Assembly: GCF_003584165.1 (NCBI RefSeq)
Contig: NZ_QXFJ01000030.1
Span: 186,001 to 250,000, forward strand
Length of the DNA stretch: 64,000 nucleotides
Origin: Flagellimonas aequoris
GTDB taxonomy: Bacteria > Bacteroidota > Bacteroidia > Flavobacteriales > Flavobacteriaceae
Direction: 5' to 3'
Part shown: in pieces, positions 1 through 64,000 of the stretch
How the letters are laid out: every line of letters begins with the position of its first letter
How positions within the stretch are numbered: the first letter of the stretch is position 1
Program-made: the position numbers and the translations under genes
The notes under the pieces: generated by a model
What the model was told of the DNA's origin: nothing
The model's database searches: none
What the model saw: only the letters and a program-made list of their open reading frames with translations

Positions 1-75
1 GTCTTCCTGAGCAATTTCCTGTGTGGTCTGGACGGCAAAAACCTTGGTAGCCTTGTCCCCAAAAAAATGGATCAT
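1..75 (-). CDS. purL: Phosphoribosylformylglycinamidine synthase, N-terminal fragment (partial)
   Basis: The first 25 codons of a leftward gene that runs off the left edge of the window. The start ATG is at 73-75, and the peptide begins MIHFFGDKATKVFAVQT, which matches the way flavobacterial PurL (FGAM synthase, de novo purine synthesis) usually starts. The fragment is too short to see any domain, so the call rests on this N-terminal signature and on a -7-like promoter element 33 bases upstream. The gene diverges from the M20 amidohydrolase. Confidence 0.6.
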   Translation of the reverse strand, partial: MIHFFGDKATKVFAVQTTQEIAQED

Positions 76-107
76 ACGAGTGGTGCGTTGAGCGGTTTTA
101 GAAAGTG

Positions 108-115
108 CAAATTTA
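108..115 (-). promoter_or_regulatory. Putative -7 element of the purL promoter
   Basis: On the minus strand this reads TAAATTTG, an exact match to the Bacteroidota -7 consensus TAnnTTTG, 33 bases upstream of the purL start. No TTG is found at the expected -33 distance, so it is a single-element prediction. Confidence 0.4.
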
Positions 116-323
116 CGATTTTGGAGTGGAAAATGACGAATGGGATTTTGGAATTGTTAACTATGGATGTTGATTATTTCCTACTGAAAAACAAATCTTG
201 AATTTTTAATGAGATAAATTGATTTCTTGGCAAAAGTGTTTTGTCATCCAAATCAAAAATGATAAAGTATTGTTGTGTTTCATTATCTTAGAAGCATTGT
301 AACTAACTCAAATAACCAACCTT

Positions 324-1916
324 ATGAAAAATGCCAAGATCCTGTTATCCGGGATATTGATCCTGAGCAGTGTCACCTTTACATCCGCTCAAAAAAAATA
401 CTCCAAAAAACAGATTGAAAAACTAAAAAGCGAAGCCGCCGCCATTGTGGAGGCCCATAAAAAGCAGTCCCAAGTGATGGTGGACAAGGTTTTCAGCTTT
501 GCTGAACTCGGTTTTCAGGAGGAAGAAAGCTCCAAATACCTCACCGGAATCTTGGAGAGCAACGGGTTTACCATCGAGCATTCCATTTCGGGCATTCCTA
601 CGGCTTGGTTCGCCACGTGGAGCAATGGGGATGGCCCCGTCATCGCCCTAGGTAGTGATGTGGATTGTATTCCCAAAGCCTCCCAATATCCAGGAGTGGC
701 CTATCATAAACCGATTGTGGATGGCGCACCCGGACACGGGGAAGGTCATAATGCCGGTAACCCGTTGAACATTACTTCTGCCTTGGCCGTAAAGGAAATC
801 ATGGAGCGCGAGAATATTGGTGGCACCTTGATCCTTTGGCCCGGTATTGCCGAAGAATTGGTGGCCGCAAAGGCTTGGTACGTTCGCGATGGCCTTTTTG
901 ACAAAATTGATATGTGCATCTTTACCCATGTAGGCAACAACTTGGGAGTTTCATGGGGACCTACCAGTGGTACAGGGCTTATTTCCGTGGAATACCTTTT
1001 TGAAGGGGAAGCCGCACACGCTGCTGGGGCACCTTGGAGAGGACGTAGCGCTTTGGATGCCGCTGAATTGATGAACATCGGATGGAACTACAAAAGGGAG
1101 CACTTGCATCCCCTAAAACGTTCCCACTCTATTTTCACGGATGCGGGCGATCAACCTAACGTGGTACCCTCCAAAGCCGCCATCTGGTTTTATTTCAGGG
1201 ATGTAAGCTATGAAGGTATCATGGAAATGTATGCCCAGGCCAATGATATTGCCAAAGGTGCTGCCTTGATGACCAGCACGACCATGACCTCTAGGGTTTT
1301 GGGCACCGCTTGGCCACGTCACTATAACAAAGTGATTGCCGAGACCATGTACGAAAACATCAAGGATGTGGGGCTTCCTACTTGGACGGAGGCCGATCAG
1401 GAATTGGCCAAGGCCGTTCAAACCGAAGTGAAGGCCAAAAAGATTGAGGGACTGCCCACAGAATTATCAGAACTGGGATTACCGGTTTTGGAGCCCATCA
1501 GCGGTGGTTCCGATGATATCGGGGACATTTCATGGAAGGTACCTACCGTGACCATGCGTTTTCCTTCCAACATTCCAGGATTGCCGGGCCACCATTGGGC
1601 CAATGCCATTGCGATGGCCACTCCCATTGCGCACAAAGGTGTGACCGCAGGGGCCAAGGCCGAGGCCATGACCATTTTGGATTTCTTGTTGAAACCGGAA
1701 CTGTTGACCCAGGCTTGGGATTATTTCAACAACGAACAGACCAAGGAGACCAAGTATCAGCCGATGATTGCTGCAGATGATATGCCCCCCATCTATTTGA
1801 ATAAAGAAAAACAGGAAAGCTTCCGTCCCGAGCTGGAGAAATTTTACTTCGATGAGACCAAATACGATACCTATTTGGAGCAATTGGGAGTAGAGTATCC
1901 TACTGTGAAGCCTTAA
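324..1916 (+). CDS. Secreted M20-family amidohydrolase (AbgB-like)
   Basis: A 530-residue amidohydrolase of peptidase family M20, closest in layout to the aminobenzoyl-glutamate hydrolase subunit AbgB. Residues 1-22 form a signal peptide ending TSA-Q, so export is expected. Metal-site motifs are visible: GSDVDCIP (about 110-117), GHGEGHNAG (137-145), the Glu pair in AEEL (176-179), THVGNN with a His near 202, and GHHW near 424. The segment GEAAHAAGAPW (228-238) is the typical start of the M20 lid/dimerisation domain. Likely reaction: hydrolysis of an N-acyl or aminoacyl amide bond; the substrate cannot be read from sequence. Monocistronic; it converges on the AraC gene across a hairpin repeat. 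Confidence 0.85.
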   Translation: MKNAKILLSGILILSSVTFTSAQKKYSKKQIEKLKSEAAAIVEAHKKQSQVMVDKVFSFAELGFQEEESSKYLTGILESNGFTIEHSISGIPTAWFATWSNGDGPVIALGSDVDCIPKASQYPGVAYHKPIVDGAPGHGEGHNAGNPLNITSALAVKEIMERENIGGTLILWPGIAEELVAAKAWYVRDGLFDKIDMCIFTHVGNNLGVSWGPTSGTGLISVEYLFEGEAAHAAGAPWRGRSALDAAELMNIGWNYKREHLHPLKRSHSIFTDAGDQPNVVPSKAAIWFYFRDVSYEGIMEMYAQANDIAKGAALMTSTTMTSRVLGTAWPRHYNKVIAETMYENIKDVGLPTWTEADQELAKAVQTEVKAKKIEGLPTELSELGLPVLEPISGGSDDIGDISWKVPTVTMRFPSNIPGLPGHHWANAIAMATPIAHKGVTAGAKAEAMTILDFLLKPELLTQAWDYFNNEQTKETKYQPMIAADDMPPIYLNKEKQESFRPELEKFYFDETKYDTYLEQLGVEYPTVKP

Positions 1917-1930
1917 GGTCATGAAAATAC

Positions 1931-1986
1931 TGTCATATCGAGCGGAGTCGAGAACCTTTAAACTGATATCTCGACTCGGCTTGACA
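1931..1986. repeat. Hairpin repeat between convergent genes (terminator-like)
   Basis: TGTCA..GAGCGGAGTCGAGA (1931-1953) faces TCTCGACTCGG..TGACA (1969-1986), giving a 9-bp perfect core stem (GAGTCGAGA) with outer pairing through TGTCA. It sits between the 3' ends of the amidohydrolase and the AraC regulator and probably helps terminate both. It resembles the dispersed TGTCATnnnGAGCG elements at 8400-8600, in the same orientation on the plus strand. Confidence 0.6.
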
Positions 1987-1994
1987 TGGCTGTT

Positions 1995-2897
1995 TTAATT
2001 GAATGATGCCCTAAAAGCCAGCGGCGACTGTTTGGTCTTGCTTTTGAACAACTTGCTAAAGGATTGGGAATGCTCAAATCCTAGGGTGTATGCAATCTCG
2101 CTGACGGAAAGTTGGGTGGTCGATAATTTTTCTTTGGCCTTCTCTATCAATTTTTCATGGATGTGCTGTTGGGTACTTTGCCCCGTCAGGACTTTAAGCA
2201 GACTGCTCAGATAATTGGAAGAAACATTTAAGGTGTCCGCTACGAATTGGACGGTCGGTATCCCTTTGTCAATGGCTTCCTCTCCGTTGAAATAGGTGTC
2301 GAGAAGATTCTCCAACCGAACCAAAACCTCGTGGTTGTTGATCTTTCTCGTAAGAAATTGTCTTTGATAATATCGTTCGGCATAATTGAGCAATAATTCG
2401 AGTTGGGCAATAATGATGTTCTGACTGAATTTGTCGATGTTGGACCGATATTCTTGCTGAATGTGCAACAAAACGTCAACCAAAGTATTTTCTTCCTTTT
2501 CTGAAAGAAATAGGGCTTCATTGATGGCATAGCCAAAGAATTCATAGTTTTTGATGGTCTTGGCCAATGGGGTGTTCCACAAAAAATCGGGGTGAATGAG
2601 CAACAACCAGCCTGAGGGTTTCTTTTCCCTTGGAAGCATTTCAAACTGTAGCACCTGTCGTGGGCCGATAAAACTCAACAGCCCTTCATCAAAATCATAT
2701 TCCTGTTGCCCGTACCGAACCTTGGCCTGTATATCCCGTTTCAGCCCGATGGAATAGAAATTTTGCATCCAAGTGATTTGCTTTTCAATGGTCTGGTAGT
2801 CCACTTGGCCATAATTGACCACACTTATCAAAGGATGCTCCGGTTTGGGGAGTGCACAAAATTTGTGGAACTCACTTAAGGTATTAAAAGTATGCAT
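1995..2897 (-). CDS. AraC-family transcriptional regulator
   Basis: A 300-residue regulator with a cupin-type N-terminal sensing half (about 1-190) and a C-terminal AraC/XylS double helix-turn-helix (about 210-298). The first HTH is around VADTLNVSSNYLSSLLK and the second around VSEIAYTLGFEHSQSFSKLF, followed by the usual FKSKTKQSP. It lies 58 bases downstream of the SDR gene and on the same strand, so the two are probably co-transcribed and autoregulated through the direct repeat at 3861-3888. The ligand is unknown. Confidence 0.9.
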   Translation of the reverse strand: MHTFNTLSEFHKFCALPKPEHPLISVVNYGQVDYQTIEKQITWMQNFYSIGLKRDIQAKVRYGQQEYDFDEGLLSFIGPRQVLQFEMLPREKKPSGWLLLIHPDFLWNTPLAKTIKNYEFFGYAINEALFLSEKEENTLVDVLLHIQQEYRSNIDKFSQNIIIAQLELLLNYAERYYQRQFLTRKINNHEVLVRLENLLDTYFNGEEAIDKGIPTVQFVADTLNVSSNYLSSLLKVLTGQSTQQHIHEKLIEKAKEKLSTTQLSVSEIAYTLGFEHSQSFSKLFKSKTKQSPLAFRASFN

Positions 2898-2955
2898 ATG
2901 CTTTTATGGATGAGGGGGCAAGGTTTTGCACCTCACCCCATTTTCAAATTACACA

Positions 2956-3798
2956 TTAATTTTTAAAGTCTGTGGAATGGCTTAATGCTTTGTTGGCCTC
3001 CAAGGCAGATTCCAAGGTTTTCAATTTTTGCTGTGCTAGACCATAGGAGTCGCTACCCAAGAACAAATGTAGGGCGGGGTCATCGCTTTCGGCCACCTTG
3101 ATGAGTACCTCTGCAGCTTTTTCGGGATCACCCAATTGGTTTCCGGCAATCTCTTCTTTGTGCAAGCGTTCCGATTCCCTAGCTTGGACGTACACATCCA
3201 TGCGGTTTTTGGCCAATTTCAGGGAGTCGTCGGATAGGAATTCGGTACGAAAGTATCCTGGATAGACTACTGTGGAATGGATTCCAAACGGTCCCACTTC
3301 CGCGGACAAAGCCTCGGTCAGACCAACAACGGCAAATTTGGTGGCACAATACACGCCAAATCCCGGAAAAGTGGCTATCATACCCGCAATGGATGCAATG
3401 TTGAAGATATGCCCTGATTGCTGTTCCCTTAAATGCGGTATGGACTTACGGATGACATTCAACAGGCCAAATACATTCACGTCAAAATTTTGTCTTGATT
3501 CTTCATCGGTAATCTCTTCCAACGTTCCATTTTGTCCATATCCGGCATTGTTAACCACCACATCGAGATGGCCAAAAGTTTCCAGTACCAGCGAAATGGC
3601 AGATCCCACACTTTCCTCGTTCATCAAATCTACTTGAAGCGGCAGGAAAGCTTCCTGTTTTCCCACGGCATTTTCCAAAGCGTTTAAGCTTCTGGAAGTG
3701 GCCGCTACCTGGTATCCGTGGTTCAACAATGTTTTTACCAAAGTCAGTCCCAGTCCTTTGGAGGCTCCGGTGACCAACCATACTTTTTTTGTGTCCAT
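2956..3798 (-). CDS. Short-chain dehydrogenase/reductase (classical SDR)
   Basis: A 280-residue NAD(P)-dependent oxidoreductase with a Rossmann fold. Visible are the cofactor motif TGASKGLG (10-17), NNAG (83-86), a catalytic Ser in the IASIAGM strand (136), and Tyr150/Lys154 in YCATK. Ser44/Arg-type residues after the second strand (TSRS) suggest NADPH. Substrate not predictable. It heads a two-gene unit with the AraC regulator downstream; the upstream region carries a direct repeat and a -7-like element with no -33, the arrangement of an activator-dependent promoter. Confidence 0.9.
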   Translation of the reverse strand: MDTKKVWLVTGASKGLGLTLVKTLLNHGYQVAATSRSLNALENAVGKQEAFLPLQVDLMNEESVGSAISLVLETFGHLDVVVNNAGYGQNGTLEEITDEESRQNFDVNVFGLLNVIRKSIPHLREQQSGHIFNIASIAGMIATFPGFGVYCATKFAVVGLTEALSAEVGPFGIHSTVVYPGYFRTEFLSDDSLKLAKNRMDVYVQARESERLHKEEIAGNQLGDPEKAAEVLIKVAESDDPALHLFLGSDSYGLAQQKLKTLESALEANKALSHSTDFKN

Positions 3799-3832
3799 TT
3801 TCTTAGAATTTTATTGTTATGAATTGACACAG

Positions 3833-3888
3833 CAAAGTTGCCCCGAAACGAGAGGGGGGATGTAGCCTAATCTAAGGTTGTTGTAGCC
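3833..3888 (-). promoter_or_regulatory. Putative AraC-type operator and promoter of the SDR/AraC unit
   Basis: TGTAGCCnAA occurs at 3861-3870 and 3882-3891 on the plus strand (9 of 10 bases equal, period 21 bases, two helical turns). On the minus strand CAACTTTG (3833-3840) is a near match to TAnnTTTG, 35 bases upstream of the start. Twenty bases separate it from the proximal repeat, which therefore occupies the -33 position. AraC/XylS proteins are known to bind direct repeats of about this period. Confidence 0.55.
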
Positions 3889-3928
3889 GAAAATTTATTA
3901 TTGGTAAATAGGGCTTGTGTGAATCGAA

Positions 3929-5140
3929 TCAGTTCTTTTTGAGAAGCGCCATATAAAATCCATCAAAACCTGTTTCGGAGGCATAAACGTTTTGTTCCCT
4001 AACCAATTCAAATTCTTTCCCGGCTTCGGAGGCCAAGAATTTTTTGACCTGTTCGGTGTTTTCCTGCGGAAGGATGGAACAGGTGGCATAGACCATTTGT
4101 CCGCCTTTTTTCAGCATTTTGCTATAATTTTGGAGAATGTCCTGCTGAACACCCATGATACGCTCGATGAATTCGGGTTCCAATTTCCATTTAGAATCGG
4201 GATTTCTTTTGATGACCCCCAATCCGGAGCAAGGCGCATCAAGGAGGAGTCTATCGGCACTGTTGTGCAGTTTTTTGATGACTTTATTGGAATCGATGAC
4301 ACGGGTTTCTACATTGTGCACACCATTGCGTCGAGCCCTGATTTTAAGTTTTTTCAATTTGCTCTCATAGATATCGAGGGCAATAAGTTGACCCTTATTC
4401 TGCATCATGGAGGCCAAGTGTAGTGTTTTCCCTCCGGCACCGGCGCAGGCATCAATAACACGTTGACCTGGTTCCACCTCCAAATATGGCGCCACCAATT
4501 GTGAAGAAGCATCCTGCACTTCAAAAAGCCCATCCTTAAAAGCTTCGGTAGTAAAAACGTTCTTCCGCTCCTTCAATTTTAAAGCATCCGGATAGCCTTT
4601 CAAAGTTTCGGTTTCAATTTCTTCTTTCGCCAAAAACGATTGTAACTGGGGCTTTGGAATTTTTAGGGTATTGGTTCGAAGGATGACTTCTGCTTGTTGG
4701 TTCAATGCTGCTATTTCCTTGGTCCAAAGTTCGTTGCCCAAGGATTTTTCTCCCAACTCATCCATCCAATCGGGAACAGATTCCCTGAACTTCCTAATTT
4801 TGGAAAGCTCGTCAAACCGCCCCTTGATACGTCGTTCAGGGGTTCCTTCCAGCTGTTTCCAATCGGGCAACCTTATGCCGCGCAATACACACCAAACTCC
4901 AAACAATCGGAACAAATGAGGGCGGGTATACGGTTCGTGGGCCTCTGCTATTTCGGTATATAACCGTTTCCAACGAACAATGTCATAGGTGGTTTCGGCA
5001 ATAAAGGCACGGTCCCTAGCACCCCAACGTTTGTCATACTTCAATACTTTTTCAATGACCTTATCGGCATATTCCCCTTCGTTAAAAATAAGGTGTAGGG
5101 CATCAATTACGGCAAATACCAAGTTTCTGTGTAGACGCAT
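3929..5140 (-). CDS. 16S rRNA m5C methyltransferase, RsmB/NOP2 family
   Basis: A 403-residue SAM-dependent RNA cytosine-C5 methyltransferase. The N-terminal 150 residues form the accessory RNA-binding region; the catalytic domain has motif I DACAGAGGKT (230-239), motif IV DAPCSG with Cys304, and motif VI YATCS with Cys354, the two cysteines typical of NOL1/NOP2/Sun enzymes (one nucleophile, one for product release). Length and motif order fit bacterial RsmB/RsmF-type proteins; which cytosine is modified is not certain. Its start is 60 bases from that of the divergently transcribed lipoprotein gene. Confidence 0.9.
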   Translation of the reverse strand: MRLHRNLVFAVIDALHLIFNEGEYADKVIEKVLKYDKRWGARDRAFIAETTYDIVRWKRLYTEIAEAHEPYTRPHLFRLFGVWCVLRGIRLPDWKQLEGTPERRIKGRFDELSKIRKFRESVPDWMDELGEKSLGNELWTKEIAALNQQAEVILRTNTLKIPKPQLQSFLAKEEIETETLKGYPDALKLKERKNVFTTEAFKDGLFEVQDASSQLVAPYLEVEPGQRVIDACAGAGGKTLHLASMMQNKGQLIALDIYESKLKKLKIRARRNGVHNVETRVIDSNKVIKKLHNSADRLLLDAPCSGLGVIKRNPDSKWKLEPEFIERIMGVQQDILQNYSKMLKKGGQMVYATCSILPQENTEQVKKFLASEAGKEFELVREQNVYASETGFDGFYMALLKKN

Positions 5141-5154
5141 GACATAAAATAAGG

Positions 5155-5184
5155 TTGCAAAGGTATCATTTCTCCTTACTTTTG
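5155..5184 (+). promoter_or_regulatory. Consensus Bacteroidota promoter for the YCF48-like gene
   Basis: TTG (5155-5157), exactly 19 bases, then TACTTTTG (5177-5184): a full match to TTG-N19-TAnnTTTG. It places transcription start near 5190 and decides the translation start of the next gene at 5200, because an in-frame upstream start at 5155 would lie inside the promoter. Confidence 0.8.
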
Positions 5185-5199
5185 GGGAAAATAAATGTA

Positions 5200-6231
5200 A
5201 TGAGGTTATCCATTCTTCTCCTGGCGCTCTTGGTTTTGGCGTCCTGTTCCACCGAAAAAAAACAGCAACCCTTTAAATCGGTATCCGTAACACCTGTTTT
5301 TGAAGACTCCGTGAGTATCAGGGCCATAACTTTTTTAGATAGCCAAACCTTGGCCTTTGCAGGGAGTGGCGGGGTTTATGGAACTGTGGATGTGAACAGT
5401 CACAAGGTACGTTCCAATATCCAGACTTATGATTCATTGACCCCAAGTTTTAGGGCAGTCGGGAAAACCTCCAAAGACTTTTTCATGCTTTCCATTGAAA
5501 GTCCGGCCTTGCTCTACAAAACAGGGGGTAATGGTAAAATGGAAGCGGTCTACAAAGAAGAAGGTGAAGGGGTTTTTTATGATGCTATGACTTTTTGGAG
5601 CGATACCGAAGGCATTGCGGTGGGTGATACGGTGGATGGTTGTCTTTCCATCATTCTAACCAAGGATGGAGGGGAAACCTGGACGAAAATTTCTTGCTCG
5701 GAATTACCCGAAGGGATTGAAGGGGAGGGTGCCTTTGCGGCCAGTAACAGTAACATTGCAGTGGCGGGCAACCAAGTTTGGATTGGTACCACCGAAGGGC
5801 GGATTTATCATTCATCGGACAAGGGGGCTACCTGGGATATACAACAAACCCCGATCATTCACGAGGAACCCACCCAAGGCATCTATTCCATGGATTTCTA
5901 CGATGAAAACCTTGGCTTTGCCATTGGAGGGGATTATACCTCACCCGAATCCAACCAAAAGAACAAGATTATTACCTTGGACGGTGGAAAAACCTGGAGC
6001 CTGATTGCGGATGGAAAGGAACCGGATTATAAAAGCTGTGTGCAATTCGTGCCCAATTCCGAAGGAAAGGGATTAGTGGCCATCGGATTTACGGGGATTT
6101 CGTATTCTGCTGATGGTGGGGAAAACTGGAGGGAACTGAGCGAAGAATCTTTTTTTACCCTTCGCTTTTTGAACGATTCCATTGCCTATGCTGCAGGAAG
6201 AAACCGAATTGCCAAACTCGTATTTAACTAA
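5200..6231 (+). CDS. YCF48-like beta-propeller lipoprotein
   Basis: A 343-residue lipoprotein: residues 1-15 are a hydrophobic signal ending in the lipobox LASC. The rest is built of WD40/BNR-type blades with sialidase Asp-boxes: KDGGETW, SDKGATW, LDGGKTW and ADGGENW. Proteins of this type are called YCF48-related or oxidoreductase in flavobacterial genomes; the propeller is likely a binding or assembly platform at the outer membrane, and no enzyme activity is evident. Start chosen at 5200 because the consensus promoter ends at 5184. Single-gene unit; the terminator after it has its T-run on the minus strand. Confidence 0.8.
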   Translation: MRLSILLLALLVLASCSTEKKQQPFKSVSVTPVFEDSVSIRAITFLDSQTLAFAGSGGVYGTVDVNSHKVRSNIQTYDSLTPSFRAVGKTSKDFFMLSIESPALLYKTGGNGKMEAVYKEEGEGVFYDAMTFWSDTEGIAVGDTVDGCLSIILTKDGGETWTKISCSELPEGIEGEGAFAASNSNIAVAGNQVWIGTTEGRIYHSSDKGATWDIQQTPIIHEEPTQGIYSMDFYDENLGFAIGGDYTSPESNQKNKIITLDGGKTWSLIADGKEPDYKSCVQFVPNSEGKGLVAIGFTGISYSADGGENWRELSEESFFTLRFLNDSIAYAAGRNRIAKLVFN

Positions 6232-6235
6232 AAAA

Positions 6236-6258
6236 GAGCGGCGATATTATCGCCGCTC
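6236..6258 (-). terminator. Rho-independent terminator of the DUF6515 gene
   Basis: A perfect 10-bp stem, GAGCGGCGAT (6236-6245) and ATCGCCGCTC (6249-6258), with a 3-base loop. Plus-strand As at 6230-6235 give a T-run after the stem on the minus strand, so it ends the leftward DUF6515 transcript; it may also attenuate rightward read-through. Confidence 0.85.
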
Positions 6259-6291
6259 CAGAATCAATAACCAACCAAAAAACAATTAAAA

Positions 6292-6645
6292 CTATACGGT
6301 CACGACTACATATTGTCGTCCTGTTCTTTTATACCAAACACCTCTGTATTTGTAGAGTCTTCTGCCATTTACATACACCACTTTGCTTCCTCTGGGCAAC
6401 ATGTTCACGACCACTCCCCGTGGTGCGGAGCATACCACATATTTTCTTCCCCGAGGTTTGTACCATACGCCATCGGCATAGTAAAAGTTGTTGCTCTTAT
6501 GCACCACAAGAGTGGGGCTTGTAACGGTGGTGACTACAGTTCCATATTTTGGATAAACCTTCACCACGGTCCTTCTTTGTGCTTGTGCGGCCAATATTGT
6601 TCCCAAAAAGGCCACGATAACCAAAAGTGTCTTCATACGTTTCAT
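6292..6645 (-). CDS. DUF6515-family exported protein
   Basis: A 117-residue protein with an N-terminal signal peptide (about 1-22, ending AAQA-Q) and a basic, Tyr/Val-rich mature part. Two related units are visible, FYYADGVWYKPRGRKYVV and a second with YKYRGVWYKRTGRQYVV, separated by a PRGVVVNMLPRGSKVVYVNG stretch; this repeated YxxGVWY pattern is characteristic of DUF6515. Function unknown; a periplasmic or cell-surface structural role is possible. An internal Met at residue 4 could be the real start. Single-gene unit with its own terminator. Confidence 0.75.
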   Translation of the reverse strand: MKRMKTLLVIVAFLGTILAAQAQRRTVVKVYPKYGTVVTTVTSPTLVVHKSNNFYYADGVWYKPRGRKYVVCSAPRGVVVNMLPRGSKVVYVNGRRLYKYRGVWYKRTGRQYVVVTV

Positions 6646-6702
6646 AATGCGGATTTTTATGGTTTCTGTATCTAAGACTTGGGAATCGTAAAAAGGTTTA
6701 AT

Positions 6703-6728
6703 AAAAAAAGAGCCAAATGGGCTCTTTT
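6703..6728 (-). terminator. Terminator of the ECF-sigma operon
   Basis: AAAAGAGCC (6706-6714) pairs with GGCTCTTTT (6720-6728) around a 5-base loop. The A-run at 6703-6709 gives a T-run on the minus strand, ending the leftward sigma operon; the T-rich right side makes it usable in both directions. Confidence 0.8.
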
Positions 6729-6754
6729 CTTGTTTTTTGCTGATTTATAAGTGG

Positions 6755-7201
6755 TTATCCCCCACCTCTACGATTTCGATAGGTTTGAAGCAGTTGCTTT
6801 TTAAAATCTTCTTCTGCCTTGATGAGCAACAATACCTTCTTGGCGGGAATCACCTTTCTAATATCTCCCATGAATTGCTGTTCGGCATTATGGCGTTCGT
6901 TTTGAAGGGAGAGCAAATTGTTCAACAGTTCTTCCGAATCTGCATCCGATAGCCCTTGTGCCATGGAAATTTTGGATTGCAGCTCGGCACGTTCCCTTCT
7001 CCGGATGTTTTCCAAAACATCCTCATGTTCGTTGTAAATGGGCCAAAATTGTTGTGCTTCCTTGCTGGTCAGGCCTACCCGTTCGGTGATGAAGGCCACT
7101 TTCAAGGTTTTGATGCGATCCCGTACCGGTCCTTGGGCCTGCATCCAAAAGGTGCCGATCAAAAACGCGATCAGTATGGGTATTTTTTTACTCATAATCA
7201 A
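6755..7201 (-). CDS. Spy/CpxP-like periplasmic protein of the sigma operon
   Basis: A 148-residue protein with a signal peptide (about 1-22, ending MQAQG) and a long helical, charged body containing LTSKEAQQFWPIYNEHED and a Q/R-rich hairpin, the pattern of the LTXXQ/Spy-CpxP group often named sensor of ECF-type sigma factor in Bacteroidota. It probably acts in the periplasm as an envelope-stress sensor or chaperone. It overlaps the anti-sigma gene by 14 bases and is the last gene of the operon. Confidence 0.75.
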   Translation of the reverse strand: MIMSKKIPILIAFLIGTFWMQAQGPVRDRIKTLKVAFITERVGLTSKEAQQFWPIYNEHEDVLENIRRRERAELQSKISMAQGLSDADSEELLNNLLSLQNERHNAEQQFMGDIRKVIPAKKVLLLIKAEEDFKKQLLQTYRNRRGGG

Positions 7202-7721
7202 TGTATTCTATGTTTAGGTCTCTCAGGTCGTCAACATTTTCATCCAGATATTCCAATATAACTTCTCCGCTAAGGTCATCTTCCAGCATGTCGTTCAATT
7301 GAACGTTTTCAAAGGAGACCATTTCGGCCAGTTCGTAGGAACTCATATCGATGCGGTTGTTGTCAAAATAGGCATCAATTTCGGTATTCGCCAAATCATC
7401 AAAGGTAACAGGTGAAGGCTCTGATTTCCAATTGAATCCGAAGATCAAAAGGAAAACCGCTGCCACAGCGGCTGCTCCGTAATATATTTTCCTGTACGAT
7501 TTGAGCTGGATTACCTTGCCCTTTTCTTCTGTGGTTCGGGATAACACCTTGGGGACAACATCATCAAAATAGCTTTCCGGAACCCCAAAACCATCCGTTT
7601 TCGGGATGATGGAACTCGCTTCATCCGTGGCTTCTTCCTGGATTCGAGCCATCAAACGTTCGTTGAAGCTTTCGAAGTAGCCTTCCGGGGTGTTGAAACT
7701 ATTTTTTTTGTCCTTTTTCAT
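7188..7721 (-). CDS. Membrane-anchored anti-sigma factor
   Basis: A 177-residue protein with an N-terminal cytosolic part (1-95) containing two copies of a (P)xGYFxxF / GVPESYFDD-type motif, one transmembrane segment (about 99-118, YYGAAAVAAVFLLIFGFNW), and an acidic C-terminal tail. The place between an ECF sigma gene and a Spy-like gene identifies it as the sigma-binding membrane protein, although no classical zinc anti-sigma motif is present. Overlaps the next gene by 14 bases and lies 33 bases after the sigma gene. Confidence 0.7.
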   Translation of the reverse strand: MKKDKKNSFNTPEGYFESFNERLMARIQEEATDEASSIIPKTDGFGVPESYFDDVVPKVLSRTTEEKGKVIQLKSYRKIYYGAAAVAAVFLLIFGFNWKSEPSPVTFDDLANTEIDAYFDNNRIDMSSYELAEMVSFENVQLNDMLEDDLSGEVILEYLDENVDDLRDLNIEYIDYE

Positions 7722-7754
7722 GATATGGTTTTGACATCAATTTTTGCCAAAGGT

Positions 7755-8309
7755 TTAATCTGCTTTAAGATACGCTTCAATTTTCTTTACTGCCAAATGA
7801 TAGGAAGCTTTTAGCGCACCCACCGAGGTTTTCAGTACTTCGGAAATATCCTCGTATTTCATTTCCTGAAAATACTTCATGGTGAAGACCAGTTTCTGCT
7901 TGTCTGGGAGTTCGGCCAATGCTTTTTGCAATTTTAATTGGATCTCATCTCCTTCAAAATACACATCGGCTTCCAGATTTTCTACCAATCTCTCCTTGAG
8001 TTGTTGATCACCGATGCCCATTTTTTTTGATTTTTGCTTCAAAAATGTCAAGGATTCATTGGTGGCAATGCGGTACAACCAGGAATATAACTTACTTTCC
8101 CCTTTAAAGCCATCTATATTTTTGTACACCTTGATGAAGGTATTCTGCAATACATCATCGGCATCATCATGGTCCAGTACAATCCTCCGGATATGCCAAT
8201 AAAGTCGCTCTTTGTAAGTGTTCACCAACACCTCAAAGGCCTTTGCCTGGCTATTTTTGTCCTTAAGTTCTTGTACTAAGGTTTCCTCAGCGATCAATGG
8301 TCCGTACAA
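7755..8309 (-). CDS. ECF-subfamily RNA polymerase sigma factor
   Basis: A 184-residue sigma-70 factor with region 2 (VLDHDDADDVLQNTFIKVY.. and the SWLYRIATNES -10 recognition helix, about 47-92) and region 4 (LPDKQKLVFTMKYFQEMKYEDI.. to the C-terminus). The start is a TTG at 8307-8309; no in-frame ATG occurs just upstream. It leads a three-gene operon with an anti-sigma protein and a periplasmic Spy-like protein, so it likely answers an envelope signal. No consensus promoter was found upstream, which would be consistent with autoregulation. Confidence 0.88.
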   Translation of the reverse strand: MYGPLIAEETLVQELKDKNSQAKAFEVLVNTYKERLYWHIRRIVLDHDDADDVLQNTFIKVYKNIDGFKGESKLYSWLYRIATNESLTFLKQKSKKMGIGDQQLKERLVENLEADVYFEGDEIQLKLQKALAELPDKQKLVFTMKYFQEMKYEDISEVLKTSVGALKASYHLAVKKIEAYLKAD

Positions 8310-8399
8310 TTTGATGCTTTGACTAAGGTAAGGGGAAAAGGTTTAATTATTCAATGGACAATTTGCAATTATCAATTAGCAATAATCAATTGCCAGGAT

Positions 8400-8474
8400 T
8401 GTCATTCTGAGCAAAGCGAAGAATCTCTTTTAGTAGGGATTCAATTGAGATGCTTCACGGTGTTCAGCATGACA
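8400..8474 (+). repeat. Dispersed imperfect hairpin, copy 1
   Basis: Arms of 28 bases: 8400-8427 (TGTCATTCTGAGCAAAGCGA..) and 8447-8474, whose reverse complement agrees at 22 of 28 positions. The element is of a type scattered through flavobacterial genomes. Likely a non-coding mobile or REP-like sequence. Confidence 0.7.
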
Positions 8475-8495
8475 TTTTGGTGCTAATTTATTCTA

Positions 8496-8570
8496 TGTTC
8501 ATTCTGAGCGTAGCGAAGAATCATTTGGTTTGGATAAGTTTTAGATCCTTCACGGGGTACAGATGGTACA
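8496..8570 (+). repeat. Dispersed imperfect hairpin, copy 2
   Basis: Left arm 8496-8522 (TGTTCATTCTGAGCGTAGCG..) and right arm 8544-8570; the arms agree at about 18 of 27 positions, so this copy is more decayed than copy 1. Same orientation and same total length (75 bases). Confidence 0.6.
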
Positions 8571-8572
8571 AT

Positions 8573-8600
8573 TGTCATTCTGAGCGAAGCGAAGAATCTC
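8573..8600 (+). repeat. Dispersed repeat, copy 3 (single arm)
   Basis: TGTCATTCTGAGCGAAGCGA.. up to 8600 matches the left arm of copies 1 and 2 at nearly every base; no right arm follows. It is followed by a TTGACTC/CCTGATTC tandem stretch to about 8645. Confidence 0.6.
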
Positions 8601-8651
8601 TTGACTCCTGGCTCCTGATTCTTGACTCTTGAATTTTGAATCTTTGGATAA

Positions 8652-10478
8652 TCAAATGCTGAACGATTGCATCTCCACCAGTTTTTTGTAACTGTTCTGT
8701 GCTTTCATGAGTTCATCGTGGGTGCCTTGTTCCACAATTTTTCCTTTGCTCATGACCACAATGGTGTCCGCATTTTGGATGGTGGATAGTCGGTGTGCAA
8801 TCACAATAGAAGTGCGGTTTTGCATCATTTTCTCCAAAGCGTCCTGCACCAATCGTTCACTTTCGGTATCGAGGGCCGAGGTAGCCTCGTCCAAGATCAT
8901 GATAGGTGGATTTTTGAGTACGGCCCTTGCTATGGAGAGACGTTGTTTTTGACCGCCACTCAATTTGCCACCGCCATCGCCAATATTGGTGTCGTAGCCA
9001 TGGGGGAGGTCCATAATAAAGTCGTGGGCATTGGCCACCTTGGCGGCTGCAACGATTTCCTCCATGGTGGCATTTTCTTTGCCCAGGGCGATATTGTTTT
9101 TTACCGAATCGTTGAAAAGGATGGAATCCTGTGTCACCAATCCCATGAGTCCACGAAGAGACTTTTTGGTGAGGTCCTTGATGTTGGTGCCATCTATCAA
9201 AATTTCGCCTTTGTTCACGTCGTAGAAGCGGGTTACCAGATTGGCCACGGTACTTTTACCACTTCCGGATTGGCCCACCAATGCTACCGTCTTGCCTTTT
9301 TCAACCTTTAGGTTGAAGTCTTTCAACACATAATCCTCTTCATATTTGAAACCTACATTGTTCAGCTCAATACCAGTATTGAAATCTATTTTCTCCTCGG
9401 CACCTTCTTTGTCTTTGATGGGATTTTCGGATTCCAACACTTCCAACACCCGCTCTGCTGCTGAATTTCCTTTTTTCACCCCGTAGGAAGCCTTACTAAT
9501 GGCCTTGGCAGGGGTTAAGATATTGAATGCTAGTCCCATATAGGTAATAAAAGAAGCTGGATCCAAATCATTTTCAATTAAAACCAATTGACCACCATAC
9601 CATAATAAAACACCAAAAACAACGATACCTAGGAATTCGCTGATTGGAGATGAAAGGTTTTGCCGGTTCAAAAGGGAATTCGAAAACCTGTAAAAACGAT
9701 TGGTTGAGTTTTTAAAAGTGCTATAAAATTTGGATTCAGCATTGAAAGCCTTGATGACACGCAATCCGCCCAAGGTTTCTTCTACAATGGACAAAAATTC
9801 GCCCTGTTCCTTTTGTACTTTGTCCGATTTGCGTTTAAGTGATTTTCCTATTCGGGAAATGAGCATTCCGGCAATGGGAATAAAAATAAAAACAAAAATG
9901 GTCAGCTTCACGCTGATCAGGAACATGGCTATGATCGTAAACAAGATGGTTAATGGTTCACGTACAATCAATTCCAGAATGGACAAGAAGGAATGTTGGA
10001 TTTCCAATACATCCGAAGTGATCCGGGCAATGACATCTCCTTTTCTTTTTTCGGAGAAATAGGAGATGGGTAGGTCCACAATTTTTTCGTACATCTTGTT
10101 CCGAATATCCTTGAGCACTCCATTGCGTAAAAACGTGATATAGTACATGGCGATGTAATTGAAGACGTTCTTGAAAAAGAACAAAGCCAGTACCAACCCT
10201 ATGGCCAACATGAGCCCCTTCATAGGATCATCTCCCGAAAACCCTGTTATTTTATAACTCATGTAATCGGTGAAAAAATCCTTTAATTTTCCAATACCTT
10301 GATATGTTGGAGGTGTTGTGACGCGTTTCGTTTTATCAAATAGCACGTTCAACATCGGGATCAATGCTGCATATGACAACGCACTGAAAAGCGCATATAA
10401 AATATTGAAAAAGATATTCAAATACCCGTATTTGCGGTATGGTCCTGCAAATCGGAGAATTTTCTTAAAGTAGTTCAT
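8652..10478 (-). CDS. ABC exporter, fused permease and ATPase (MsbA/lipid-A type)
   Basis: A 608-residue half-transporter of the type-IV exporter class. Residues 1-335 form six membrane segments; residues 365-608 are the ATPase with Walker A GQSGSGKST (402-410), signature LSGGQ (506-510), Walker B IMILDEATSALD (526-537) and H-loop His in IAHRLST. It should work as a homodimer in the inner membrane. The family includes lipid flippases and multidrug exporters; the exact cargo is unknown. It lies 4 bases after the phosphohexomutase gene and is surely co-transcribed with it. Confidence 0.88.
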   Translation of the reverse strand: MNYFKKILRFAGPYRKYGYLNIFFNILYALFSALSYAALIPMLNVLFDKTKRVTTPPTYQGIGKLKDFFTDYMSYKITGFSGDDPMKGLMLAIGLVLALFFFKNVFNYIAMYYITFLRNGVLKDIRNKMYEKIVDLPISYFSEKRKGDVIARITSDVLEIQHSFLSILELIVREPLTILFTIIAMFLISVKLTIFVFIFIPIAGMLISRIGKSLKRKSDKVQKEQGEFLSIVEETLGGLRVIKAFNAESKFYSTFKNSTNRFYRFSNSLLNRQNLSSPISEFLGIVVFGVLLWYGGQLVLIENDLDPASFITYMGLAFNILTPAKAISKASYGVKKGNSAAERVLEVLESENPIKDKEGAEEKIDFNTGIELNNVGFKYEEDYVLKDFNLKVEKGKTVALVGQSGSGKSTVANLVTRFYDVNKGEILIDGTNIKDLTKKSLRGLMGLVTQDSILFNDSVKNNIALGKENATMEEIVAAAKVANAHDFIMDLPHGYDTNIGDGGGKLSGGQKQRLSIARAVLKNPPIMILDEATSALDTESERLVQDALEKMMQNRTSIVIAHRLSTIQNADTIVVMSKGKIVEQGTHDELMKAQNSYKKLVEMQSFSI

Positions 10479-10482
10479 TCAC

Positions 10483-12189
10483 CTACAAATTCAATTCAGA
10501 AAGGATACCGTCAATTTTGGTTTCCAGCTGCGAATTTACGGATTTATAATCGGCAGCCTTGTCCAATTTTGCATTTGTGCTGATGTAAAACTTGACCTTG
10601 GGTTCGGTGCCACTGGGACGGGCCGCAATTCGGGTACCATCCTCGGTCTCATAGATCAATACATTGGATTTGGGCAGGTTAAGGGAAAACTCCTCGCCCG
10701 TCTGCACATTTTTGGCCGTGGAAGTATTGTAATCCTCGATCCAAAGCAATTTGGAACCTTGAACGGATTCCACAGGATTTTCCTTAAAATCCTTGAGCAT
10801 CTGTTTGATTTCTTCGGCGCCGCTCATTCCCTTTTTGGTCAGGGAAACCAGCTTTTCCTTGTAAAACCCAAACTGCACATAGGCATTGATCAATTCCTTG
10901 TAGAACGAGCTTCCTTCCGCCTTGGCATTGGACGCGATCTCGCAGGCCAAAAGGGTAGAGGTCACGGCATCTTTGTCCCGGACAAAGTCACCCACCATAA
11001 AACCAAAGCTTTCTTCACCACCACCAATAAATTTGGAGTTCGGGAAATCCTTGATCATCTTGCCGATCCACTTAAAGCCTGTCAAGGCCGTTTTGTATTC
11101 CACACCGTAGGCTTTGGCCAACTGGGCCATCATGGGGGTAGAAACAATGGTGGAGGCAATAAATTCGTTGCCCTTGAATCCTTTTTCCTTGTATTGGTCC
11201 AACAAAAACTTGGTCATCAAAACCATGGTCTGGTTTCCGTTGAGCAACTCAATCTTTCCCTCCAAATTTCGCACTGCAATGCCCAAGCGATCACTGTCGG
11301 GGTCGGTGCCCACAACCATGTCCGCGCCAATTTCCTCAGCTTTTTTAATGGCCATTTCCAAAGCTTCGGGTTCTTCGGGATTGGGCGACTTCACTGTAGG
11401 AAAGTCACCGTTAGGGGTGGCCTGTTCCTCAATAATGGTGACGTTTTTATACCCTGCCCGTTTCAATACCTCCGGAATGGCAGTGATGGATGTTCCGTGC
11501 AAGGAGGTAAATACGATCTTGAAATCGTCTTTTCCTTTAGCGTTGAAGTTGCCATTTTTCAACGAACCATCAAAGAAAGCTTCGTCCACTTCCTCATCGA
11601 TCAGATGGATCAGTGCTTCGTTTTTATCGAATTTGATATCCTCAAAGGAAAGGGAATCGATCTCTGCAATGATTTCTCCATCTTGTGGGGGGACAATCTG
11701 CCCACCATCGGCCCAATACACCTTGTACCCATTGTATTCCGGGGGGTTATGAGATGCAGTCAAAACAATACCCGCATGACATCCCAAATATTTTACGGCA
11801 AAGGAAAGTTCTGGAGTGGTACGTAGATCGGAAAACAGGTAAACACTTATACCATTGGCGGAAAAAACATCCGCCACGGTCTTTGCCAATGTTTTGGAAT
11901 TGTGCCTGCAGTCGTAAGCGATGACCACCTTAAGATCGTGGTCGGTATACGATTTTTTGAGATAGTTGCTCAATCCCTGTGTATTCTTGCCCAAGGTATA
12001 TTTGTTGATCCTATTGGTGCCGACCCCCATTACACCACGCATACCCCCGGTACCAAATTCCAAATCCTTGTAAAAACGTTCCTTGAGTTCTTCTGGATCA
12101 TTTTTCATCAAATGTTGGATTTCTTTTTTTGTTTCGTCATCAAAAAAATCGGTCAACCAAGATTGTGCGATAGCGGTAATGGAATCCAT
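10483..12189 (-). CDS. Phospho-sugar mutase (phosphoglucomutase/phosphomannomutase)
   Basis: A 568-residue alpha-D-phosphohexomutase. The phosphoserine loop TASHNPP (144-150, Ser146), the Mg loop GTDPDSDRLG (about 298-307), the sugar loop GGGEESFG and the phosphate-binding RPSGTEPK near the C-terminus are all present, so the enzyme looks active. It interconverts hexose 1- and 6-phosphates for glycan or lipopolysaccharide precursors; glucose versus mannose preference is not decidable here, but the length fits the PgcA-type phosphoglucomutases. First gene of an operon with the ABC exporter. Confidence 0.9.
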   Translation of the reverse strand: MDSITAIAQSWLTDFFDDETKKEIQHLMKNDPEELKERFYKDLEFGTGGMRGVMGVGTNRINKYTLGKNTQGLSNYLKKSYTDHDLKVVIAYDCRHNSKTLAKTVADVFSANGISVYLFSDLRTTPELSFAVKYLGCHAGIVLTASHNPPEYNGYKVYWADGGQIVPPQDGEIIAEIDSLSFEDIKFDKNEALIHLIDEEVDEAFFDGSLKNGNFNAKGKDDFKIVFTSLHGTSITAIPEVLKRAGYKNVTIIEEQATPNGDFPTVKSPNPEEPEALEMAIKKAEEIGADMVVGTDPDSDRLGIAVRNLEGKIELLNGNQTMVLMTKFLLDQYKEKGFKGNEFIASTIVSTPMMAQLAKAYGVEYKTALTGFKWIGKMIKDFPNSKFIGGGEESFGFMVGDFVRDKDAVTSTLLACEIASNAKAEGSSFYKELINAYVQFGFYKEKLVSLTKKGMSGAEEIKQMLKDFKENPVESVQGSKLLWIEDYNTSTAKNVQTGEEFSLNLPKSNVLIYETEDGTRIAARPSGTEPKVKFYISTNAKLDKAADYKSVNSQLETKIDGILSELNL

Positions 12190-12248
12190 AGTGTTTTATG
12201 CTTGTTTAGATGCTTAAAAATACAAAGATTAAAGGGTTTGGGAATACC

Positions 12249-13196
12249 CTACAGATTAATTTTATCGGAGATGGTGTATCGGGTATCGTTTTTTCTGGAA
12301 CGTACCATAATCTCGCCCAAAAAACCTGCCAAAAATAGTTGGGTACCTATGATCATGGCTGTAAGGGCGATGTAGAATTGTGGTCGTTGCGTGATCAATC
12401 GTCCTGTAGGATTCAAAAAGAGTTTGTCGATTCCCAAATAGAGCGAAAATCCAAAACCTACGATGAACATAAGCACGCCCAACGCCCCGAACAGGTGCAT
12501 GGGCCTGCGGCCAAACTTGGAAACGAACCAAATGGTGATCAGGTCCAAAAAGCCATTGATGAAACGTTCCATCCCAAATTTGGTGGTGCCGTATTTTCGG
12601 GCCTGGTGCTGGACCACTTTTTCGGAAATGTTGGAAAACCCTGCATTCTTGGCCAAAACAGGGATGTAGCGGTGCATTTCTCCATGTACCTCTATGGCCT
12701 TCACCACCTGATGGTCAAAGGCTTTTAATCCACAGTTAAAGTCGTGCAATTTTACCCCGGAGGTTTTGCGGGCAGCCCAGTTGAAGAGTTTGGAAGGGAT
12801 GTTCTTGGCAATGACCGAGTCATACCTTTTTTTCTTCCAGCCGGAAACCACTTGGTTGCCTTCTTGGGTAATCATGCGGTACATTTCGGGGATTTCCTCT
12901 GGATTGTCCTGCAAATCGGCATCCATGGTGATGACTACATCGCCTTCGGCGGCCTTAAATCCAGCATGAAGAGCCTGGGACTTTCCGAAGTTCTTCAAAA
13001 ATCGGATACCTTTCACATGTTCATTTTTTTGCGAAAGCTCCATGATGGTTTCCCAAGAACCATCGGTACTGCCATCATCAATAAAGATGATCTCATATAA
13101 AAAATGATTGGATTGCATCACCTGTACAATCCAATCATGTAGTTCTTTAAGCGATTCTTGCTCGTTGAGTAAAGGAATTACAATGGAAATCTGCAT
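12249..13196 (-). CDS. Family-2 glycosyltransferase, membrane-bound (DPM1/ArnC-like)
   Basis: A 315-residue GT2 enzyme. The catalytic domain (1-220) has the nucleotide-binding start SIVIPLLNEQESL, an IDDGSTDGS loop (39-47) and the metal-binding DADLQD (92-97). Two C-terminal transmembrane segments (about 230-255 and 270-300) fit the polyprenyl-phosphate glycosyltransferases of the DPM1/GtrB/ArnC group, which load sugars on undecaprenyl phosphate. It precedes the mutase and ABC exporter on the same strand with a 59-base gap. A TACTTTTG -7-like element lies at 13219-13226 on the minus strand, 23 bases upstream of the start. Confidence 0.85.
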   Translation of the reverse strand: MQISIVIPLLNEQESLKELHDWIVQVMQSNHFLYEIIFIDDGSTDGSWETIMELSQKNEHVKGIRFLKNFGKSQALHAGFKAAEGDVVITMDADLQDNPEEIPEMYRMITQEGNQVVSGWKKKRYDSVIAKNIPSKLFNWAARKTSGVKLHDFNCGLKAFDHQVVKAIEVHGEMHRYIPVLAKNAGFSNISEKVVQHQARKYGTTKFGMERFINGFLDLITIWFVSKFGRRPMHLFGALGVLMFIVGFGFSLYLGIDKLFLNPTGRLITQRPQFYIALTAMIIGTQLFLAGFLGEIMVRSRKNDTRYTISDKINL

Positions 13197-13238
13197 TGCT
13201 TGTTTCTCGAATTCCCTTCAAAAGTAGCATTTTTTGGT

Positions 13239-13760
13239 TTAGTATTCCGGCTTGGACTTTTTTAGGATGAGCCCAGTGATGACTCCCACGACCAAACCGA
13301 TGATGCAACTGAAGATCAAACCAATCGGATAGCGCAACCATCCTAGTTTTTTCTGCATGGCCACACCTTGTTGCCATTGTTCCTCCGTCATGGAAGGATT
13401 CTGTGCCATGGCCTTTGGTTTTGCCATTTCGATTGCCTTGTCCATAAAATCGGGCTCAATAAAGTTGATGAGCACGTACTGGTAAACAAGGGAAATGATG
13501 GTGGATACCAATGCGATTCCCACAGCGATCTTTAGGGCCTCGGAAATTTTCAGATAGCCCCCGTTGGCTTTTTTGTAGGCATTCACCCCAAGGAAAATAG
13601 CCACTACGGTCAATAGAACCGAAATGACAATAACAGGAGTGCTCATCTCATAGTGCATCTTTTGGGTGTAGAGCATTACCCCGAAGATTACGGAAACTAC
13701 GCCTAGGATCAGGCCATAGTTCAACATGAATTTACTGGCTTTTGGTTGTTGTTCTTCCAT
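13239..13760 (-). CDS. DUF4199-domain membrane protein
   Basis: A 173-residue inner-membrane protein with four hydrophobic segments: about 14-31, 38-58, 80-100 and 146-168. Between the third and fourth lies a polar loop with MAKPKAMAQNPSMTEEQW, the arrangement of DUF4199, common in Bacteroidota and often beside a GT2 gene. Function unknown. It is 42 bases upstream of the GT2 gene on the same strand and is probably in the same transcript. Confidence 0.8.
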   Translation of the reverse strand: MEEQQPKASKFMLNYGLILGVVSVIFGVMLYTQKMHYEMSTPVIVISVLLTVVAIFLGVNAYKKANGGYLKISEALKIAVGIALVSTIISLVYQYVLINFIEPDFMDKAIEMAKPKAMAQNPSMTEEQWQQGVAMQKKLGWLRYPIGLIFSCIIGLVVGVITGLILKKSKPEY

Positions 13761-13854
13761 TTTATTGATTTTTGTGTTGATTGTAGCTTGTTAGTGCTTG
13801 CTAGATGGATTTTGTTACAATAAATTTACTTTTTTATTTTTTACCTATTTTAAG

Positions 13855-13884
13855 TTGGAGGTATCAAAGAAATCATTAAATTTG
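13855..13884 (+). promoter_or_regulatory. Consensus promoter of rpmE2
   Basis: TTG (13855-13857), 19 bases, TAAATTTG (13877-13884). Perfect match to the Bacteroidota consensus, giving a leader of about 30 bases before the L31 start, as expected for a strongly expressed ribosomal-protein gene. Confidence 0.85.
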
Positions 13885-13919
13885 CACCTCGAAAATTCTG
13901 AGATTAAGCATTTAAGACG

Positions 13920-14171
13920 ATGAGAAAAGGTATACACCCAGAGAACTATAGATTGGTAGCTTTTAAAGATATGTCCAATGAGGATGTCTTTATCACCAAA
14001 TCCGCTGCTGAAGCAAAAGAGACCATCACTGTGGATGGCGTTGAGTATCCTTTGGTGAAATTGGAGATTTCAAGAACTTCGCACCCATACTACACTGGTA
14101 AGACCAAATTGGTGGATACTGCTGGTAGGATCGACAAGTTCAAGAACAAATACAAGAAATTCAGCAAGTAA
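13920..14171 (+). CDS. rpmE2: 50S ribosomal protein L31, type B (zinc-free)
   Basis: An 83-residue L31 that starts MRKGIHPENYRLVAFKDMS and contains SRTSHPYYTGK and the basic tail DKFKNKYKKFSK. It has no cysteine, so it is the C-minus (zinc-independent) form, also known as YkgM/L31B. It has its own consensus promoter and is followed by a strong terminator. In many bacteria this form replaces zinc-binding L31 when zinc is scarce; in Bacteroidota it is often the only copy. Confidence 0.95.
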   Translation: MRKGIHPENYRLVAFKDMSNEDVFITKSAAEAKETITVDGVEYPLVKLEISRTSHPYYTGKTKLVDTAGRIDKFKNKYKKFSK

Positions 14172-14216
14172 GGGGAATAGGCCGATAAGGGCCGTCTCTT
14201 TAACGAAATATACAAG

Positions 14217-14249
14217 CGCTCCTGAATCTTTTCAGGGGCGTTTTTTATT
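14217..14249 (+). terminator. Terminator of rpmE2
   Basis: CGCTCCTGAA (14217-14226) pairs with TTCAGGGGCG (14231-14240), 10 pairs including one G-U, 4-base loop, followed by TTTTTTATTT. Confidence 0.88.
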
Positions 14250-14272
14250 TTTGTACCATCCAAAGTTAAGCC

Positions 14273-15448
14273 ATGAACTATATTCTTTCCGACGGATACC
14301 ACCGCGAAGATCTTTTTCCCTTTACCTTCACACGGCCCGTATGTGAAATTCGGGTAGGCATCCTGACCATCAGGGAGAAATGGGAAAAATGGCTTGGTAC
14401 AACCGTCAGTAGCCTCACGGAGGAATACCTCTCGGAAAAATTTCCTCTTGAGATGGGGAAAGAGAATGTAGTGATCAATGAGAGCTATCTTCCCAATGCC
14501 GATGTATTGGCCGCTATCCAAAGTTTGAAAAAAGGAGAGGCTTTGATGGATCAAGATCAATACATCGCTTATGGTACCGATGATGCCAAGACACCTTTCA
14601 ACAGTGATGACTATGTGCTGATTCCGTATACTTCGGACAGCTTGACCATCAAGCATACCTGGGACATTTTTTCCAAAAACGGTGAAGCTTTGCAATCCGA
14701 TTTTGACCTGTTGACCAAAGGAAGAAAAAGTCAACCCATTTCAAGTACCAACCAAGTGTTGAACCCTGAAAATATTTTCATCGAAGAAGGTGCCACGGTA
14801 GAGTTCAGTATTTTGAACGCGTCCACAGGGCCCATCTATATTGGTAAAAATGCCTTGGTGATGGAGGGCTGCATGATCCGGGGAGGTTTCGCCCTTTGTG
14901 AAAATGCCGTTGTGAAAATGGGTGCCAAGATTTACGGACCCACCACGGCTGGACCCGGTTGTAAACTCGGTGGCGAAGTAAACAATTCAGTTCTGTTCGC
15001 CAATTCCAATAAGGGACATGATGGTTTTTTGGGCAATTCCGTGTTGGGGGAATGGTGCAATATCGGAGCCGATACCAATACTTCCAATTTAAAAAACAAC
15101 TACGCAGAGGTACGCCTGTGGAACTATAAAACAGAAGGTTTTGCCAGAACAGGTCTTCAGTTTTGTGGGCTGATGATGGGCGATCATAGCAAATGTGGTA
15201 TCAACGTCATGTTCAATACCGGAACCGTCGTGGGGGTGAGCGCCAATATTTTTGGCAGTGGATTTCCACGGAATTTTGTCCCCAGTTTCAGTTGGGGTGG
15301 GGCATCTGGGTTTACTACGTTTTTACCTAAAAAAGCCTTTGAAGTGGCCACGGCCATGATGGAACGTCGAGGCATGCAATTCAACGAAACCGAAGCTCGT
15401 ATCCTGGAACACGTTTTTGAACTTACCCAGAAGTGGCGGAACTATTGA
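14273..15448 (+). CDS. GlmU-like putative sugar nucleotidyltransferase
   Basis: A 391-residue protein with an N-terminal part related to nucleotidyltransferases (starts MNYILSDGYHREDLFPFTFT, a typical flavobacterial GlmU family protein) and a C-terminal left-handed beta-helix (about 165-340) of hexapeptide-type turns such as IYIGKNALVMEGCMIRGG, with the acyltransferase-like NIGADTNTSNLKNNY. The classical GxG(T)RM nucleotide loop of true GlmU is absent. A role in activated-sugar or cell-envelope metabolism is inferred. A TATTTTTG -7-like element (14246-14253) overlaps the T-run of the preceding terminator. It converges with the SulP gene with only 7 bases between stops. Confidence 0.8.
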   Translation: MNYILSDGYHREDLFPFTFTRPVCEIRVGILTIREKWEKWLGTTVSSLTEEYLSEKFPLEMGKENVVINESYLPNADVLAAIQSLKKGEALMDQDQYIAYGTDDAKTPFNSDDYVLIPYTSDSLTIKHTWDIFSKNGEALQSDFDLLTKGRKSQPISSTNQVLNPENIFIEEGATVEFSILNASTGPIYIGKNALVMEGCMIRGGFALCENAVVKMGAKIYGPTTAGPGCKLGGEVNNSVLFANSNKGHDGFLGNSVLGEWCNIGADTNTSNLKNNYAEVRLWNYKTEGFARTGLQFCGLMMGDHSKCGINVMFNTGTVVGVSANIFGSGFPRNFVPSFSWGGASGFTTFLPKKAFEVATAMMERRGMQFNETEARILEHVFELTQKWRNY

Positions 15449-15455
15449 AGGAATT

Positions 15456-17102
15456 TTAAATGATCTTGGCTTTTTCCACGGCGGTTTGGATATCCCGAAC
15501 AACCAATCCCTTGTTTATCAAACTGTAAAGGCCAAATTTCTCAAAATCTTTCTCCAACCCATCATTGACCCCGGAAATGATGACCTCAATTCCTTTGGAT
15601 TTAAAGGTTTTGATGATTTCTTTCAACCCTTGGAAACCCGTGGCATCTATCAACGGAACATATCGCATCCGTATGATCACCGCTTTGGGCTGGATATGCG
15701 TTTGGGTGATGGTTTCCTGAAATTGTCTTGCCGCACCAAAGAAGAGGGGACCGTTTATTTCATATAAAACGACATTCTTGGGTATTGCCAAGTTTTCGTT
15801 CTCAAAAAGTTGTTCCGCTTCTTGACTTTCGTGGGTAATGTTCTGTATTTGAACAGATTCACTCATTCTTTTCATGAATAAAAAACTTGCGAGTACTACA
15901 CCAACCTCAATGGCAATGATCAAATCAAATAGAACGGTAAGCAAAAAGGTAGTCAATAAAATGATGATGTCCATTCGGCTCCCCTTCAGAATGGATACAA
16001 ATTGCCTCCACTCGCTCATATGGTATGCGACCACTACCAAGATGCCTGCCAAGCAGGAAAGCGGGATCAATTTTGCATAAGGGGCAAACAATAACATGAT
16101 GGCCAACAGGACCAATCCGTGCACGATGCCCGCAATCGGGGTGCACCCTCCGTTCTTTACGTTGGTCGCGGTTCTGGCAATGGCACCCGTGGCAGGGATT
16201 CCGCCCAAAAGTGCAGAAAAAATATTGGCCGCCCCTTGGGCGATGAGTTCCATGTTGGAGCGATGTTTTCCACCTATCATGGAATCGGAGACCACAGCGG
16301 AGAGCAAGGATTCGATGCCTCCCAACAATGCAATGGCAAATGCAGGCTGAATGAGGGATTTCACGGTTTCAAAATCAATGGAAGGAAAAGAGGATATATC
16401 AAAATGGTTCGGGATTTCACCAAAGTTGCTTTCGATGGTATCCACAGGAATATTAAAAACGCTGACAGCTATGGTCGACAATAGGATGGCCACGATGGAT
16501 CCAGGGACTTTTGCTATCCATTTTTGAAAGAAAAGGGTCAGCAAGACCGTGCCCACAGCAATGGAGATGGCATACCCATTGACATGGCTGAAGTTTTGAA
16601 AGTAAACGGTCCATTTCTCCAAAAAATCGGAAGGAACCTCTTTGACGCCCAATCCCAAAAAATCGTTCACTTGGGAAGATAGGATGATCAACGCAATAGC
16701 GCTGGTGAATCCCACGATCAACGAGTAGGGGATAAATTTCAAGAGATTACCCAGTTTGGCAAGCCCGAACCCGATAAGGATAAAACCTGCCATAAAAGTG
16801 GCTATGGTCAACCCGGAAAGACCAAACTCTTGCACAATGCCATAAACAATGACAATGAAGGCACCTGTGGGCCCTCCGATCTGCACCCGACTTCCACCTA
16901 ACACTGAAATAATGATTCCGGCTACAATGGCCGTGATCAATCCTTTTTCAGGCGAAACCCCAGAAGCAATGGCAAAAGCGATGGCCAAGGGCAGGGCCAC
17001 GATTCCCACAATGGAACCAGAAATAATATCTTTTGAAAGTGTTTCCTTAGAGATACCTCCTTTTAGGAGGGAAAATAATTTAGGGGTGAATTCCACATTC
17101 AT
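15456..17102 (-). CDS. SulP-family inorganic anion transporter
   Basis: A 548-residue SLC26/SulP permease. Residues 20-430 hold 12-14 hydrophobic segments with the family stretches GSIVGIVALPLAIAFAIASG and GGTPATGAIARTATN-like (here GGIPATGAIARTATN); residues about 440-545 form a STAS domain (..LIDATGFQGLKEIIKTF..). Substrate may be sulfate, bicarbonate or chloride; no carbonic anhydrase gene is next to it. Single-gene unit. It is flanked by a 25-base near-direct repeat (15413-15437 and 17247-17271), described under findings. Confidence 0.9.
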   Translation of the reverse strand: MNVEFTPKLFSLLKGGISKETLSKDIISGSIVGIVALPLAIAFAIASGVSPEKGLITAIVAGIIISVLGGSRVQIGGPTGAFIVIVYGIVQEFGLSGLTIATFMAGFILIGFGLAKLGNLLKFIPYSLIVGFTSAIALIILSSQVNDFLGLGVKEVPSDFLEKWTVYFQNFSHVNGYAISIAVGTVLLTLFFQKWIAKVPGSIVAILLSTIAVSVFNIPVDTIESNFGEIPNHFDISSFPSIDFETVKSLIQPAFAIALLGGIESLLSAVVSDSMIGGKHRSNMELIAQGAANIFSALLGGIPATGAIARTATNVKNGGCTPIAGIVHGLVLLAIMLLFAPYAKLIPLSCLAGILVVVAYHMSEWRQFVSILKGSRMDIIILLTTFLLTVLFDLIIAIEVGVVLASFLFMKRMSESVQIQNITHESQEAEQLFENENLAIPKNVVLYEINGPLFFGAARQFQETITQTHIQPKAVIIRMRYVPLIDATGFQGLKEIIKTFKSKGIEVIISGVNDGLEKDFEKFGLYSLINKGLVVRDIQTAVEKAKII

Positions 17103-17420
17103 GTTTCAGGGGCTTTGGCCAATACACTATTCTTGTAGATAGATTTCGAATTTAGTGGAAAAATGGTAAGCTGGAAAGAAGGGCTAACAAAGGTTATCAC
17201 CCTTTTTGTCAACTGTTTTGGAATAGTGGGTTGTATCTGGGAAAAGGTTTTTGAGATTACCCAAAAGTGGCATACGTCCGACGGATGTCATACGCTTAAC
17301 CCCAGATTTTTACGTCCATGTACTTTCTGTTCCTCGGATGGGATGTTTTCTGTTGCTTTGTACCGGTTGTGAATGATACAACCACAACTATCATTATACA
17401 TCAATCAAAAATCAACAGAG
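17103..17420. other. Intergenic region upstream of the lipoprotein/LytTR cluster
   Basis: 318 bases between divergent genes. It contains a 25-base stretch (17247-17271) matching the 3' end of the GlmU-like gene at 22 positions, three TACGnnnnA-like elements (17273, 17291, 17311; periods 18 and 20 bases), and an inverted repeat GGTTGT-N7-ACAACC (17365-17383) in the expected leader of the lipoprotein gene. No consensus promoter was found; the open frame 17163-17372 is not convincing as a gene. Confidence 0.55.
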
Positions 17421-18002
17421 ATGAAAACAAAGGTACTATTCTACATGGCACTTTTACTGATTTTCGGTAATTGTGCAACAACAAAAACCAATCCACCCAT
17501 TTTAAAGGATTATACTCTTGGGGAAAAATGGATCTGGAAATGGGAACGTGTAGCTGAAGGGGAGGTTCGTGCACAAGGGGAAGACATTCAGGAAGTAGTA
17601 AACTACAACGGAACGTTAGGGCTTTGGAACGGTATCGATACGCTTCAAATTTCAAAAACGATTCATCAAGAGCAGAGCGATACCCCATTTCGGAATTGGC
17701 CTTTAGAGGTAGGAAAAAAATGGAAATATGTATCGGAATGGGAAAATAATGAAGGTACAACGGGAAAAACCAGTCAAGATGCTAAAATTACTGCATTTGA
17801 AGAGTTACATGTGGTGGCCGGGAAATTCAAGGCATATAAAATAGAATACAAAGGAATTGTGACAAATTCCAGAGGTTTTAAGGGGGAGATGAACGATATT
17901 TGGTGGTATTCCCCGGAATTGAAAACCTACATCAAACATGTCAACGATGATGGTTATGGCTTATATACCAATGAATTGACTAGCTATTCAAAAGCCAATT
18001 AA
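17421..18002 (+). CDS. Lipoprotein of unknown function
   Basis: A 193-residue protein. The ATG at 17421 gives a clean lipoprotein signal (MKTKVLFYMALLLIFGNC, Cys18); an upstream in-frame start would add 16 polar residues before it and is rejected. The mature part is polar with many Trp and Lys residues (GEKWIWKWERV, GKKWKYVSEWENN, NDIWWYSPELKTYI) and looks like a single beta-rich domain. It is first in a row with the histidine kinase, LytTR regulator and CocE-type hydrolase; the 41-base gap suggests a common transcript. Homology not recognised. Confidence 0.7.
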   Translation: MKTKVLFYMALLLIFGNCATTKTNPPILKDYTLGEKWIWKWERVAEGEVRAQGEDIQEVVNYNGTLGLWNGIDTLQISKTIHQEQSDTPFRNWPLEVGKKWKYVSEWENNEGTTGKTSQDAKITAFEELHVVAGKFKAYKIEYKGIVTNSRGFKGEMNDIWWYSPELKTYIKHVNDDGYGLYTNELTSYSKAN

Positions 18003-18043
18003 GATAACCTTAGCCTAAATCCAGTATATTTCAAACCAGAACT

Positions 18044-19105
18044 TTGGGAGCAAAAAAATCAAATACAGGAATATCGCTTTATTGGAAATGCCAAATCGTA
18101 TGTTGGGGTGTGGTTTCCTTGTTGTGGTTGTACATTGCTTTGGACAGAGATCATTTTACGGTTCCCCATGCCATTGTCAACTATGTGTTGGACGTTTCCG
18201 TTTGCATTGGCCTAACCCACGCGTACAGAGCAATTGCGTTAAGATCAGGATGGAATCAACTGGGCATTAAACAACTGCTAAAAAGGATTATTCCATCCAT
18301 ATTGATTTTGGCCGTTTTGTTTATGCAATTGATGAATCTAAAAACTTCGGCCTATATCTATTTGGTGCATCACAACAATACCTTTGAGGACAACGTATGG
18401 ATTTGGAACCCAGTTTTGATAACAGGATTGAGGCATATGGCCATTTGGGTGCTGGCCTATCATGCTTATCATTTTTACCAAAGAGAGGTAAAAACGACAA
18501 AGGCGAATGCACAGCTTTCGGTAATTGCAAAGCAGACCCAACTGGACAATCTGGCGGCACAGTTGAACCCTCATTTTTTGTTCAATTCCCTGAATTCCAT
18601 TAAAGCATTGGTCATTGAAAACCCGAAGAGTGCACGCAGGGCCATTGATCTGTTATCCGATCTATTGCGTTCATCACTATATGAAAAGGAACATACCACC
18701 ATATCCATTGCGGAAGAAATGGCATTGGTAAAGGATTATGTGGAGTTGGAAAAACTACGATTTGAGGAACGTCTCAATATTCAATTCAATGTGGACCGGA
18801 CCCTTGAACACTTTAAAATCCCGCCACTGAGTATTCAACTTTTGGTGGAAAACGCCATCAAACACGGGATAGATAAACAGTTGGAAGGAGGTACCGTTGC
18901 TATTTTGGTGCAAAAGGAGAACGACCATGTGGTGATAACCGTCAAAAACCCTGGAAATCTCTCCAAAGATGATCATATTGGGGTTGGATTAAAAAATCTA
19001 AAGCAACGCCTTTTGTTGCAATATGAAGGGAAGGCGAATTTTAAGATGGAGTCTCCTTCCGAAAACGAGGTGGTTGCCACCTTAATGATACCGATTGAAA
19101 AATGA
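18044..19105 (+). CDS. Sensor histidine kinase, LytS/YehU type (His_kinase family)
   Basis: A 353-residue kinase. Four hydrophobic segments (about 17-34, 42-60, 82-98, 122-142) form a membrane sensor without a large periplasmic domain. The kinase part carries the phospho-acceptor motif NPHFLFNSLNS (175-185, His177), the N-box LLVENAIKHGI and the G-box GVGLKNLKQRL, all typical of the LytS-like class that pairs with LytTR regulators. The start is TTG at 18044. The stop overlaps the regulator start by 4 bases (ATGA), so translation is coupled. Confidence 0.9.
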   Translation: MGAKKSNTGISLYWKCQIVCWGVVSLLWLYIALDRDHFTVPHAIVNYVLDVSVCIGLTHAYRAIALRSGWNQLGIKQLLKRIIPSILILAVLFMQLMNLKTSAYIYLVHHNNTFEDNVWIWNPVLITGLRHMAIWVLAYHAYHFYQREVKTTKANAQLSVIAKQTQLDNLAAQLNPHFLFNSLNSIKALVIENPKSARRAIDLLSDLLRSSLYEKEHTTISIAEEMALVKDYVELEKLRFEERLNIQFNVDRTLEHFKIPPLSIQLLVENAIKHGIDKQLEGGTVAILVQKENDHVVITVKNPGNLSKDDHIGVGLKNLKQRLLLQYEGKANFKMESPSENEVVATLMIPIEK

Positions 19106-19827
19106 AGGATAGATATACAACTTTGATCATAGATGATGAGCGTTTGGCCCGTGAAGAGGTCCGAAGGGCGCTTGAAGGCTATCCAGAATTTGAAATTGTG
19201 GGAGAAGCGAACAATGCGGAAGTTGCCATCAGTTTGATTGAAAAAGAACAGCCTGACATCATCTTTTTGGATATCCATATGCCAGGGAAATCTGGGTTTG
19301 ATTTGCTGGAGGAACTGGGAACCGTTCCCGAAGTGGTGTTCACAACGGCTTATGACCAATATGCGGTACAAGCTTTTGAGGTAAATGCGCTGGATTATTT
19401 GGTAAAACCGCTTAGGGACGAGCGTTTTGTCAAAACCATTGAAAAGGTAAAGGTTGAATTACAAAAGAAGGAAGAGGCACAGAAAGCACCGTTGGCAAGC
19501 CATCAAAAAATCTTTATCAAGGATGGTGAGAAGGTCTATTTCATTGCATTATCGGAGATACGTTTAGTAGAGTCCATGGACAATTATGTGCGCCTATATT
19601 TTGGTAATCAAAAAGCCATGGTGAAGCGTTCCCTGAACCAACTGGAGGAAAAATTGGACCCCAATACGTTTTTCAGGGCCAACAGGAGCCAAATCATCAA
19701 CACGGAATACATCGAGGAAATACAACCTTATTTCAATAACAAACTACGAATTGTAATGACCACTGGGGAAACGGTGGACCTCTCGACAAGACAATCGGTA
19801 GCGTTCAAAAACCGAAACAGTTTGTAG
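19102..19827 (+). CDS. LytTR-family response regulator
   Basis: A 241-residue DNA-binding response regulator. The receiver domain (1-120) has the acid pocket (DDE, 11-13), phospho-acceptor Asp57 in FLDIHMPG, the conserved Thr in VVFTTAYD and Lys in YLVKPL. The C-terminal LytTR domain (about 138-241) shows KVYFIALSEIRLVESMDNYV and FFRANRSQIINTEYI. Such proteins bind pairs of 9-base direct repeats about 21 bases apart; candidate elements occur upstream of the lipoprotein gene. Coupled to the kinase by a 4-base overlap. Confidence 0.93.
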   Translation: MKDRYTTLIIDDERLAREEVRRALEGYPEFEIVGEANNAEVAISLIEKEQPDIIFLDIHMPGKSGFDLLEELGTVPEVVFTTAYDQYAVQAFEVNALDYLVKPLRDERFVKTIEKVKVELQKKEEAQKAPLASHQKIFIKDGEKVYFIALSEIRLVESMDNYVRLYFGNQKAMVKRSLNQLEEKLDPNTFFRANRSQIINTEYIEEIQPYFNNKLRIVMTTGETVDLSTRQSVAFKNRNSL

Positions 19828-19914
19828 CGATTGAACATGCAATCACATCAAAAAACGAATAGCAAAAGCATAAAGCTTAGGGGCGACTATGCCCTAAACT
19901 CAAAATCAATCAAA

Positions 19915-21726
19915 ATGAAAAAATCGATTAGCAAAGCATACAGTATTGCAGTTCTGGCCTTATGTTTTCTAGCCGCTTGCAAGGAACGGACCCCAGTTCA
20001 AATCCCAAGGACTGTTACCGAAAATGGCACAACCTATCTAGTTCAGGACAGTATCTTGATTGCAACGCAGGATGGTGCCAAAATCCATGCGATCGTGGTT
20101 CGGAACGCCCAAAATGAGGAACCCACTCCTGCGGTGTTGTTCCATACCATCTACGCACGTAAAAGCGACCTAAAAAGGGCAAAAATGGCAGCGGACCACG
20201 GGTATGTTGGGGTGGTTTCCTATACCCGTGGCAAAGGATTGAGCCCCGATTCCATAGTACCCTATAAACATGAAACAACCGACACGTATGCGGTCATTGA
20301 CTGGATCAGTAGGCAAGATTGGAGCAACCAAAAAGTGGGGATGTATGGCGGAAGTTATGTAGGCTTCACACAATGGGCCGCTGTAAAAAACAAGGTGCAT
20401 CCCGCCTTAAAAACGATTGTTCCTTCGGTTTCTGCGGCACCGGGTATCGCGGAGCCCATGGAAAACGGGGTCTATTTCAATTTTCACTTTCCATGGCACC
20501 ATTATGTTTCCAACAACCAATATTTGGACACCACCTTGTATTATAACGGGCAACGTTGGCAGGATTTGAACATGGAATGGTTTCAAAGAGGGGTGGCTTA
20601 CAATGCCATGGATAGTTTGGATGGATTGCCCAATCCCCAGTTTGGGGAGCGATTGTTACACCCGACCATTGACACTTATTGGCAAGACATGATACCCTAT
20701 AAAGAGGATTTTGCCCATATCAACATACCTGTTTTGGCCACGACCGGGTATTATGATGGGGGACAAATCGGCACCCAGTACTATTTGAGGGAACATGCCA
20801 AATACAACAAAAATGCAGAACATTACCTGGTCATTGGGCCGTATACCCATTTTGGCGCCCAACAAAAACCAGATGCCCGTGTTTTGGGATATGACATCGA
20901 TTCCGTGGCACAAATTGATATCACGGAGTTGATTTTCGAGTGGTTTGATTACGTCATGAAGGGTGAGGCCAAACCCACATTGCTTCAAGACAAGATCAAT
21001 TACGAGGTCATGGGAGCCAACAAATGGGAACACGCTCCTTCATTGGGGCAGATGGCCACGGACACGCTCAACTATTATTTGAGCAACCAACGTTCGGGGG
21101 TGGCCTTTTCCTCGCTGTTTGGTACGGGAAACAACGGGGAGGATATTCATTACACACTGTCGGAACAACCTGAAGACCCCAATGCATTTTTGGAGCAGAC
21201 CATTGATTTTTCGGATCGTAGCAACCTTACCTGGAATTCAAGTGGCTGGAGAAGTATTATTGCCGACAGCTTAATGGTGGGACAAGGTTTTTCCTTTGTG
21301 ACCGAACCTTTTGACTCCGATTTTGAACTGAACGGTTCATTTGGAGGGGAGATCTCGGTCTCCATCAACAAAAAGGATTTTGATTATAAAGTGGTGTTGT
21401 TTGAGCAGACCCCTGAGGGCAAATTCTTTGCACTGGCATTACCCTATGTAGGTAGGGCGAGTTATGTACGAGATCGAGAACACCGACAATTGTTGACACC
21501 AAATGAAAAAACAAAACTTCCTTTTGGCATCGTACGGATGACGAGCAAGAAAATCAGTAAGGGAAGTAGATTGGTTGTGGTCATCAATGGGATCAAGGAC
21601 CCCTTTACTGAAATCAATTATGGCACGGGCAAAAATGTAAGTGAAGAAACTATCAAAGATGCCCAGGAACCCTTGGTCATTAAATGGTATGGGGATAGTT
21701 ATCTGAAAATTCCGGTAAAAAAGTAA
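19915..21726 (+). CDS. CocE/NonD-family hydrolase (X-Pro dipeptidyl-peptidase type), lipoprotein
   Basis: A 603-residue serine hydrolase. Starting at the ATG 19915 gives a lipoprotein signal ending FLAACK; an upstream ATG at 19831 would add 28 polar residues. The alpha/beta-hydrolase domain has the nucleophile in GMYGGSYVGF, the acid in TTGYYDGG and the His in IGPYTHFG; a C-terminal jelly-roll (PepX_C-like) region follows from about residue 370. Family members are glutaryl-7-ACA acylases, cocaine esterases or X-Pro peptidases acting on small amides or esters. Located 87 bases after the LytTR gene and probably its target or co-transcribed. Confidence 0.88.
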   Translation: MKKSISKAYSIAVLALCFLAACKERTPVQIPRTVTENGTTYLVQDSILIATQDGAKIHAIVVRNAQNEEPTPAVLFHTIYARKSDLKRAKMAADHGYVGVVSYTRGKGLSPDSIVPYKHETTDTYAVIDWISRQDWSNQKVGMYGGSYVGFTQWAAVKNKVHPALKTIVPSVSAAPGIAEPMENGVYFNFHFPWHHYVSNNQYLDTTLYYNGQRWQDLNMEWFQRGVAYNAMDSLDGLPNPQFGERLLHPTIDTYWQDMIPYKEDFAHINIPVLATTGYYDGGQIGTQYYLREHAKYNKNAEHYLVIGPYTHFGAQQKPDARVLGYDIDSVAQIDITELIFEWFDYVMKGEAKPTLLQDKINYEVMGANKWEHAPSLGQMATDTLNYYLSNQRSGVAFSSLFGTGNNGEDIHYTLSEQPEDPNAFLEQTIDFSDRSNLTWNSSGWRSIIADSLMVGQGFSFVTEPFDSDFELNGSFGGEISVSINKKDFDYKVVLFEQTPEGKFFALALPYVGRASYVRDREHRQLLTPNEKTKLPFGIVRMTSKKISKGSRLVVVINGIKDPFTEINYGTGKNVSEETIKDAQEPLVIKWYGDSYLKIPVKK

Positions 21727-21731
21727 AAAAG

Positions 21732-21760
21732 AAAAGGGCAATTGAAGTATTGCCCTTTTT
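21732..21760. terminator. Bidirectional terminator
   Basis: AAAAGGGCAA (21732-21741) pairs with TTGCCCTTTT (21750-21759) with an 8-base loop, followed by Ts on the plus strand and preceded by As. It lies between the hydrolase and the convergent DsrE gene and can serve both. Confidence 0.85.
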
Positions 21761-21782
21761 CTCTATTCAAACCCTGAGTATT

Positions 21783-22208
21783 TTACAAAGTAATGCTCAG
21801 AAAACCATCTTTTTGCAGGTTAAACCCATATAAAATGCCGTTTTCAACCACACCCATTTCCTTGGGAAGTTTTGTAGCGTCCACCCCGAACTTTTTCAAA
21901 GAAAATCCACAGGCCAACAACTTGATGTTCTTGTTTTTGGCCATATCCAGATAGGGTTGCATGGTTTCCAAGTTCGTAAGGTCGGAAACGGTCTGCCCGC
22001 AGATGACCACATGGAACTCCCCAAATTTTTCCCCGTCATCTGTAGCTAGGGCATCGGCGGCCAGGATAATGGCCTTCAGTTGGGGAACGTTTCGGGTGAG
22101 CACAAAATAATTGTTTCGCTCTTTGTTATAAGTGGTCTGGGCTTTCCCTTCTTGGAGCCCTGCTATAAAAGTCATGGCTACCAAAGCCATTGTCAATATA
22201 TGTTTCAT
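21783..22208 (-). CDS. DsrE/DsrF-like exported protein
   Basis: A 141-residue protein with a signal peptide (about 1-23, ending GKAQ) and a DsrE-fold body: the hydrophobic strand FHVVICGQTV, then KNKNIKLLACGFSLKKFGVD, which holds the conserved Cys position of sulfur-relay DsrE proteins, and the C-terminal VENGILYGFNLQKDGF. DsrE proteins carry persulfide sulfur. The signal peptide points to a periplasmic job, unusual for the classic cytosolic DsrEFH. It is the last gene of a four-gene unit, 5 bases after the DoxX gene. Confidence 0.82.
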   Translation of the reverse strand: MKHILTMALVAMTFIAGLQEGKAQTTYNKERNNYFVLTRNVPQLKAIILAADALATDDGEKFGEFHVVICGQTVSDLTNLETMQPYLDMAKNKNIKLLACGFSLKKFGVDATKLPKEMGVVENGILYGFNLQKDGFLSITL

Positions 22209-22213
22209 GAGTA

Positions 22214-22609
22214 TTATTTTTTAAGTTTTGGATTCAGTACAAAAAATAGGAGTCCGCCTAAAATGGCAATGTTCTTGAACAACGGTCCAATGGTGGCCAT
22301 TTGTCCCACTTGAACGGTAAGGGTGATGGGCACCAATACACAAATGAGCACGATGGCCGACAAGCGGGTCTTGAAACCCGCAAAAAAAGCGATGCCAAAC
22401 ACGAACATCACCACGCCCGACACTATCACAGAAATTTCGGCAGGACCCAACAAATGGCCCAAGGTACCAAACCGGGCCTGATCCATTTTGGCAATGGTCT
22501 TGTCCACGTTGAGCAGATGGTTCAGGCTGGCCACGATAAAGATCAAACTCACCAACATCCGCAAAACGGTTACCGAGGTACGACTGACCGCAATGGTTTT
22601 GTTTTCCAT
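22214..22609 (-). CDS. DoxX-like membrane protein
   Basis: A 131-residue integral membrane protein with four hydrophobic helices (about 13-30, 55-78, 84-102, 107-126), ending NPKLKK. The pattern VLRMLVSLIFIVASLNHLL and the HLLGPAEISVIVSGVVM segment are typical of the DoxX/DoxD group, of which some members are the membrane subunit of thiosulfate:quinone oxidoreductase and others act in redox or detoxification. It sits 12 bases after the phosphoesterase gene and 5 bases before the DsrE gene. Confidence 0.82.
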   Translation of the reverse strand: MENKTIAVSRTSVTVLRMLVSLIFIVASLNHLLNVDKTIAKMDQARFGTLGHLLGPAEISVIVSGVVMFVFGIAFFAGFKTRLSAIVLICVLVPITLTVQVGQMATIGPLFKNIAILGGLLFFVLNPKLKK

Positions 22610-22621
22610 ATCGATCAGGGT

Positions 22622-24250
22622 TTAGTGGAATTGATAATCGGTTCCAGGCAATTGCGACAACACATTGTCGCCTAGGTCCAAGGCTTTGGCCCGACCATCC
22701 ATTACTGGGGCAATGGCACCCTTGGCTTTCAGGTATTCCACGATCACATCATGCACGGTATAGTCCATCACTTCCGTCTCCACGGTGTTTGGCATGCGAC
22801 AGAGGGTGGGCAGCGGTTCGCCCTCGCGCCTACAGGCCGAAAGGGTGTACAGTTTATCCTCCTGCATGGGCTCGCCACCGATCATGATCGATGCCACGCG
22901 TTCCCCTTTGGGTTTGTTGGCATAAAAGGTGAGCTCCATACCCGAAAAGCGCACCAACCAACCCCCGAAGCGTTCCATGGGATTTTGGGCGAATACGTTG
23001 TGGATTTCCTTTTCCAGCCAATCCTTGATCTGCTTGCCCGTGGCCTTGCCGATTTTTACCTTTTCGTTTACAGGGAGCATGCTCCACAGATCGGCCCGGG
23101 TAATGGGTGCCTTGCCGCTTTCTCCAATGGAAATGGGCGTACTGAACCGGAACCCGTTGGAAATGGAAATATCGGCCCCGGTCTTCCAGCGGGCGGCATC
23201 GGTAATAAAGTTGTCCATGGGGTTTTCCACCACAAAATAGCGGTAGAGTGGGGTGCTGGTATAGCCCAACACCTGTTCGATTTCTTCCTTGTATGGGGCG
23301 GTTTCCTGATCAATAAGCTGTGCCACTTGTGCATCGGCGGGGTATGTTTTTGGATCCACTTCCATGAGGTCGTAATCTTCCTTGATGATCTTGCCATCCT
23401 TCACCATCAAGGTCAGTTTGCCCACAAAGGAGGCAAAGGCCCCGGGTTCGGTCACCTTGGAATATTTCGCCTGAAGCGGTTTGCGGATGCGTTCGTGGGT
23501 ATCGTTGCCCAAAATGTAATCCACGCGCTGCAGGGCAGGGTGATTGGCCAAATCGTATTGCTTGCTGATGCCAATATGCGTCACCAAAAAGAGCAGGTCC
23601 ACCTTTTGGTTGTCCTTGAGTTCGGTGATGAGGGCCTCCAAGTTTTTGTCGATGGGATCAAAACGGATGCCCTTGCTGAAGGATGGGTTCTGGCGTACCG
23701 GAATCTCGGGATCGTTGTAGGAGATAAAACCGAGTTTTACGCCTTTCATTTCCTTGATAAAATATTGGGGAAACAGGGTTTCGCCCGAAGCCTCATCGTA
23801 CATATTGGCCGAAATGACCGGGGTGTCGTAGTGCTGCAGCACGTCCATCATGGTCTGTTTGCCATAGACGACCTCCCAGTTGCCGGGAATCAGAAAATCG
23901 TACCCCATGGCCTTGATGATGGGGGCAAAGGCCTTCCCGTGCGAAAGGGCCGCCACGGCACTGCCTTGGATCATGTCGCCACCGTCTAAGATCAGGGTGC
24001 CTTCGGGGTCTTTGCTGCGTTCCTGCTCAAAAAGGGTCTTCACATGGGCCAAACCACCCAGCTGGCGAAAGGTAATCTGGTCGTTTTCCCAGAACAGCTC
24101 ATCGTGGGGCTGCAATTGCCCGTGAATGTCAGCGGTTTGCAGAATGGTGATGGTCTGCTCGGGGTTTTCTTTTGGGGTCTCCTTGCACGAAAACAGGGTT
24201 CCGCCGAGGAGGGCCAGGGCCGCCAAGCCCAGGATTTTATGTGGTATCAT
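22622..24250 (-). CDS. 5'-nucleotidase/SoxB-type metallophosphoesterase, lipoprotein
   Basis: A 542-residue lipoprotein (signal ending LLGGTLFSC, Cys22) with a calcineurin-type metallophosphoesterase domain: TADIHGQ (metal ligands Asp and His), LDGGDMIQGS, GNWEVVYG in place of the usual GNHE, VTHIG, and GNDTHE. A 5'-nucleotidase C-terminal domain follows (about 335-530), with NGFRFSTPI and ACRREGEPLPTLCR. UshA-type nucleotidases and the sulfur enzyme SoxB share this architecture. The Asn-Trp at the GNHE position and the DsrE/DoxX neighbours favour a sulfur-related role, but SoxB identity is not proven. Translationally close to DoxX. Confidence 0.8.
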   Translation of the reverse strand: MIPHKILGLAALALLGGTLFSCKETPKENPEQTITILQTADIHGQLQPHDELFWENDQITFRQLGGLAHVKTLFEQERSKDPEGTLILDGGDMIQGSAVAALSHGKAFAPIIKAMGYDFLIPGNWEVVYGKQTMMDVLQHYDTPVISANMYDEASGETLFPQYFIKEMKGVKLGFISYNDPEIPVRQNPSFSKGIRFDPIDKNLEALITELKDNQKVDLLFLVTHIGISKQYDLANHPALQRVDYILGNDTHERIRKPLQAKYSKVTEPGAFASFVGKLTLMVKDGKIIKEDYDLMEVDPKTYPADAQVAQLIDQETAPYKEEIEQVLGYTSTPLYRYFVVENPMDNFITDAARWKTGADISISNGFRFSTPISIGESGKAPITRADLWSMLPVNEKVKIGKATGKQIKDWLEKEIHNVFAQNPMERFGGWLVRFSGMELTFYANKPKGERVASIMIGGEPMQEDKLYTLSACRREGEPLPTLCRMPNTVETEVMDYTVHDVIVEYLKAKGAIAPVMDGRAKALDLGDNVLSQLPGTDYQFH

Positions 24251-24312
24251 GTGTTTTGTGTTTGTAATGAAACGTAAGCTAAGGATAAAAATGGGGTCTT
24301 GTTATGGAATGC

Positions 24313-24690
24313 TTACAGGTAGCCCTTAAACTGTTGGTAGAGAATGTACAACGGTACCGAAGGAGGTAAAGCCACTTCATTGTCAGAGTGCAGTAGTGGT
24401 TGATTTCCTGTTGATCCAAGTGCTGCCAAAGCCGTGGTAGTAATGGGCAAAAAAGGCAGGGGTTGGGCATTGATTTCCTTTGCTTTGGCCGTGGACACCG
24501 TAACAAAAGACGCGCAACAGGTTTTGGAAGCCGCAGTGGCCTTAATCTTGTTGGTCACCTTGGTGGTGGTGAGACCCAAAGAGGACTCTATGGTGTTCCG
24601 GACCTTGCAGGGTGCCAAAAGGAGCAGCCCGATCAACAGAACGGACAGTCCTTTTTTAGTGCTAGGTGGTGATGTGTGGATTCCCTGCAT
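24313..24690 (-). CDS. Small exported Cys-containing protein of unknown function
   Basis: A 125-residue protein with a hydrophobic N-terminal segment (14-26) ending LLLLAPCKVRN, a possible lipobox with Cys28, and a downstream vicinal pair SKTCCASF. I recall PCKVRN..LG..TKVTNK proteins in flavobacterial operons for metal or redox stress, but no function is established. It is first in the operon, 62 bases before the phosphoesterase gene. A strong dyad lies 33-50 bases upstream of its ATG, which supports it being a true operon leader rather than a chance frame. Confidence 0.6.
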   Translation of the reverse strand: MQGIHTSPPSTKKGLSVLLIGLLLLAPCKVRNTIESSLGLTTTKVTNKIKATAASKTCCASFVTVSTAKAKEINAQPLPFLPITTTALAALGSTGNQPLLHSDNEVALPPSVPLYILYQQFKGYL

Positions 24691-24722
24691 GTTTCAAATT
24701 AAAAACGATCTGTGCAATTTTG

Positions 24723-24740
24723 CTGTAACTAAAGTTACAG
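24723..24740. promoter_or_regulatory. Operator-like dyad CTGTAACT-AA-AGTTACAG
   Basis: Eight-base half sites, perfectly complementary, around a 2-base centre (24731-24732). It is centred 42 bases upstream of the first gene of the DsrE/DoxX/phosphoesterase unit. The symmetry is that of a dimeric helix-turn-helix regulator (Crp/Fnr and similar); no regulator is adjacent. Confidence 0.65.
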
Positions 24741-24829
24741 AGGATGGGTGATTGGTGCAAAGAAATTGGAATAGAGTTGGATGAATAAATTCTGTTTCAA
24801 TTTCGAAAAGCTATTAAGTTTATTAGTAT

Positions 24830-25075
24830 CTATTTTTCACTAGAACTTTCGTCTTCAGTTTCTTCCTCAGCAAAAATCCCCGAAATTTTCTTAAGCATTT
24901 CTTCCAAGTTTACTTTTTCATCATGTGATAAATTACCAAAGTCCGTGTCCTCAATAGAATTATCCTCTAACATTTGTTTGATCATTTCTGTGTATGTGAA
25001 GTCAACGGCAATGGTACCTTGCTGTATCTTAATGGTAATGTCATTATTTTCCTCTTTGTTAAATATCAATTTCAT
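24830..25075 (-). CDS. Small acidic protein coupled to the PHP-ATPase
   Basis: An 81-residue, strongly acidic protein (many Glu/Asp; tail EEETEDESSSEK) beginning MKLIFNKEENNDITIKIQQG. Its ATG overlaps the stop of the PHP-ATPase gene by 4 bases (ATGA), so the two are translated together. No homology recognised. Base composition is AT-rich like its partner and unlike the flanks. It could be a regulatory or inhibitory subunit of the ATPase; this is inferred from the coupling only. Confidence 0.75.
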   Translation of the reverse strand: MKLIFNKEENNDITIKIQQGTIAVDFTYTEMIKQMLEDNSIEDTDFGNLSHDEKVNLEEMLKKISGIFAEEETEDESSSEK

Positions 25076-27378
25076 TCTTCTGTAAATTTCTTAAGATTAT
25101 ATTTCTTTACTCTCTTTTTAATTGAGGATTTACCACCGTCCGTAATTGTGGCTATTAAATCCACAACACTTTTACCTTCAATTTCTCCTTCCAATGGACT
25201 TGATTTAATGATTAATTTGTTATTTACATTTCTGCATAATATTATATTTTGAGCATCCGCTAACATTGGAATTGTGGCATTGTGAGAAACCAATATTATT
25301 TGTTTTTTGCTTTTAATTTTCTTAACAGCTTCAACCAATCCTTTGTTAATGTAATCAGTAGCTAAATTATCCTCTGGCTGGTCGATGATTATAGGTGCAC
25401 TATCTTTATCATAACCTAAAATAATATCAAGAATTACTGAAGTTTTCCAGCCTGGACTTAATTTTTCGAATTCTCGACCATCCTTAGTGATGATTTTGTA
25501 TTTCTTTTTGTTTAAATTTTCAAAACCATTGTAGATTTTACTTTCAAAATCATCATAATCATGAACTTTAGGATTTTGTTTTTTGAAGTTAGATTCAAAT
25601 AGTAATTCAGGCGTAATATATTTAAAATCAGTGATTTTATTTTTTAGATAGTGATTGACTACTTCAATGAATTTATTTGGGTTTAATTCAAAGTCATTTT
25701 CTATATAAAGTTTATGTCCCATAGATTCAATTTCCTCCGAATCAAAATTTAAAGAATAGGTTGAAATTGAAGATAAAGTTCTATGAAACTGACGGTATGC
25801 TCGAACGTATTTTTTTAGGGATTCTTGAAGTTTATTGAAGTTTTGTCTTTTGGTTTGTTCTTCAAGATTGGAATGCTTTAGCTCTTGGTTGTAATCTTCT
25901 TGCTTTTGCTCTAGTAAATTTCTAACCCTTTTTTCCTTATTTGAAATTTGTAGTACGCTTTCAAGTTCTTTCTTTAGGCTTAAAACTAAGTTAGAATCAT
26001 GTATTATGAATGGATATTGAGACAGAAAGTTTTCTAAATTATCTAAAGATTGAATATAATTATCATATGCACCTTTGGAGAAAAGAAGTTTTTCATTCTC
26101 AATTTCTGATGGTTGAAGATTATCATAGATATTGGTTTCTAAATTACTACCAGTTATTAGTCTGGAAATAATAGGAATCGTGTTTAATGTTTGACTTTCT
26201 TCTTCTAGAATTTTTACGCATCTAATTAATTCTTGAATGTTCTTTTTAAATTCTCTTAGACCATTATTAATACTTATTTTTATATCATCATCTCCGGGAA
26301 AAACTCTTTTTATAATATCAATATTTTCAATTTTATCCTCACTGACATTGTTTACTACTTCTGATATGTAGTTCTGTGACAAAAAATGAGGAATCATACC
26401 AGAAGGATTTACAACAGTTATCTTGTCTACTTCGTATTCGGAATAAATAGATTCATCTAAAGTTTTATTTAAGTTTCTAACAATTGAATCGGCAAGTAGT
26501 GTTTTACCACTTGAAGAACCTCCTATTATTACATTTAAGCCAGAAGTTAATTCGATATCTATTTCAATGTTGTTTTTTTTGTGAGAAACAGATTGAATAT
26601 TTTCAGAATAAAATACAGGCTTTGTCTCAGAGTATATTAGTCTTGACTTTTCAGATAGTGATAACCTTAAACCATTAAATGTTGGCTTTGCAAGCATCCA
26701 AGTTGGTTTAAAGGGATTTTTATCTTTTCCGTTTGGATAATTATTTGGTGTGTAATTGTCACTACAAGTTATTAGGTTAACAAATTCATTTATACCTAAC
26801 TTTTTAAAATATTCTTGAGTGCGCTCCAAGCCATTATCTCCTCTAGCTGTAAATCCTTCAAAGTGATTATAATATACACTTCTTTCTAATGTTCCATCTA
26901 CTGTAGTTTCTTTTGGTATTGAGGTGTTAAAAGTAGCGTGTGATTGACCTCCGTGAGGCAAAAGCATAAAATTGTACTTATCAAACTTATTTATAATATC
27001 TTGAATTGTAGGTATAGTTGGGTCTTTCTTCTCTACTACTTTATTTGGGTATAGTTCATCAAGTCTACCATTAATGTCATCAATTATTTCTTCTGTTATT
27101 TCATTTAAGTCAAAATAGATATGACAGTGATATGCAGGACAGGTGTTATAGTTTCTGATGTGCAGTTCAACACCAAGAATGATGTTTATATTTAAAGCAA
27201 CTGCTTTTAAATAGGCACTTTTGTTAACCATATTATGGTCAGTTAGGGAAATCAAAAATTCAGAGTTCCCATTAAATTCGTGAATTTTACTTACTAAAGT
27301 TTCAATGTCGTAATCATTATTTACGTCATTTGGGTCCGTAGAAGTATGGATATGTGTGTCTAGGTAAATTGGATGCAC
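25072..27378 (-). CDS. PHP-domain and SMC/RecF-type ATPase fusion (TrlF-like)
   Basis: A 768-residue protein. Residues 1-215 form a PHP phosphoesterase domain with HIH (9-11), TDHN (46-49), VELH (70-73), YHCH (83-86), PHGGQSH (141-147) and SDNY (206-209). Residues 250-768 are an ABC/SMC-type ATPase with Walker A GGSSSGKT (286-293), a long coiled-coil insertion (about 360-590), Walker B IIIDQPEDN (663-671) and a switch His in ILVSHN. The IDQPEDN motif marks the PHP-linked ATPases called TrlF in public annotation, which often lie in defence or mobile regions. Start is GTG (27378). AT-rich, suggesting acquisition. Nuclease or phosphatase activity is inferred from the fold. Confidence 0.85.
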   Translation of the reverse strand: MHPIYLDTHIHTSTDPNDVNNDYDIETLVSKIHEFNGNSEFLISLTDHNMVNKSAYLKAVALNINIILGVELHIRNYNTCPAYHCHIYFDLNEITEEIIDDINGRLDELYPNKVVEKKDPTIPTIQDIINKFDKYNFMLLPHGGQSHATFNTSIPKETTVDGTLERSVYYNHFEGFTARGDNGLERTQEYFKKLGINEFVNLITCSDNYTPNNYPNGKDKNPFKPTWMLAKPTFNGLRLSLSEKSRLIYSETKPVFYSENIQSVSHKKNNIEIDIELTSGLNVIIGGSSSGKTLLADSIVRNLNKTLDESIYSEYEVDKITVVNPSGMIPHFLSQNYISEVVNNVSEDKIENIDIIKRVFPGDDDIKISINNGLREFKKNIQELIRCVKILEEESQTLNTIPIISRLITGSNLETNIYDNLQPSEIENEKLLFSKGAYDNYIQSLDNLENFLSQYPFIIHDSNLVLSLKKELESVLQISNKEKRVRNLLEQKQEDYNQELKHSNLEEQTKRQNFNKLQESLKKYVRAYRQFHRTLSSISTYSLNFDSEEIESMGHKLYIENDFELNPNKFIEVVNHYLKNKITDFKYITPELLFESNFKKQNPKVHDYDDFESKIYNGFENLNKKKYKIITKDGREFEKLSPGWKTSVILDIILGYDKDSAPIIIDQPEDNLATDYINKGLVEAVKKIKSKKQIILVSHNATIPMLADAQNIILCRNVNNKLIIKSSPLEGEIEGKSVVDLIATITDGGKSSIKKRVKKYNLKKFTEE

Positions 27379-27430
27379 AGTCTTTTTTAGGTTTACTTTC
27401 TTTTAATGGGGATATTGCTATTTCGATGTT

Positions 27431-27481
27431 CTGCTAAATTAACAGAAAACCCCCTACAATACCTTACGCTTTTCCGTAAGG
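27431..27481. promoter_or_regulatory. Two symmetric elements upstream of the PHP-ATPase gene
   Basis: CTGCTAA-A-TTAACAG (27431-27445) is a dyad with 6 of 7 pairs, centred 60 bases before the GTG start. CCTTACG-N6-CGTAAGG (27462-27481) is a perfect 7-bp hairpin. Neither is followed by a T-run, so a regulatory rather than terminator role is more likely. Confidence 0.4.
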
Positions 27482-27589
27482 AGTTGTCGTTTTATCAACA
27501 GGAATCCCTGTTTCTCAGATATTCAGGATCAGTTCAAGTATGGTAGGAGTCACATTGCTCAACAAAGAGGATCGTTCCAAAGCATGTGA

Positions 27590-28636
27590 TCATTGGGCCA
27601 CGGGAATAAATTCGTAGTTCTTTTCGGAGAGATTAACGATCAGCCGAAACGTTCCGGCTTCCGTGATGATATCCGGTCCAAACCATTCCAGTTGTCCCTT
27701 TGGGAAAGTGGCCCCGCCCCAGTTTACGTTCCAGCTCTTGTTTTCCCTAATCTTAACACCGCCTCCCTTTAAGGTAACAACGGCTTCCCAAATGGCCTTC
27801 TTTTCGTCTACCAAGGTTAGGAGGGTATCATCCAACCAGTTTTGGTTGGAGGTTCCCTGGCCGATGATGCCAATATTTTCATATAGGAGTTTCACCTCGG
27901 GATACAGATCGTGAATTTGGGCCATGGAGTTGGTGGAGAGTTCATGCAATTGACCCAATTGATTTTTTAAAAATTCCTTTTGTTGGGCCAGTTGCACCAA
28001 ACCGGACCGGATTTCAGGTGTTTGCAGCAGGGATTTGGCCTTTTCCCAATCCTTTTGTTTAAAGTAGGCCGTGTCGTTGAGCATCCCCATAAAAAGCGAA
28101 TACCCAAAGTTGACCGAAGGGACAGGGAAACCCTCCTTGATCATTATGGCCGAAATGGGTTTGTCATTGGTGGATACATCTGAAGAAGCCAGGGACAGGT
28201 AATTGGTCAGGTTCCTTGCCAACAAGTTTTCATTCTTGTCCTTTGGGTTCACCACCATATTTTGAATGTGAAATCCTATGGATGTAGTAAAGGCCCGAGG
28301 TTCGGATTCCAAGTAAAAAAGAAGTCCGGGGATTTGTTCCAACCGCAGGGAATCCGAAAAGTTGTAGAGGCTATCCGCATACCGTTGTTGCAGGTACAAT
28401 CCCGCTATATTAAAGTTTAATTGTTGGGTTTCCAATTCCAGACCATTGTAAATCTGCTCAATGGTGGCTTGGTAGTTTTCCTTTCGTTTTCGCTCCTCGT
28501 TCCAATTATTGATCTGCAACGCGATCAAGATCCCGATGACCACCAGTACAATTTCCCCCGTAGCATAAACGAGGTATTTGGTGAACCTATTTTGGGCAAG
28601 TAATCGTTGCCTAATGGTACGAAAGAATCGGATCAC
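27590..28636 (-). CDS. DUF6090-family membrane protein
   Basis: A 348-residue protein with one N-terminal transmembrane helix (about 28-46, GEIVLVVIGILIALQINNW) preceded by a basic cytosolic segment (MIRFFRTIRQRLLAQ), then a long mainly helical extracytoplasmic part. The WNEERKRKE junction after the helix is the hallmark of DUF6090, abundant in flavobacteria and of unknown function. Start is GTG (28636). Single-gene unit. Confidence 0.82.
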   Translation of the reverse strand: MIRFFRTIRQRLLAQNRFTKYLVYATGEIVLVVIGILIALQINNWNEERKRKENYQATIEQIYNGLELETQQLNFNIAGLYLQQRYADSLYNFSDSLRLEQIPGLLFYLESEPRAFTTSIGFHIQNMVVNPKDKNENLLARNLTNYLSLASSDVSTNDKPISAIMIKEGFPVPSVNFGYSLFMGMLNDTAYFKQKDWEKAKSLLQTPEIRSGLVQLAQQKEFLKNQLGQLHELSTNSMAQIHDLYPEVKLLYENIGIIGQGTSNQNWLDDTLLTLVDEKKAIWEAVVTLKGGGVKIRENKSWNVNWGGATFPKGQLEWFGPDIITEAGTFRLIVNLSEKNYEFIPVAQ

Positions 28637-28686
28637 GCGAGGTTGGTTTCCCTAAATATATGATTTTTATGAATTTAGGGGATAAA

Positions 28687-28716
28687 AAAAGCCAGCAACA
28701 ACAGCTACTGGCTTTT
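28687..28716 (-). terminator. Terminator of the amidohydrolase gene
   Basis: AAAAGCCAG (28687-28695) pairs with CTGGCTTTT (28708-28716), 12-base loop, with a plus-strand A-run (28684-28690) that gives a T-run for leftward transcripts. Confidence 0.8.
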
Positions 28717-28735
28717 ATGGGTTGGTTTGAAGACG

Positions 28736-30781
28736 TTATTCCTTTACTTCGGGTTTTTCGGTAAAAGGGGTAATGCCAAATTCAGGATATACCTCGGTGG
28801 GGTAGTAGAATGTACCGCCCTTACTCACCATTTCAATGGTCTTGATCGCCTTGATGTCCTCCACGGGATTGCCGGGCACCAAGAAAAAGTCGGCCAGTTT
28901 GCCTGGTTCCAAGGTTCCCAAGTCATCCTGCCCTAGGTATTGGGCCATATCGTAGGTGGCACGTTTTAGGATCTCACCATTGGTGAAGCCCAATTGGTCC
29001 ACGTAGAGTTCCAGTTCGCGGTGCAGGTTAAAGGCACCGCCCAAATCGGTTCCGGCCACGATAAAGATGCCCTTGTCCTTCATCATTTTGATGGTCTCCA
29101 CAATTTTATCGTAGGCTTCGCGATAGGCTTTGTCCTCCTCGGCATCGGCAATCTGGGCCATGGCCACTTTCAGTCCACGTTGGGCATTGGGAGGCATATG
29201 GTCGATATAATCCTCGGAACCTGGGGCCACTTCCCCGTTGCGGGAAAGCATCAATTTTTCATGGATGGCCAAGGTGGGATCAATGGCCGTTTTGTTGTTC
29301 ACGAAGAGGTCCATGGTCTCCTGTACTTTGGGACTGTTGAGGTCCAATCCAGGAAAACGTTTCATGGCCGTCAATCGGAGGAGGGTACGGGTATCTTCCT
29401 CAGGCTCCAAGACCCAACCCAACATGGTCTGGTTGATGTGGGTCATTTCATCATACCCGGCCCGTAACATGGCGTTCGCATTGGAAAATGCGGGGACGTG
29501 CCCGGTAACGAACAGGCCTTTGTCATGGGCTTTTTTCACGATGTCCGGGGCCCAATCCCCGTTCATGCTGTTATAGAGTTTGATGCCGTAAAAGCCAAGG
29601 CTGTCATAGGTGTCCACTGCGGCCAAGGCCTGCTCCTTGGTTTCCACCAGAATGCCGTTGTTGCTGTTGAAGGGACTTTTTCCCTCGATAAAGCCCAAAC
29701 GGGTAATACGGGGTCCGGCCAACACGCCTTTTTCGATTTTATCGATAAGGTTGGACAGTACTTCGGTGTCGTTCCCCATATCGCGGAAAGAGGTCACCCC
29801 CGCCAATACGTTCAACAAGGCACCGTTGTCGCCGGAGTGGGCATGCATTTCGTATAGTCCGGGTACCAAGGTACCGCCATTGCCGGCAATCACCACTTCG
29901 TTGTCGCCAGAGGCATCGGCCGCTTCAATGGCAGCGATCTTATCGCCATCCACCACCACAGAAACAGGGTCGGAAACGGTCATATTTTTGCTATCGAACA
30001 CATGCACGTTTTGGATGCGCACCTTTTTGTCGTAGTTGTGGGCGTATTCGGTTTGCAGGGTCTCATACCGATGGGTGGAATAGTTTTCGGCGAGTTCCCT
30101 CATGTCTTTTTCCACATTTTCATACCCCTCGCGAATCATGATGAACCTGGGGGTAATGGCCGCAAAAAAGCGTTGGTCACCATCCAGAATAAAATAGGAA
30201 GGGTTCAGGTCGGCACCGGATAGGGCATAAGTGGTCAAAGCCAATTCCCCGTCCCCAGAAAATTTGGGGATGAGAAGGTCTTCCATCTTGGTCAGTTTTA
30301 GGTTTCCGGCGGGCAACACGGGCAAAGTGTTCTCTGGGGCATCCAAAAGCAAGCGTGCGGCCAAAACTGCGGAGTAGGGACTTCCAAATTGGTTTACGTA
30401 CAATCGTGGCGAGGTAACGGTGGCGGAGCCGGTTCCAGTGGCATCCGTCCAGGAGGCATTTTCACCTTCCAAAGAAAAATGTTCGTCCACGGCGTTGCCA
30501 AAAGTAGTGTTCCCGGTGATTTTCCAATCGATGGGATAGCCTTCGGGATTCAACACGATGGTTTCCTTCATCGTCGGGCCACGGCCATTGTTCTTAAAAT
30601 CGTAATCAATGTTGATGGTGTCCCCGGCAGTGTTTGTCTTGAGGTACCCCACCTTGTTTTCACCGATGATCACGGTATAGCTTTCATCGCCTTGGTAGTT
30701 GGCCAGGGATGAAACGGTTTCTTTTTTACAAGAAAGGCCTGTCAACAAAATCAGGCCAAAAATCAGTAATCGAAGTTTCAT
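28736..30781 (-). CDS. Metal-dependent amidohydrolase, lipoprotein
   Basis: A 681-residue protein with a lipoprotein signal ending LLTGLSC (Cys18). An N-terminal beta-rich region (about 20-260) unknown to me precedes an amidohydrolase (imidazolonepropionase/prolidase-type) domain: VPGLYEMHAHSGD gives the metal-binding HxH, VTSFRDMGN follows, then VTGHVPAF, the Asp in GTDLGGAF, and the closing LGTLEPGKLADFFLVPGNP. Likely hydrolysis of a cyclic or peptide-like amide in the periplasm; the substrate is unknown. Single-gene unit with its own terminator. Confidence 0.87.
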   Translation of the reverse strand: MKLRLLIFGLILLTGLSCKKETVSSLANYQGDESYTVIIGENKVGYLKTNTAGDTINIDYDFKNNGRGPTMKETIVLNPEGYPIDWKITGNTTFGNAVDEHFSLEGENASWTDATGTGSATVTSPRLYVNQFGSPYSAVLAARLLLDAPENTLPVLPAGNLKLTKMEDLLIPKFSGDGELALTTYALSGADLNPSYFILDGDQRFFAAITPRFIMIREGYENVEKDMRELAENYSTHRYETLQTEYAHNYDKKVRIQNVHVFDSKNMTVSDPVSVVVDGDKIAAIEAADASGDNEVVIAGNGGTLVPGLYEMHAHSGDNGALLNVLAGVTSFRDMGNDTEVLSNLIDKIEKGVLAGPRITRLGFIEGKSPFNSNNGILVETKEQALAAVDTYDSLGFYGIKLYNSMNGDWAPDIVKKAHDKGLFVTGHVPAFSNANAMLRAGYDEMTHINQTMLGWVLEPEEDTRTLLRLTAMKRFPGLDLNSPKVQETMDLFVNNKTAIDPTLAIHEKLMLSRNGEVAPGSEDYIDHMPPNAQRGLKVAMAQIADAEEDKAYREAYDKIVETIKMMKDKGIFIVAGTDLGGAFNLHRELELYVDQLGFTNGEILKRATYDMAQYLGQDDLGTLEPGKLADFFLVPGNPVEDIKAIKTIEMVSKGGTFYYPTEVYPEFGITPFTEKPEVKE

Positions 30782-30882
30782 AAAGTTGGTTTTTTAAAGG
30801 TTTCAAGGTAACGATTTCCAATCTATTTTGGGTGATAGAGCTGTTAAGATATTCCGTGTTCTGTCTGTTATTGGGCCACAAA

Positions 30883-30920
30883 AAACCCCAGCGCCACTGG
30901 TACGTTGGCAACTGGGGTTT
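30883..30920 (-). terminator. Terminator of the DOPA-dioxygenase-like gene
   Basis: AAACCCCAG (30883-30891) pairs with CTGGGGTTT (30912-30920); an inner GCCA/TGGC stem extends it. The plus-strand A-run at 30879-30885 is a T-run for leftward transcripts. Confidence 0.82.
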
Positions 30921-31002
30921 CCATCATCAATCAAAGTAAAGACGGTAATATTCCGAGGCGAAAGGATTACCGGACCTTGCTTTTAATTTTTTTAATTATT
31001 CA

Positions 31003-31884
31003 TTACGCAATCCGAAGGGACATCATGCTAATAGATCCGCCTACAGTTTTGTCATTGAAAAGTTCCACTTCCTCTTTTTTGTCCTTCAAGGCGAGGGTGT
31101 ACAGTAGGGGCAAATAGTGCTCCGGGGTGGGAATGGACATCGCAAAACTGTTTCCTTGCTTGTGATAGTGGATAAGGGCATCGTGATTGTCGTCCAAAAT
31201 GAAACCTCTCATCTTGTCATTGGCTTCTTGGGCCCAATCCCAGGCATAGGTATCGTTCAACTTTTGCCATGCTACGCGACGCAGGTTGTGCACCACGTTG
31301 CCGCTGCCCACGATCAATACCCCTTTATGTCGAAGGCACTCCAATTGTTGGGCGAGCTCATAGTGGTATTGTGGGTCTTTGGTATAGTCCAAACTCAATT
31401 GGATCACGGGTACATCGGCATCAGGATACATGTGCTTGATCACGCTCCAGGCCCCATGGTCCAATCCCCAGTGATGGTCCAGTTCCACTTGGGTCTTGGT
31501 GATGATGTCCTTGGTTTCCTGCGCCATTTCAGGACTGCCGGGTGCGGGATATTGCACGTCGAACAACGCTTGCGGAAACCCGCCAAAATCATGGATCGTG
31601 GGCGGATGCTGCATGGCCGTCACCTTGGTGCCACGGGTTTCCCAATGGGCCGAAACACAAAGGATGACCTTGGGCTTGGCCACTTCCTTACCCAATTTAC
31701 GAAAGGAGGATACAAATTCGTTTTCCTCGATGGCGTTCATAGGGCTACCGTGTCCCAAAAAGAGGACAGGCATTTTTTCGGAAAGAGGAAGGCTCTGATC
31801 GAGCGACCGTAATGTGCTTAAATTGTTCATGGTAGTGGTTAAAGGTACAATTCCCAAGATTTTGATAAACTCCTTTCTGTTCAT
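31003..31884 (-). CDS. 4,5-DOPA-dioxygenase-type extradiol enzyme (YgiD-like)
   Basis: A 293-residue member of the LigB-type class III extradiol dioxygenases of the YgiD/DODA group, which open catechol rings next to a hydroxyl. Metal and active-site motifs are visible: FLGHGSPM (His45), SAHW (His80), DHHWGLDHGAW near 141 and VGSGNVVHNL. Compared with E. coli YgiD it has an N-terminal extension of about 38 residues, MNRKEFIKILG.., hydrophobic and signal-like, so it may be exported. It lies 64 bases after YceI on the same strand and is probably co-transcribed. Confidence 0.88.
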   Translation of the reverse strand: MNRKEFIKILGIVPLTTTMNNLSTLRSLDQSLPLSEKMPVLFLGHGSPMNAIEENEFVSSFRKLGKEVAKPKVILCVSAHWETRGTKVTAMQHPPTIHDFGGFPQALFDVQYPAPGSPEMAQETKDIITKTQVELDHHWGLDHGAWSVIKHMYPDADVPVIQLSLDYTKDPQYHYELAQQLECLRHKGVLIVGSGNVVHNLRRVAWQKLNDTYAWDWAQEANDKMRGFILDDNHDALIHYHKQGNSFAMSIPTPEHYLPLLYTLALKDKKEEVELFNDKTVGGSISMMSLRIA

Positions 31885-31901
31885 GAAGGGAACTTTAAAA
31901 A

Positions 31902-31926
31902 GCCCGGACCCTTTCGGAATCCGGGC
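31902..31926 (-). terminator. Hairpin between YceI and the dioxygenase gene
   Basis: GCCCGGA (31902-31908) pairs with TCCGGGC (31920-31926), 11-base loop, and AAAA before it gives Ts on the minus strand. It can end or attenuate the YceI transcript before the dioxygenase gene. Confidence 0.7.
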
Positions 31927-31948
31927 AACTGGTACATCATATTTGCGC

Positions 31949-32473
31949 CTAGGCCTTTACAAATTGAACCTCGGCGGCAATTTTCACTTCATCGCTTACC
32001 AAAACACCACCGGTTTCCAAGGCGGCATTCCAGTTAAGACCGAAATCCTTGCGATTGATCTTTCCTTCAAAGGAGAACCCGGCTTTTTCGTTGCCATATG
32101 GGTCTTTCATGAATCCCCCGAACTCTACATCGAGCTCCACGGATTTGGTAATGCCTTTGATGGTCAAATCCCCGATCAGGGTATATTCCCCATCATCCGT
32201 TTTGGTGATGCTAGTGCTCTCAAATTTCAATTCGGGATAGGTTTCCACTTCGAAGAAATCGGCACTCTTCAAGTGTCCGTCCCTATCGGTATTGTTGGTG
32301 AAAACGGAAGTGGCATCCACTGTTGCGGTAATTTTGGAGGTTTCAAAATCGTCTCCTTCGATTTTCGCATTGAACTTGGTGAACGATCCCTTCACGTTGG
32401 AGATCATCAGGTGCTTTACCTTAAAGGTCAATTCGCTATGGGTTGGGTCTAAATTCCAAATGGTTGTTGACAT
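31949..32473 (-). CDS. YceI-family lipid-binding protein, cytosolic form
   Basis: A 174-residue YceI (lipocalin-like isoprenoid-binding) protein: MSTTIWNLDPTHSELTFKVKHLM, FTKFNAKIEGDD, LTIKGITKSVELDVEFGG and the final GVLVSDEVKIAAEVQFV are family hallmarks. The ATG at 32473 gives no signal peptide; a longer frame to 32518 would start in the promoter and is rejected. The form without signal suggests a cytosolic role. Upstream lie a -7-like element and a 21-base-period direct repeat. Confidence 0.9.
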   Translation of the reverse strand: MSTTIWNLDPTHSELTFKVKHLMISNVKGSFTKFNAKIEGDDFETSKITATVDATSVFTNNTDRDGHLKSADFFEVETYPELKFESTSITKTDDGEYTLIGDLTIKGITKSVELDVEFGGFMKDPYGNEKAGFSFEGKINRKDFGLNWNAALETGGVLVSDEVKIAAEVQFVKA

Positions 32474-32504
32474 TGTTTTACTTTTTATGGTTTTAATGAT
32501 GGTA

Positions 32505-32570
32505 CAAAGATCCCGCAAGAAAGGGAGCAGGGGGTAATACCATTTGGAAGAAGGGTTGTACTATTTGGAA
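32505..32570 (-). promoter_or_regulatory. Putative AraC-type operator and promoter of the YceI gene
   Basis: TAC[C/T]ATTTGGAA occurs at 32538-32549 and 32559-32570 (11 of 12 bases equal, period 21). On the minus strand GATCTTTG (32505-32512) is a near TAnnTTTG, 32 bases upstream of the YceI start; 25 bases separate it from the proximal repeat. The distal repeat overlaps the stop of the AraC gene. Confidence 0.55.
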
Positions 32571-33388
32571 ATGAGCTGTTTCATCTCGTTTCGGAAGTCG
32601 GAAGGGGTCTGGCCGGTCTTACGTTTGAAGACTTTGGAGAAGTAGGCCTTTTCATTGTAGCCCAGTTCAAAACCGATTTCGGCAACAGTCTTGTTGGTGT
32701 TGATGAGCAGGTTTTTGGCTTCGGTCAATTTTCGGGTCTCAATGATTTCGCCAACACTTTGCTGCATCACTTCCTGACAGATGAGGTTGAGGTTGCGCTC
32801 ACTCATGAACAGTTTTTCGGCGTAGAAGGATATTTTTTCGGGTCTTCGGAAGTTTTCCTCCAAAATGCGCAAAAAATTGGCGTAGGTCTGGGAATGCGCA
32901 TTGCTCGATTCCTGTTCCGGGTCCTCGGGCTTTTCATTGTACACCATGGTGAGCAAAGTGGTGAGCAATTGTTTGATGATGGATAGGTTGGGATGGGGTC
33001 TGTTTACCTCATCGTGCATCATCTCGCAAAGGGAAGTGAGCCTCCCAAAACAGCGATTGGTGGGCAAGGTGATGTTGGCCCTGTTATGAAAGTAGTTATA
33101 CAGGTTAAAGATGGTCTCCGACATGAACTCGCTTCGGAACCGGATGACCCAAAGGTCGCATTTCCCTTCATGCAACTGTGGCTGGAGCAGGTGGGGTTTG
33201 CCTTGGGTCACAAAGCTTACGAACGGGGCATAGACCGTTTCATCATCAAAATCGATGAAATGGGAAATTTTGCCTTCGACCCCAATGATCAATTCCTCAA
33301 AATCGTGGATGTGCGGTTTTATGCTCTGGCTTTCAAGGGCCTTGGCATCCGTTTCCGTAAACCTGAATATTTTGAAGAGTTCCTGCAC
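32561..33388 (-). CDS. AraC-family transcriptional regulator
   Basis: A 275-residue regulator: a cupin-like N-terminal half with MHDFEELIIG-type His/Glu pairs (PHIHDFEELIIGVEG) and a C-terminal AraC HTH (about 175-272), SFYAEKLFMSERNLNLIC and TVAEIGFELGYNEKAYFSKVFKR in shorter pieces. Helper of the YceI gene downstream by position, and possibly of the dioxygenase gene. Located 74 bases after another AraC gene of unrelated sequence. Confidence 0.9.
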   Translation of the reverse strand: MQELFKIFRFTETDAKALESQSIKPHIHDFEELIIGVEGKISHFIDFDDETVYAPFVSFVTQGKPHLLQPQLHEGKCDLWVIRFRSEFMSETIFNLYNYFHNRANITLPTNRCFGRLTSLCEMMHDEVNRPHPNLSIIKQLLTTLLTMVYNEKPEDPEQESSNAHSQTYANFLRILEENFRRPEKISFYAEKLFMSERNLNLICQEVMQQSVGEIIETRKLTEAKNLLINTNKTVAEIGFELGYNEKAYFSKVFKRKTGQTPSDFRNEMKQLISK

Positions 33389-33462
33389 AGTCTTGGGCTT
33401 TCGTAGGACGAGATAGCCACAAAGCTAAGCAAAAATAGGGTCGACATCATGTATTGTGACGG

Positions 33463-34281
33463 TCAGCGTCCTCCTTCGGCCAATGTGGTAGGGGTGTACC
33501 CAAAATGTCTTTTAAAGGCAAACGAAAAATGCGACAGGTTTTCAAAACCCGTTTCAAGGTAGACTTCAACGGGCTTCCGATTGTTTTTGGACAATTGGTA
33601 ATGGGCCAGTTCCAAACGTTTTTGGGTAAGCCACCGTTGCGGGGTGGTATGGAAAACCTTATGGAAATCCCGTTTAAAAGTGGTCAAGCTCCTGCCAGTC
33701 AAATAACTGAACTTTTCCAGTGGCATGTTGAACATGAAATTCCGTTCCATAAAAGTGGCCAGGTCTATTTTGTGGGGTTCCTCAAAATTGGCCAAAACAT
33801 CGTCGATGCCCATATCCAATGTTCTAAGGATGGAAATGGCCTCGGTAATCTTCAAGGAAGCGATGTTTTCTGGAAATGCTTCCTCTTGCATATCAAAATA
33901 GGGAATCAAGGAGGCTAGGCAACTTTTCAATAAGGGATGGTTCCCAAAACGGACGATTTTGGGTGTCGATACCACCTTCGGTTTCACATCCAGTTTGGCA
34001 TAAAAGTCCCTCAACCTGTCCGTGGAAAGGTGCATCACCACCGATTTATGGGGAAGGCCGTCCTTGGGATAATTGATGATGGTGGCCAGTTGGTTTCTGG
34101 GAATCAGGAAGATGTCCCCTTGCCTGAACACATGGCTTTCATCTGCCTGTATGATCTTTGTTTCCCCCGAAATGAACCACACAAGCATATGGTGGTCAAA
34201 CACCACTTCCGTTTTGAACAGCTTGTCCTCGTAGGAAGAAAGCTTGATATCGGGTGTTATGTATTTTAATTGATAGTCCAT
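33463..34281 (-). CDS. AraC-family transcriptional regulator
   Basis: A 272-residue regulator of the ExsA/YesN-like layout: N-terminal cupin (MLVWFISGETKIIQ, HVFRQGDIFLIPRN) and C-terminal double HTH (about 165-270) with MPLEKFSYLTGRSLTTFKRDF and VYLETGFENLSHFSFAFKRHFG split by a helix, ending YTPTTLAEGGR. It lies 28 bases after the SDR gene on the same strand, so the two form one unit; the 23-base-period direct repeat upstream of the SDR gene is its likely target. Confidence 0.9.
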   Translation of the reverse strand: MDYQLKYITPDIKLSSYEDKLFKTEVVFDHHMLVWFISGETKIIQADESHVFRQGDIFLIPRNQLATIINYPKDGLPHKSVVMHLSTDRLRDFYAKLDVKPKVVSTPKIVRFGNHPLLKSCLASLIPYFDMQEEAFPENIASLKITEAISILRTLDMGIDDVLANFEEPHKIDLATFMERNFMFNMPLEKFSYLTGRSLTTFKRDFHKVFHTTPQRWLTQKRLELAHYQLSKNNRKPVEVYLETGFENLSHFSFAFKRHFGYTPTTLAEGGR

Positions 34282-34309
34282 ATGCCTGTGCAGTGTAAAG
34301 GTAGCAATA

Positions 34310-35305
34310 TCAATGGATGGGAAATTGTATCCCGATGAGTTCTTCGCTCAAATCCCACAGTTGTTTGGCAAACGTTTGGTCCAAAGAATATGGGTTGACC
34401 CCATTGGATGTTGAGGATTCGGTTGTCAGGGTTGCTATTTCCACATCCTCGCAATACACCCCTCCCAAGTTGTGGAGCATGGGACTTGTGGCACACCATA
34501 CCGTTGTGGCCGCTCCTTGGGGAATGGTTTTTAAGGATGCGGCCACTTCGGGCAGAATATTGCCTTCGGCATCACAAAAACCCATTTGTTGGAACAGTTC
34601 CAGCGATGCTTCCCTAGCCAATTCTGTTCCTCCAATAGATCCGGGATGTAACGAATAGGCCCGGACGTTGTGGGTCTTGGCCCTATTATCCAATTCAAGC
34701 GAAAATAGATTCACCGCGGTTTTTGACTGTCCGTACGCCTGCAAAGTCTCATAATCCCTGTTTAAAAAATTGGGGTCATCAAAGTTGAAGGGGGCAAATT
34801 GGTGGCCGTATGAAGAGACATTGACCACTCGTGCACCATTTGCTATTTTAAGAGAGGGCCATAGTCTGGCGGTGAGTTGAAACTGTGCCAAGTAGTTGGT
34901 TGCCAATTGGGATTCCATGCCGCGTTCGTCCCTTCGCAAAGGCACCCACATAATCCCCGCATTGTTGATGAGCAAATGTAACGGTCTGTCTGATGTCAGG
35001 AATTTTTCAGCAAAGGCATCGATGGATTCGGGATCCATCAAGTCCATGGCTTCTACTTCTACATTGGCCATTCCTTGTAGGTTGGTCTTAGCTTTTTTGA
35101 TATCCCTTGCCGGAACGATTACGGTCGCCCCTGCATTTGCCAACGTTTTGGTGGTTTCCAGGCCGATACCCGTGTTGCCTCCGGTCACGATGGCAATTTT
35201 GTCGGAAAGGTCGATTCCCTGGATCACTTCGTTTGTTGTTGATGCCGCGTTGAATCCCGAACCAATGGGATTTTGCAAGGCGCCTTGATAATTGTTCTGT
35301 TCCAT
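34310..35305 (-). CDS. Short-chain dehydrogenase/reductase (retinol-dehydrogenase-like)
   Basis: A 331-residue SDR. It has TGGNTGIG (40-47), an Arg after the second strand (VPARD) indicating NADPH use, NNAGIMWVP, the catalytic Ser in VVNVSSYGH and Tyr/Lys in YGQSKTA. The body is of the RDH/WWOX-like extended type, with a C-terminal substrate part of about 100 residues. Substrate unknown. First gene of a unit with an AraC regulator; the promoter region carries two 12-base repeats. Confidence 0.9.
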   Translation of the reverse strand: MEQNNYQGALQNPIGSGFNAASTTNEVIQGIDLSDKIAIVTGGNTGIGLETTKTLANAGATVIVPARDIKKAKTNLQGMANVEVEAMDLMDPESIDAFAEKFLTSDRPLHLLINNAGIMWVPLRRDERGMESQLATNYLAQFQLTARLWPSLKIANGARVVNVSSYGHQFAPFNFDDPNFLNRDYETLQAYGQSKTAVNLFSLELDNRAKTHNVRAYSLHPGSIGGTELAREASLELFQQMGFCDAEGNILPEVAASLKTIPQGAATTVWCATSPMLHNLGGVYCEDVEIATLTTESSTSNGVNPYSLDQTFAKQLWDLSEELIGIQFPIH

Positions 35306-35324
35306 TTTGATTTGTTTTATGGAG

Positions 35325-35388
35325 CAAAACTAGAGGGGAAAACAGCTGACAGGTTTGTTCAAACGTCTGAATGTACTTTGTTCAAACG
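35325..35388 (-). promoter_or_regulatory. Putative AraC-type operator and promoter of the second SDR gene
   Basis: TTTGTTCAAACG is repeated exactly at 35354-35365 and 35377-35388 (period 23). On the minus strand TAGTTTTG (35325-35332) is an exact TAnnTTTG, 20 bases upstream of the start, with no TTG at -33. Twenty-one bases separate it from the proximal repeat, so a bound protein would cover the -33 position. Confidence 0.65.
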
Positions 35389-35488
35389 GTCATTTGTTGG
35401 AGTAGTGGGGATGTACGTCCTGTTGTTTTACCAAATACAGTTTGATTTTTCTATAGTTAAGCTGTTCTTATAACTTCCAACAAATCAC

Positions 35489-35496
35489 TATCTTTG
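35489..35496 (+). promoter_or_regulatory. Putative -7 element of the mtaB promoter
   Basis: TATCTTTG, exact TAnnTTTG match, 23 bases upstream of the mtaB start. The -33 region has TTC rather than TTG. Confidence 0.5.
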
Positions 35497-35519
35497 CGGC
35501 CCTGAAACGCAAAACGCAT

Positions 35520-36848
35520 ATGAACAAAAAGGTCGCTTTTTACACCCTCGGCTGTAAGCTCAACTTTTCCGAAACTTCCACGATTGCAAGGAGTTTTGAG
35601 AAGGAGGACTTTGAGCGTGTGGACTTTTCTGAAAAAGCGGATGTGTATGTGATCAATACCTGTTCGGTGACCGAGAATGCGGATAAACGTTTCAAGGCCA
35701 TTGTAAAACAGGCCCAAAAAAGCAATCCTGAAGCCTTTGTGGCCGCGGTGGGGTGTTATGCCCAGCTGAAACCAGAGGAACTCGCCGCTGTGGACGGGGT
35801 GGATTTGGTTTTGGGTGCTACCGAAAAGTTCAAGATTACGGATTACCTGAACGATTTGACCAAGAATGACAAAGGTGAAGTACATTCCTGTGAGATCGAG
35901 GAAGCCGATTTTTATGTGGGCAGTTATGCCATTGGCGACCGTACCCGTGCTTTTTTGAAAGTTCAGGACGGATGCGATTACAAGTGCACCTATTGTACCA
36001 TTCCTTTGGCCCGTGGTATTTCGCGTAGCGATACCTTGGAAAATGTGTTGCACAATGCCAAAGAAATTGCATCAAAGGATATCAAGGAAATTGTGTTGAC
36101 AGGGGTCAATATTGGGGATTACGGCAAGGGTGAATTTGGCAACAAACGCCATGAGCATACCTTTTTGGATCTGGTAAAAGCGTTGGATACCGTGGAAGGC
36201 ATTCACCGTTTGCGGATTTCGTCCATAGAGCCGAACCTGTTAAAAAACGAGACCATTGATTTTGTGTCGCAGAGCAATTCCTTTGTACCCCACTTCCACG
36301 TGCCGTTACAAAGTGGCAGCGACGAGATTTTAAAGAAAATGCGACGTAGGTACTTGACCAACCTGTACGTGGATCGGGTAAAGCGCATCAAAAAAGCGAT
36401 GCCTCATGCCTGCATCGGGGTGGATGTGATCGTAGGGTTTCCTGGGGAGACCGATGAGCATTTTCTCGAAACCTATCATTTCCTCAACGAATTGGACATT
36501 TCCTATCTGCATGTGTTCACCTATTCGGAACGGGACAATACGGTAGCGGCTGAAATGGGTGACGTGGTTCCCAAGAACGTACGCAACAAGCGCAGCAAGA
36601 TGCTTCGTGGGCTATCCGCCAAAAAAAGGAGGGCTTTTTATGAGAGCCAGTTGGGCAGTTTAAGGACTGTTCTTTTCGAAGGGGAGAACAAATTGGGCTA
36701 CATTCATGGATTTACCGAAAACTATGTAAAGGTAAAGGCTCCTTGGAACCCCGAGTTGGTGAATACGTTGCACCAAGTGGAATTGATTTCCATTGACGAG
36801 GATGGTTTGGTACGTTTCGAATTTGTTCCTGAAAACGTTATGGCATAA
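35520..36848 (+). CDS. mtaB: tRNA (t6A37) methylthiotransferase MtaB
   Basis: A 442-residue radical-SAM methylthiotransferase. N-terminal UPF0004 domain: YTLGCKLNFSE (Cys), INTCSVTENADKRF (Cys) and VGCYAQLKPEEL (Cys) bind the auxiliary Fe-S cluster; the radical SAM motif is GCDYKCTYC (Cx3Cx2C, about 157-165); a C-terminal TRAM domain ends ISIDEDGLVRFEF. GCKLNFSE and SVTENADKR are diagnostic of MtaB, which makes ms2t6A at position 37 of tRNA. Single-gene unit with a -7 element and terminator. Confidence 0.93.
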   Translation: MNKKVAFYTLGCKLNFSETSTIARSFEKEDFERVDFSEKADVYVINTCSVTENADKRFKAIVKQAQKSNPEAFVAAVGCYAQLKPEELAAVDGVDLVLGATEKFKITDYLNDLTKNDKGEVHSCEIEEADFYVGSYAIGDRTRAFLKVQDGCDYKCTYCTIPLARGISRSDTLENVLHNAKEIASKDIKEIVLTGVNIGDYGKGEFGNKRHEHTFLDLVKALDTVEGIHRLRISSIEPNLLKNETIDFVSQSNSFVPHFHVPLQSGSDEILKKMRRRYLTNLYVDRVKRIKKAMPHACIGVDVIVGFPGETDEHFLETYHFLNELDISYLHVFTYSERDNTVAAEMGDVVPKNVRNKRSKMLRGLSAKKRRAFYESQLGSLRTVLFEGENKLGYIHGFTENYVKVKAPWNPELVNTLHQVELISIDEDGLVRFEFVPENVMA

Positions 36849-36849
36849 A

Positions 36850-36875
36850 AAAACCTCCCGGTTGTGAGAGGTTTT
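36850..36875. terminator. Bidirectional terminator between mtaB and the acetyltransferase
   Basis: AAAACCTC (36850-36857) pairs with GAGGTTTT (36868-36875), 10-base loop, Ts downstream on both strands; shared by convergent genes. Confidence 0.8.
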
Positions 36876-36899
36876 GATTTTTAGGGTGTTGTGTTGGTG

Positions 36900-37193
36900 T
36901 CAGATACGGATGCCAACAGGCAACATTTCCTTATACTGTCTGTTCTTTCTCAAGAAACCTGCTATTTGAGGGCTGGTTGGTACCACTCTTAGGTTTTTCT
37001 CTTGGATTTCGTGAAGCACGGCTTTGATGAATTCTTCCCTAAAGCCTTCTTGCTCAATTTCTTCTGGAATAACCAGCTTGGTCAGGAATACTTTGCGCTC
37101 TTGTGAAGAGTACTCGATTTTGGCTAAATGCCCATTGACCCTAGTTTCAAACTGGCGCAGGAAACTATTGTCATTGATTTCCATTTGTGTCAT
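36900..37193 (-). CDS. Small GNAT-like acetyltransferase (YjdJ/CG type)
   Basis: A 97-residue protein with the GCN5-related N-acetyltransferase fold of the small Acetyltransf_CG kind: RVNGHLAKIEYSSQERKVFL, ..VIPEEIEQEGFREEFIKAVLHEI and RVVPTSPQIAGFLRKNRQY, where the last strand is the C..PxxxxF(L) acetyl-CoA end. Alternative start Met4 fits the family equally. Substrate unknown. A TAAATTTG element 107 bases upstream is a weak promoter candidate. Confidence 0.75.
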   Translation of the reverse strand: MTQMEINDNSFLRQFETRVNGHLAKIEYSSQERKVFLTKLVIPEEIEQEGFREEFIKAVLHEIQEKNLRVVPTSPQIAGFLRKNRQYKEMLPVGIRI

Positions 37194-37354
37194 ATAGTAC
37201 TGTTTTGTTAATGACTCTGTAAAACCATCAAAGCGATGATTTTGGTGATCCCCATTAAATAAAATAATCCGTTAGGTGGGGTTAACTGCAAAAGGGGTAC
37301 AAATTTAGTCAAAATATTGCTAATTTCCTAGGGCTTATCGATATTTGGTGTGAT

Positions 37355-38017
37355 ATGCCCGATAACAAAATCCATGTGTACCTGATGCCAGGAATGGCGG
37401 CCAACCCTTCCATATTCGATGGCATCCATCTTCCTACCGATACCTTTGAGACACATACCCTGGAATGGTTTGTTCCCGAAAAAGGGATGAGTCTTCACGA
37501 TTATGCCCAAAAGATGTGCGATAAGATTGCACACCCCAATCCGGTTTTGTTGGGGGTTTCCTTCGGAGGGATGCTGGTACAGGAAATGGCCAAATGTATG
37601 CCCGTACAAAAGGTCATTGTGGTGTCCGCCGTAACAAACAAGCACGAACTACCTAAAAAAATGCTCTTTGCCAAGTACACCAAGGTGCACAAACTACTGC
37701 CCACGGGTTTGGTGAACAATGTGGAACTGTTGGCCAAGTATGCCTTTGGGGAAACTGTGACCAAGCGGTTGCATTTATACGAACAATATCTATCCGTTCG
37801 GGACAAACATTATATTGATTGGTCCATAGATCAGATCGTCAATTGGAATCAGGAGGAAACACCTACCAATGTAGTACACATTCATGGGGAGAAGGACTCG
37901 GTTTTTCCGATAAACAACATGAAGGACTGTATTCCGGTAAAGAACGGAACGCACACGATGATCATTCATCGGGCAAAATGGTTCAATGAACACCTGCCTA
38001 CAATTATTTTGCAATAA
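37355..38017 (+). CDS. Small alpha/beta-hydrolase
   Basis: A 220-residue hydrolase of the alpha/beta fold. Nucleophile elbow GVSFGGM (Ser68 by position), acid in HGEKDSVFP and a terminal His in NGTHTMIIHRA. The lid is small. Function unknown; such proteins include esterases and thioesterases. No signal peptide, so cytosolic. Gap of 48 bases to the lytic-transglycosylase gene. Confidence 0.82.
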   Translation: MPDNKIHVYLMPGMAANPSIFDGIHLPTDTFETHTLEWFVPEKGMSLHDYAQKMCDKIAHPNPVLLGVSFGGMLVQEMAKCMPVQKVIVVSAVTNKHELPKKMLFAKYTKVHKLLPTGLVNNVELLAKYAFGETVTKRLHLYEQYLSVRDKHYIDWSIDQIVNWNQEETPTNVVHIHGEKDSVFPINNMKDCIPVKNGTHTMIIHRAKWFNEHLPTIILQ

Positions 38018-38065
38018 TTTCGTCTATATAATAGTATCTTTAGGGTACTTTTTAAAAAATCGGCT

Positions 38066-39037
38066 ATGAAACACATCAAGAACATATTGGCATTTATAGG
38101 ACTAATTGCGGTGGTAAGCACCTTGATTTTTGCGGTTCAGTCAGAACCTACGGAAGAGAAAGCCCAAGATCAGCAGGTGCAGAAAGATGATGAAACCGAT
38201 AAAAGTGTGGCGGATGGTTACCAGATCAGCGCCATTGAAATTCCAGAAGACCTCAATTTTGCAGGGGAGGCAGTTCCATTGGATGATCCCGAGATCATGG
38301 AGCGAGTGGATCGTGAGTTTTTGGTGAACACCTATTGGCAGTCCAATGCCCTTTTGTTGATGAAGCGTGCTAATAAATATTTCCCGATCATAGAGCCCAT
38401 TTTGAAAAAGAACGGCATCCCGGATGACTTTAAGTACTTGGCCGTTGCCGAAAGTGGCCTTGAAAATGTGGTTTCACCAGCAGGGGCGACCGGTTTTTGG
38501 CAGATTATGAAAGGTACAGGCAGGGAATATGGACTTGAGGTGAACGACAATGTGGATGAACGCTTCCATATTGAAAAAGCCACTCAAGTGGCCTGTGATT
38601 ATATCAAAAAGTGGAAGGAACGTTTCGGTAGTTGGACCTTGACCGCTGCGGCCTATAACGCAGGACCGGCAGGAATCCAAAAATACATGGGCATCCAACA
38701 AGTGGATGACTACTACGATCTGTTATTGGGGCAAGAAACTGGACGTTACGTGTTCCGGATCATGGCCATCAAGGAAATTATTTCCCATCCGGAGAAATAT
38801 GGTTTTGAGCTCGAACAAAAGGATATGTACGAGAAGGTGCCCACCTTTACCGTAGAAGTGGACACGGCAGTGACCAGCTGGGCCGATTTTGCCGAGCTTT
38901 ATGAGATCAATTATAAAGTGTTGAAACGCCACAACCCTTGGTTGCGTGAGCCCCATTTAAACAATGCTTCCCATAAAAAATATGTGATAGAGATTCCGAA
39001 CAAGGGGTATTACCGTGTTGGGAATGTGGGGAAATAG
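38066..39037 (+). CDS. Membrane-bound lytic murein transglycosylase (MltD-like)
   Basis: A 323-residue enzyme: an N-terminal signal or anchor (6-23), then a polar linker, then the SLT lysozyme-like domain (about 110-230) with VAESGLENVVSPAGATGFWQ holding the catalytic Glu, and AAYNAGPAGIQKYM; a short C-terminal LysM-like module (about 272-323) with WADFAELYEINYKVLKRHNPWL. It cleaves peptidoglycan with formation of anhydromuramic ends. The M23-type peptidase gene converges on it with a gap of only 4 bases. Confidence 0.9.
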   Translation: MKHIKNILAFIGLIAVVSTLIFAVQSEPTEEKAQDQQVQKDDETDKSVADGYQISAIEIPEDLNFAGEAVPLDDPEIMERVDREFLVNTYWQSNALLLMKRANKYFPIIEPILKKNGIPDDFKYLAVAESGLENVVSPAGATGFWQIMKGTGREYGLEVNDNVDERFHIEKATQVACDYIKKWKERFGSWTLTAAAYNAGPAGIQKYMGIQQVDDYYDLLLGQETGRYVFRIMAIKEIISHPEKYGFELEQKDMYEKVPTFTVEVDTAVTSWADFAELYEINYKVLKRHNPWLREPHLNNASHKKYVIEIPNKGYYRVGNVGK

Positions 39038-39041
39038 GGTT

Positions 39042-39701
39042 TTAATATTTGAACAGAAAATAAGGCGAAGGGAAATACAGTTCTACCTTTGGTAGAAGTT
39101 CTGGTGAGATATAGCCCCAATCCGTATATCCGGCATCGATAGCTTCTTGGGTTAAAATTTGCAAATGTACGTGGCAAAACCAACCACCACTATCACTTTC
39201 TTGCCCTATGTGCGCAAACGCTTGTCCAGCTTTGATCTTGTCACCTAAATTGAACAAATGCGGTGTTTTCAAGTGACCGTAGAACGAATAAAACACCACA
39301 TCATTGATGTCATGTTTTAGAATGATGTAGCCCCCATAATTACCAACGGTAGTTTCTTTCCCCGTTTTATAGACCTCGGCATCCAAAGGTGAAAACATCG
39401 GAGTGTTGTATGGCACAACAATGTCCAAACCGAGATGATAATACCGTTTTTCTTCAATAATATTGGTGCAGTTTCTCAGAAAGGTTTTGCGTTCTTCCAT
39501 GTATTTACCGATGCCCCATTGGTGGGAAGAGGCATCCAGTTCCTCAAAAATCATGTCATTGAACTCCTTAAAATCAAAAAGGTTGTATTCTAAAACTTTT
39601 GGATTGTTTGAGGAAAAATCAAAGATGTGCGGTTTTCCTTTTAGGAAATCACCAAATAAGGGATGGATAGGAACTCCGTTAAGGTTGAGGGGGTAGTACA
39701 T
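39042..39701 (-). CDS. M23-family metallopeptidase-like protein without signal peptide
   Basis: A 219-residue LytM/M23 protein. Zinc-site motifs are HLGLD (about 107-111) and HVHLQI (about 180-185), with SFYGHLKTPHLFN between them. There is no N-terminal signal: it starts MYYPLNLNGVPIHPL, so it is either cytosolic or exported by another route. Family members cut peptidoglycan cross-bridges or bind it; such short flavobacterial proteins are annotated peptidoglycan DD-metallopeptidase family. Convergent with the lytic transglycosylase gene. Confidence 0.8.
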   Translation of the reverse strand: MYYPLNLNGVPIHPLFGDFLKGKPHIFDFSSNNPKVLEYNLFDFKEFNDMIFEELDASSHQWGIGKYMEERKTFLRNCTNIIEEKRYYHLGLDIVVPYNTPMFSPLDAEVYKTGKETTVGNYGGYIILKHDINDVVFYSFYGHLKTPHLFNLGDKIKAGQAFAHIGQESDSGGWFCHVHLQILTQEAIDAGYTDWGYISPELLPKVELYFPSPYFLFKY

Positions 39702-39764
39702 ATTAAGTTAAGGAGAAAAATATAAAGTAATACGGGTACTTGTTGAATTGTATAAATTGTAAAA

Positions 39765-40361
39765 TTATTTAATTGATGTTTTTGTTTCCTTTTTCAAGGG
39801 ATTATAAAATCTCTCGTGGACATGTTCTCTTAATTCATTGGTGTTTTCAATTAAATCAGTAAGTTCCCACACCATCATTGATGTCATAAAAATAAACTTC
39901 CCCCTAATTCCCTCCAATAAATCATCATTTCTTTCAATGCCTTCCATGGCCTCTAGTATGGTATTGTGAAACGAGTTTTCTAATTCCCTTATACGGGAAA
40001 TCACCGATCCATTTTCAAAATTGCATCCATAGATATCATGCGCAAAGGAATTTCTGATTTTCCTTACAATATGTAAATCACGAGCAAATTTACCTGATAT
40101 TAATCCTATTCTGAAGGCCATATCAATTTTTGAACTAAAATTTGACAATGGGCTTGTTGCACTGTCAAATAAAGAATCACTAGATGAGGGTGTTGGGACT
40201 AAATAAGTTTTCAATAAAGTTTGTAAATTCTCATCTATTATTGAAACTACTAAGATTACAGCTGCTCTATCGCTTTCTTTTTGGAATTGCTCTAAAAGGA
40301 AATCCCATTGATTATCTGAAGTTTTTGCTTTTTCCTTTGTTACTTTTTTATTCTCACCCAT
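39765..40361 (-). CDS. MltR/HEPN-like protein
   Basis: A 198-residue protein resembling the mannitol-operon repressor MltR/DUF4145-type group: KIDMAFRIGLISGKFARDL, followed by HIVRKIRNSFAHDI. RNSFAH matches the Rx4-6H signature of the HEPN fold, to which MltR belongs; HEPN proteins are often RNases in toxin-antitoxin or defence systems. No cognate antitoxin gene is adjacent. AT-rich compared with neighbours and with a low-GC gap (40362-40520) after its start, so possibly acquired. Function open. Confidence 0.7.
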   Translation of the reverse strand: MGENKKVTKEKAKTSDNQWDFLLEQFQKESDRAAVILVVSIIDENLQTLLKTYLVPTPSSSDSLFDSATSPLSNFSSKIDMAFRIGLISGKFARDLHIVRKIRNSFAHDIYGCNFENGSVISRIRELENSFHNTILEAMEGIERNDDLLEGIRGKFIFMTSMMVWELTDLIENTNELREHVHERFYNPLKKETKTSIK

Positions 40362-40520
40362 ATCAATTTTAATTGTATCTAGCTTCTAAGGTATGATTTG
40401 TTTTAATAAGCTTTATGTGCAATCAAAAACAATTAATGCCTTATATGTAGATAGGAAATTAGCATTCCTAACTACAACTGAAATACCAACTAAATTACAA
40501 TATCCAATTGGGAAAGACCC

Positions 40521-41036
40521 CTAAATCTTCTTCATCTGCTGCTGCATCATCTTGATCTGCTCGGTCAGCATGTTGTTCTTGTCCAACTTTTTGGCTTCTT
40601 GCAACAACTGGGTGGCTTCGCGCTTTCTGCGCTTTTGCATGGCAATACCCGCCAAGCTCAATTTGGCCATAGCCACATCGTAATCCATGGTCAATCCAAA
40701 CTGCAATGCCTTTTTAAAGTATTTTTCCGCCTGGGTCAAGTTTTTCTGGGAGTAGATGATCCCGTGTAGGTAGTTAAAGTACCCCTGTTGTTTCTTGATC
40801 AGGGCAGCTCCGGGGTTCTTGATCTTATCAAGCCATTTTTGGGTGCCTTCCAAGTCTTGTTTCCTCATTCTTAAGAATGCCAATAGAATGAACTCGTTCC
40901 TAAAATAAAGAAAGATAAAGACAAGGGACAGCAAGATCAGGGCAATGCCATTGCCAATGTTGCCTTCCACAAATTGGTAAACGGCATAGGCAATGATAAG
41001 ACCTGCGATAACGAGCTTGATATTTTTATTGAACAT
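40521..41036 (-). CDS. Membrane protein with TPR-like repeats
   Basis: A 171-residue protein: two hydrophobic segments (about 8-23 and 30-52) followed by a helical region with two to three TPR-like units, e.g. GYFNYLHGIIYSQKNLTQAEKYF and AMAKLSLAGIAMQKRRKREA in shorter pieces, ending in a Q/K-rich coil (MMQQQMKKI). The N-terminal part resembles DUF2892. Probable scaffold at the membrane; function unknown. Upstream of the divergent rpmH. Confidence 0.72.
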   Translation of the reverse strand: MFNKNIKLVIAGLIIAYAVYQFVEGNIGNGIALILLSLVFIFLYFRNEFILLAFLRMRKQDLEGTQKWLDKIKNPGAALIKKQQGYFNYLHGIIYSQKNLTQAEKYFKKALQFGLTMDYDVAMAKLSLAGIAMQKRRKREATQLLQEAKKLDKNNMLTEQIKMMQQQMKKI

Positions 41037-41111
41037 ATCTCCGGAGATTTTTCCTTGGGTTAAGAGGTGGCAAAAGTACTAAAAACTAATTTAAATATTT
41101 TCCTTTTGGGC

Positions 41112-41141
41112 TTGCCAAAGTAAAAAGTCTTTGTATATTTG
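41112..41141 (+). promoter_or_regulatory. Consensus promoter of rpmH
   Basis: TTG (41112-41114), 19 bases, TATATTTG (41134-41141). Perfect match to the Bacteroidota promoter. It leaves a leader of about 55 bases before the L34 start. Confidence 0.88.
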
Positions 41142-41204
41142 CGCCCAGAATTTTTCGGGAAGGACAATTTTCCCAATCAACAAAATCCATAAAAGAGTTC
41201 CGTA

Positions 41205-41363
41205 ATGAAAAGAACGTATCAGCCGTCAAAAAGGAAGAGAAGAAACAAGCATGGTTTTAGGGAGCGCATGGCGACTGCCAATGGTAGAAAAGTTCTTGCG
41301 AGAAGAAGAGCCAAAGGAAGAAAGAGATTAACTGTTTCCTCTGAGCCAAGACATAAAAAATAA
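41205..41363 (+). CDS. rpmH: 50S ribosomal protein L34
   Basis: A 52-residue, very basic protein, [18 protein letters not shown].. to SSEPRHKK, with the universal [20 protein letters not shown] core. It is too short for the usual ORF cut-off but unmistakable. It has its own consensus promoter and terminator. It precedes carB by 93 bases. Confidence 0.97.
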
Positions 41364-41387
41364 TGATAGTTTTCAAAATTTAAATTA

Positions 41388-41421
41388 AAGGTGTTACTTT
41401 TCTAGGTAACACCTTTTTTTT
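41388..41421 (+). terminator. Terminator of rpmH
   Basis: AAGGTGTTAC (41388-41397) pairs perfectly with GTAACACCTT (41406-41415), 8-base loop, and the T-run extends to 41421. Confidence 0.92.
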
Positions 41422-41456
41422 GACGTAAAAGCAAATAACGAGAAACACCAACTAGA

Positions 41457-44309
41457 ATGCCCAAAAGAAAAGATTTAAATTCCATTTTGATTATTGGTTC
41501 TGGCCCTATCATCATTGGTCAGGCATGTGAGTTCGATTATTCTGGTTCCCAAGCGCTTAGGTCGCTTCGAGAAGATGGTATTGAGACCATCTTGATCAAT
41601 AGCAACCCCGCTACGATCATGACCGACCCCTCCATGGCGGACCACGTGTACCTGAAACCGCTGACCACTAAATCCATCGTGGAAATTTTAAAGAAACACC
41701 CGAATATCGATGCCGTTTTACCGACCATGGGAGGACAAACGGCCTTGAACCTTTGCATCGAAGCCGATGAAAAAGGCATTTGGGCAGATTTTGGGGTAGA
41801 GATCATAGGTGTGGACATTGATGCCATCAACATTACCGAGGACCGTGAGAAATTCAGGGAACTCATGTTGAAAATCGGGATAGGTATGCCCCCTCAGGCT
41901 TCGGCCACTTCTTTCCTAAAAGGAAAAGAAATTGCCCAGGAGTTTGGATTCCCCTTGGTCATCCGTGCTTCCTTTACTTTGGGAGGCGCTGGGGCAGGTA
42001 TTGTTTATGATCCAGAGGATTTTGATGATATGCTAAGTCACGGCCTGGAAGTATCGCCCATTCACGAGGTCATGATCGACAAGGCCCTGATGGGCTGGAA
42101 AGAGTATGAGTTGGAGCTATTGCGCGACAAGAACGACAACGTGGTGATCATCTGTACCATTGAGAATATGGACCCGATGGGTATCCACACCGGAGATTCC
42201 ATTACTGTGGCCCCTGCCATGACCCTTTCAGATAGGACTTTCCAAAGAATGAGGGACATGGCCATCCATATGATGCGCAGTATTGGGGATTTTGCCGGGG
42301 GGTGTAACGTGCAGTTCGCCGTGAGTCCGGATGAAAAAGAGGATATCATCGCCATCGAGATCAACCCAAGGGTTTCCCGTTCGTCTGCCTTGGCCTCCAA
42401 AGCAACCGGTTACCCTATTGCAAAGATTGCCGCCAAGTTGGCCATCGGCTATACGTTGGATGAATTGGACAACCAGATTACCAAGTCCACTTCTGCTTTG
42501 TTCGAGCCTACGTTGGACTATGTGATCGTAAAAATACCCCGTTGGAATTTTGATAAGTTCGAAGGATCTGACAGGACGTTGGGACTACAAATGAAATCCG
42601 TAGGGGAGGTGATGGGTATAGGTCGATCGTTTCAGGAAGCCCTGCACAAAGCCACGCAATCCTTAGAGATCAAGCGAAATGGATTGGGCGCCGATGGAAA
42701 AGGTTATAAAGATTACGACACCATCATTGAAAAACTTCGTGTACCCAGCTGGGACAGGGTTTTCGTAATCTATGACGCCATTCAATTGGGTATACCATTG
42801 AAGAGAATCCATGACATCACCAAAATTGATATGTGGTTCTTGAAGCAATATGAAGAACTGCATTATCTGGAATTGGAAGTTTCAAAATATACTATTGAGA
42901 GCCTTCCCAAAGATTTGCTGCTAGAGGCCAAACAAAAAGGGTTTGCTGACCGTCAGATTGCCCACATGTTGGATTGTTACGAAAGCGAAGTACACTCCAA
43001 ACGTATGGATTTGGGAATCAACAGAGTATATAAACTGGTAGATACCTGTGCGGCAGAGTTTAAGGCCGTTACGCCGTATTACTATTCCACCTTTGAAGAA
43101 GAGATTGAAACTCCGGATGGCAAACGTTATGTGGCCAACGACAGTGAGGTGACCGATAAGAAAAAAGTGGTGGTACTGGGCTCTGGACCCAATCGAATCG
43201 GGCAGGGAATCGAGTTTGATTACTGTTGCGTGCACGGGGTTTTGGCCGCTGCCGAATGTGGTTATGAGACCATTATGATCAACTGCAACCCCGAAACCGT
43301 TTCCACGGATTTCGACACTGCTGACAAGTTGTATTTTGAACCTGTATTCTGGGAACACATCTACGATATCATCCTTCATGAAAAGCCTGAAGGGGTCATT
43401 GTACAGTTGGGAGGACAAACAGCGCTGAAATTGGCCGAGAAACTGGATAAATATGGAATCAATATTATCGGAACCAGTTTCCATTCCTTGGATTTGGCCG
43501 AGGATAGGGGAAGTTTCTCCACACTTTTGAAGGACAACAACATTCCATACCCAAGATTTGGTGTAGCGGAAACCGCAGATGAGGCCATGGATTTGGCGGA
43601 TCAATTGAATTTTCCTCTTTTGGTAAGACCGTCATATGTATTGGGTGGACAGGGTATGAAGATCGTGATCAACAAAGAAGAACTGGAATCCCATGTGGTG
43701 TCTTTGTTGAAGAGTATCCCCAACAATAAACTGCTTCTAGACCATTATCTGGATGGCGCCATTGAGGCGGAAGCCGATGCCATTTGCGATGGTGAGGATG
43801 TGTACATCATCGGTATCATGGAGCATATAGAGCCTTGTGGGATCCACTCAGGGGATTCCAATGCCACATTGCCACCTTTCAACTTGGGAGAATTTGTGTT
43901 GCAACAGATCAAGGATCACACCAAGAAGATTGCCTTGGCCTTGAATACGGTTGGACTAATCAATATCCAGTTCGCCATCAAGGATGATATTGTGTATATC
44001 ATCGAAGCAAATCCAAGGGCCTCACGTACCGTTCCCTTTATTGCCAAAGCTTATGGCGAACCGTATGTAAACTACGCCACCAAAGTAATGTTGGGAGAGA
44101 AAAAGGTGAAGGACTTTGTGTTCAATCCAAAATTGGAGGGTTATGCCATCAAGCAGCCTGTGTTCTCCTTTAACAAGTTCCCCAATGTAAACAAAAACTT
44201 GGGCCCCGAGATGAAGAGCACCGGCGAGAGCATTCTGTTCATTGAGAGTTTGAAGGACGACGAGTTCTACAACCTGTACTCAAGAAGAAAGATGTACTTG
44301 AGCAAATAG
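41457..44309 (+). CDS. carB: Carbamoyl-phosphate synthase large subunit, short form
   Basis: A 950-residue CarB. Two ATP-grasp halves are present (first with IIGSGPIIIGQACEFDYSG near 13-31; second with VLGSGPNRIGQGIEFDYC near 573-590). It lacks the C-terminal MGS-like allosteric domain: after FNKFPNVNKNLGPEMKSTGE only about 25 residues remain, ending YSRRKMYLSK, where E. coli CarB continues for about 120. Catalysis should be intact (HCO3-, NH3 from CarA, 2 ATP to carbamoyl phosphate) while UMP/ornithine control is missing. carA is not in the window. Confidence 0.95.
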   Translation: MPKRKDLNSILIIGSGPIIIGQACEFDYSGSQALRSLREDGIETILINSNPATIMTDPSMADHVYLKPLTTKSIVEILKKHPNIDAVLPTMGGQTALNLCIEADEKGIWADFGVEIIGVDIDAINITEDREKFRELMLKIGIGMPPQASATSFLKGKEIAQEFGFPLVIRASFTLGGAGAGIVYDPEDFDDMLSHGLEVSPIHEVMIDKALMGWKEYELELLRDKNDNVVIICTIENMDPMGIHTGDSITVAPAMTLSDRTFQRMRDMAIHMMRSIGDFAGGCNVQFAVSPDEKEDIIAIEINPRVSRSSALASKATGYPIAKIAAKLAIGYTLDELDNQITKSTSALFEPTLDYVIVKIPRWNFDKFEGSDRTLGLQMKSVGEVMGIGRSFQEALHKATQSLEIKRNGLGADGKGYKDYDTIIEKLRVPSWDRVFVIYDAIQLGIPLKRIHDITKIDMWFLKQYEELHYLELEVSKYTIESLPKDLLLEAKQKGFADRQIAHMLDCYESEVHSKRMDLGINRVYKLVDTCAAEFKAVTPYYYSTFEEEIETPDGKRYVANDSEVTDKKKVVVLGSGPNRIGQGIEFDYCCVHGVLAAAECGYETIMINCNPETVSTDFDTADKLYFEPVFWEHIYDIILHEKPEGVIVQLGGQTALKLAEKLDKYGINIIGTSFHSLDLAEDRGSFSTLLKDNNIPYPRFGVAETADEAMDLADQLNFPLLVRPSYVLGGQGMKIVINKEELESHVVSLLKSIPNNKLLLDHYLDGAIEAEADAICDGEDVYIIGIMEHIEPCGIHSGDSNATLPPFNLGEFVLQQIKDHTKKIALALNTVGLINIQFAIKDDIVYIIEANPRASRTVPFIAKAYGEPYVNYATKVMLGEKKVKDFVFNPKLEGYAIKQPVFSFNKFPNVNKNLGPEMKSTGESILFIESLKDDEFYNLYSRRKMYLSK

Positions 44310-44321
44310 ATTAAACTTGAA

Positions 44322-44930
44322 TTAAACCTTTGCAGCGGCTGCCTGATCCAGCAATTCAAAAGATTGGGCAATCGTTTCAAAGGTTTTTTGATGCTCTTCT
44401 TTTTTACTTTTTAAGGTCCAAGCCATAATCATGTAGATATTTTCCGTGCCTTCAACAAAGGTTAGAAAATAGGATATTTCCTCATCGATGCCTTCCACAT
44501 GGCCATCGATTTCTACCGATTCGGCATCCAATCCATGTATGGTCATGGGCTTTACCTCGGATTGATGGCTCACCTGAATGGTGCTGGTAAAGGCTTGAAG
44601 CTGGATTTTCCTATAATTCTGCAACAGTGTAATGCCCTCGTTGTATTGATCCAATTCCTTATAAACATCCACAAAATCTTGCTTGGGCTCATCAATAATG
44701 ATGGTATAGGCTTCCTTAAAAAGGTTTTGGTATTGAAGTGATGCTTCTTCGTTGAGCCCTGTGGTGCCTTTCATGAATTTTGGAAGGCTTATTTGGTATT
44801 CTTCGTTGACCGTTACCGTATGGAAATCCTCCATTTTGGGTTCCTTATTACCATTTTTGCCTTTGGACTTGATGCAGGAAGAAAAGGAAAAAACAGCTAA
44901 GAAAAGCAATAGGGTTACCGGATTTTTCAT
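44322..44930 (-). CDS. Lipoprotein of unknown function
   Basis: A 202-residue lipoprotein (signal ending FSFSSC, Cys19) with an acidic and basic linker KSKGKNGNKEPKMEDF, then a compact domain with VTVNEEYQISLPKFMKGTTGL and YMIMAWTLKSKKEEHQKTFE. The pattern of alternating strands and a final helix resembles PsbP/DUF1795-type lipoproteins, but this is tentative. Converges on carB with a gap of 12 bases. Confidence 0.7.
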   Translation of the reverse strand: MKNPVTLLLFLAVFSFSSCIKSKGKNGNKEPKMEDFHTVTVNEEYQISLPKFMKGTTGLNEEASLQYQNLFKEAYTIIIDEPKQDFVDVYKELDQYNEGITLLQNYRKIQLQAFTSTIQVSHQSEVKPMTIHGLDAESVEIDGHVEGIDEEISYFLTFVEGTENIYMIMAWTLKSKKEEHQKTFETIAQSFELLDQAAAAKV

Positions 44931-45014
44931 GGTTTGATAGGGCTACGTGGTTTGTGCACCGACGAAGATACATTTTTAATATCATCGTTTAAAGTCTCAT
45001 TATCCCTAAAACAA

Positions 45015-45034
45015 AAGGGCCCATAAAGGCCCTT
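45015..45034 (-). terminator. Terminator of the AhpD-like gene
   Basis: AAGGGCC (45015-45021) pairs with GGCCCTT (45028-45034), 6-base loop; plus-strand As at 45008-45016 act as the T-run for leftward transcripts. Confidence 0.75.
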
Positions 45035-45057
45035 GTTGCATACTGATTTTAATTTTC

Positions 45058-45498
45058 CTAGTCCTCAACTGGTTTTAGGGTACTTATGGCAATCCGGTTC
45101 CATGCATTGATGGTAATTACCGCCATAATGATTTGGGCCAAGTAATGTTCACCAAATATTCTCAACCCTTTTTCGTACGTTTCCTTTGTCAATCCATCTT
45201 TATGGATCAAAGTGACCTCCTCGGTAATTTTGAGTATGATCTGTTCCTCTTCGGAATAAAGTTCAGTGTCCGACCAAGCATCCAACAAGAAAATTCGTTT
45301 GGCCTCTTCACCCAAGGCAAGGGCATCCTTGGTGTGCATATTCAAACAGAATGCACAGCCATTGATTTGGGAGGCCCGTATTTTGATCAGTTCATAATGC
45401 AATTTGTTCAGATCACTTTTTTGCATGTAGCCCTCAAGTCCGAGCATAGCCCTCAAGGCTTTTGGTTCCGTTGCATCAATTTGGATTCGTTGTTCCAT
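45058..45498 (-). CDS. AhpD-like carboxymuconolactone-decarboxylase-family protein
   Basis: A 146-residue alkylhydroperoxidase-core protein. The redox motif AFCLNMHTKDA gives CxxxxH with one Cys, preceded by GCAFC, so the pair CAFC is the CxxC of AhpD-type peroxidases (about residues 50-53), followed by His57. Members reduce hydroperoxides or act as redox carriers, and this family often sits next to Crp/Fnr genes. It is 63 bases after the Crp/Fnr gene and probably regulated by it. Confidence 0.85.
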   Translation of the reverse strand: MEQRIQIDATEPKALRAMLGLEGYMQKSDLNKLHYELIKIRASQINGCAFCLNMHTKDALALGEEAKRIFLLDAWSDTELYSEEEQIILKITEEVTLIHKDGLTKETYEKGLRIFGEHYLAQIIMAVITINAWNRIAISTLKPVED

Positions 45499-45561
45499 CG
45501 TTTTGTTTTTAAATTTTGATGCTAAGGTAGATGGGTGGGGTTCCCAAATACTTAAACTGGT

Positions 45562-46149
45562 TTAAGAACGCTTTTTGGCGCGGATTTCACTCACATATTC
45601 TGGGGTCAGGCCCAGAAAGGAGGCAATCAGATATTGGGGTACACGTTGGGCGAACTCTGGAAAATGCTCGGTAAAGTGAAAATAGATCTCCTCTTTGGAA
45701 AAGTCGAACAGGTATTTCATTTTCATGATGGAAGAACCATAGGCAATTTGGAATATGATCCTGAAATACCGTTCCAATTGTGGGAAATCATGGAGCAATC
45801 TTTCATATTCCCCATACCGAACGGAAAGAACAACGGTGTTCTCTATCGCTTGGATGAAAAAATGGGTGTTGGTTTGCTTCTGAAAAGCCAAAAAGTCTGT
45901 GATCCACCAATTTTCCAGAGCAAATTGAACCGTACGTTCCGTGCCTTTTTCGGTAAGAAAATACATGTGTACGCAGCCTTTCAACACAAAATAGATCTGG
46001 TCACAAGGACTATTGGCTTTCATCAATAGCTGTTTTTTCTTCTGATTTTGTGTTTCAAAATAGGAGCGGATGATTTCGAATTCTTTTTCCGAAATCGTTA
46101 CAAATTGATTCAGATGGTCAAAAAAAGGATGTGCACTGGATTTTTTCAT
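45562..46149 (-). CDS. Crp/Fnr-family transcriptional regulator
   Basis: A 195-residue regulator. Start set at Met (46149), MKKSSAHPFFDHLNQF, the family's normal start; the open frame continues 29 residues upstream to 46236 without the family pattern. The cyclic-nucleotide-like beta-roll (about 20-110) is followed by a winged-helix part (QRVPQYLIASFLGLTPEYVSEIRAKKR). There is no Fe-S cysteine set as in Fnr. Probably controls the AhpD-like gene downstream. Confidence 0.88.
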   Translation of the reverse strand: MKKSSAHPFFDHLNQFVTISEKEFEIIRSYFETQNQKKKQLLMKANSPCDQIYFVLKGCVHMYFLTEKGTERTVQFALENWWITDFLAFQKQTNTHFFIQAIENTVVLSVRYGEYERLLHDFPQLERYFRIIFQIAYGSSIMKMKYLFDFSKEEIYFHFTEHFPEFAQRVPQYLIASFLGLTPEYVSEIRAKKRS

Positions 46150-46410
46150 GGACTCGTAAAACCTGATAGGGTGTTGGGTTATCTTACAAAATACATCAAA
46201 TCCTATTGAATGAGCTGGAAAATTGCCAATAGCCATTCATAAAAGCTACTAAAATTCAGAGGATTCTTCGGGATAGGAGGAAATTGGATAAATTTTTGTT
46301 AAAACCTATGATGTAATTTTGCACTTAATGAATTTTTAGGGGTTAACTTCAACCGTATCAATAAAAATATAAATACACTTGCCAATTTTAACCTTTATTA
46401 ACAACCAGTA

Positions 46411-46442
46411 TTTGTTGGAATTGTCTGCGTGAGCTAGTTTTG
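46411..46442 (+). promoter_or_regulatory. Putative promoter of the small exported protein
   Basis: TTTG (46411-46414), 20 bases, TAGTTTTG (46435-46442). The ATG is only 9 bases after the -7 element, so the mRNA would have almost no leader. Confidence 0.5.
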
Positions 46443-46450
46443 TTGCCCAA

Positions 46451-46855
46451 ATGAAAAAGGCATTCAGGCGCTATTTATTTCCCCTTTGCATCCTTTTATT
46501 GGGAGGGTTCATCAATTTGTATGCGGATTCGCAGAACAGTATTGATGAAGAAAACGCCTGTTACCTAGAAGCCGGTCAAAATCTTGAGAATATTGACTCG
46601 GTTGGATTGCTTCAATATGGCCCTGAAAAAAAGCATTGCACCGAAACAGAAGTTGAAGAGCAAGAAGAAAGGGAAGAGGAAGCAGCCTCACATGATTTGG
46701 ATTTAGAGTATGGCAGTTATTTGACTGCCTTTTTTTATGCCTCACAATCGGGGCAATTTATCCGTAAACCTGATACAGACCTTGGTGATCTATCACCTAG
46801 TCCGATTTCCACACCGCTTAAGCGATACATTAGGTTCCAGGTATTCCGGATTTAG
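46451..46855 (+). CDS. Small exported protein upstream of the RND operon
   Basis: A 134-residue protein with a signal peptide (about 1-24, FPLCILLLGGFINLYADS). The mature part is acidic (TEVEEQEEREEEAASHDLDLEY), followed by a hydrophobic/aromatic segment YGSYLTAFFYASQSG and a basic tail. No homology recognised. It precedes the RND genes by 149 bases on the same strand with its own promoter; a role tied to efflux is possible but only by position. Confidence 0.55.
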   Translation: MKKAFRRYLFPLCILLLGGFINLYADSQNSIDEENACYLEAGQNLENIDSVGLLQYGPEKKHCTETEVEEQEEREEEAASHDLDLEYGSYLTAFFYASQSGQFIRKPDTDLGDLSPSPISTPLKRYIRFQVFRI

Positions 46856-47004
46856 AATTTTCTTTCCAGAATGGCTCATTATTATGATGTTGCCATTCTC
46901 TCACATCACTTTGAGTAAATATCAATAACCAGGGGCAGGTCCATGTTAACGGATTAGGACTTCCCTTAATCATTTTCAAAAACCATTTTAAACCATTTAA
47001 AACT

Positions 47005-48090
47005 ATGAGGAGAATTCCCATCTTCATTGGCTTGTTCGCATTGCTTTGCTACAGTACAAGTTGCGAATCCAAAAAACATGAAAACAAGGACGAAACCAAA
47101 TACCTCGTTTCCAGTCCCATTCGAAAGGATACGTCGATCACCAAGGATTATGTATGTCTGATCCATTCCATAAGGCATATTGAGCTAAGAGCCTTGGAAA
47201 AAGGATACCTGCAACACATTTATGTGGATGAGGGACAATCGGTGACCAAGGGACAGAAAATGTTCTACATTATGCCCAACGTGTACCAAGCCGATCTTCA
47301 AAAGGCCAAAGCTGAGGCAGAGGTTGCGGAAATCCAATATAAAAACACCCAGTTGTTGGCCGATGGCAATGTAGTGTCTGCCAACGAACTTGCCATGGCC
47401 AAAGCAGAATTTGACCGGGCCAAGGCAGAGGTCTCCTTAGCGGAGACCCACTTGGGCTTTACCGATATCCGTGCCCCATTTGATGGCATTATGGACCATT
47501 TGGAAGCAAGGGAAGGTAGCCTTTTGGATGAAGGCGAATTGTTGACCACCCTGTCCGACAACAGCAAAATGTGGGTCTACTTCAATGTTCCCGAGTCAGA
47601 GTACTTGGATTACATTACCAGTGCCAACAAGGGCAGTAAACAAAAAGTGGAGCTTTTGATGGCCAACAACAAAAAGTTCAATCAACCCGGGATAGTGGAG
47701 ACCATCGAGGGAGAGTTCAACAACCAAACAGGGAACATCGCCTTCCGTGCCACGTTCCCTAATCCAGATGGTATTTTGCGCCACGGGGAAACCGGAAGCG
47801 TTTTGATGACGGTTCCTTTGAAAAATGCCATGTTGATCCCACAGAAAGCCACTTTTGAGGTTTTGGACAAAAAATATGTCTTTGTACTTGATAAGGATGA
47901 TAAGGTGCAACAGCGAGAAATTGTTGTTGGGGCCGAACTTCCCCATCTTTTTGTAGTGGAAAAGGGATTGTCCGAAGATGACAAAGTATTGTTGGAAGGC
48001 ATTCGTATGGTAAGAAACGGCGAAAAAATTCATTACGAATTCGAAAAGCCTGAAGCCATACTGGCCAATCTAGAATTGTACACTGAGTAA
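47005..48090 (+). CDS. RND efflux periplasmic adaptor, lipoprotein
   Basis: A 361-residue membrane-fusion protein of the AcrA/MexA type. Lipoprotein signal ending CYSTSC, then barrel-sandwich (GYLQHIYVDEGQSVTKGQ), a coiled-coil hairpin (about 90-150, alternating Ala/Glu/Lys) and the FTDIRAPFDGIMDHLEAREGS lipoyl half in pieces. It bridges the AcrB-like pump to the outer-membrane channel. It is 23 bases before the pump gene. Confidence 0.92.
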   Translation: MRRIPIFIGLFALLCYSTSCESKKHENKDETKYLVSSPIRKDTSITKDYVCLIHSIRHIELRALEKGYLQHIYVDEGQSVTKGQKMFYIMPNVYQADLQKAKAEAEVAEIQYKNTQLLADGNVVSANELAMAKAEFDRAKAEVSLAETHLGFTDIRAPFDGIMDHLEAREGSLLDEGELLTTLSDNSKMWVYFNVPESEYLDYITSANKGSKQKVELLMANNKKFNQPGIVETIEGEFNNQTGNIAFRATFPNPDGILRHGETGSVLMTVPLKNAMLIPQKATFEVLDKKYVFVLDKDDKVQQREIVVGAELPHLFVVEKGLSEDDKVLLEGIRMVRNGEKIHYEFEKPEAILANLELYTE

Positions 48091-48113
48091 CAATCCCAAA
48101 ATCTCCAGACAAT

Positions 48114-51100
48114 ATGTTTAAAAAGTTTATACACAGGCCCGTATTGGCAATCGTGATCTCGGTCATCATTGTCTTTGTAGGGATGCTGGCCATAAAACAG
48201 CTGCCCATATCGCAGTTCCCGCAAATTGCCCCTACAACAGTGAACATTTTCATTGCCTATCCTGGTGCAAGTGCCGATGTATTGGTAAAATCGACCCTGA
48301 TTCCTTTGGAAACCTCCATCAACGGGGTACAGGGCATGCGTTATATCGCTTCCGATGCCACCAGTGCGGGTGAGGGAACCCTTCGCGTAATCTTTGAACC
48401 GGGGACCGACCCCAACCAGGCCGTGGTACGGGTAAAGACCCGGGTAGACCAGGTAATGCCCCTTTTACCGGATTTGGTGCAAAGGGAAGGGGTGATCATC
48501 ACCCCCGTACAGCCCAGTATGTTGATGTACGTGAACTTGTACAGTGATTCCAAGAACAATGATGAAAAGTTCCTGTACAACTATGCGTACACCAAAATGA
48601 TACCTGAAATCCAAAGGATCAACGGTATCGCCAGTGCCAAGATTTTGGGTAGCCGTAAGTTCGCCATGCGGGTTTGGTTGAAACCGGACCGTATGCGGGC
48701 CTATAACGTTTCGGCGGAAGAGGTCCTAGAGGCCATGGAAGACCAAAGTATTTTGGCAAGACCAGGCCGTTTGGGGAGAAGTTCGGGTAAAAAGGCCCAA
48801 TCCCTGGAATATGTGTTGGTTTATCAAGATCGATATAGTGAGCCTGAACAATACAAGGACATTATCATCAAGGCCAATGAGGAAGGAGAAATCTTGAAGT
48901 TGGGCGATTTGGCCGATGTGGAACTCGGTAGTGAGTTCTTCGATATTTATTCCAACCTCGACGGTAAACCGTCCGCTTCCATTGTATTGAAACAGACCTT
49001 TGGAAGTAACGGTAGTGATGTGATCAAGGCCGTTAAGGAGAAATTGAACGAACTAGAGGCCGAAATGCCCCCGGGAATCGACTACAAGATCAGTTATGAC
49101 GTTTCCAACTTCTTGGATGCCTCCATTGAGCAAGTGTTACATACCCTACGGGATGCCTTTATCTTGGTGGCCATTGTGGTGTTCCTGTTCTTGGGGGATT
49201 GGCGATCCACATTGATTCCGATCATCGCGGTACCCGTTTCCTTGATCGGAGCCTTCTTTGTGATGCAGATGTTCGGTCTGTCCATCAACCTGATTACCCT
49301 CTTCGCTTTGGTATTGGCCATAGGTATTGTGGTGGATAACGCCATTGTGGTGGTGGAGGCGGTCCACGTGAAGATGCACGAGGAAAACCTAACACCGTAC
49401 AAGGCATCCTATGAAGTATTGGGAGAGATTGGTGGTGCGATCATTGCGATTACCTTGGTAATGACCTCGGTGTTTATCCCCATTTCGTTCATGACAGGAC
49501 CGGTTGGGGTATTCTACCGACAGTTCTCCATCACCATGGCGGGATCTATTGTGATTTCGGCCATTGTGGCCCTTACATTGACTCCGGTACTCTGCGCCAT
49601 GATGTTAAAGAATACCCATGGTCAAGCCAGAAGAAAATCACCTGTCAACCGCTTTATTGATTGGTTTAATGGGAAGTTTGAAAAACTTACGGGAAGGTAT
49701 GTCGGTGTCTTGAACAAGATCGTAAACCGAAGAGTGGTGACATTTGGCCTTTTGTTGGCTTTCTGTGCCGGTATCTTTTTTACCAATCAGGTATTGCCGG
49801 CCGGATTTATCCCGAACGAGGACCAAGGGATGATCTACGCGATCATCCAGACACCTCCTGGTGCTACTTTGGAGCGTACCAATGAGGTGGCCAGAAAACT
49901 TCAGAAAATTTGTGAAGAGACCGAAGGTGTGGAATCCGTTTCATCCTTGGCCGGTTATGAGATCATGACCGAAGGTAGGGGTTCCAACGCAGGTACCTGT
50001 TTGATCAACTTAAAACCATGGTCGCAAAGGGAACATTCCGTTCACGAGATCATGGAAGAACTGGAAGAAGAAACCAAAGACCTAGGGGCGGTCATAGAAT
50101 ACTTCGAGCCCCCGGCCGTTCCTGGCTTTGGTTCATCCGGTGGTTTCTCCATGCGTTTGCTGGATAAGACCAACGGTACCGACTACCACGAATTCGAGCG
50201 TGTCAACAACAATTTTATGGATGCATTGCGCGAGCGTAAGGAGTTGACAGGTTTGTTTACCTTCTTTGCTGCCAATTATCCTCAATATGAATTGAAGATC
50301 AACAATAAAGTGGCTATGCAAAAAGGCGTTTCCATAGGAAAAGCCATGGAAAATTTGAACATCCTTATCGGTAGTACCTATGAGCAAGGTTTTATCCGCT
50401 TTGGTCGATTCTTCAAGGTGTACACCCAAGCAGCCCCAGAATATCGTGGGTTGCCATCAGACCTTGAAAAACTGTTTGTTAAGAACGAAGAAGGGGAAAT
50501 GGTTCCTTATTCCGCCTTTATGACCATGGAGAAAAAACTGGGACCTAACGAGATTACCCGTTACAACCTGTACAACTCTGCGGCCATTAGAGGGCTTCCT
50601 GCAGCTGGGTTTACCAGTGGTGATGCCATTAAGGCGATTAAGGATGTGGCTGAGAAGACATTGCCTAGGGGTTATGACATTGCTTGGGAAGGATTATCCT
50701 ATGATGAGGCCCAACGCGGTAACGAATCCATCTACATTTTCATGGTGGTATTGATTTTCGTGTACTTGGTATTGGCTGCACAGTATGAAAGTTTCCTTTT
50801 GCCATTGGCCGTAATCCTTTCATTGCCTGTTGGGGTTTTTGGATCTTTCTTCCTGTTGAAGGTCATGGGATTGTCCAATGACGTGTATGCACAAATCGGG
50901 ATGATCATGCTGGTGGGACTCCTGGGTAAAAACGCGGTATTGATCGTGGAATTTGCCGTGCAGAAGCACCGTGAAGGTGCCACGATCCTAGAGGCGGCCA
51001 TCGAAGGTTCCAAACAGCGGTTCCGTCCGATTTTGATGACCTCTTTTGCCTTTATTGCCGGTTTGATACCATTGGTGGTAGCCACAGGTGCAGGGGCCAT

Positions 51101-51383
51101 CGGTAACCGTACTATTGGAGGTTCTGCCCTTGGGGGGATGCTTATCGGTACCATCTTTGGAGTATTGTTGATTCCTGGACTGTATTTCATCTTTGCCAAA
51201 ATGGCTGAAGGGAAAAGCCTTATCAGGGATGAACATGACGAACCTATTTCCGAGGAATTGTTCAAGGATAATGATACCGAAAGTAGGCTGCGTGCCCGTT
51301 TACGCGAGGTAAACAAACTGTTGAAAAAAATGACCACAAGAAATGGAAACAAAAAGAAAAAAGGGAGCAATGAAGAAGAATAG
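48114..51383 (+). CDS. RND multidrug efflux permease (AcrB/HAE-1 type)
   Basis: A 1089-residue inner-membrane proton antiporter. 12 membrane helices are spread as one N-terminal helix, five near 335-500, one near 540 and five near 870-1040; two large periplasmic loops follow TM1 and TM7. Proton-relay Asp pair in IGIVVDNAIVVVEAV and GxxxD motifs are visible. It starts MFKKFIHRPVLAIVIS like HAE-1 pumps. Substrate profile unknown; multidrug or bile-salt type export is likely. Middle gene of the trio. Confidence 0.95.
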   Translation: MFKKFIHRPVLAIVISVIIVFVGMLAIKQLPISQFPQIAPTTVNIFIAYPGASADVLVKSTLIPLETSINGVQGMRYIASDATSAGEGTLRVIFEPGTDPNQAVVRVKTRVDQVMPLLPDLVQREGVIITPVQPSMLMYVNLYSDSKNNDEKFLYNYAYTKMIPEIQRINGIASAKILGSRKFAMRVWLKPDRMRAYNVSAEEVLEAMEDQSILARPGRLGRSSGKKAQSLEYVLVYQDRYSEPEQYKDIIIKANEEGEILKLGDLADVELGSEFFDIYSNLDGKPSASIVLKQTFGSNGSDVIKAVKEKLNELEAEMPPGIDYKISYDVSNFLDASIEQVLHTLRDAFILVAIVVFLFLGDWRSTLIPIIAVPVSLIGAFFVMQMFGLSINLITLFALVLAIGIVVDNAIVVVEAVHVKMHEENLTPYKASYEVLGEIGGAIIAITLVMTSVFIPISFMTGPVGVFYRQFSITMAGSIVISAIVALTLTPVLCAMMLKNTHGQARRKSPVNRFIDWFNGKFEKLTGRYVGVLNKIVNRRVVTFGLLLAFCAGIFFTNQVLPAGFIPNEDQGMIYAIIQTPPGATLERTNEVARKLQKICEETEGVESVSSLAGYEIMTEGRGSNAGTCLINLKPWSQREHSVHEIMEELEEETKDLGAVIEYFEPPAVPGFGSSGGFSMRLLDKTNGTDYHEFERVNNNFMDALRERKELTGLFTFFAANYPQYELKINNKVAMQKGVSIGKAMENLNILIGSTYEQGFIRFGRFFKVYTQAAPEYRGLPSDLEKLFVKNEEGEMVPYSAFMTMEKKLGPNEITRYNLYNSAAIRGLPAAGFTSGDAIKAIKDVAEKTLPRGYDIAWEGLSYDEAQRGNESIYIFMVVLIFVYLVLAAQYESFLLPLAVILSLPVGVFGSFFLLKVMGLSNDVYAQIGMIMLVGLLGKNAVLIVEFAVQKHREGATILEAAIEGSKQRFRPILMTSFAFIAGLIPLVVATGAGAIGNRTIGGSALGGMLIGTIFGVLLIPGLYFIFAKMAEGKSLIRDEHDEPISEELFKDNDTESRLRARLREVNKLLKKMTTRNGNKKKKGSNEEE

Positions 51384-52800
51384 AAAATCAATTTTGATCG
51401 GCATTCTCGCAACAATGGCCCTATATTCTTGTGTGCCTACCCGCGAGATACGGGACGAGAACACATCGGTTCCCGAACAGTACCAAAACCAGCCCACTGA
51501 TACCGTAAACACGGGGTTGGTGCAGTGGAAGGAGTTTTTCAAAGACCCCAACCTAATTGCGCTGATCGATACTGCCTTGGTCAAGAACCAGGAGTTGAAC
51601 ATTATGTTGCAACGGGTGGATATGTCCAAGAACATGATCAGGGCCAAGACTGGGGAGTATTTGCCTTTTGTAAACTTTCAGGCTGGTGCCGAAGTGGAAA
51701 AAGTAGGCGAGTATACCCGTAATGGAGCCGTAGAAAAGAACCTTGAGATCAAGGAAGGGGAGGAGTTTCCTGAACCCTTGACCAATTACGGCCTAGGGGC
51801 ATTCGCTACTTGGGAGTTGGATGTATGGAAGAAACTTCGCAATGAGAAAAAGGCGGCCGTGTTCGAATACCTTTCCAGTGTGGAAGGGAAGAACTTCATG
51901 GTTACCAGCTTGGTTGCGGAGATTGCGGATTCCTACTATGAGTTGATGGCTTTGGACAACCAATTGGCCATCATCGACCAAAACTTGGAAATCCAGCAGA
52001 ACGCCCTCAAAATGGTGAAACTGCAGAAGCAAGCGGCTCGCGCCACAGAGTTGGCCGTGCAGCGTTTCCAAGCTGAGGTATTGAAGAACCAAAGCCATAA
52101 GTACGATATCCAACAGGAGATTGTGGAGGTTGAAAACCGACTTAATTTCTTGATCGGTAGGTCGCCACAGCATATCAATCGGACTTCGGACGACTTTATT
52201 GATACTCCTATTGATCATCTGTATGTGGGAATTCCTTCCCAATTGCTTCAAAACCGTCCTGATGTACGTCAGGCGGAGTTGGAATTGGCAGCCGCCAAAT
52301 TGGATACCAAAGCGGCCAAGGCCAGTTTTTATCCCCAGTTTACCATTAAGGCAGGCTTGGGTCTAGAGGCATTCGATACCAAATACCTGACCACCACACC
52401 AGAATCCGTTCTGTATTCGGTGATGGGGGATATGGTGGCACCTTTGATCAACAGAAATGCGATCAAGGCGCAGTATTTGAATGCTACGGATAGACAGTTG
52501 CAAGCGGTTTATGAATACGAAAAGGCCATTTTGAATGCCTATATCGAGGTGGCCAATCAGTTGTCCAACATCGACAATCTGAAAAAGAGCTATGAATTGA
52601 AAGACGGTCAAGTTCAGGCCCTGACGGAATCCATTGACCTTTCCACTCGTTTGTTCCAATCCGCAAGGGTGGAATATATCGAGGTGCTTTTGGCACAACG
52701 GGAGGCGTTGGAATCCAAAATGGAGCTTGTGGAGACCAAAAAAGACCAGATGCTTGCCCAGGTAAACATGTACCGGGCCTTGGGCGGCGGCTGGAATTAA
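51370..52800 (+). CDS. TolC-family outer-membrane efflux protein (NodT/OprM type)
   Basis: A 476-residue lipoprotein channel. The start at 51370 gives MKKNRKSILIGILATMALYSC with a clear lipobox; it overlaps the pump stop by 14 bases and follows an AAAGGGAGC purine run. The frame beginning at 51343 is inferior. Two OEP repeats occur (about 60-250 and 255-470), with the long helices of TolC; SFYPQFTIKAGLG is characteristic. Completes the AcrAB-TolC-like export complex. Confidence 0.92.
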   Translation: MKKNRKSILIGILATMALYSCVPTREIRDENTSVPEQYQNQPTDTVNTGLVQWKEFFKDPNLIALIDTALVKNQELNIMLQRVDMSKNMIRAKTGEYLPFVNFQAGAEVEKVGEYTRNGAVEKNLEIKEGEEFPEPLTNYGLGAFATWELDVWKKLRNEKKAAVFEYLSSVEGKNFMVTSLVAEIADSYYELMALDNQLAIIDQNLEIQQNALKMVKLQKQAARATELAVQRFQAEVLKNQSHKYDIQQEIVEVENRLNFLIGRSPQHINRTSDDFIDTPIDHLYVGIPSQLLQNRPDVRQAELELAAAKLDTKAAKASFYPQFTIKAGLGLEAFDTKYLTTTPESVLYSVMGDMVAPLINRNAIKAQYLNATDRQLQAVYEYEKAILNAYIEVANQLSNIDNLKKSYELKDGQVQALTESIDLSTRLFQSARVEYIEVLLAQREALESKMELVETKKDQMLAQVNMYRALGGGWN

Positions 52801-52855
52801 GGACCCCAAATCAATGGTTTGGCCTACTACCTTGGCTATTGATTTACCCAAAGCG

Positions 52856-52887
52856 AAAACCCGATTTACATTTGTAAATCGGGTTTT
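52856..52887. terminator. Terminator of the RND operon
   Basis: AAAACCCGATTTAC (52856-52869) pairs perfectly with GTAAATCGGGTTTT (52874-52887), 4-base loop, 14 pairs. T-runs on both sides make it bidirectional with the Dabb gene. Confidence 0.92.
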
Positions 52888-52923
52888 TAATTTTAGACTT
52901 TTACGAGTGGTTTCCCAACAAGT

Positions 52924-53328
52924 TTATTTCGTCCAATAATCCACGACCACCACATCTTGGATATGGGGTCCTGCCACGTCTCCGAACGCCACATGGGCAG
53001 GATGGGTGAGGTAGGTGTCCCGGTCCTTTTCACTATCAAAAGTCAGAAAAAAACAATGGGTCAACCCCTTGTTCAGATTTTCGGGACTATTGTTCAGGCC
53101 CCATTCAAACCCCTTGATTTCTGAAATTTTGGAAGGCAATTCGCCAAAGGCGGCTTCCACGGCAGCAACATCTTTGGGTGTTGAGGTATCCTTAAACTGG
53201 AACAGGACCACATGGCGTAAATGGGAGGTTGGTTTTTCCATTTCGGTTTCATTTTTGGGTGCTTCCTTGGTCGAAGTATTACATCCGGCCAAAATCAACA
53301 TAAAAAGGGTTAAGAATTTGATTTTCAT
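52924..53328 (-). CDS. Dabb-domain lipoprotein
   Basis: A 134-residue lipoprotein (signal MKIKFLTLFMLILAGC) with a stress-responsive dimeric alpha/beta-barrel: LRHVVLFQFKDT, LPSKISEIKGFEWGLNNS, HCFFLTFDSEKDRDTYL and HPAHVAFGDV. Dabb proteins are dimers often linked to stress or small-molecule transformation; no activity can be assigned. Gap of 55 bases to the next gene in the same direction. Confidence 0.87.
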   Translation of the reverse strand: MKIKFLTLFMLILAGCNTSTKEAPKNETEMEKPTSHLRHVVLFQFKDTSTPKDVAAVEAAFGELPSKISEIKGFEWGLNNSPENLNKGLTHCFFLTFDSEKDRDTYLTHPAHVAFGDVAGPHIQDVVVVDYWTK

Positions 53329-53383
53329 ATTGTGTAGTTTGATTTATGTGTTATTGTTTTCCGCACTTCAAAGTTTTTAAGGT

Positions 53384-53752
53384 TTACCATTCTTGGAAAA
53401 TAATCCCCAATTGATTGTCCATAATAGCAAACTCCTTGGCACCCCATGGGCGCTTGGTTACCGTTTTCAAGTTAGGGTGCAGATATTCGGGAAACAAATT
53501 GGATATTTCTTCAAAAACGTTTTCTATGTCGTTGGTGACCAATCTAAATTCAGGATGATGTTCCTTGGCTAACTTTTCGTCTTCAAATAGATTGACACGT
53601 AGACCATCCTTTGCCACCACACAAAAAGGGTTCTTTGCAGAAAGGTCATTATGTTCAATTTGAAACTGTAAAACCTCTACGAATAATTTTAAACCATCCT
53701 TTATATCAACATAAAAGATATTCGGAACAAGTTTTGAAAAGTTCATAACCAC
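53384..53752 (-). CDS. VOC/glyoxalase-fold protein
   Basis: A 122-residue vicinal-oxygen-chelate-fold protein: VPNIFYVDIKDGLKLFVEVL, FCVVAKDGLRVNLFEDEK, RLVTNDIENVFEEI and KTVTKRPWGAKEFAIMD..GIIFQEW. Lacks the full metal triad of glyoxalase I, so it may be a bleomycin-resistance-like binding protein. Starts at Met1 or Met3. Sits between the Dabb and S9 peptidase genes on the same strand. Confidence 0.8.
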   Translation of the reverse strand: MVMNFSKLVPNIFYVDIKDGLKLFVEVLQFQIEHNDLSAKNPFCVVAKDGLRVNLFEDEKLAKEHHPEFRLVTNDIENVFEEISNLFPEYLHPNLKTVTKRPWGAKEFAIMDNQLGIIFQEW

Positions 53753-53785
53753 TGATTTTGAATTGGTTTCAATCTGTAGTCTGGG

Positions 53786-55810
53786 TTATTTTTTATACTT
53801 CTCAAACCAAGCCAACACGCTGGCAATCTTGGCAATCAAGTTGCTAGGTTTGTTGGCAATACCATGCCCGGAATTGGGAATACGTACCATGGCGGTCTCC
53901 ACATTCTGGAGTTTTAACGCGGCATAGAACTGCTCCGATTCTGCAATGGGGGTACGGTAATCATCCTCACCGGTCATCAACATGGTAGGAGTGGTCACAT
54001 TGCCCGCGTAGGTCAACGGAGAACGACGCATATAGTTTTCGGGGTCTTCCCAAGGTTTTTTGCCAAACCAGTATTTGGAGAAAAATTGGATGCCGTCCGC
54101 ATAGAGTACAAAGCTGTACCAGTTGATCACGGGCTTGGCCACCACTGCAGCCCTAAAACGGTCCGTTTTACCCACGATCCAAGCCGTAAGCACACCGCCG
54201 CCGCTACCACCGGTCACAAATAGATTGTCCTTGTCCACAAAACCTTTGGCGAGTACGGCATCCACACCGGACATAAGGTCGTCATAATCATGGTTCGGGT
54301 AATCGTGGTGGATCAGGTTGCCGAACTCCTCGCCATAACTGGTGCTTCCGCGCGGATTGGAGTAGAGTACCACATAACCGGCCGCGGCATAGGCCTGTAT
54401 CTCTGCCGAATAGACCGAACCATAGCTGGTGAACGGTCCTCCGTGGATTTCCAAGATCATTGGGTATTTTTTGGAAGGGTCAAAATCGGGAGGCGTAACC
54501 ACCCAACCTTGGATTTTGCGTTGGTCATAGGAGGACTCCCACCAAATTTCTTCCACTTTGCCCAATTTCCTAAAGGAAAAAAGGTCGTCGTTCAAGGCAG
54601 TGAGACGCTTACTGCCTTTAGTGTCGGATACTCCCAAATCGGAAGGATGGCTGGTATCCCCAACGGTATAAGCAAATTTATTGTTGTTAGATGCCGAAAA
54701 GCTGGCCGCGTTGTAGGGGCGTCCCAAGGAGAGTCCGCCCAAACCGTCGGTGATGTCGTCCACCTTTCCAGAAAGGCTGATGGATGCCAGTTTCCCCATT
54801 CCCTTATCGGTATAAATGAAGTACAGGCCGGTGCCTTTATTGTTCCACACCATGTCCTCCACATCGCGGTCAAAATCCTTGGAAATCAATTGGGAATTGG
54901 AACCATCGGCATTCATTACATATAACTGGGTCAACTGATACCCTTGGTAACGGTCATCAAAACCTACATAAGCAATTTTGCTGCCATCGGGGGATAGCAC
55001 TGGATTTGCATCAGGCCCGTAGCGACTGGTCAATTCCTTGATTTCCCCATCGTTTACACTGATTTGGTAAATTTCACTATCGGCAGGTTCAAACTCCTCT
55101 TCCTTATGAAAATTGGCACTGAAGTACAGATGGGCATTGTCTTTGGCCCAAGTGGGTCCCCCGTGGTCGAATTCGGTGAATGTAAGCTGCTTTGGGGTCC
55201 CGCCACTGATGGGCAATGTGAACAATTGCATGTTTCCGCCCTTAAGATACCCCTGGCCATCACCTCGATAGTTGATTTTATCGATGTATTTGGGAGGGGC
55301 GTTCCATTTGGCACCTTCGGGTTTGGCGGGTAGTTTAATGATGGATTTTTCCTCGGCAGGCACAAACATATTGAAGGCCAAATAGTTGTCATCATACGAC
55401 CAGGACACTTGCCCAGGGGATTGTGGGGTGTTGGTCAAGGCCATGGTTTCCTTGGTATCCAACCACATGAGGTATAGCTTCATCTTGTCGTCGGCCATAT
55501 TGGATTTGAAGACAATCTTTTTGCCATCGTGCGACCATTTGGGCGAGAAATCGTTGTGGTTTCCCGTGGTCAACGGACGGTTGTTGGAACCGTCGAAATT
55601 TACGATCCAAAGGTTGGAAAGGTTGCGGTCCGTCATCACGTCCTTAAAGTTGCGCACATAGATGATCTTGGAACCATCAGGGGAAATCTGTGGGTCGGAG
55701 ACAAACTCCATGTTGAAGATGTCCAACAGTTCCAAGTTGGATTGCACTTGCCCAAACCCTAAAGGGTTTATGGCCACCAAGAGAAGCAGGGTAAAGAGTA
55801 TTTTTTTCAT
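53786..55810 (-). CDS. Secreted S9-family prolyl-oligopeptidase-type peptidase
   Basis: A 674-residue peptidase with a signal peptide (MKKILFTLLLLVAINPLGFGQ, ATG 55808-55810), an N-terminal seven-bladed WD40/PD40 propeller (about 25-410, with repeated SPDGSKIxYV blades) and a C-terminal alpha/beta-hydrolase with VTGGSGGGVL (Ser), GEDDYRTP (Asp) and NSGHGI (His). Acts on oligopeptides outside the cytosol (acylaminoacyl- or dipeptidyl-peptidase type). The frame extends 42 codons further but that part overlaps the MscS-like gene and gives no signal, so it is rejected. Confidence 0.92.
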   Translation of the reverse strand: MKKILFTLLLLVAINPLGFGQVQSNLELLDIFNMEFVSDPQISPDGSKIIYVRNFKDVMTDRNLSNLWIVNFDGSNNRPLTTGNHNDFSPKWSHDGKKIVFKSNMADDKMKLYLMWLDTKETMALTNTPQSPGQVSWSYDDNYLAFNMFVPAEEKSIIKLPAKPEGAKWNAPPKYIDKINYRGDGQGYLKGGNMQLFTLPISGGTPKQLTFTEFDHGGPTWAKDNAHLYFSANFHKEEEFEPADSEIYQISVNDGEIKELTSRYGPDANPVLSPDGSKIAYVGFDDRYQGYQLTQLYVMNADGSNSQLISKDFDRDVEDMVWNNKGTGLYFIYTDKGMGKLASISLSGKVDDITDGLGGLSLGRPYNAASFSASNNNKFAYTVGDTSHPSDLGVSDTKGSKRLTALNDDLFSFRKLGKVEEIWWESSYDQRKIQGWVVTPPDFDPSKKYPMILEIHGGPFTSYGSVYSAEIQAYAAAGYVVLYSNPRGSTSYGEEFGNLIHHDYPNHDYDDLMSGVDAVLAKGFVDKDNLFVTGGSGGGVLTAWIVGKTDRFRAAVVAKPVINWYSFVLYADGIQFFSKYWFGKKPWEDPENYMRRSPLTYAGNVTTPTMLMTGEDDYRTPIAESEQFYAALKLQNVETAMVRIPNSGHGIANKPSNLIAKIASVLAWFEKYKK

Positions 55811-55877
55811 AGGGTTGGATTTTGATGTGTTAGCATCACAAAAGACTTTTGCCATGTCTTTTGCATTAGTGAATAGT

Positions 55878-56804
55878 TTATGGGTTATCGGATGTATGCT
55901 TTGTTTCATTGATATTGAGTGTTGGTATCTTGACAATTTCGAACGTGGCCGAAGCCCATGTCACCTTTCCATTGGTCTCCCGGATTCTTTTTCCAATCTC
56001 CTCAAAGAGCAGATGTTTGGTGATCCGTCTCTTTTTATAATCCACAATATACCTTAAGTTGAATTGAATCCAATTGTCGCTCATGGTGATGGCGAGGGTG
56101 GGTTCCACTTGGGCATCTTCAATATAGTACTTGTTTACCACATCTTTCCAACCCGCAATGGAGTTTTTTACGTATTCCGACAGTATTTCCTGTGCCGCCG
56201 AGATAATAATTTCTTTGGCCAGTTCTATGTCGGACTCATACCGGATGGGCATATTGAATTCATCCCAAACAAATGGAAAATCGAGGGAATAGTTATACAC
56301 AGGGCCTTTAAAAACAAAGGCATTGCTCAATTTCACAATGCGTCCGCTGTAATTATCACTGGAAACCCATTCGCCAATTTCCATCATGGTGGTGTACATG
56401 CTATCAATATCGATGACATCCCCTTTGATTCCATTAAGCTCAATACGATCACCGGGTTTGTAGACGCGCACAAAAAAGATATAGAACGACCCTGCAATAC
56501 TTAAGATCAGTTCTTGGAGTGTTATGGTGATGCCTGCTGTAAGCAGACCAATGGCAAGTCCAAAATCCTGAATGCTTCCGGTGAAGTAAGAAATGGTGAT
56601 CAGGATGATAAATAGGTAACCGATTATCTGAATAGCCTTCTGTACTTTGTATTTGATGGCATTATCATGGAGATTTTTCTTCATCCAACGTCTTATCCAT
56701 GCAATGAGGAAAAATACCAAGGCAACCCAAACCAAATATCTGATGATATTTGATGCTACAGGGTAATCCGAAAACCAATTTTTTACACTTTCAATCAGTT
56801 CCAT
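55878..56804 (-). CDS. MscS-type mechanosensitive ion channel
   Basis: A 308-residue membrane protein with four hydrophobic segments (about 18-40, 50-70, 75-95, 95-115). The MscS pore helix and beta-domain are visible: AGITITLQELILSIAGSFYI and RVYKPGDRIELNGIKGDVIDID, followed by a soluble C-terminal cage (about 190-305). Gates an ion or osmolyte pore in response to membrane tension. It is 67 bases upstream of the peptidase start on the same strand. Confidence 0.87.
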   Translation of the reverse strand: MELIESVKNWFSDYPVASNIIRYLVWVALVFFLIAWIRRWMKKNLHDNAIKYKVQKAIQIIGYLFIILITISYFTGSIQDFGLAIGLLTAGITITLQELILSIAGSFYIFFVRVYKPGDRIELNGIKGDVIDIDSMYTTMMEIGEWVSSDNYSGRIVKLSNAFVFKGPVYNYSLDFPFVWDEFNMPIRYESDIELAKEIIISAAQEILSEYVKNSIAGWKDVVNKYYIEDAQVEPTLAITMSDNWIQFNLRYIVDYKKRRITKHLLFEEIGKRIRETNGKVTWASATFEIVKIPTLNINETKHTSDNP

Positions 56805-56936
56805 TTAGGTTCATTACAGTGTGATTCCGCATTGCCAACCGAATATATTGAAGACGGGTTGCGAGCGTGAGTGTACCACCCTTAAAAATAAGGAATTTAT
56901 CCCCTAAAAAGGTGTTGGATAACAAGTAATTCCAAT

Positions 56937-57788
56937 CTAATACGTTGTGGTCATATTGTTGTCCACACAAATGATGAAGTCCGCAATACCCTTGTTTTCG
57001 TCTTCCAGGTGTTGCACATCGTCCTGCATCACGGTAGAAATGGTCCCGTACTGCAAATCAGGTTGGTCTTTTTTCAGATACCAAAGAATGCCTTCATAGT
57101 CGTTGGAATGGTAGGCGCCGTTGTAATGGAGGAGCAGACTTCCTTCCTTGTAGTTTTTTAGGATAAAGTGTGCCATGGTGGCATCTTTGATGGCCTGTGC
57201 CATCACCAAGGTGGGACTGCCGTGGTCGCCCATCATTTTGAGGATATTCTGGTATCCGGGCAATTCGGGATCAAAGGCAATGGGTAGGGGAGCGATCCAT
57301 GCCTTTTCTTGGGCGGATAGGGTGTCCAGGGCTTCAAATCCACCTTTGTACACCATGCTTGCGTAACGACGGGGCACATTGGAGGCCACAAAGACCAATT
57401 TTTTGTCCTTCGCGAAGTCCACCAAAGGGGCATAGTCCGTTTTGTGGTTGTTCCAAAGTCGGGCGGTGGAATCCAAAGCCTTGTAATCGATGGTGCCCGC
57501 CAAATAAGCATCCAGTTCATCCTGATTGTCGGCCTCTACCATTTCAGCGCCGAGAATGAGGGGTTTTTTGGTATATAGGTCGGAAGTGAGCTCGTACTGT
57601 AGCCAATGCGCAATGGGGTTGTTGTGCAGTTCCCCGAAGAGGACCATATCCTTTTGCTCCAACTTCTTCAACATTTTTTCATACGATACCTTTTTGCTCT
57701 TGGCGTTGTAGATAACATAGGGAGCTTTTTGAGCGAAACCAAAGGTTAAGCATAAGGTGAAGGCTATTGAGAAAAAGATTTTGTTCAT
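56937..57788 (-). CDS. ChaN-family heme/iron-associated protein
   Basis: A 283-residue protein; Met at 57788 gives a signal MNKIFFSIAFTLCLTFGFAQ (cleavable, no lipobox). The ChaN pattern is clear: MVLFGELHNNPIAHWLQYEL, LGAEMVEADNQ, LVFVASNVPRRYAS and the C-terminal YNGAYHSNDYEGI with His. E. coli and Campylobacter ChaN bind heme through a Tyr/His pair. A longer frame upstream to 57848 has no signal and is rejected. It is 22 bases after the gnd stop and co-directional with it. Confidence 0.87.
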   Translation of the reverse strand: MNKIFFSIAFTLCLTFGFAQKAPYVIYNAKSKKVSYEKMLKKLEQKDMVLFGELHNNPIAHWLQYELTSDLYTKKPLILGAEMVEADNQDELDAYLAGTIDYKALDSTARLWNNHKTDYAPLVDFAKDKKLVFVASNVPRRYASMVYKGGFEALDTLSAQEKAWIAPLPIAFDPELPGYQNILKMMGDHGSPTLVMAQAIKDATMAHFILKNYKEGSLLLHYNGAYHSNDYEGILWYLKKDQPDLQYGTISTVMQDDVQHLEDENKGIADFIICVDNNMTTTY

Positions 57789-57810
57789 TGTAAGTATTGA
57801 TAATTGATGA

Positions 57811-59223
57811 TTAATTGTCCTCCCACTCCGTATGGAAAATTCCCTCACGGTCTACACGCTCATAGGTATGCGAGCCAAAATAATCACGTTGGGCCTGGAT
57901 CAAGTTCAGCGGTAATCTACTACTGGTATAGGCATCAAAATAGGTGAGGGCATTGGAGAGTCCCGCTAAAGGAATACCGTTTATTGCACCATAGGCGGTC
58001 ATTTCCCGAGCGGCTCCCACGGTTTCTTTCACCTTTTCCACAAAGAAAGGGGAGAGCAATAGGTTTTCCAGTTTTTCATTGGCTTGATAGGCGTCGGTAA
58101 TGTCCGCCAACAAAGCGGCGCGAATGATGCAACCTGCCCTCCAGATCTTGGCAATTTCACCTAGTTCCAGTTCGTAGCCGTACTCTTTGGAGGCATCGGC
58201 CAATTGGTGCATGCCCTGTGCATAGGTAATGATAAAGGCAAAGTATAATGCCCGTTCCGCTTTGGAGATAAATTCAGCTTTGTCCACTGCTGATGGGGTT
58301 GGACGATCGTAAAGGGCATCCGCTTTTACACGTTCTTCCTTCAAGGCCGAAAGTTCCCGCATGCTAACGGCCACATCGATGGTTGGTACAGGGATACCAA
58401 GATCCATGGCGTTTTGCGAGGTCCATTTTCCAGTTCCTTTTTGTTTGGCCTTGTCCAAGATCTTGTCCACCAATTCACCATCACCCAAATCGTCTTTTTG
58501 CTCAAAAATTTCAGAAGTGATCTCCACCAAAAAGGATTGCAATCGACCTTTGTTCCATTGGGCAAAAGTTTGGTGCAGTTCTTCATTGGAAAGTCCGCCT
58601 GCTTTTTTCAAGAGGTCATAGATTTCCGAAGTAAGCTGCATCAACCCGTATTCAATACCGTTGTGGACCATTTTCACATAGTTTCCAGCTGATTTCGGAC
58701 CTAGATAGGCCACACAAGGCTCGCCTTTATATTTGGCGGAAACCGCCTCAAAAATGGGTTTTACGTGTTGATACGCCTCCCGAGAGCCGCCAGGCATGAT
58801 GCTTGGACCTCTTCGTGCTCCCTTGGCACCTCCGGAAACCCCGGCACCGAAGAAATTGATGCCCTTTTCCTTCAAATAGGCCTCACGTCTATCGGTATCC
58901 GTAAAAAAGGAGTTGCCACCATCGATGATGATGTCATCTTTGTCCAAGTGGGGCAACAAACTTTCAATGACGATGTCCACCACTTTTCCGGCCGGCACCA
59001 ATAACATGATTTTTCGGGGAGTGGTCAGGGCATCTACGAAGGTTTTTACATCGGTAGAAGCGTTCACTTTGCCCATATCACCCCCTTCTTTGATCAATGC
59101 GCCCACTTTTTCATCATCCAAATCGTTCCCAAAGGCGGTAAAACCATTATCGGCCACATTTAAAATAAAATTGCGTCCCATTACCCCAAGGCCCACAAGG
59201 CCAAAATCATACGTATCTGCCAT
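57811..59223 (-). CDS. gnd: 6-phosphogluconate dehydrogenase, decarboxylating
   Basis: A 470-residue enzyme of the long (NADP-dependent) form. Rossmann start FGLVGLGVMGRNF, ALTTPRKIMLLVPAG, GGNSFFTDT, the active-site stretch VKMVHNGIEYG and the C-terminal tail typical of the dimeric enzyme (..RDYFGSHTYERVDREG). Catalyses 6-phosphogluconate to ribulose 5-phosphate plus CO2 and NADPH. It is divergent from zwf-pgl, so the three oxidative pentose-phosphate enzymes share a 167-base intergenic region. Confidence 0.96.
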   Translation of the reverse strand: MADTYDFGLVGLGVMGRNFILNVADNGFTAFGNDLDDEKVGALIKEGGDMGKVNASTDVKTFVDALTTPRKIMLLVPAGKVVDIVIESLLPHLDKDDIIIDGGNSFFTDTDRREAYLKEKGINFFGAGVSGGAKGARRGPSIMPGGSREAYQHVKPIFEAVSAKYKGEPCVAYLGPKSAGNYVKMVHNGIEYGLMQLTSEIYDLLKKAGGLSNEELHQTFAQWNKGRLQSFLVEITSEIFEQKDDLGDGELVDKILDKAKQKGTGKWTSQNAMDLGIPVPTIDVAVSMRELSALKEERVKADALYDRPTPSAVDKAEFISKAERALYFAFIITYAQGMHQLADASKEYGYELELGEIAKIWRAGCIIRAALLADITDAYQANEKLENLLLSPFFVEKVKETVGAAREMTAYGAINGIPLAGLSNALTYFDAYTSSRLPLNLIQAQRDYFGSHTYERVDREGIFHTEWEDN

Positions 59224-59390
59224 CTTGTGTTTTTATCTTCTTCTGTTGTTAAGACAACCCTAAGGTTGCCCTTTCTTGAATTATGAACCTAAAATAAACC
59301 TTATATTCGTTATGCTCAAAAAATAAACGGCTTCATTGGGGAAACCATGGAGCTTGCATTGGATTCAATCAGCCAGAAACCAAAAACACT

Positions 59391-60923
59391 ATGAAGAAGA
59401 CCGAAAACCAGATGCTCGTAATTTTTGGGGCATCGGGAGATTTGACTGCACGAAAACTGATTCCGGCACTGTTCAATCTATATCTAGCCAATCATTTACC
59501 CAAAAATTTTGCGGTTTTGGGCGTAAGCCGAAGCAATTTGTCTGATGAATCCTTCCGTGACCGAGTGGTTTACGAAAGTGATTATCTGAAGGAGAGAATG
59601 AAGAATCTTGGGAAAGAGGAGATAAAAGGATTTGCGGATAAGCTTTACTATGAAGACCTTGGGAAAAGCTATGATACGGATTATAAGAGTCTGCGCAAGC
59701 GGGTAGAGGAGTTGAAAGCAGCACACGATACCACGGGCAACATCATTTACTACCTTTCCACGCCCCCCACACTTTATGAGACCATTGCCCATAATTTAGC
59801 GGAAGCCGGGATGAACACACAGAACAATGGTTGGAAGCGTTTGATTGTGGAAAAACCATTTGGCTACAGCTCGGAAACGGCAAAGAACCTGAACAAGGGA
59901 CTCCACCAATACTTTACAGAGCCGCAGATATACCGAATTGATCATTATTTGGGCAAGGAAACGGTGCAGAACCTTTTGGTGACCCGGTTTGCCAATAGCA
60001 TTTTTGAACCGCTTTGGAACCGGAACTACATCCAACATGTGGAAATCACGAATGCCGAAAGTGTGGGGGTAGAAAAACGCGGGGGCTATTACGACAAATC
60101 GGGTGCGTTGCGGGACATGTTCCAGAACCATTTGTTGCAGATTGTTTCCTTAGTGGTCATGGAACCGCCCATTGGGGCAGAAGCGGAGGAAATCCGGAAC
60201 GAAAAGGTGAAGGCCTTAAAATCGTTACGAGTGATGAAGGATGATAAAACCCTTTTTGAGAATACCATCAGGGCCCAATATGTGGAGTCCGTAGTGAACG
60301 GTAAAAAGGTGAAGGGGTATCGGGAGGAAGATGATGTGGATCCCAATTCGACTACGGAAACCTATGCCGCCATCAAGTTTTATGTAGATAATTGGCGTTG
60401 GCATGGGGTGCCTTTCTATGTGCGTACCGCAAAGCGGATGCCCACGAAGGTTACGGAAGTAGTCATCCATTTTAAGGAACCCCACCACCAAATCTTCAAG
60501 GAGCCCAGTATGCACAGTAAGGATAACAAACTCATTATCAGAATACAACCCGATGAAGGGATTTTGATCAAGTTCGGAGTAAAAGTCCCTGGACAAGGGT
60601 TTAAAGTGGAAAGGGCCAATCTGGACTTTTATTATTCCAGTCTTGCCGAAACGTATGTCATGGAAGCCTACGAACGCCTTTTGTTGGATGCCATGCAGGG
60701 TGATGCCACCTTGTATGCCCGCGCAGATGAGGTAGAGGCGGCTTGGGAATTTGTGGACCCCATTTTGAATTATTGGCAGAAGGGAAAAGATGTACGGATG
60801 TACGGTTATGCTGCTGGGGTTTGGGGCCCTGAAAATGCGGATGATCTATTCGATGGAAAAGGATTTTGGCGCAACCCAGGGGAGAATTTGGCGGATGATC
60901 CCGGATATTGTGTGATTTGCTGA
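59391..60923 (+). CDS. zwf: Glucose-6-phosphate 1-dehydrogenase
   Basis: A 510-residue enzyme with GASGDLTARK (13-22) for NADP, RIDHYLGKETVQN (catalytic Lys/His region) and KRWNGVPFY-like YVDNWRWHGVPFYVRT. Oxidises glucose 6-phosphate to 6-phosphogluconolactone. Followed by pgl 87 bases downstream; gnd is read away on the other strand from the same region. Confidence 0.97.
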   Translation: MKKTENQMLVIFGASGDLTARKLIPALFNLYLANHLPKNFAVLGVSRSNLSDESFRDRVVYESDYLKERMKNLGKEEIKGFADKLYYEDLGKSYDTDYKSLRKRVEELKAAHDTTGNIIYYLSTPPTLYETIAHNLAEAGMNTQNNGWKRLIVEKPFGYSSETAKNLNKGLHQYFTEPQIYRIDHYLGKETVQNLLVTRFANSIFEPLWNRNYIQHVEITNAESVGVEKRGGYYDKSGALRDMFQNHLLQIVSLVVMEPPIGAEAEEIRNEKVKALKSLRVMKDDKTLFENTIRAQYVESVVNGKKVKGYREEDDVDPNSTTETYAAIKFYVDNWRWHGVPFYVRTAKRMPTKVTEVVIHFKEPHHQIFKEPSMHSKDNKLIIRIQPDEGILIKFGVKVPGQGFKVERANLDFYYSSLAETYVMEAYERLLLDAMQGDATLYARADEVEAAWEFVDPILNYWQKGKDVRMYGYAAGVWGPENADDLFDGKGFWRNPGENLADDPGYCVIC

Positions 60924-60932
60924 TTTCAGTTT

Positions 60933-60976
60933 TCAATGAACAATTAGCAATAAACAATTATCAATGAGCAATGAAC
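60933..60976. repeat. AT-rich CAATTAGCAATAA repeat between zwf and pgl
   Basis: TCAATGAACAATTAGCAATA.. with a second, related unit to 60976. The same kind of sequence occurs at 8351-8393 (CAATTAGCAATAATCAATT). Such short AT-rich tandem elements are dispersed between flavobacterial genes. Confidence 0.55.
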
Positions 60977-61010
60977 AGCTGGGTTATTGAAAACAAAAAG
61001 TAAGAAGGAG

Positions 61011-61736
61011 ATGGGCATCAAAATTTATAAAGATAAAAATGAAGTTGCGGTACAGTTTTCAGCCTATTTTGTAGAGCAAGCAGCAGGGCGTGATGAGTTC
61101 CATGTAGCCCTTTCCGGTGGCAGTACCCCAAAGATCGTGTTCGATGTGCTGGCCGAAAACTTTGCCGATCAAGTGGACTGGGGCAAAGTGCATTTTTATT
61201 GGGGCGATGAACGCTGTGTACCTCCCACAGACGCCGAGAGTAACTACAAAATGACGGTGGAACACTTGTTTTCCAAGATTGATGTCCCCCATGAAAACAT
61301 CAACCGTATTTTGGGAGAAAGGGACCCCAATGGTGAGGCCATGCGTTATGCCAATCTCTTGGAAATCGATTTGAATCGTGTGGATGGCATTCCCCAGTTC
61401 GATTTGGTGATCTTGGGTATGGGTGATGATGGGCATACCGCATCCATTTTCCCCCATGAGATCGAACTTTGGAACGCTGCGGACCATTGTGTGGTGGCTA
61501 CCCATCCGGATTCGGGCCAAAAAAGGGTATCCATCAACGGAAAAGTGATCAACACGGCCAAGGAGGTGGCATTTTTGGTCACAGGTGCTTCCAAAGCGGA
61601 AAAAGTGGAGGCTGTCATTGAAAAGACCGAAGGTTCGGATGTTTACCCAGCATCGTTGGTCAACCCAAAATCAGGAAGGTTGATTTGGTTCTTGGACGAG
61701 GAAGCAGCAGCAAAACTCAATCAAGATCCATCATAG
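61011..61736 (+). CDS. pgl: 6-phosphogluconolactonase
   Basis: A 241-residue lactonase of the glucosamine-6-phosphate isomerase fold. Family motifs are ALSGGSTP, HFYWGDERCVPP, DLVILGMGDDGHTAS and FLVTGASKA. The ATG at 61011 fits the family; the open frame begins with a TTG at 60987 that adds 8 basic residues. An AAGGAG purine run touches the ATG. Second gene of the zwf unit. Its stop overlaps the thioesterase stop by 20 bases (convergent). Confidence 0.93.
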   Translation: MGIKIYKDKNEVAVQFSAYFVEQAAGRDEFHVALSGGSTPKIVFDVLAENFADQVDWGKVHFYWGDERCVPPTDAESNYKMTVEHLFSKIDVPHENINRILGERDPNGEAMRYANLLEIDLNRVDGIPQFDLVILGMGDDGHTASIFPHEIELWNAADHCVVATHPDSGQKRVSINGKVINTAKEVAFLVTGASKAEKVEAVIEKTEGSDVYPASLVNPKSGRLIWFLDEEAAAKLNQDPS

Positions 61737-62262
61737 CGTTTTCGCCATCCAAAAAATCCAAAAAGTCGTTTACCTTAAAGTTGGTCGACTCGTATTTGTT
61801 GTCCCTATTAAAAGCGGACTGTTTGCGTTCCTTGCTCCGAGCAAATCGCCGTATGTCTTGTTTGGTCTTTAGGATCAAACCAGGAACAACCTTATTTTTA
61901 CCATCCTTTCCCTTGGCCACCATGGTGAAATAGGAAGAATTGCAGTGTTTTACAACCCCGGTGGTCACATTTTCGGATTCTACCCGCACACCGACCACCA
62001 TGGATGTCTTCCCTGTATAGTTGATGGAGGCCTTTAGGGTGACCAGTTCCCCTACCTCAATGGGATTGAGGAAATCCACTCGGTTTACCGAAGCCGTTAC
62101 GCAATAGCTTTGGGAATGTTTGGAGGCGCAGGCAAAAGCAATTTGATCCATAAGGTTTAGGATGTGTCCTCCATGCACCTTGCCACCAAAATTGGAATGG
62201 GAGGGGAGCATCAACTCGGTAATGGAGACCCTACTTTCTTTGGACGATTTGAATTTTTTCAT
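61717..62262 (-). CDS. Acyl-CoA thioesterase, hot-dog fold
   Basis: A 181-residue YciA/BACH-type thioesterase. Family motifs: ELMLPSHSNFGGKVHGGHILNLMDQIAF with the conserved HGGxxLxxxD, then FLNPIEVGELVTLKASINY and HCNSSYFTMVAKG. Hydrolyses acyl-CoA, chain preference unknown. The last 20 bases overlap the end of pgl on the other strand. Confidence 0.9.
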   Translation of the reverse strand: MKKFKSSKESRVSITELMLPSHSNFGGKVHGGHILNLMDQIAFACASKHSQSYCVTASVNRVDFLNPIEVGELVTLKASINYTGKTSMVVGVRVESENVTTGVVKHCNSSYFTMVAKGKDGKNKVVPGLILKTKQDIRRFARSKERKQSAFNRDNKYESTNFKVNDFLDFLDGENAMMDLD

Positions 62263-62310
62263 ATTTTTTGGAATTTAATCCCTTCAGAAAAGGAATAATG
62301 GAGATTTGGA

Positions 62311-62700
62311 ATGGTTATCAAATATAACCCAAAGCTAAAGGAACTTGCAAGGCAATTAAGGCAGAATGCCACTAAAGCGGAAGTGATTTTATGGCAAAAG
62401 TTGAAGCGTGACCAAATGCATGGTTATGATTTTCATCGACAAAAGCCAATTGATGAATATATTGTGGATTTCTTCTGTAACAAATTACGACTTGCCATTG
62501 AAGTTGATGGATATTCCCATGGGATTCTGGAGGTGTGGGAGAAAGATGTGGCAAAGACAAAGCGATTGAATGAACTGGGAATCCATGTACTTCGGTTTTC
62601 AGATAATCAAGTATTGCATGACATGGAAAATGTACTATTGGTGATTGAGGATTACATTGAAAAGTTTGAAGCTACACCTCCCTCAATCCCTCCTTATTAG
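62311..62700 (+). CDS. DUF559 endonuclease-fold protein
   Basis: A 129-residue protein of the very-short-patch-repair-like endonuclease fold. Visible is LRQNATKAEVILWQKLK, FHRQKPIDEYIVDFFC with the catalytic Asp and AIEVDGYSHG with Glu and Asp, then the final strand HVLRFSDNQV. DUF559 proteins of this size are numerous in Bacteroidota and often have hairpin repeats at the 3' end, as here. Nuclease action is inferred from the fold. The stop codon lies inside a hairpin. Confidence 0.87.
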   Translation: MVIKYNPKLKELARQLRQNATKAEVILWQKLKRDQMHGYDFHRQKPIDEYIVDFFCNKLRLAIEVDGYSHGILEVWEKDVAKTKRLNELGIHVLRFSDNQVLHDMENVLLVIEDYIEKFEATPPSIPPY

Positions 62701-62743
62701 GAGGGAAGCACTTTTCCCCTCTAAAAAGAGGGGCTAGGGGTGT
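62673..62743 (+). repeat. Hairpin-rich repeat at the 3' end of the DUF559 gene
   Basis: Two perfect hairpins: CCCTCCT-TATT-AGGAGGG (62688-62705), which includes the stop codon, and CCCCTCT-AAAA-AGAGGGG (62716-62733). Outer ACACC (62673-62677) pairs with GGTGT (62739-62743), giving a closed multi-arm structure. A similar ACCCCTAGCCCCTCTTTTTAG-like sequence is dispersed with DUF559 genes in this phylum. Confidence 0.65.
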
Positions 62744-62747
62744 ATGT

Positions 62748-63113
62748 TCAATTTCTAAAAAGCGGGGATTTTTCAACGGCTACTTCGGTGATAAAATACT
62801 TGGTATCGCCCAACCAAAAAAAAGTGGCGTAGCGTTCTTTATAGGTTACTTTGATGTACTGGCCTTGGTATTCCTTCAATTTTTCAATGATGTCCTCCTC
62901 CTTGTCCTCTACCGAAAAGGAAAACACATTGGTACCCGATAGCCCTTGGCTGATTTGGCCTTCCCAGGTTTTGACCACTACCCCTTTACGACTGAACTTG
63001 ATGAGTTCCCCGGAGCGATACCCCACACTATAGGGCACATAGTAAATGAAGGCAAAATAGGCCCCAACACCGAGCACAATAACGGCAATGAGGATGGTCA
63101 GGAATTTTTTCAT
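62748..63113 (-). CDS. Small membrane protein of unknown function
   Basis: A 121-residue protein with one N-terminal transmembrane segment (4-24) and a beta-rich soluble part, VGYRSGELIKFSRKGVVVKT and EGQISQGLSGTNVFSFSVED in pieces. Homologues in flavobacteria are often wrongly named 6-phosphogluconate dehydrogenase; nothing here resembles that enzyme. The ATG at 63113 is right after RmuC's stop; the open frame continues to 63158 into rmuC and is rejected. Function unknown. Confidence 0.72.
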   Translation of the reverse strand: MKKFLTILIAVIVLGVGAYFAFIYYVPYSVGYRSGELIKFSRKGVVVKTWEGQISQGLSGTNVFSFSVEDKEEDIIEKLKEYQGQYIKVTYKERYATFFWLGDTKYFITEVAVEKSPLFRN

Positions 63114-63120
63114 GGTGTGT

Positions 63121-64000
63121 TTACTGGTTAAGTTCTTCCAAATCGTCGTCTTCAGCACGCTTCAAGATGGGTTCTGGCAATATTTTTTTGGCCTTGGCCC
63201 CCATGGTGCGAAGCTTTTCAATACTTGTGATGATGTTTCCACGGCCATCGAACAATTTGTTCATGGCGTTTTTATATTCCCCTTTGGCATCGTCCATCTT
63301 TTTGCCCACTTGGGTCAAATCACCCATAAAACCAACGAACTTATCGTATAGCGCCCCAGCCTGTCTTGCTATTTCCATGGCATTCCGTTGTTGCTTTTCA
63401 TTGCTCCACATGGTATCTATAGTTCGAAGGGTCGCCAATAAAGTAGATGGGGTAACAATGACGATATTCTGCTCAAATGCCTTGTTGTAGAGGGAGTTGT
63501 CCTCATTTACGGCAATGGCGAAAGCAGGTTCTATGGGAACGAACATCAACACAAAATCGGGACTTTCCATTTCGTAGAGGTCCTCATATTTTTTGGCTGA
63601 TAATTGCTCTACATGCCTACGAAGTGAATTGATATGGTCTTTCAGGAATTTGGGTTTGTCCTCTTCCGTGGCGTTCACAAATCGTTCGTAATCGGTAAGC
63701 GATACCTTGGAATCCACCACCATTTTCTTTCCATCGGGCAGGTGGATGATGACATCGGGCATGACCCTGCTACCATCTTCCCTAGTGAAGTTTTGCTGTA
63801 TGCTGTATTCTCTATCTTTTTCAAGACCAGACTTTTCCAAAACGCGTTCCAAGACCAATTCCCCCCAATTCCCTTGCATTTTACTGTCACCTTTCAAGGC
63901 TTTGGTCAGGTTCTCCGCTTCTTGGGTGATTTTTAAATTTTGGCTCTGCAGGTTCAACAGTTGTTCCCGCAATGCCGAATGTATGCTGATGTTCTCCTTC
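63121..64000 (-). CDS. rmuC: DNA recombination protein RmuC (partial, N-terminus beyond window)
   Basis: About 290 C-terminal residues of RmuC; the frame stays open through position 64000. The RmuC catalytic-like domain is visible: KGDSKMQGNWGELVLERVLE, MPDVIIHLPDGKKMVVDSKVSL, SPDFVLMFVPIEPAFA and MWSNEKQQRNAMEIA in short pieces. RmuC limits DNA inversions and carries a PD-(D/E)XK-related fold with a coiled-coil N-terminus. Runs off the right edge; the TTG at 63970-63972 is an internal codon, not a start. Confidence 0.9.
   Translation of the reverse strand, partial: KENISIHSALREQLLNLQSQNLKITQEAENLTKALKGDSKMQGNWGELVLERVLEKSGLEKDREYSIQQNFTREDGSRVMPDVIIHLPDGKKMVVDSKVSLTDYERFVNATEEDKPKFLKDHINSLRRHVEQLSAKKYEDLYEMESPDFVLMFVPIEPAFAIAVNEDNSLYNKAFEQNIVIVTPSTLLATLRTIDTMWSNEKQQRNAMEIARQAGALYDKFVGFMGDLTQVGKKMDDAKGEYKNAMNKLFDGRGNIITSIEKLRTMGAKAKKILPEPILKRAEDDDLEELNQ

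Follow-up and report, generated by a model that had tools for sequence, protein, structure and literature searches.

PHP-ATPases related to Ppl and TrlF occur widely; in one of them, the anti-phage protein Ppl, an N-terminal PHP domain is fused to an ATPase. E. coli Ppl is described as a 3'-5' ssDNA exonuclease, which is held off by NTPs and triggered by nucleotide depletion together with 3'-OH ends, and as a single-gene system (PMC12904381). In this study we analyse a gene with the same fusion in a stretch of 64,000 nucleotides from Flagellimonas aequoris, called the window below, and unlike Ppl this gene is one of a pair. The two-gene PHP-ATPase subfamily with a constant small partner is a new variant, a description of which was not found in the literature searched; among the matches listed, titles and abstracts (with subscription papers largely missing) mention neither a small partner of a PHP-ATPase nor a defence protein mimicking the SSB tail.

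Both genes of the pair are located on the minus strand of the window. The large one (25072..27378) starts with GTG and encodes a PHP-ABC/SMC-type ATPase of 768 aa, with which full-length homologues align from residue 1, while the small one (24830..25075) starts with ATG and encodes 81 aa. The stop of the ATPase gene and the start of the partner gene share the four bases ATGA at 25072..25075, an overlap from which we infer that the two ORFs are translationally coupled. Both ORFs and the four shared bases were correctly placed by the original prediction; of the extent given there, 24830..27405, the start is right and the end lies 27 bases beyond the end of the gene. The AT-richness claimed for both genes is also seen: the 57 window ORFs of at least 100 aa have a median G+C content of 45.2% (sd 4.1), the lowest being the ATPase gene with 29.3%, and the small gene has 32.5%. 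The second most AT-rich ORF of the window is found at 39765-40361 on the minus strand (198 aa, 32% GC).

The ATPase is composed of several parts, all on the minus strand. The PHP domain covers residues 1 to about 257 (26608..27378) and has H9/H11, D47/H48, E71, H84/H86, H142/H147 and D207 as invariant residues; the PHP fold is predicted, and the metal-binding residue set of the superfamily is present. It is followed by the features of an ABC/SMC-type ATPase, that is Walker A, signature, Walker B and H-loop. Walker A (residues 286-293, GGSSSGKT; 26500..26523) is recognised both from the sequence and from the ABC/SMC head fold; the ABC signature and the Walker B/D-loop are found at residues 640-671 (LSPGWKT ... 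IIIDQPEDN; 25366..25461); and between the two ATPase lobes there is a helical, coiled-coil-like insertion with approximate limits 25741..26280, as judged from the long helices in the predicted model of the homologue L052. Near the C terminus, invariant columns mark a conserved basic block at residues 748-764 (GGK...KKRVKKYNLKKF; 25087..25137). Over 39 aligned homologues, invariance extends beyond these PHP residues to six of eight positions in Walker A (G286 and S288-K292), to D666-N671 (DQPEDN) and to S698-N700 (SHN); the PHP, Walker A, coiled-coil and IDQPEDN motifs named before this analysis are real ones, many of them invariant over this set. Fold comparison recovers both PHP and ABC/SMC structures; by sequence alone, the PHP part matched no PHP protein of the PDB. 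The ABC/SMC-head fold is also that of the ATPases of PARIS, retron-Eco7, Lamassu and Wadjet (the Foldseek matches include 8v46, 9kjx, 9hqu and 8as8). These four systems use other effectors, with Toprim, HNH or PtuB-type partners and not PHP.

Among described families, the best match of the window ATPase is the TrlF family AAA-like ATPase (NF045780), with 197.5 bits against a cut-off of 350, in two stretches which reach the C terminus. The Spaf_1101 family AAA-like ATPase (NF045781) follows with 101.4 bits over residues 63-761 against a cut-off of 475; at the one Spaf_1101 locus inspected, no adjacent partner is annotated. For Ppl, the scores are 77.7 bits (NF042955, cut-off 1000) and 59.3 bits (PADLOC Ppl), the end of the model, which is 882 long, being matched by C-terminal residues 626-758 of the 768-aa protein. 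Each of the 39 family members matches all three models with an E-value of at most 1e-5. Judged by these profile scores, the window ATPase is kin of TrlF, Spaf_1101 and Ppl and lies below the cut-off of each family; the label TrlF-like denotes kinship and not membership. We also inspected 20 regions with TrlF-type genes on plasmids and phages, 17 of which have the gene annotated with more than 800 aa. None of the 20 shows an overlapping small acidic gene, as far as the incomplete gene tables of the plasmids tell. A small gene is annotated within 60 bases downstream in one of them (L151, 78 aa; unlike the partner by eye), and longer genes directly follow in L150 (275 aa) and L159 (293 aa, overlapping). 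Since these regions are without a comparable partner, a gate such as the one proposed below would not be a general need of the PHP-ATPase fold.

That the small gene is a fixed companion was one of the two claims set beforehand to be judged, and it was borne out. With the ATPase alone as query and one genome per species, the scan gives 44 loci with 43-91% identity, whose record titles place them in Bacteroidota, Clostridia, Planctomycetes and Patescibacteria, with one ATPase fragment in a record labelled Alphaproteobacteria. Six of the 44 loci cover the ATPase gene incompletely or begin within it, and L031/L045, L046/L049 and L039/L043 are near-duplicates. The partner is present in all 42 loci having enough sequence, the contigs of L044 and L054 ending too early to be counted; it has 69-105 aa, starts between -25 and +7 bases from the ATPase stop, and forms a single alignable family. 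No third gene family is widely common to the loci, the next best occurring in 6 of 45. The same picture is obtained with profiles: in an order sample of 395 genomes, the ATPase profile at 1e-60 detects four genomes, and the partner profile gives strong matches (93.8-105.9 bits) in exactly these four, adjoining the ATPase, while its 14 further matches at 0.01 reach at most 21.2 bits with partial coverage. In a phylum sample of 228 genomes, which overlaps the order sample, strong matches of both profiles fall in the same two genomes; the weak ones are nine for the partner (at most 21.2 bits) and six for the ATPase (longer TrlF-like frames). The identities of partner and ATPase are correlated (Spearman 0.86 over 38 loci), as shared descent alone would also give. 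In records of four phyla, the second, unannotated gene is present wherever the sequence extends far enough; an ATPase cloned alone would be half a system tested. As to the record binned as Alphaproteobacteria (L055), it has a copy of the pair with 87% identity over the ATPase fragment, which may be a recent transfer or a mis-binned contig.

The partner itself belongs to no described family that we could find. Its model, built from 43 sequences with a mean pLDDT of 75.0 (moderate), predicts a beta-beta-beta-alpha-beta-alpha core at about residues 1-71; a separate model of L052, built from the joint alignment A6, in which three rows cover the partner, has the same element order. Because this joint model came without an inter-domain error, we claim no interface between ATPase and partner from it. 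Against solved and viral structures, no fold stands out. M1 and Y28 are invariant, K2, K7, L35 and E53 nearly so. In the window copy, residues 73-81 form an acidic tail without an SSB-like tip and with pLDDT below 50, which is probably disordered as modelled. The small protein had been called very acidic; this is true of the window copy, with 21 D/E and 8 K/R, and not of all copies, the net charge ranging from -27 to +6. It is negative in 42 of 43 partners, the only basic one being L036 (+6), and the tails vary in both length and charge. GvpK (Pfam PF05121) scores 18.4 bits against a gathering score of 25, and neither a DNA-binding nor an SSB family is matched in Pfam (window partner) or PHROGs (nine partners).

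Regarding mobility, the original prediction held that the pair is a transferred cassette and is not found at the same site in all relatives. Composition, the patchy spread over phyla and the differing cargo of the site all support transfer; a clean empty site is not what the relatives show. The G+C content of the module is below that of its flanks in 31 of 34 loci, by 5.5 points on average, the drop often being small. In the ATPase tree, two Patescibacteria lineages and a Planctomycetes row fall among Bacteroidota and Clostridia, with several branches long. In a genus sample of 71 genomes, a close copy occurs only in the genome of the window, and nine other genomes have weak matches, one of them full-length (L002, 29% identity). 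In the phage and plasmid collections, nothing matches the ATPase over 80% of its length, and the partner is not matched at all.

At the site itself, the pair is absent from the four nearest relatives examined (G030, G033, G049 and G055), whose flanking 5'-nucleotidase is 96-98% identical, and other genes are there between an 18-base palindrome (beginning at 24723) and the DUF6090 gene (27590). Each of the four has there a single AT-rich gene or gene pair (28-33% GC), accompanied by genes whose G+C content is ordinary. The left junction is marked by the palindrome CTGTAACTAAAGTTACAG (24723..24740), also present with other cargo in G030, G033 and G049; it is located just past a 125-aa minus-strand ORF (24313-24690), on its start side, and may be bound by a regulator or mark the edge of a recombination event. 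The alignments to the four relatives end at 24742-24747. The right junction is a short host element with an inverted repeat (27433..27505), which abuts other cargo in G033 and G055. In G055, a bSEFIR gene (PADLOC 3.3e-107) is located where the window has the pair, flanked by the same junctions. Cargo is exchanged at this site, as opposed to one insertion for which the relatives have a clean empty site. A 10-base direct repeat near the junctions was considered as a target-site duplication and rejected as too short. In addition, the 27433-27505 element of G033 and G055 is found a short way downstream of a gene for 530 aa, which is incomplete in the G055 stretch and absent from the window at this site. 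G049 has at the same site an AT-rich overlapping pair of 77 and 362 aa (L145:2824-4129), which has no Pfam or PADLOC match at 0.001 and is another candidate module.

The company of the pair at other loci includes defence genes. Taking the nearest two ORFs of at least 110 aa per side within 4.5 kb, we picked 138 neighbours, of which 132 remain without repeats and 129 without three overlaps or fragments. Among the matches listed, PADLOC at 1e-10 gives type I and II restriction-modification, bSEFIR, SoFic, AbiLi (five members), AriA (five, probably the same proteins) and AbiLii (two), and Pfam at 1e-6 adds RloB and HD-CE; the PADLOC families are the best 25 of 32 and of 124, counted per family, and tell presence, not enrichment. 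The earlier claim of a defence module gains from these neighbours and from the kinship to Ppl, while protection itself is still a candidate function read from sequence. In three Bacteroidales loci (L034, L037 and L050), an AAA gene is located about 19 bases upstream of the PHP-ATPase, perhaps in one operon; the L034 copy matches the AbiLi and AriA models, and those of L037 and L050 group with it by BLAST.

Taken as a whole, we give a probability of roughly 0.55 to the reading that the pair is a mobile two-gene anti-invader module, in which a dedicated acidic subunit gates or steers a Ppl/TrlF-related PHP nuclease-ATPase. In the large protein, a PHP metallo-nuclease would be joined to an ATPase that has an ABC/SMC head and a coiled coil; owing to the kinship to Ppl, we infer that its nuclease is a similar one. 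The partner would be translated from the mRNA that also encodes the ATPase, probably in coordination with it, and may dock on it by its alpha/beta core. By mimicking nucleic acid, the acidic tail could then control how the nuclease reaches DNA; alternatively, in some lineages, an SSB-like tip could do so by binding proteins that interact with SSB. When a phage attacks, the gate would open and the PHP domain would degrade or nick DNA, part of the nuclease control having presumably been moved to the acidic subunit. Pointing the other way are the TrlF-type regions inspected, which have no comparable partner, the variable tails with one basic partner, the moderate confidence of the partner model, the small size of many G+C drops and the lack of matches in the phage and plasmid collections.

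The tight overlap of the two genes and their co-inheritance would equally suit a toxin-antitoxin system, with a PHP-ATPase that would poison the growing cell unless neutralised by the small protein, a labile antitoxin which infection destroys or titrates; the partner is indeed small and mostly acidic, with a low-confidence and probably disordered tail in the window model. Its gene is however second in order, no DNA-binding family was matched for the window partner (Pfam) or the nine partners (PHROGs), and the TrlF-type relatives inspected do without anything comparable, and this explanation seems unlikely to us. Constant pairing and a conserved core would also be expected if the small protein did no more than help the ATPase to fold or remain stable, but the acidic tails and the repeated SSB-like tips would be left unexplained, which makes such a role quite improbable. 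Heads of SMC, RecN and Rad50 are among the closest solved folds, as a housekeeping DNA-repair pair with no defence role might have; for a pair which is so rare (4 of 395 genomes), patchy and AT-rich, at a site with changing cargo, we regard this as very improbable.

A further explanation, to which we attach tentative and clearly minor weight, concerns the end of the partner: an SSB-like tip would bring the nuclease to replication or repair sites, or sense phage proteins which grab the SSB tail. SSB-Ct is a known protein-binding peptide (PMC11981726); the SSB tip is described as recruiting many proteins, and the acidic tails of Hfq as tuning nucleic-acid binding. Eight of 50 listed partners resemble the bacterial SSB tip in an acidic stretch followed by a hydrophobic residue, Pro and Phe (two rows share endings with L021 and L024), while the core differs from SSB in being alpha/beta by prediction and not an OB fold. 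Five of the eight are in the main family (L017, DDLPF; L052, DDMPF; L037, L050 and L051), and three are distant partners (L002 and L161, both NDDLPF; L064, DADVPF); L034 ends with DEDLLF, and L079 has no PF ending. Whole-protein shuffles give 0.03 PF endings on average and at most 2 in 20,000, and in the background 3 of 589 ORFs end with PF, none of the 30 with acidic ends among them. On an ATPase tree of 42 rows, including seven of the eight PF partners (L051 was left out as a fragment), the ending takes five changes in four separate places, which is a minimum-change figure and not a test because the rows are related and long branches leave the tree partly unsure. The partner tips also resemble the SSB tips of the same genomes, with NDDLPF in both partner and SSB of G233, and NDDLPF in the partner and DDDLPF in the SSB of G019. 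Each of four genomes has one tipped SSB, ending EDDDLPF (window), EQDDDLPF (G019), EDNDDLPF (G233) and INDLPF (G610), the seven other SSB-family proteins being without the tip (11 of 12 loci listed). Against this explanation, 42 of the 50 partners lack the PF ending, including those of the window and G610, though the SSBs of these two genomes end with DDDLPF and NDLPF; the independence of the tips rests on few lineages; and two of the three background PF endings, in near-identical methyltransferases of the loci L031 and L045, also look SSB-like. If the SSB-like tip is functional, it would link a defence nuclease directly to the replication fork, and would possibly answer how nucleases tell phage DNA replication from their own.

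Similar pairs are found further away. The short PHP-ATPases L002 (G019) and L161 (G233) have a 4-base overlap with an acidic protein of 117 or 110 aa, the L002 ATPase being about 29% identical to that of the window and its partner being missed by the partner profile, and L064 (IMG/VR) has a PHP-ATPase with an overlapping or adjacent acidic gene. By hhalign against A1, L002/L161 give P 4e-4 with a probability of 34%, and L064 gives P 0.022 with 2%; from this alignment, homology of the L002 and L161 partners to the main partner family is plausible. We further surveyed the 50 loci which score 60-210 bits against the ATPase profile and have sequence downstream. L033 and L055 proved to be fragments of members. 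In three of the remaining 48 (L002, L064 and L079), an acidic gene of 100-117 aa starts at -3 to +2 from the stop, none of these partners being matched by the partner profile, and 26 have instead an ORF of 296-390 aa near the stop; other short ORFs in the 48 loci (41-116 aa; L083 at +46, L094 at +43) were not judged to be partners. Scans of viral contigs with L064-type, L002-type and single partner queries give the contig of L064 itself or nothing. It is conceivable, if doubtful, that the small partners of short PHP-ATPases form one ancient 'SSB-tail decoy' class, in which the core docks and the SSB-like acidic end tethers the nuclease to SSB-coated DNA or triggers it when phage proteins seize the SSB tail, the acidic tail alone being the gate in tipless copies such as that of the window. 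In G019, an SSB-family gene without PF tip (16124-16549 of L185) is located about 4.6 kb from the L002-type pair, and the pair itself (L185:8829-12247) comes after a serine recombinase-like gene, as on a mobile element.
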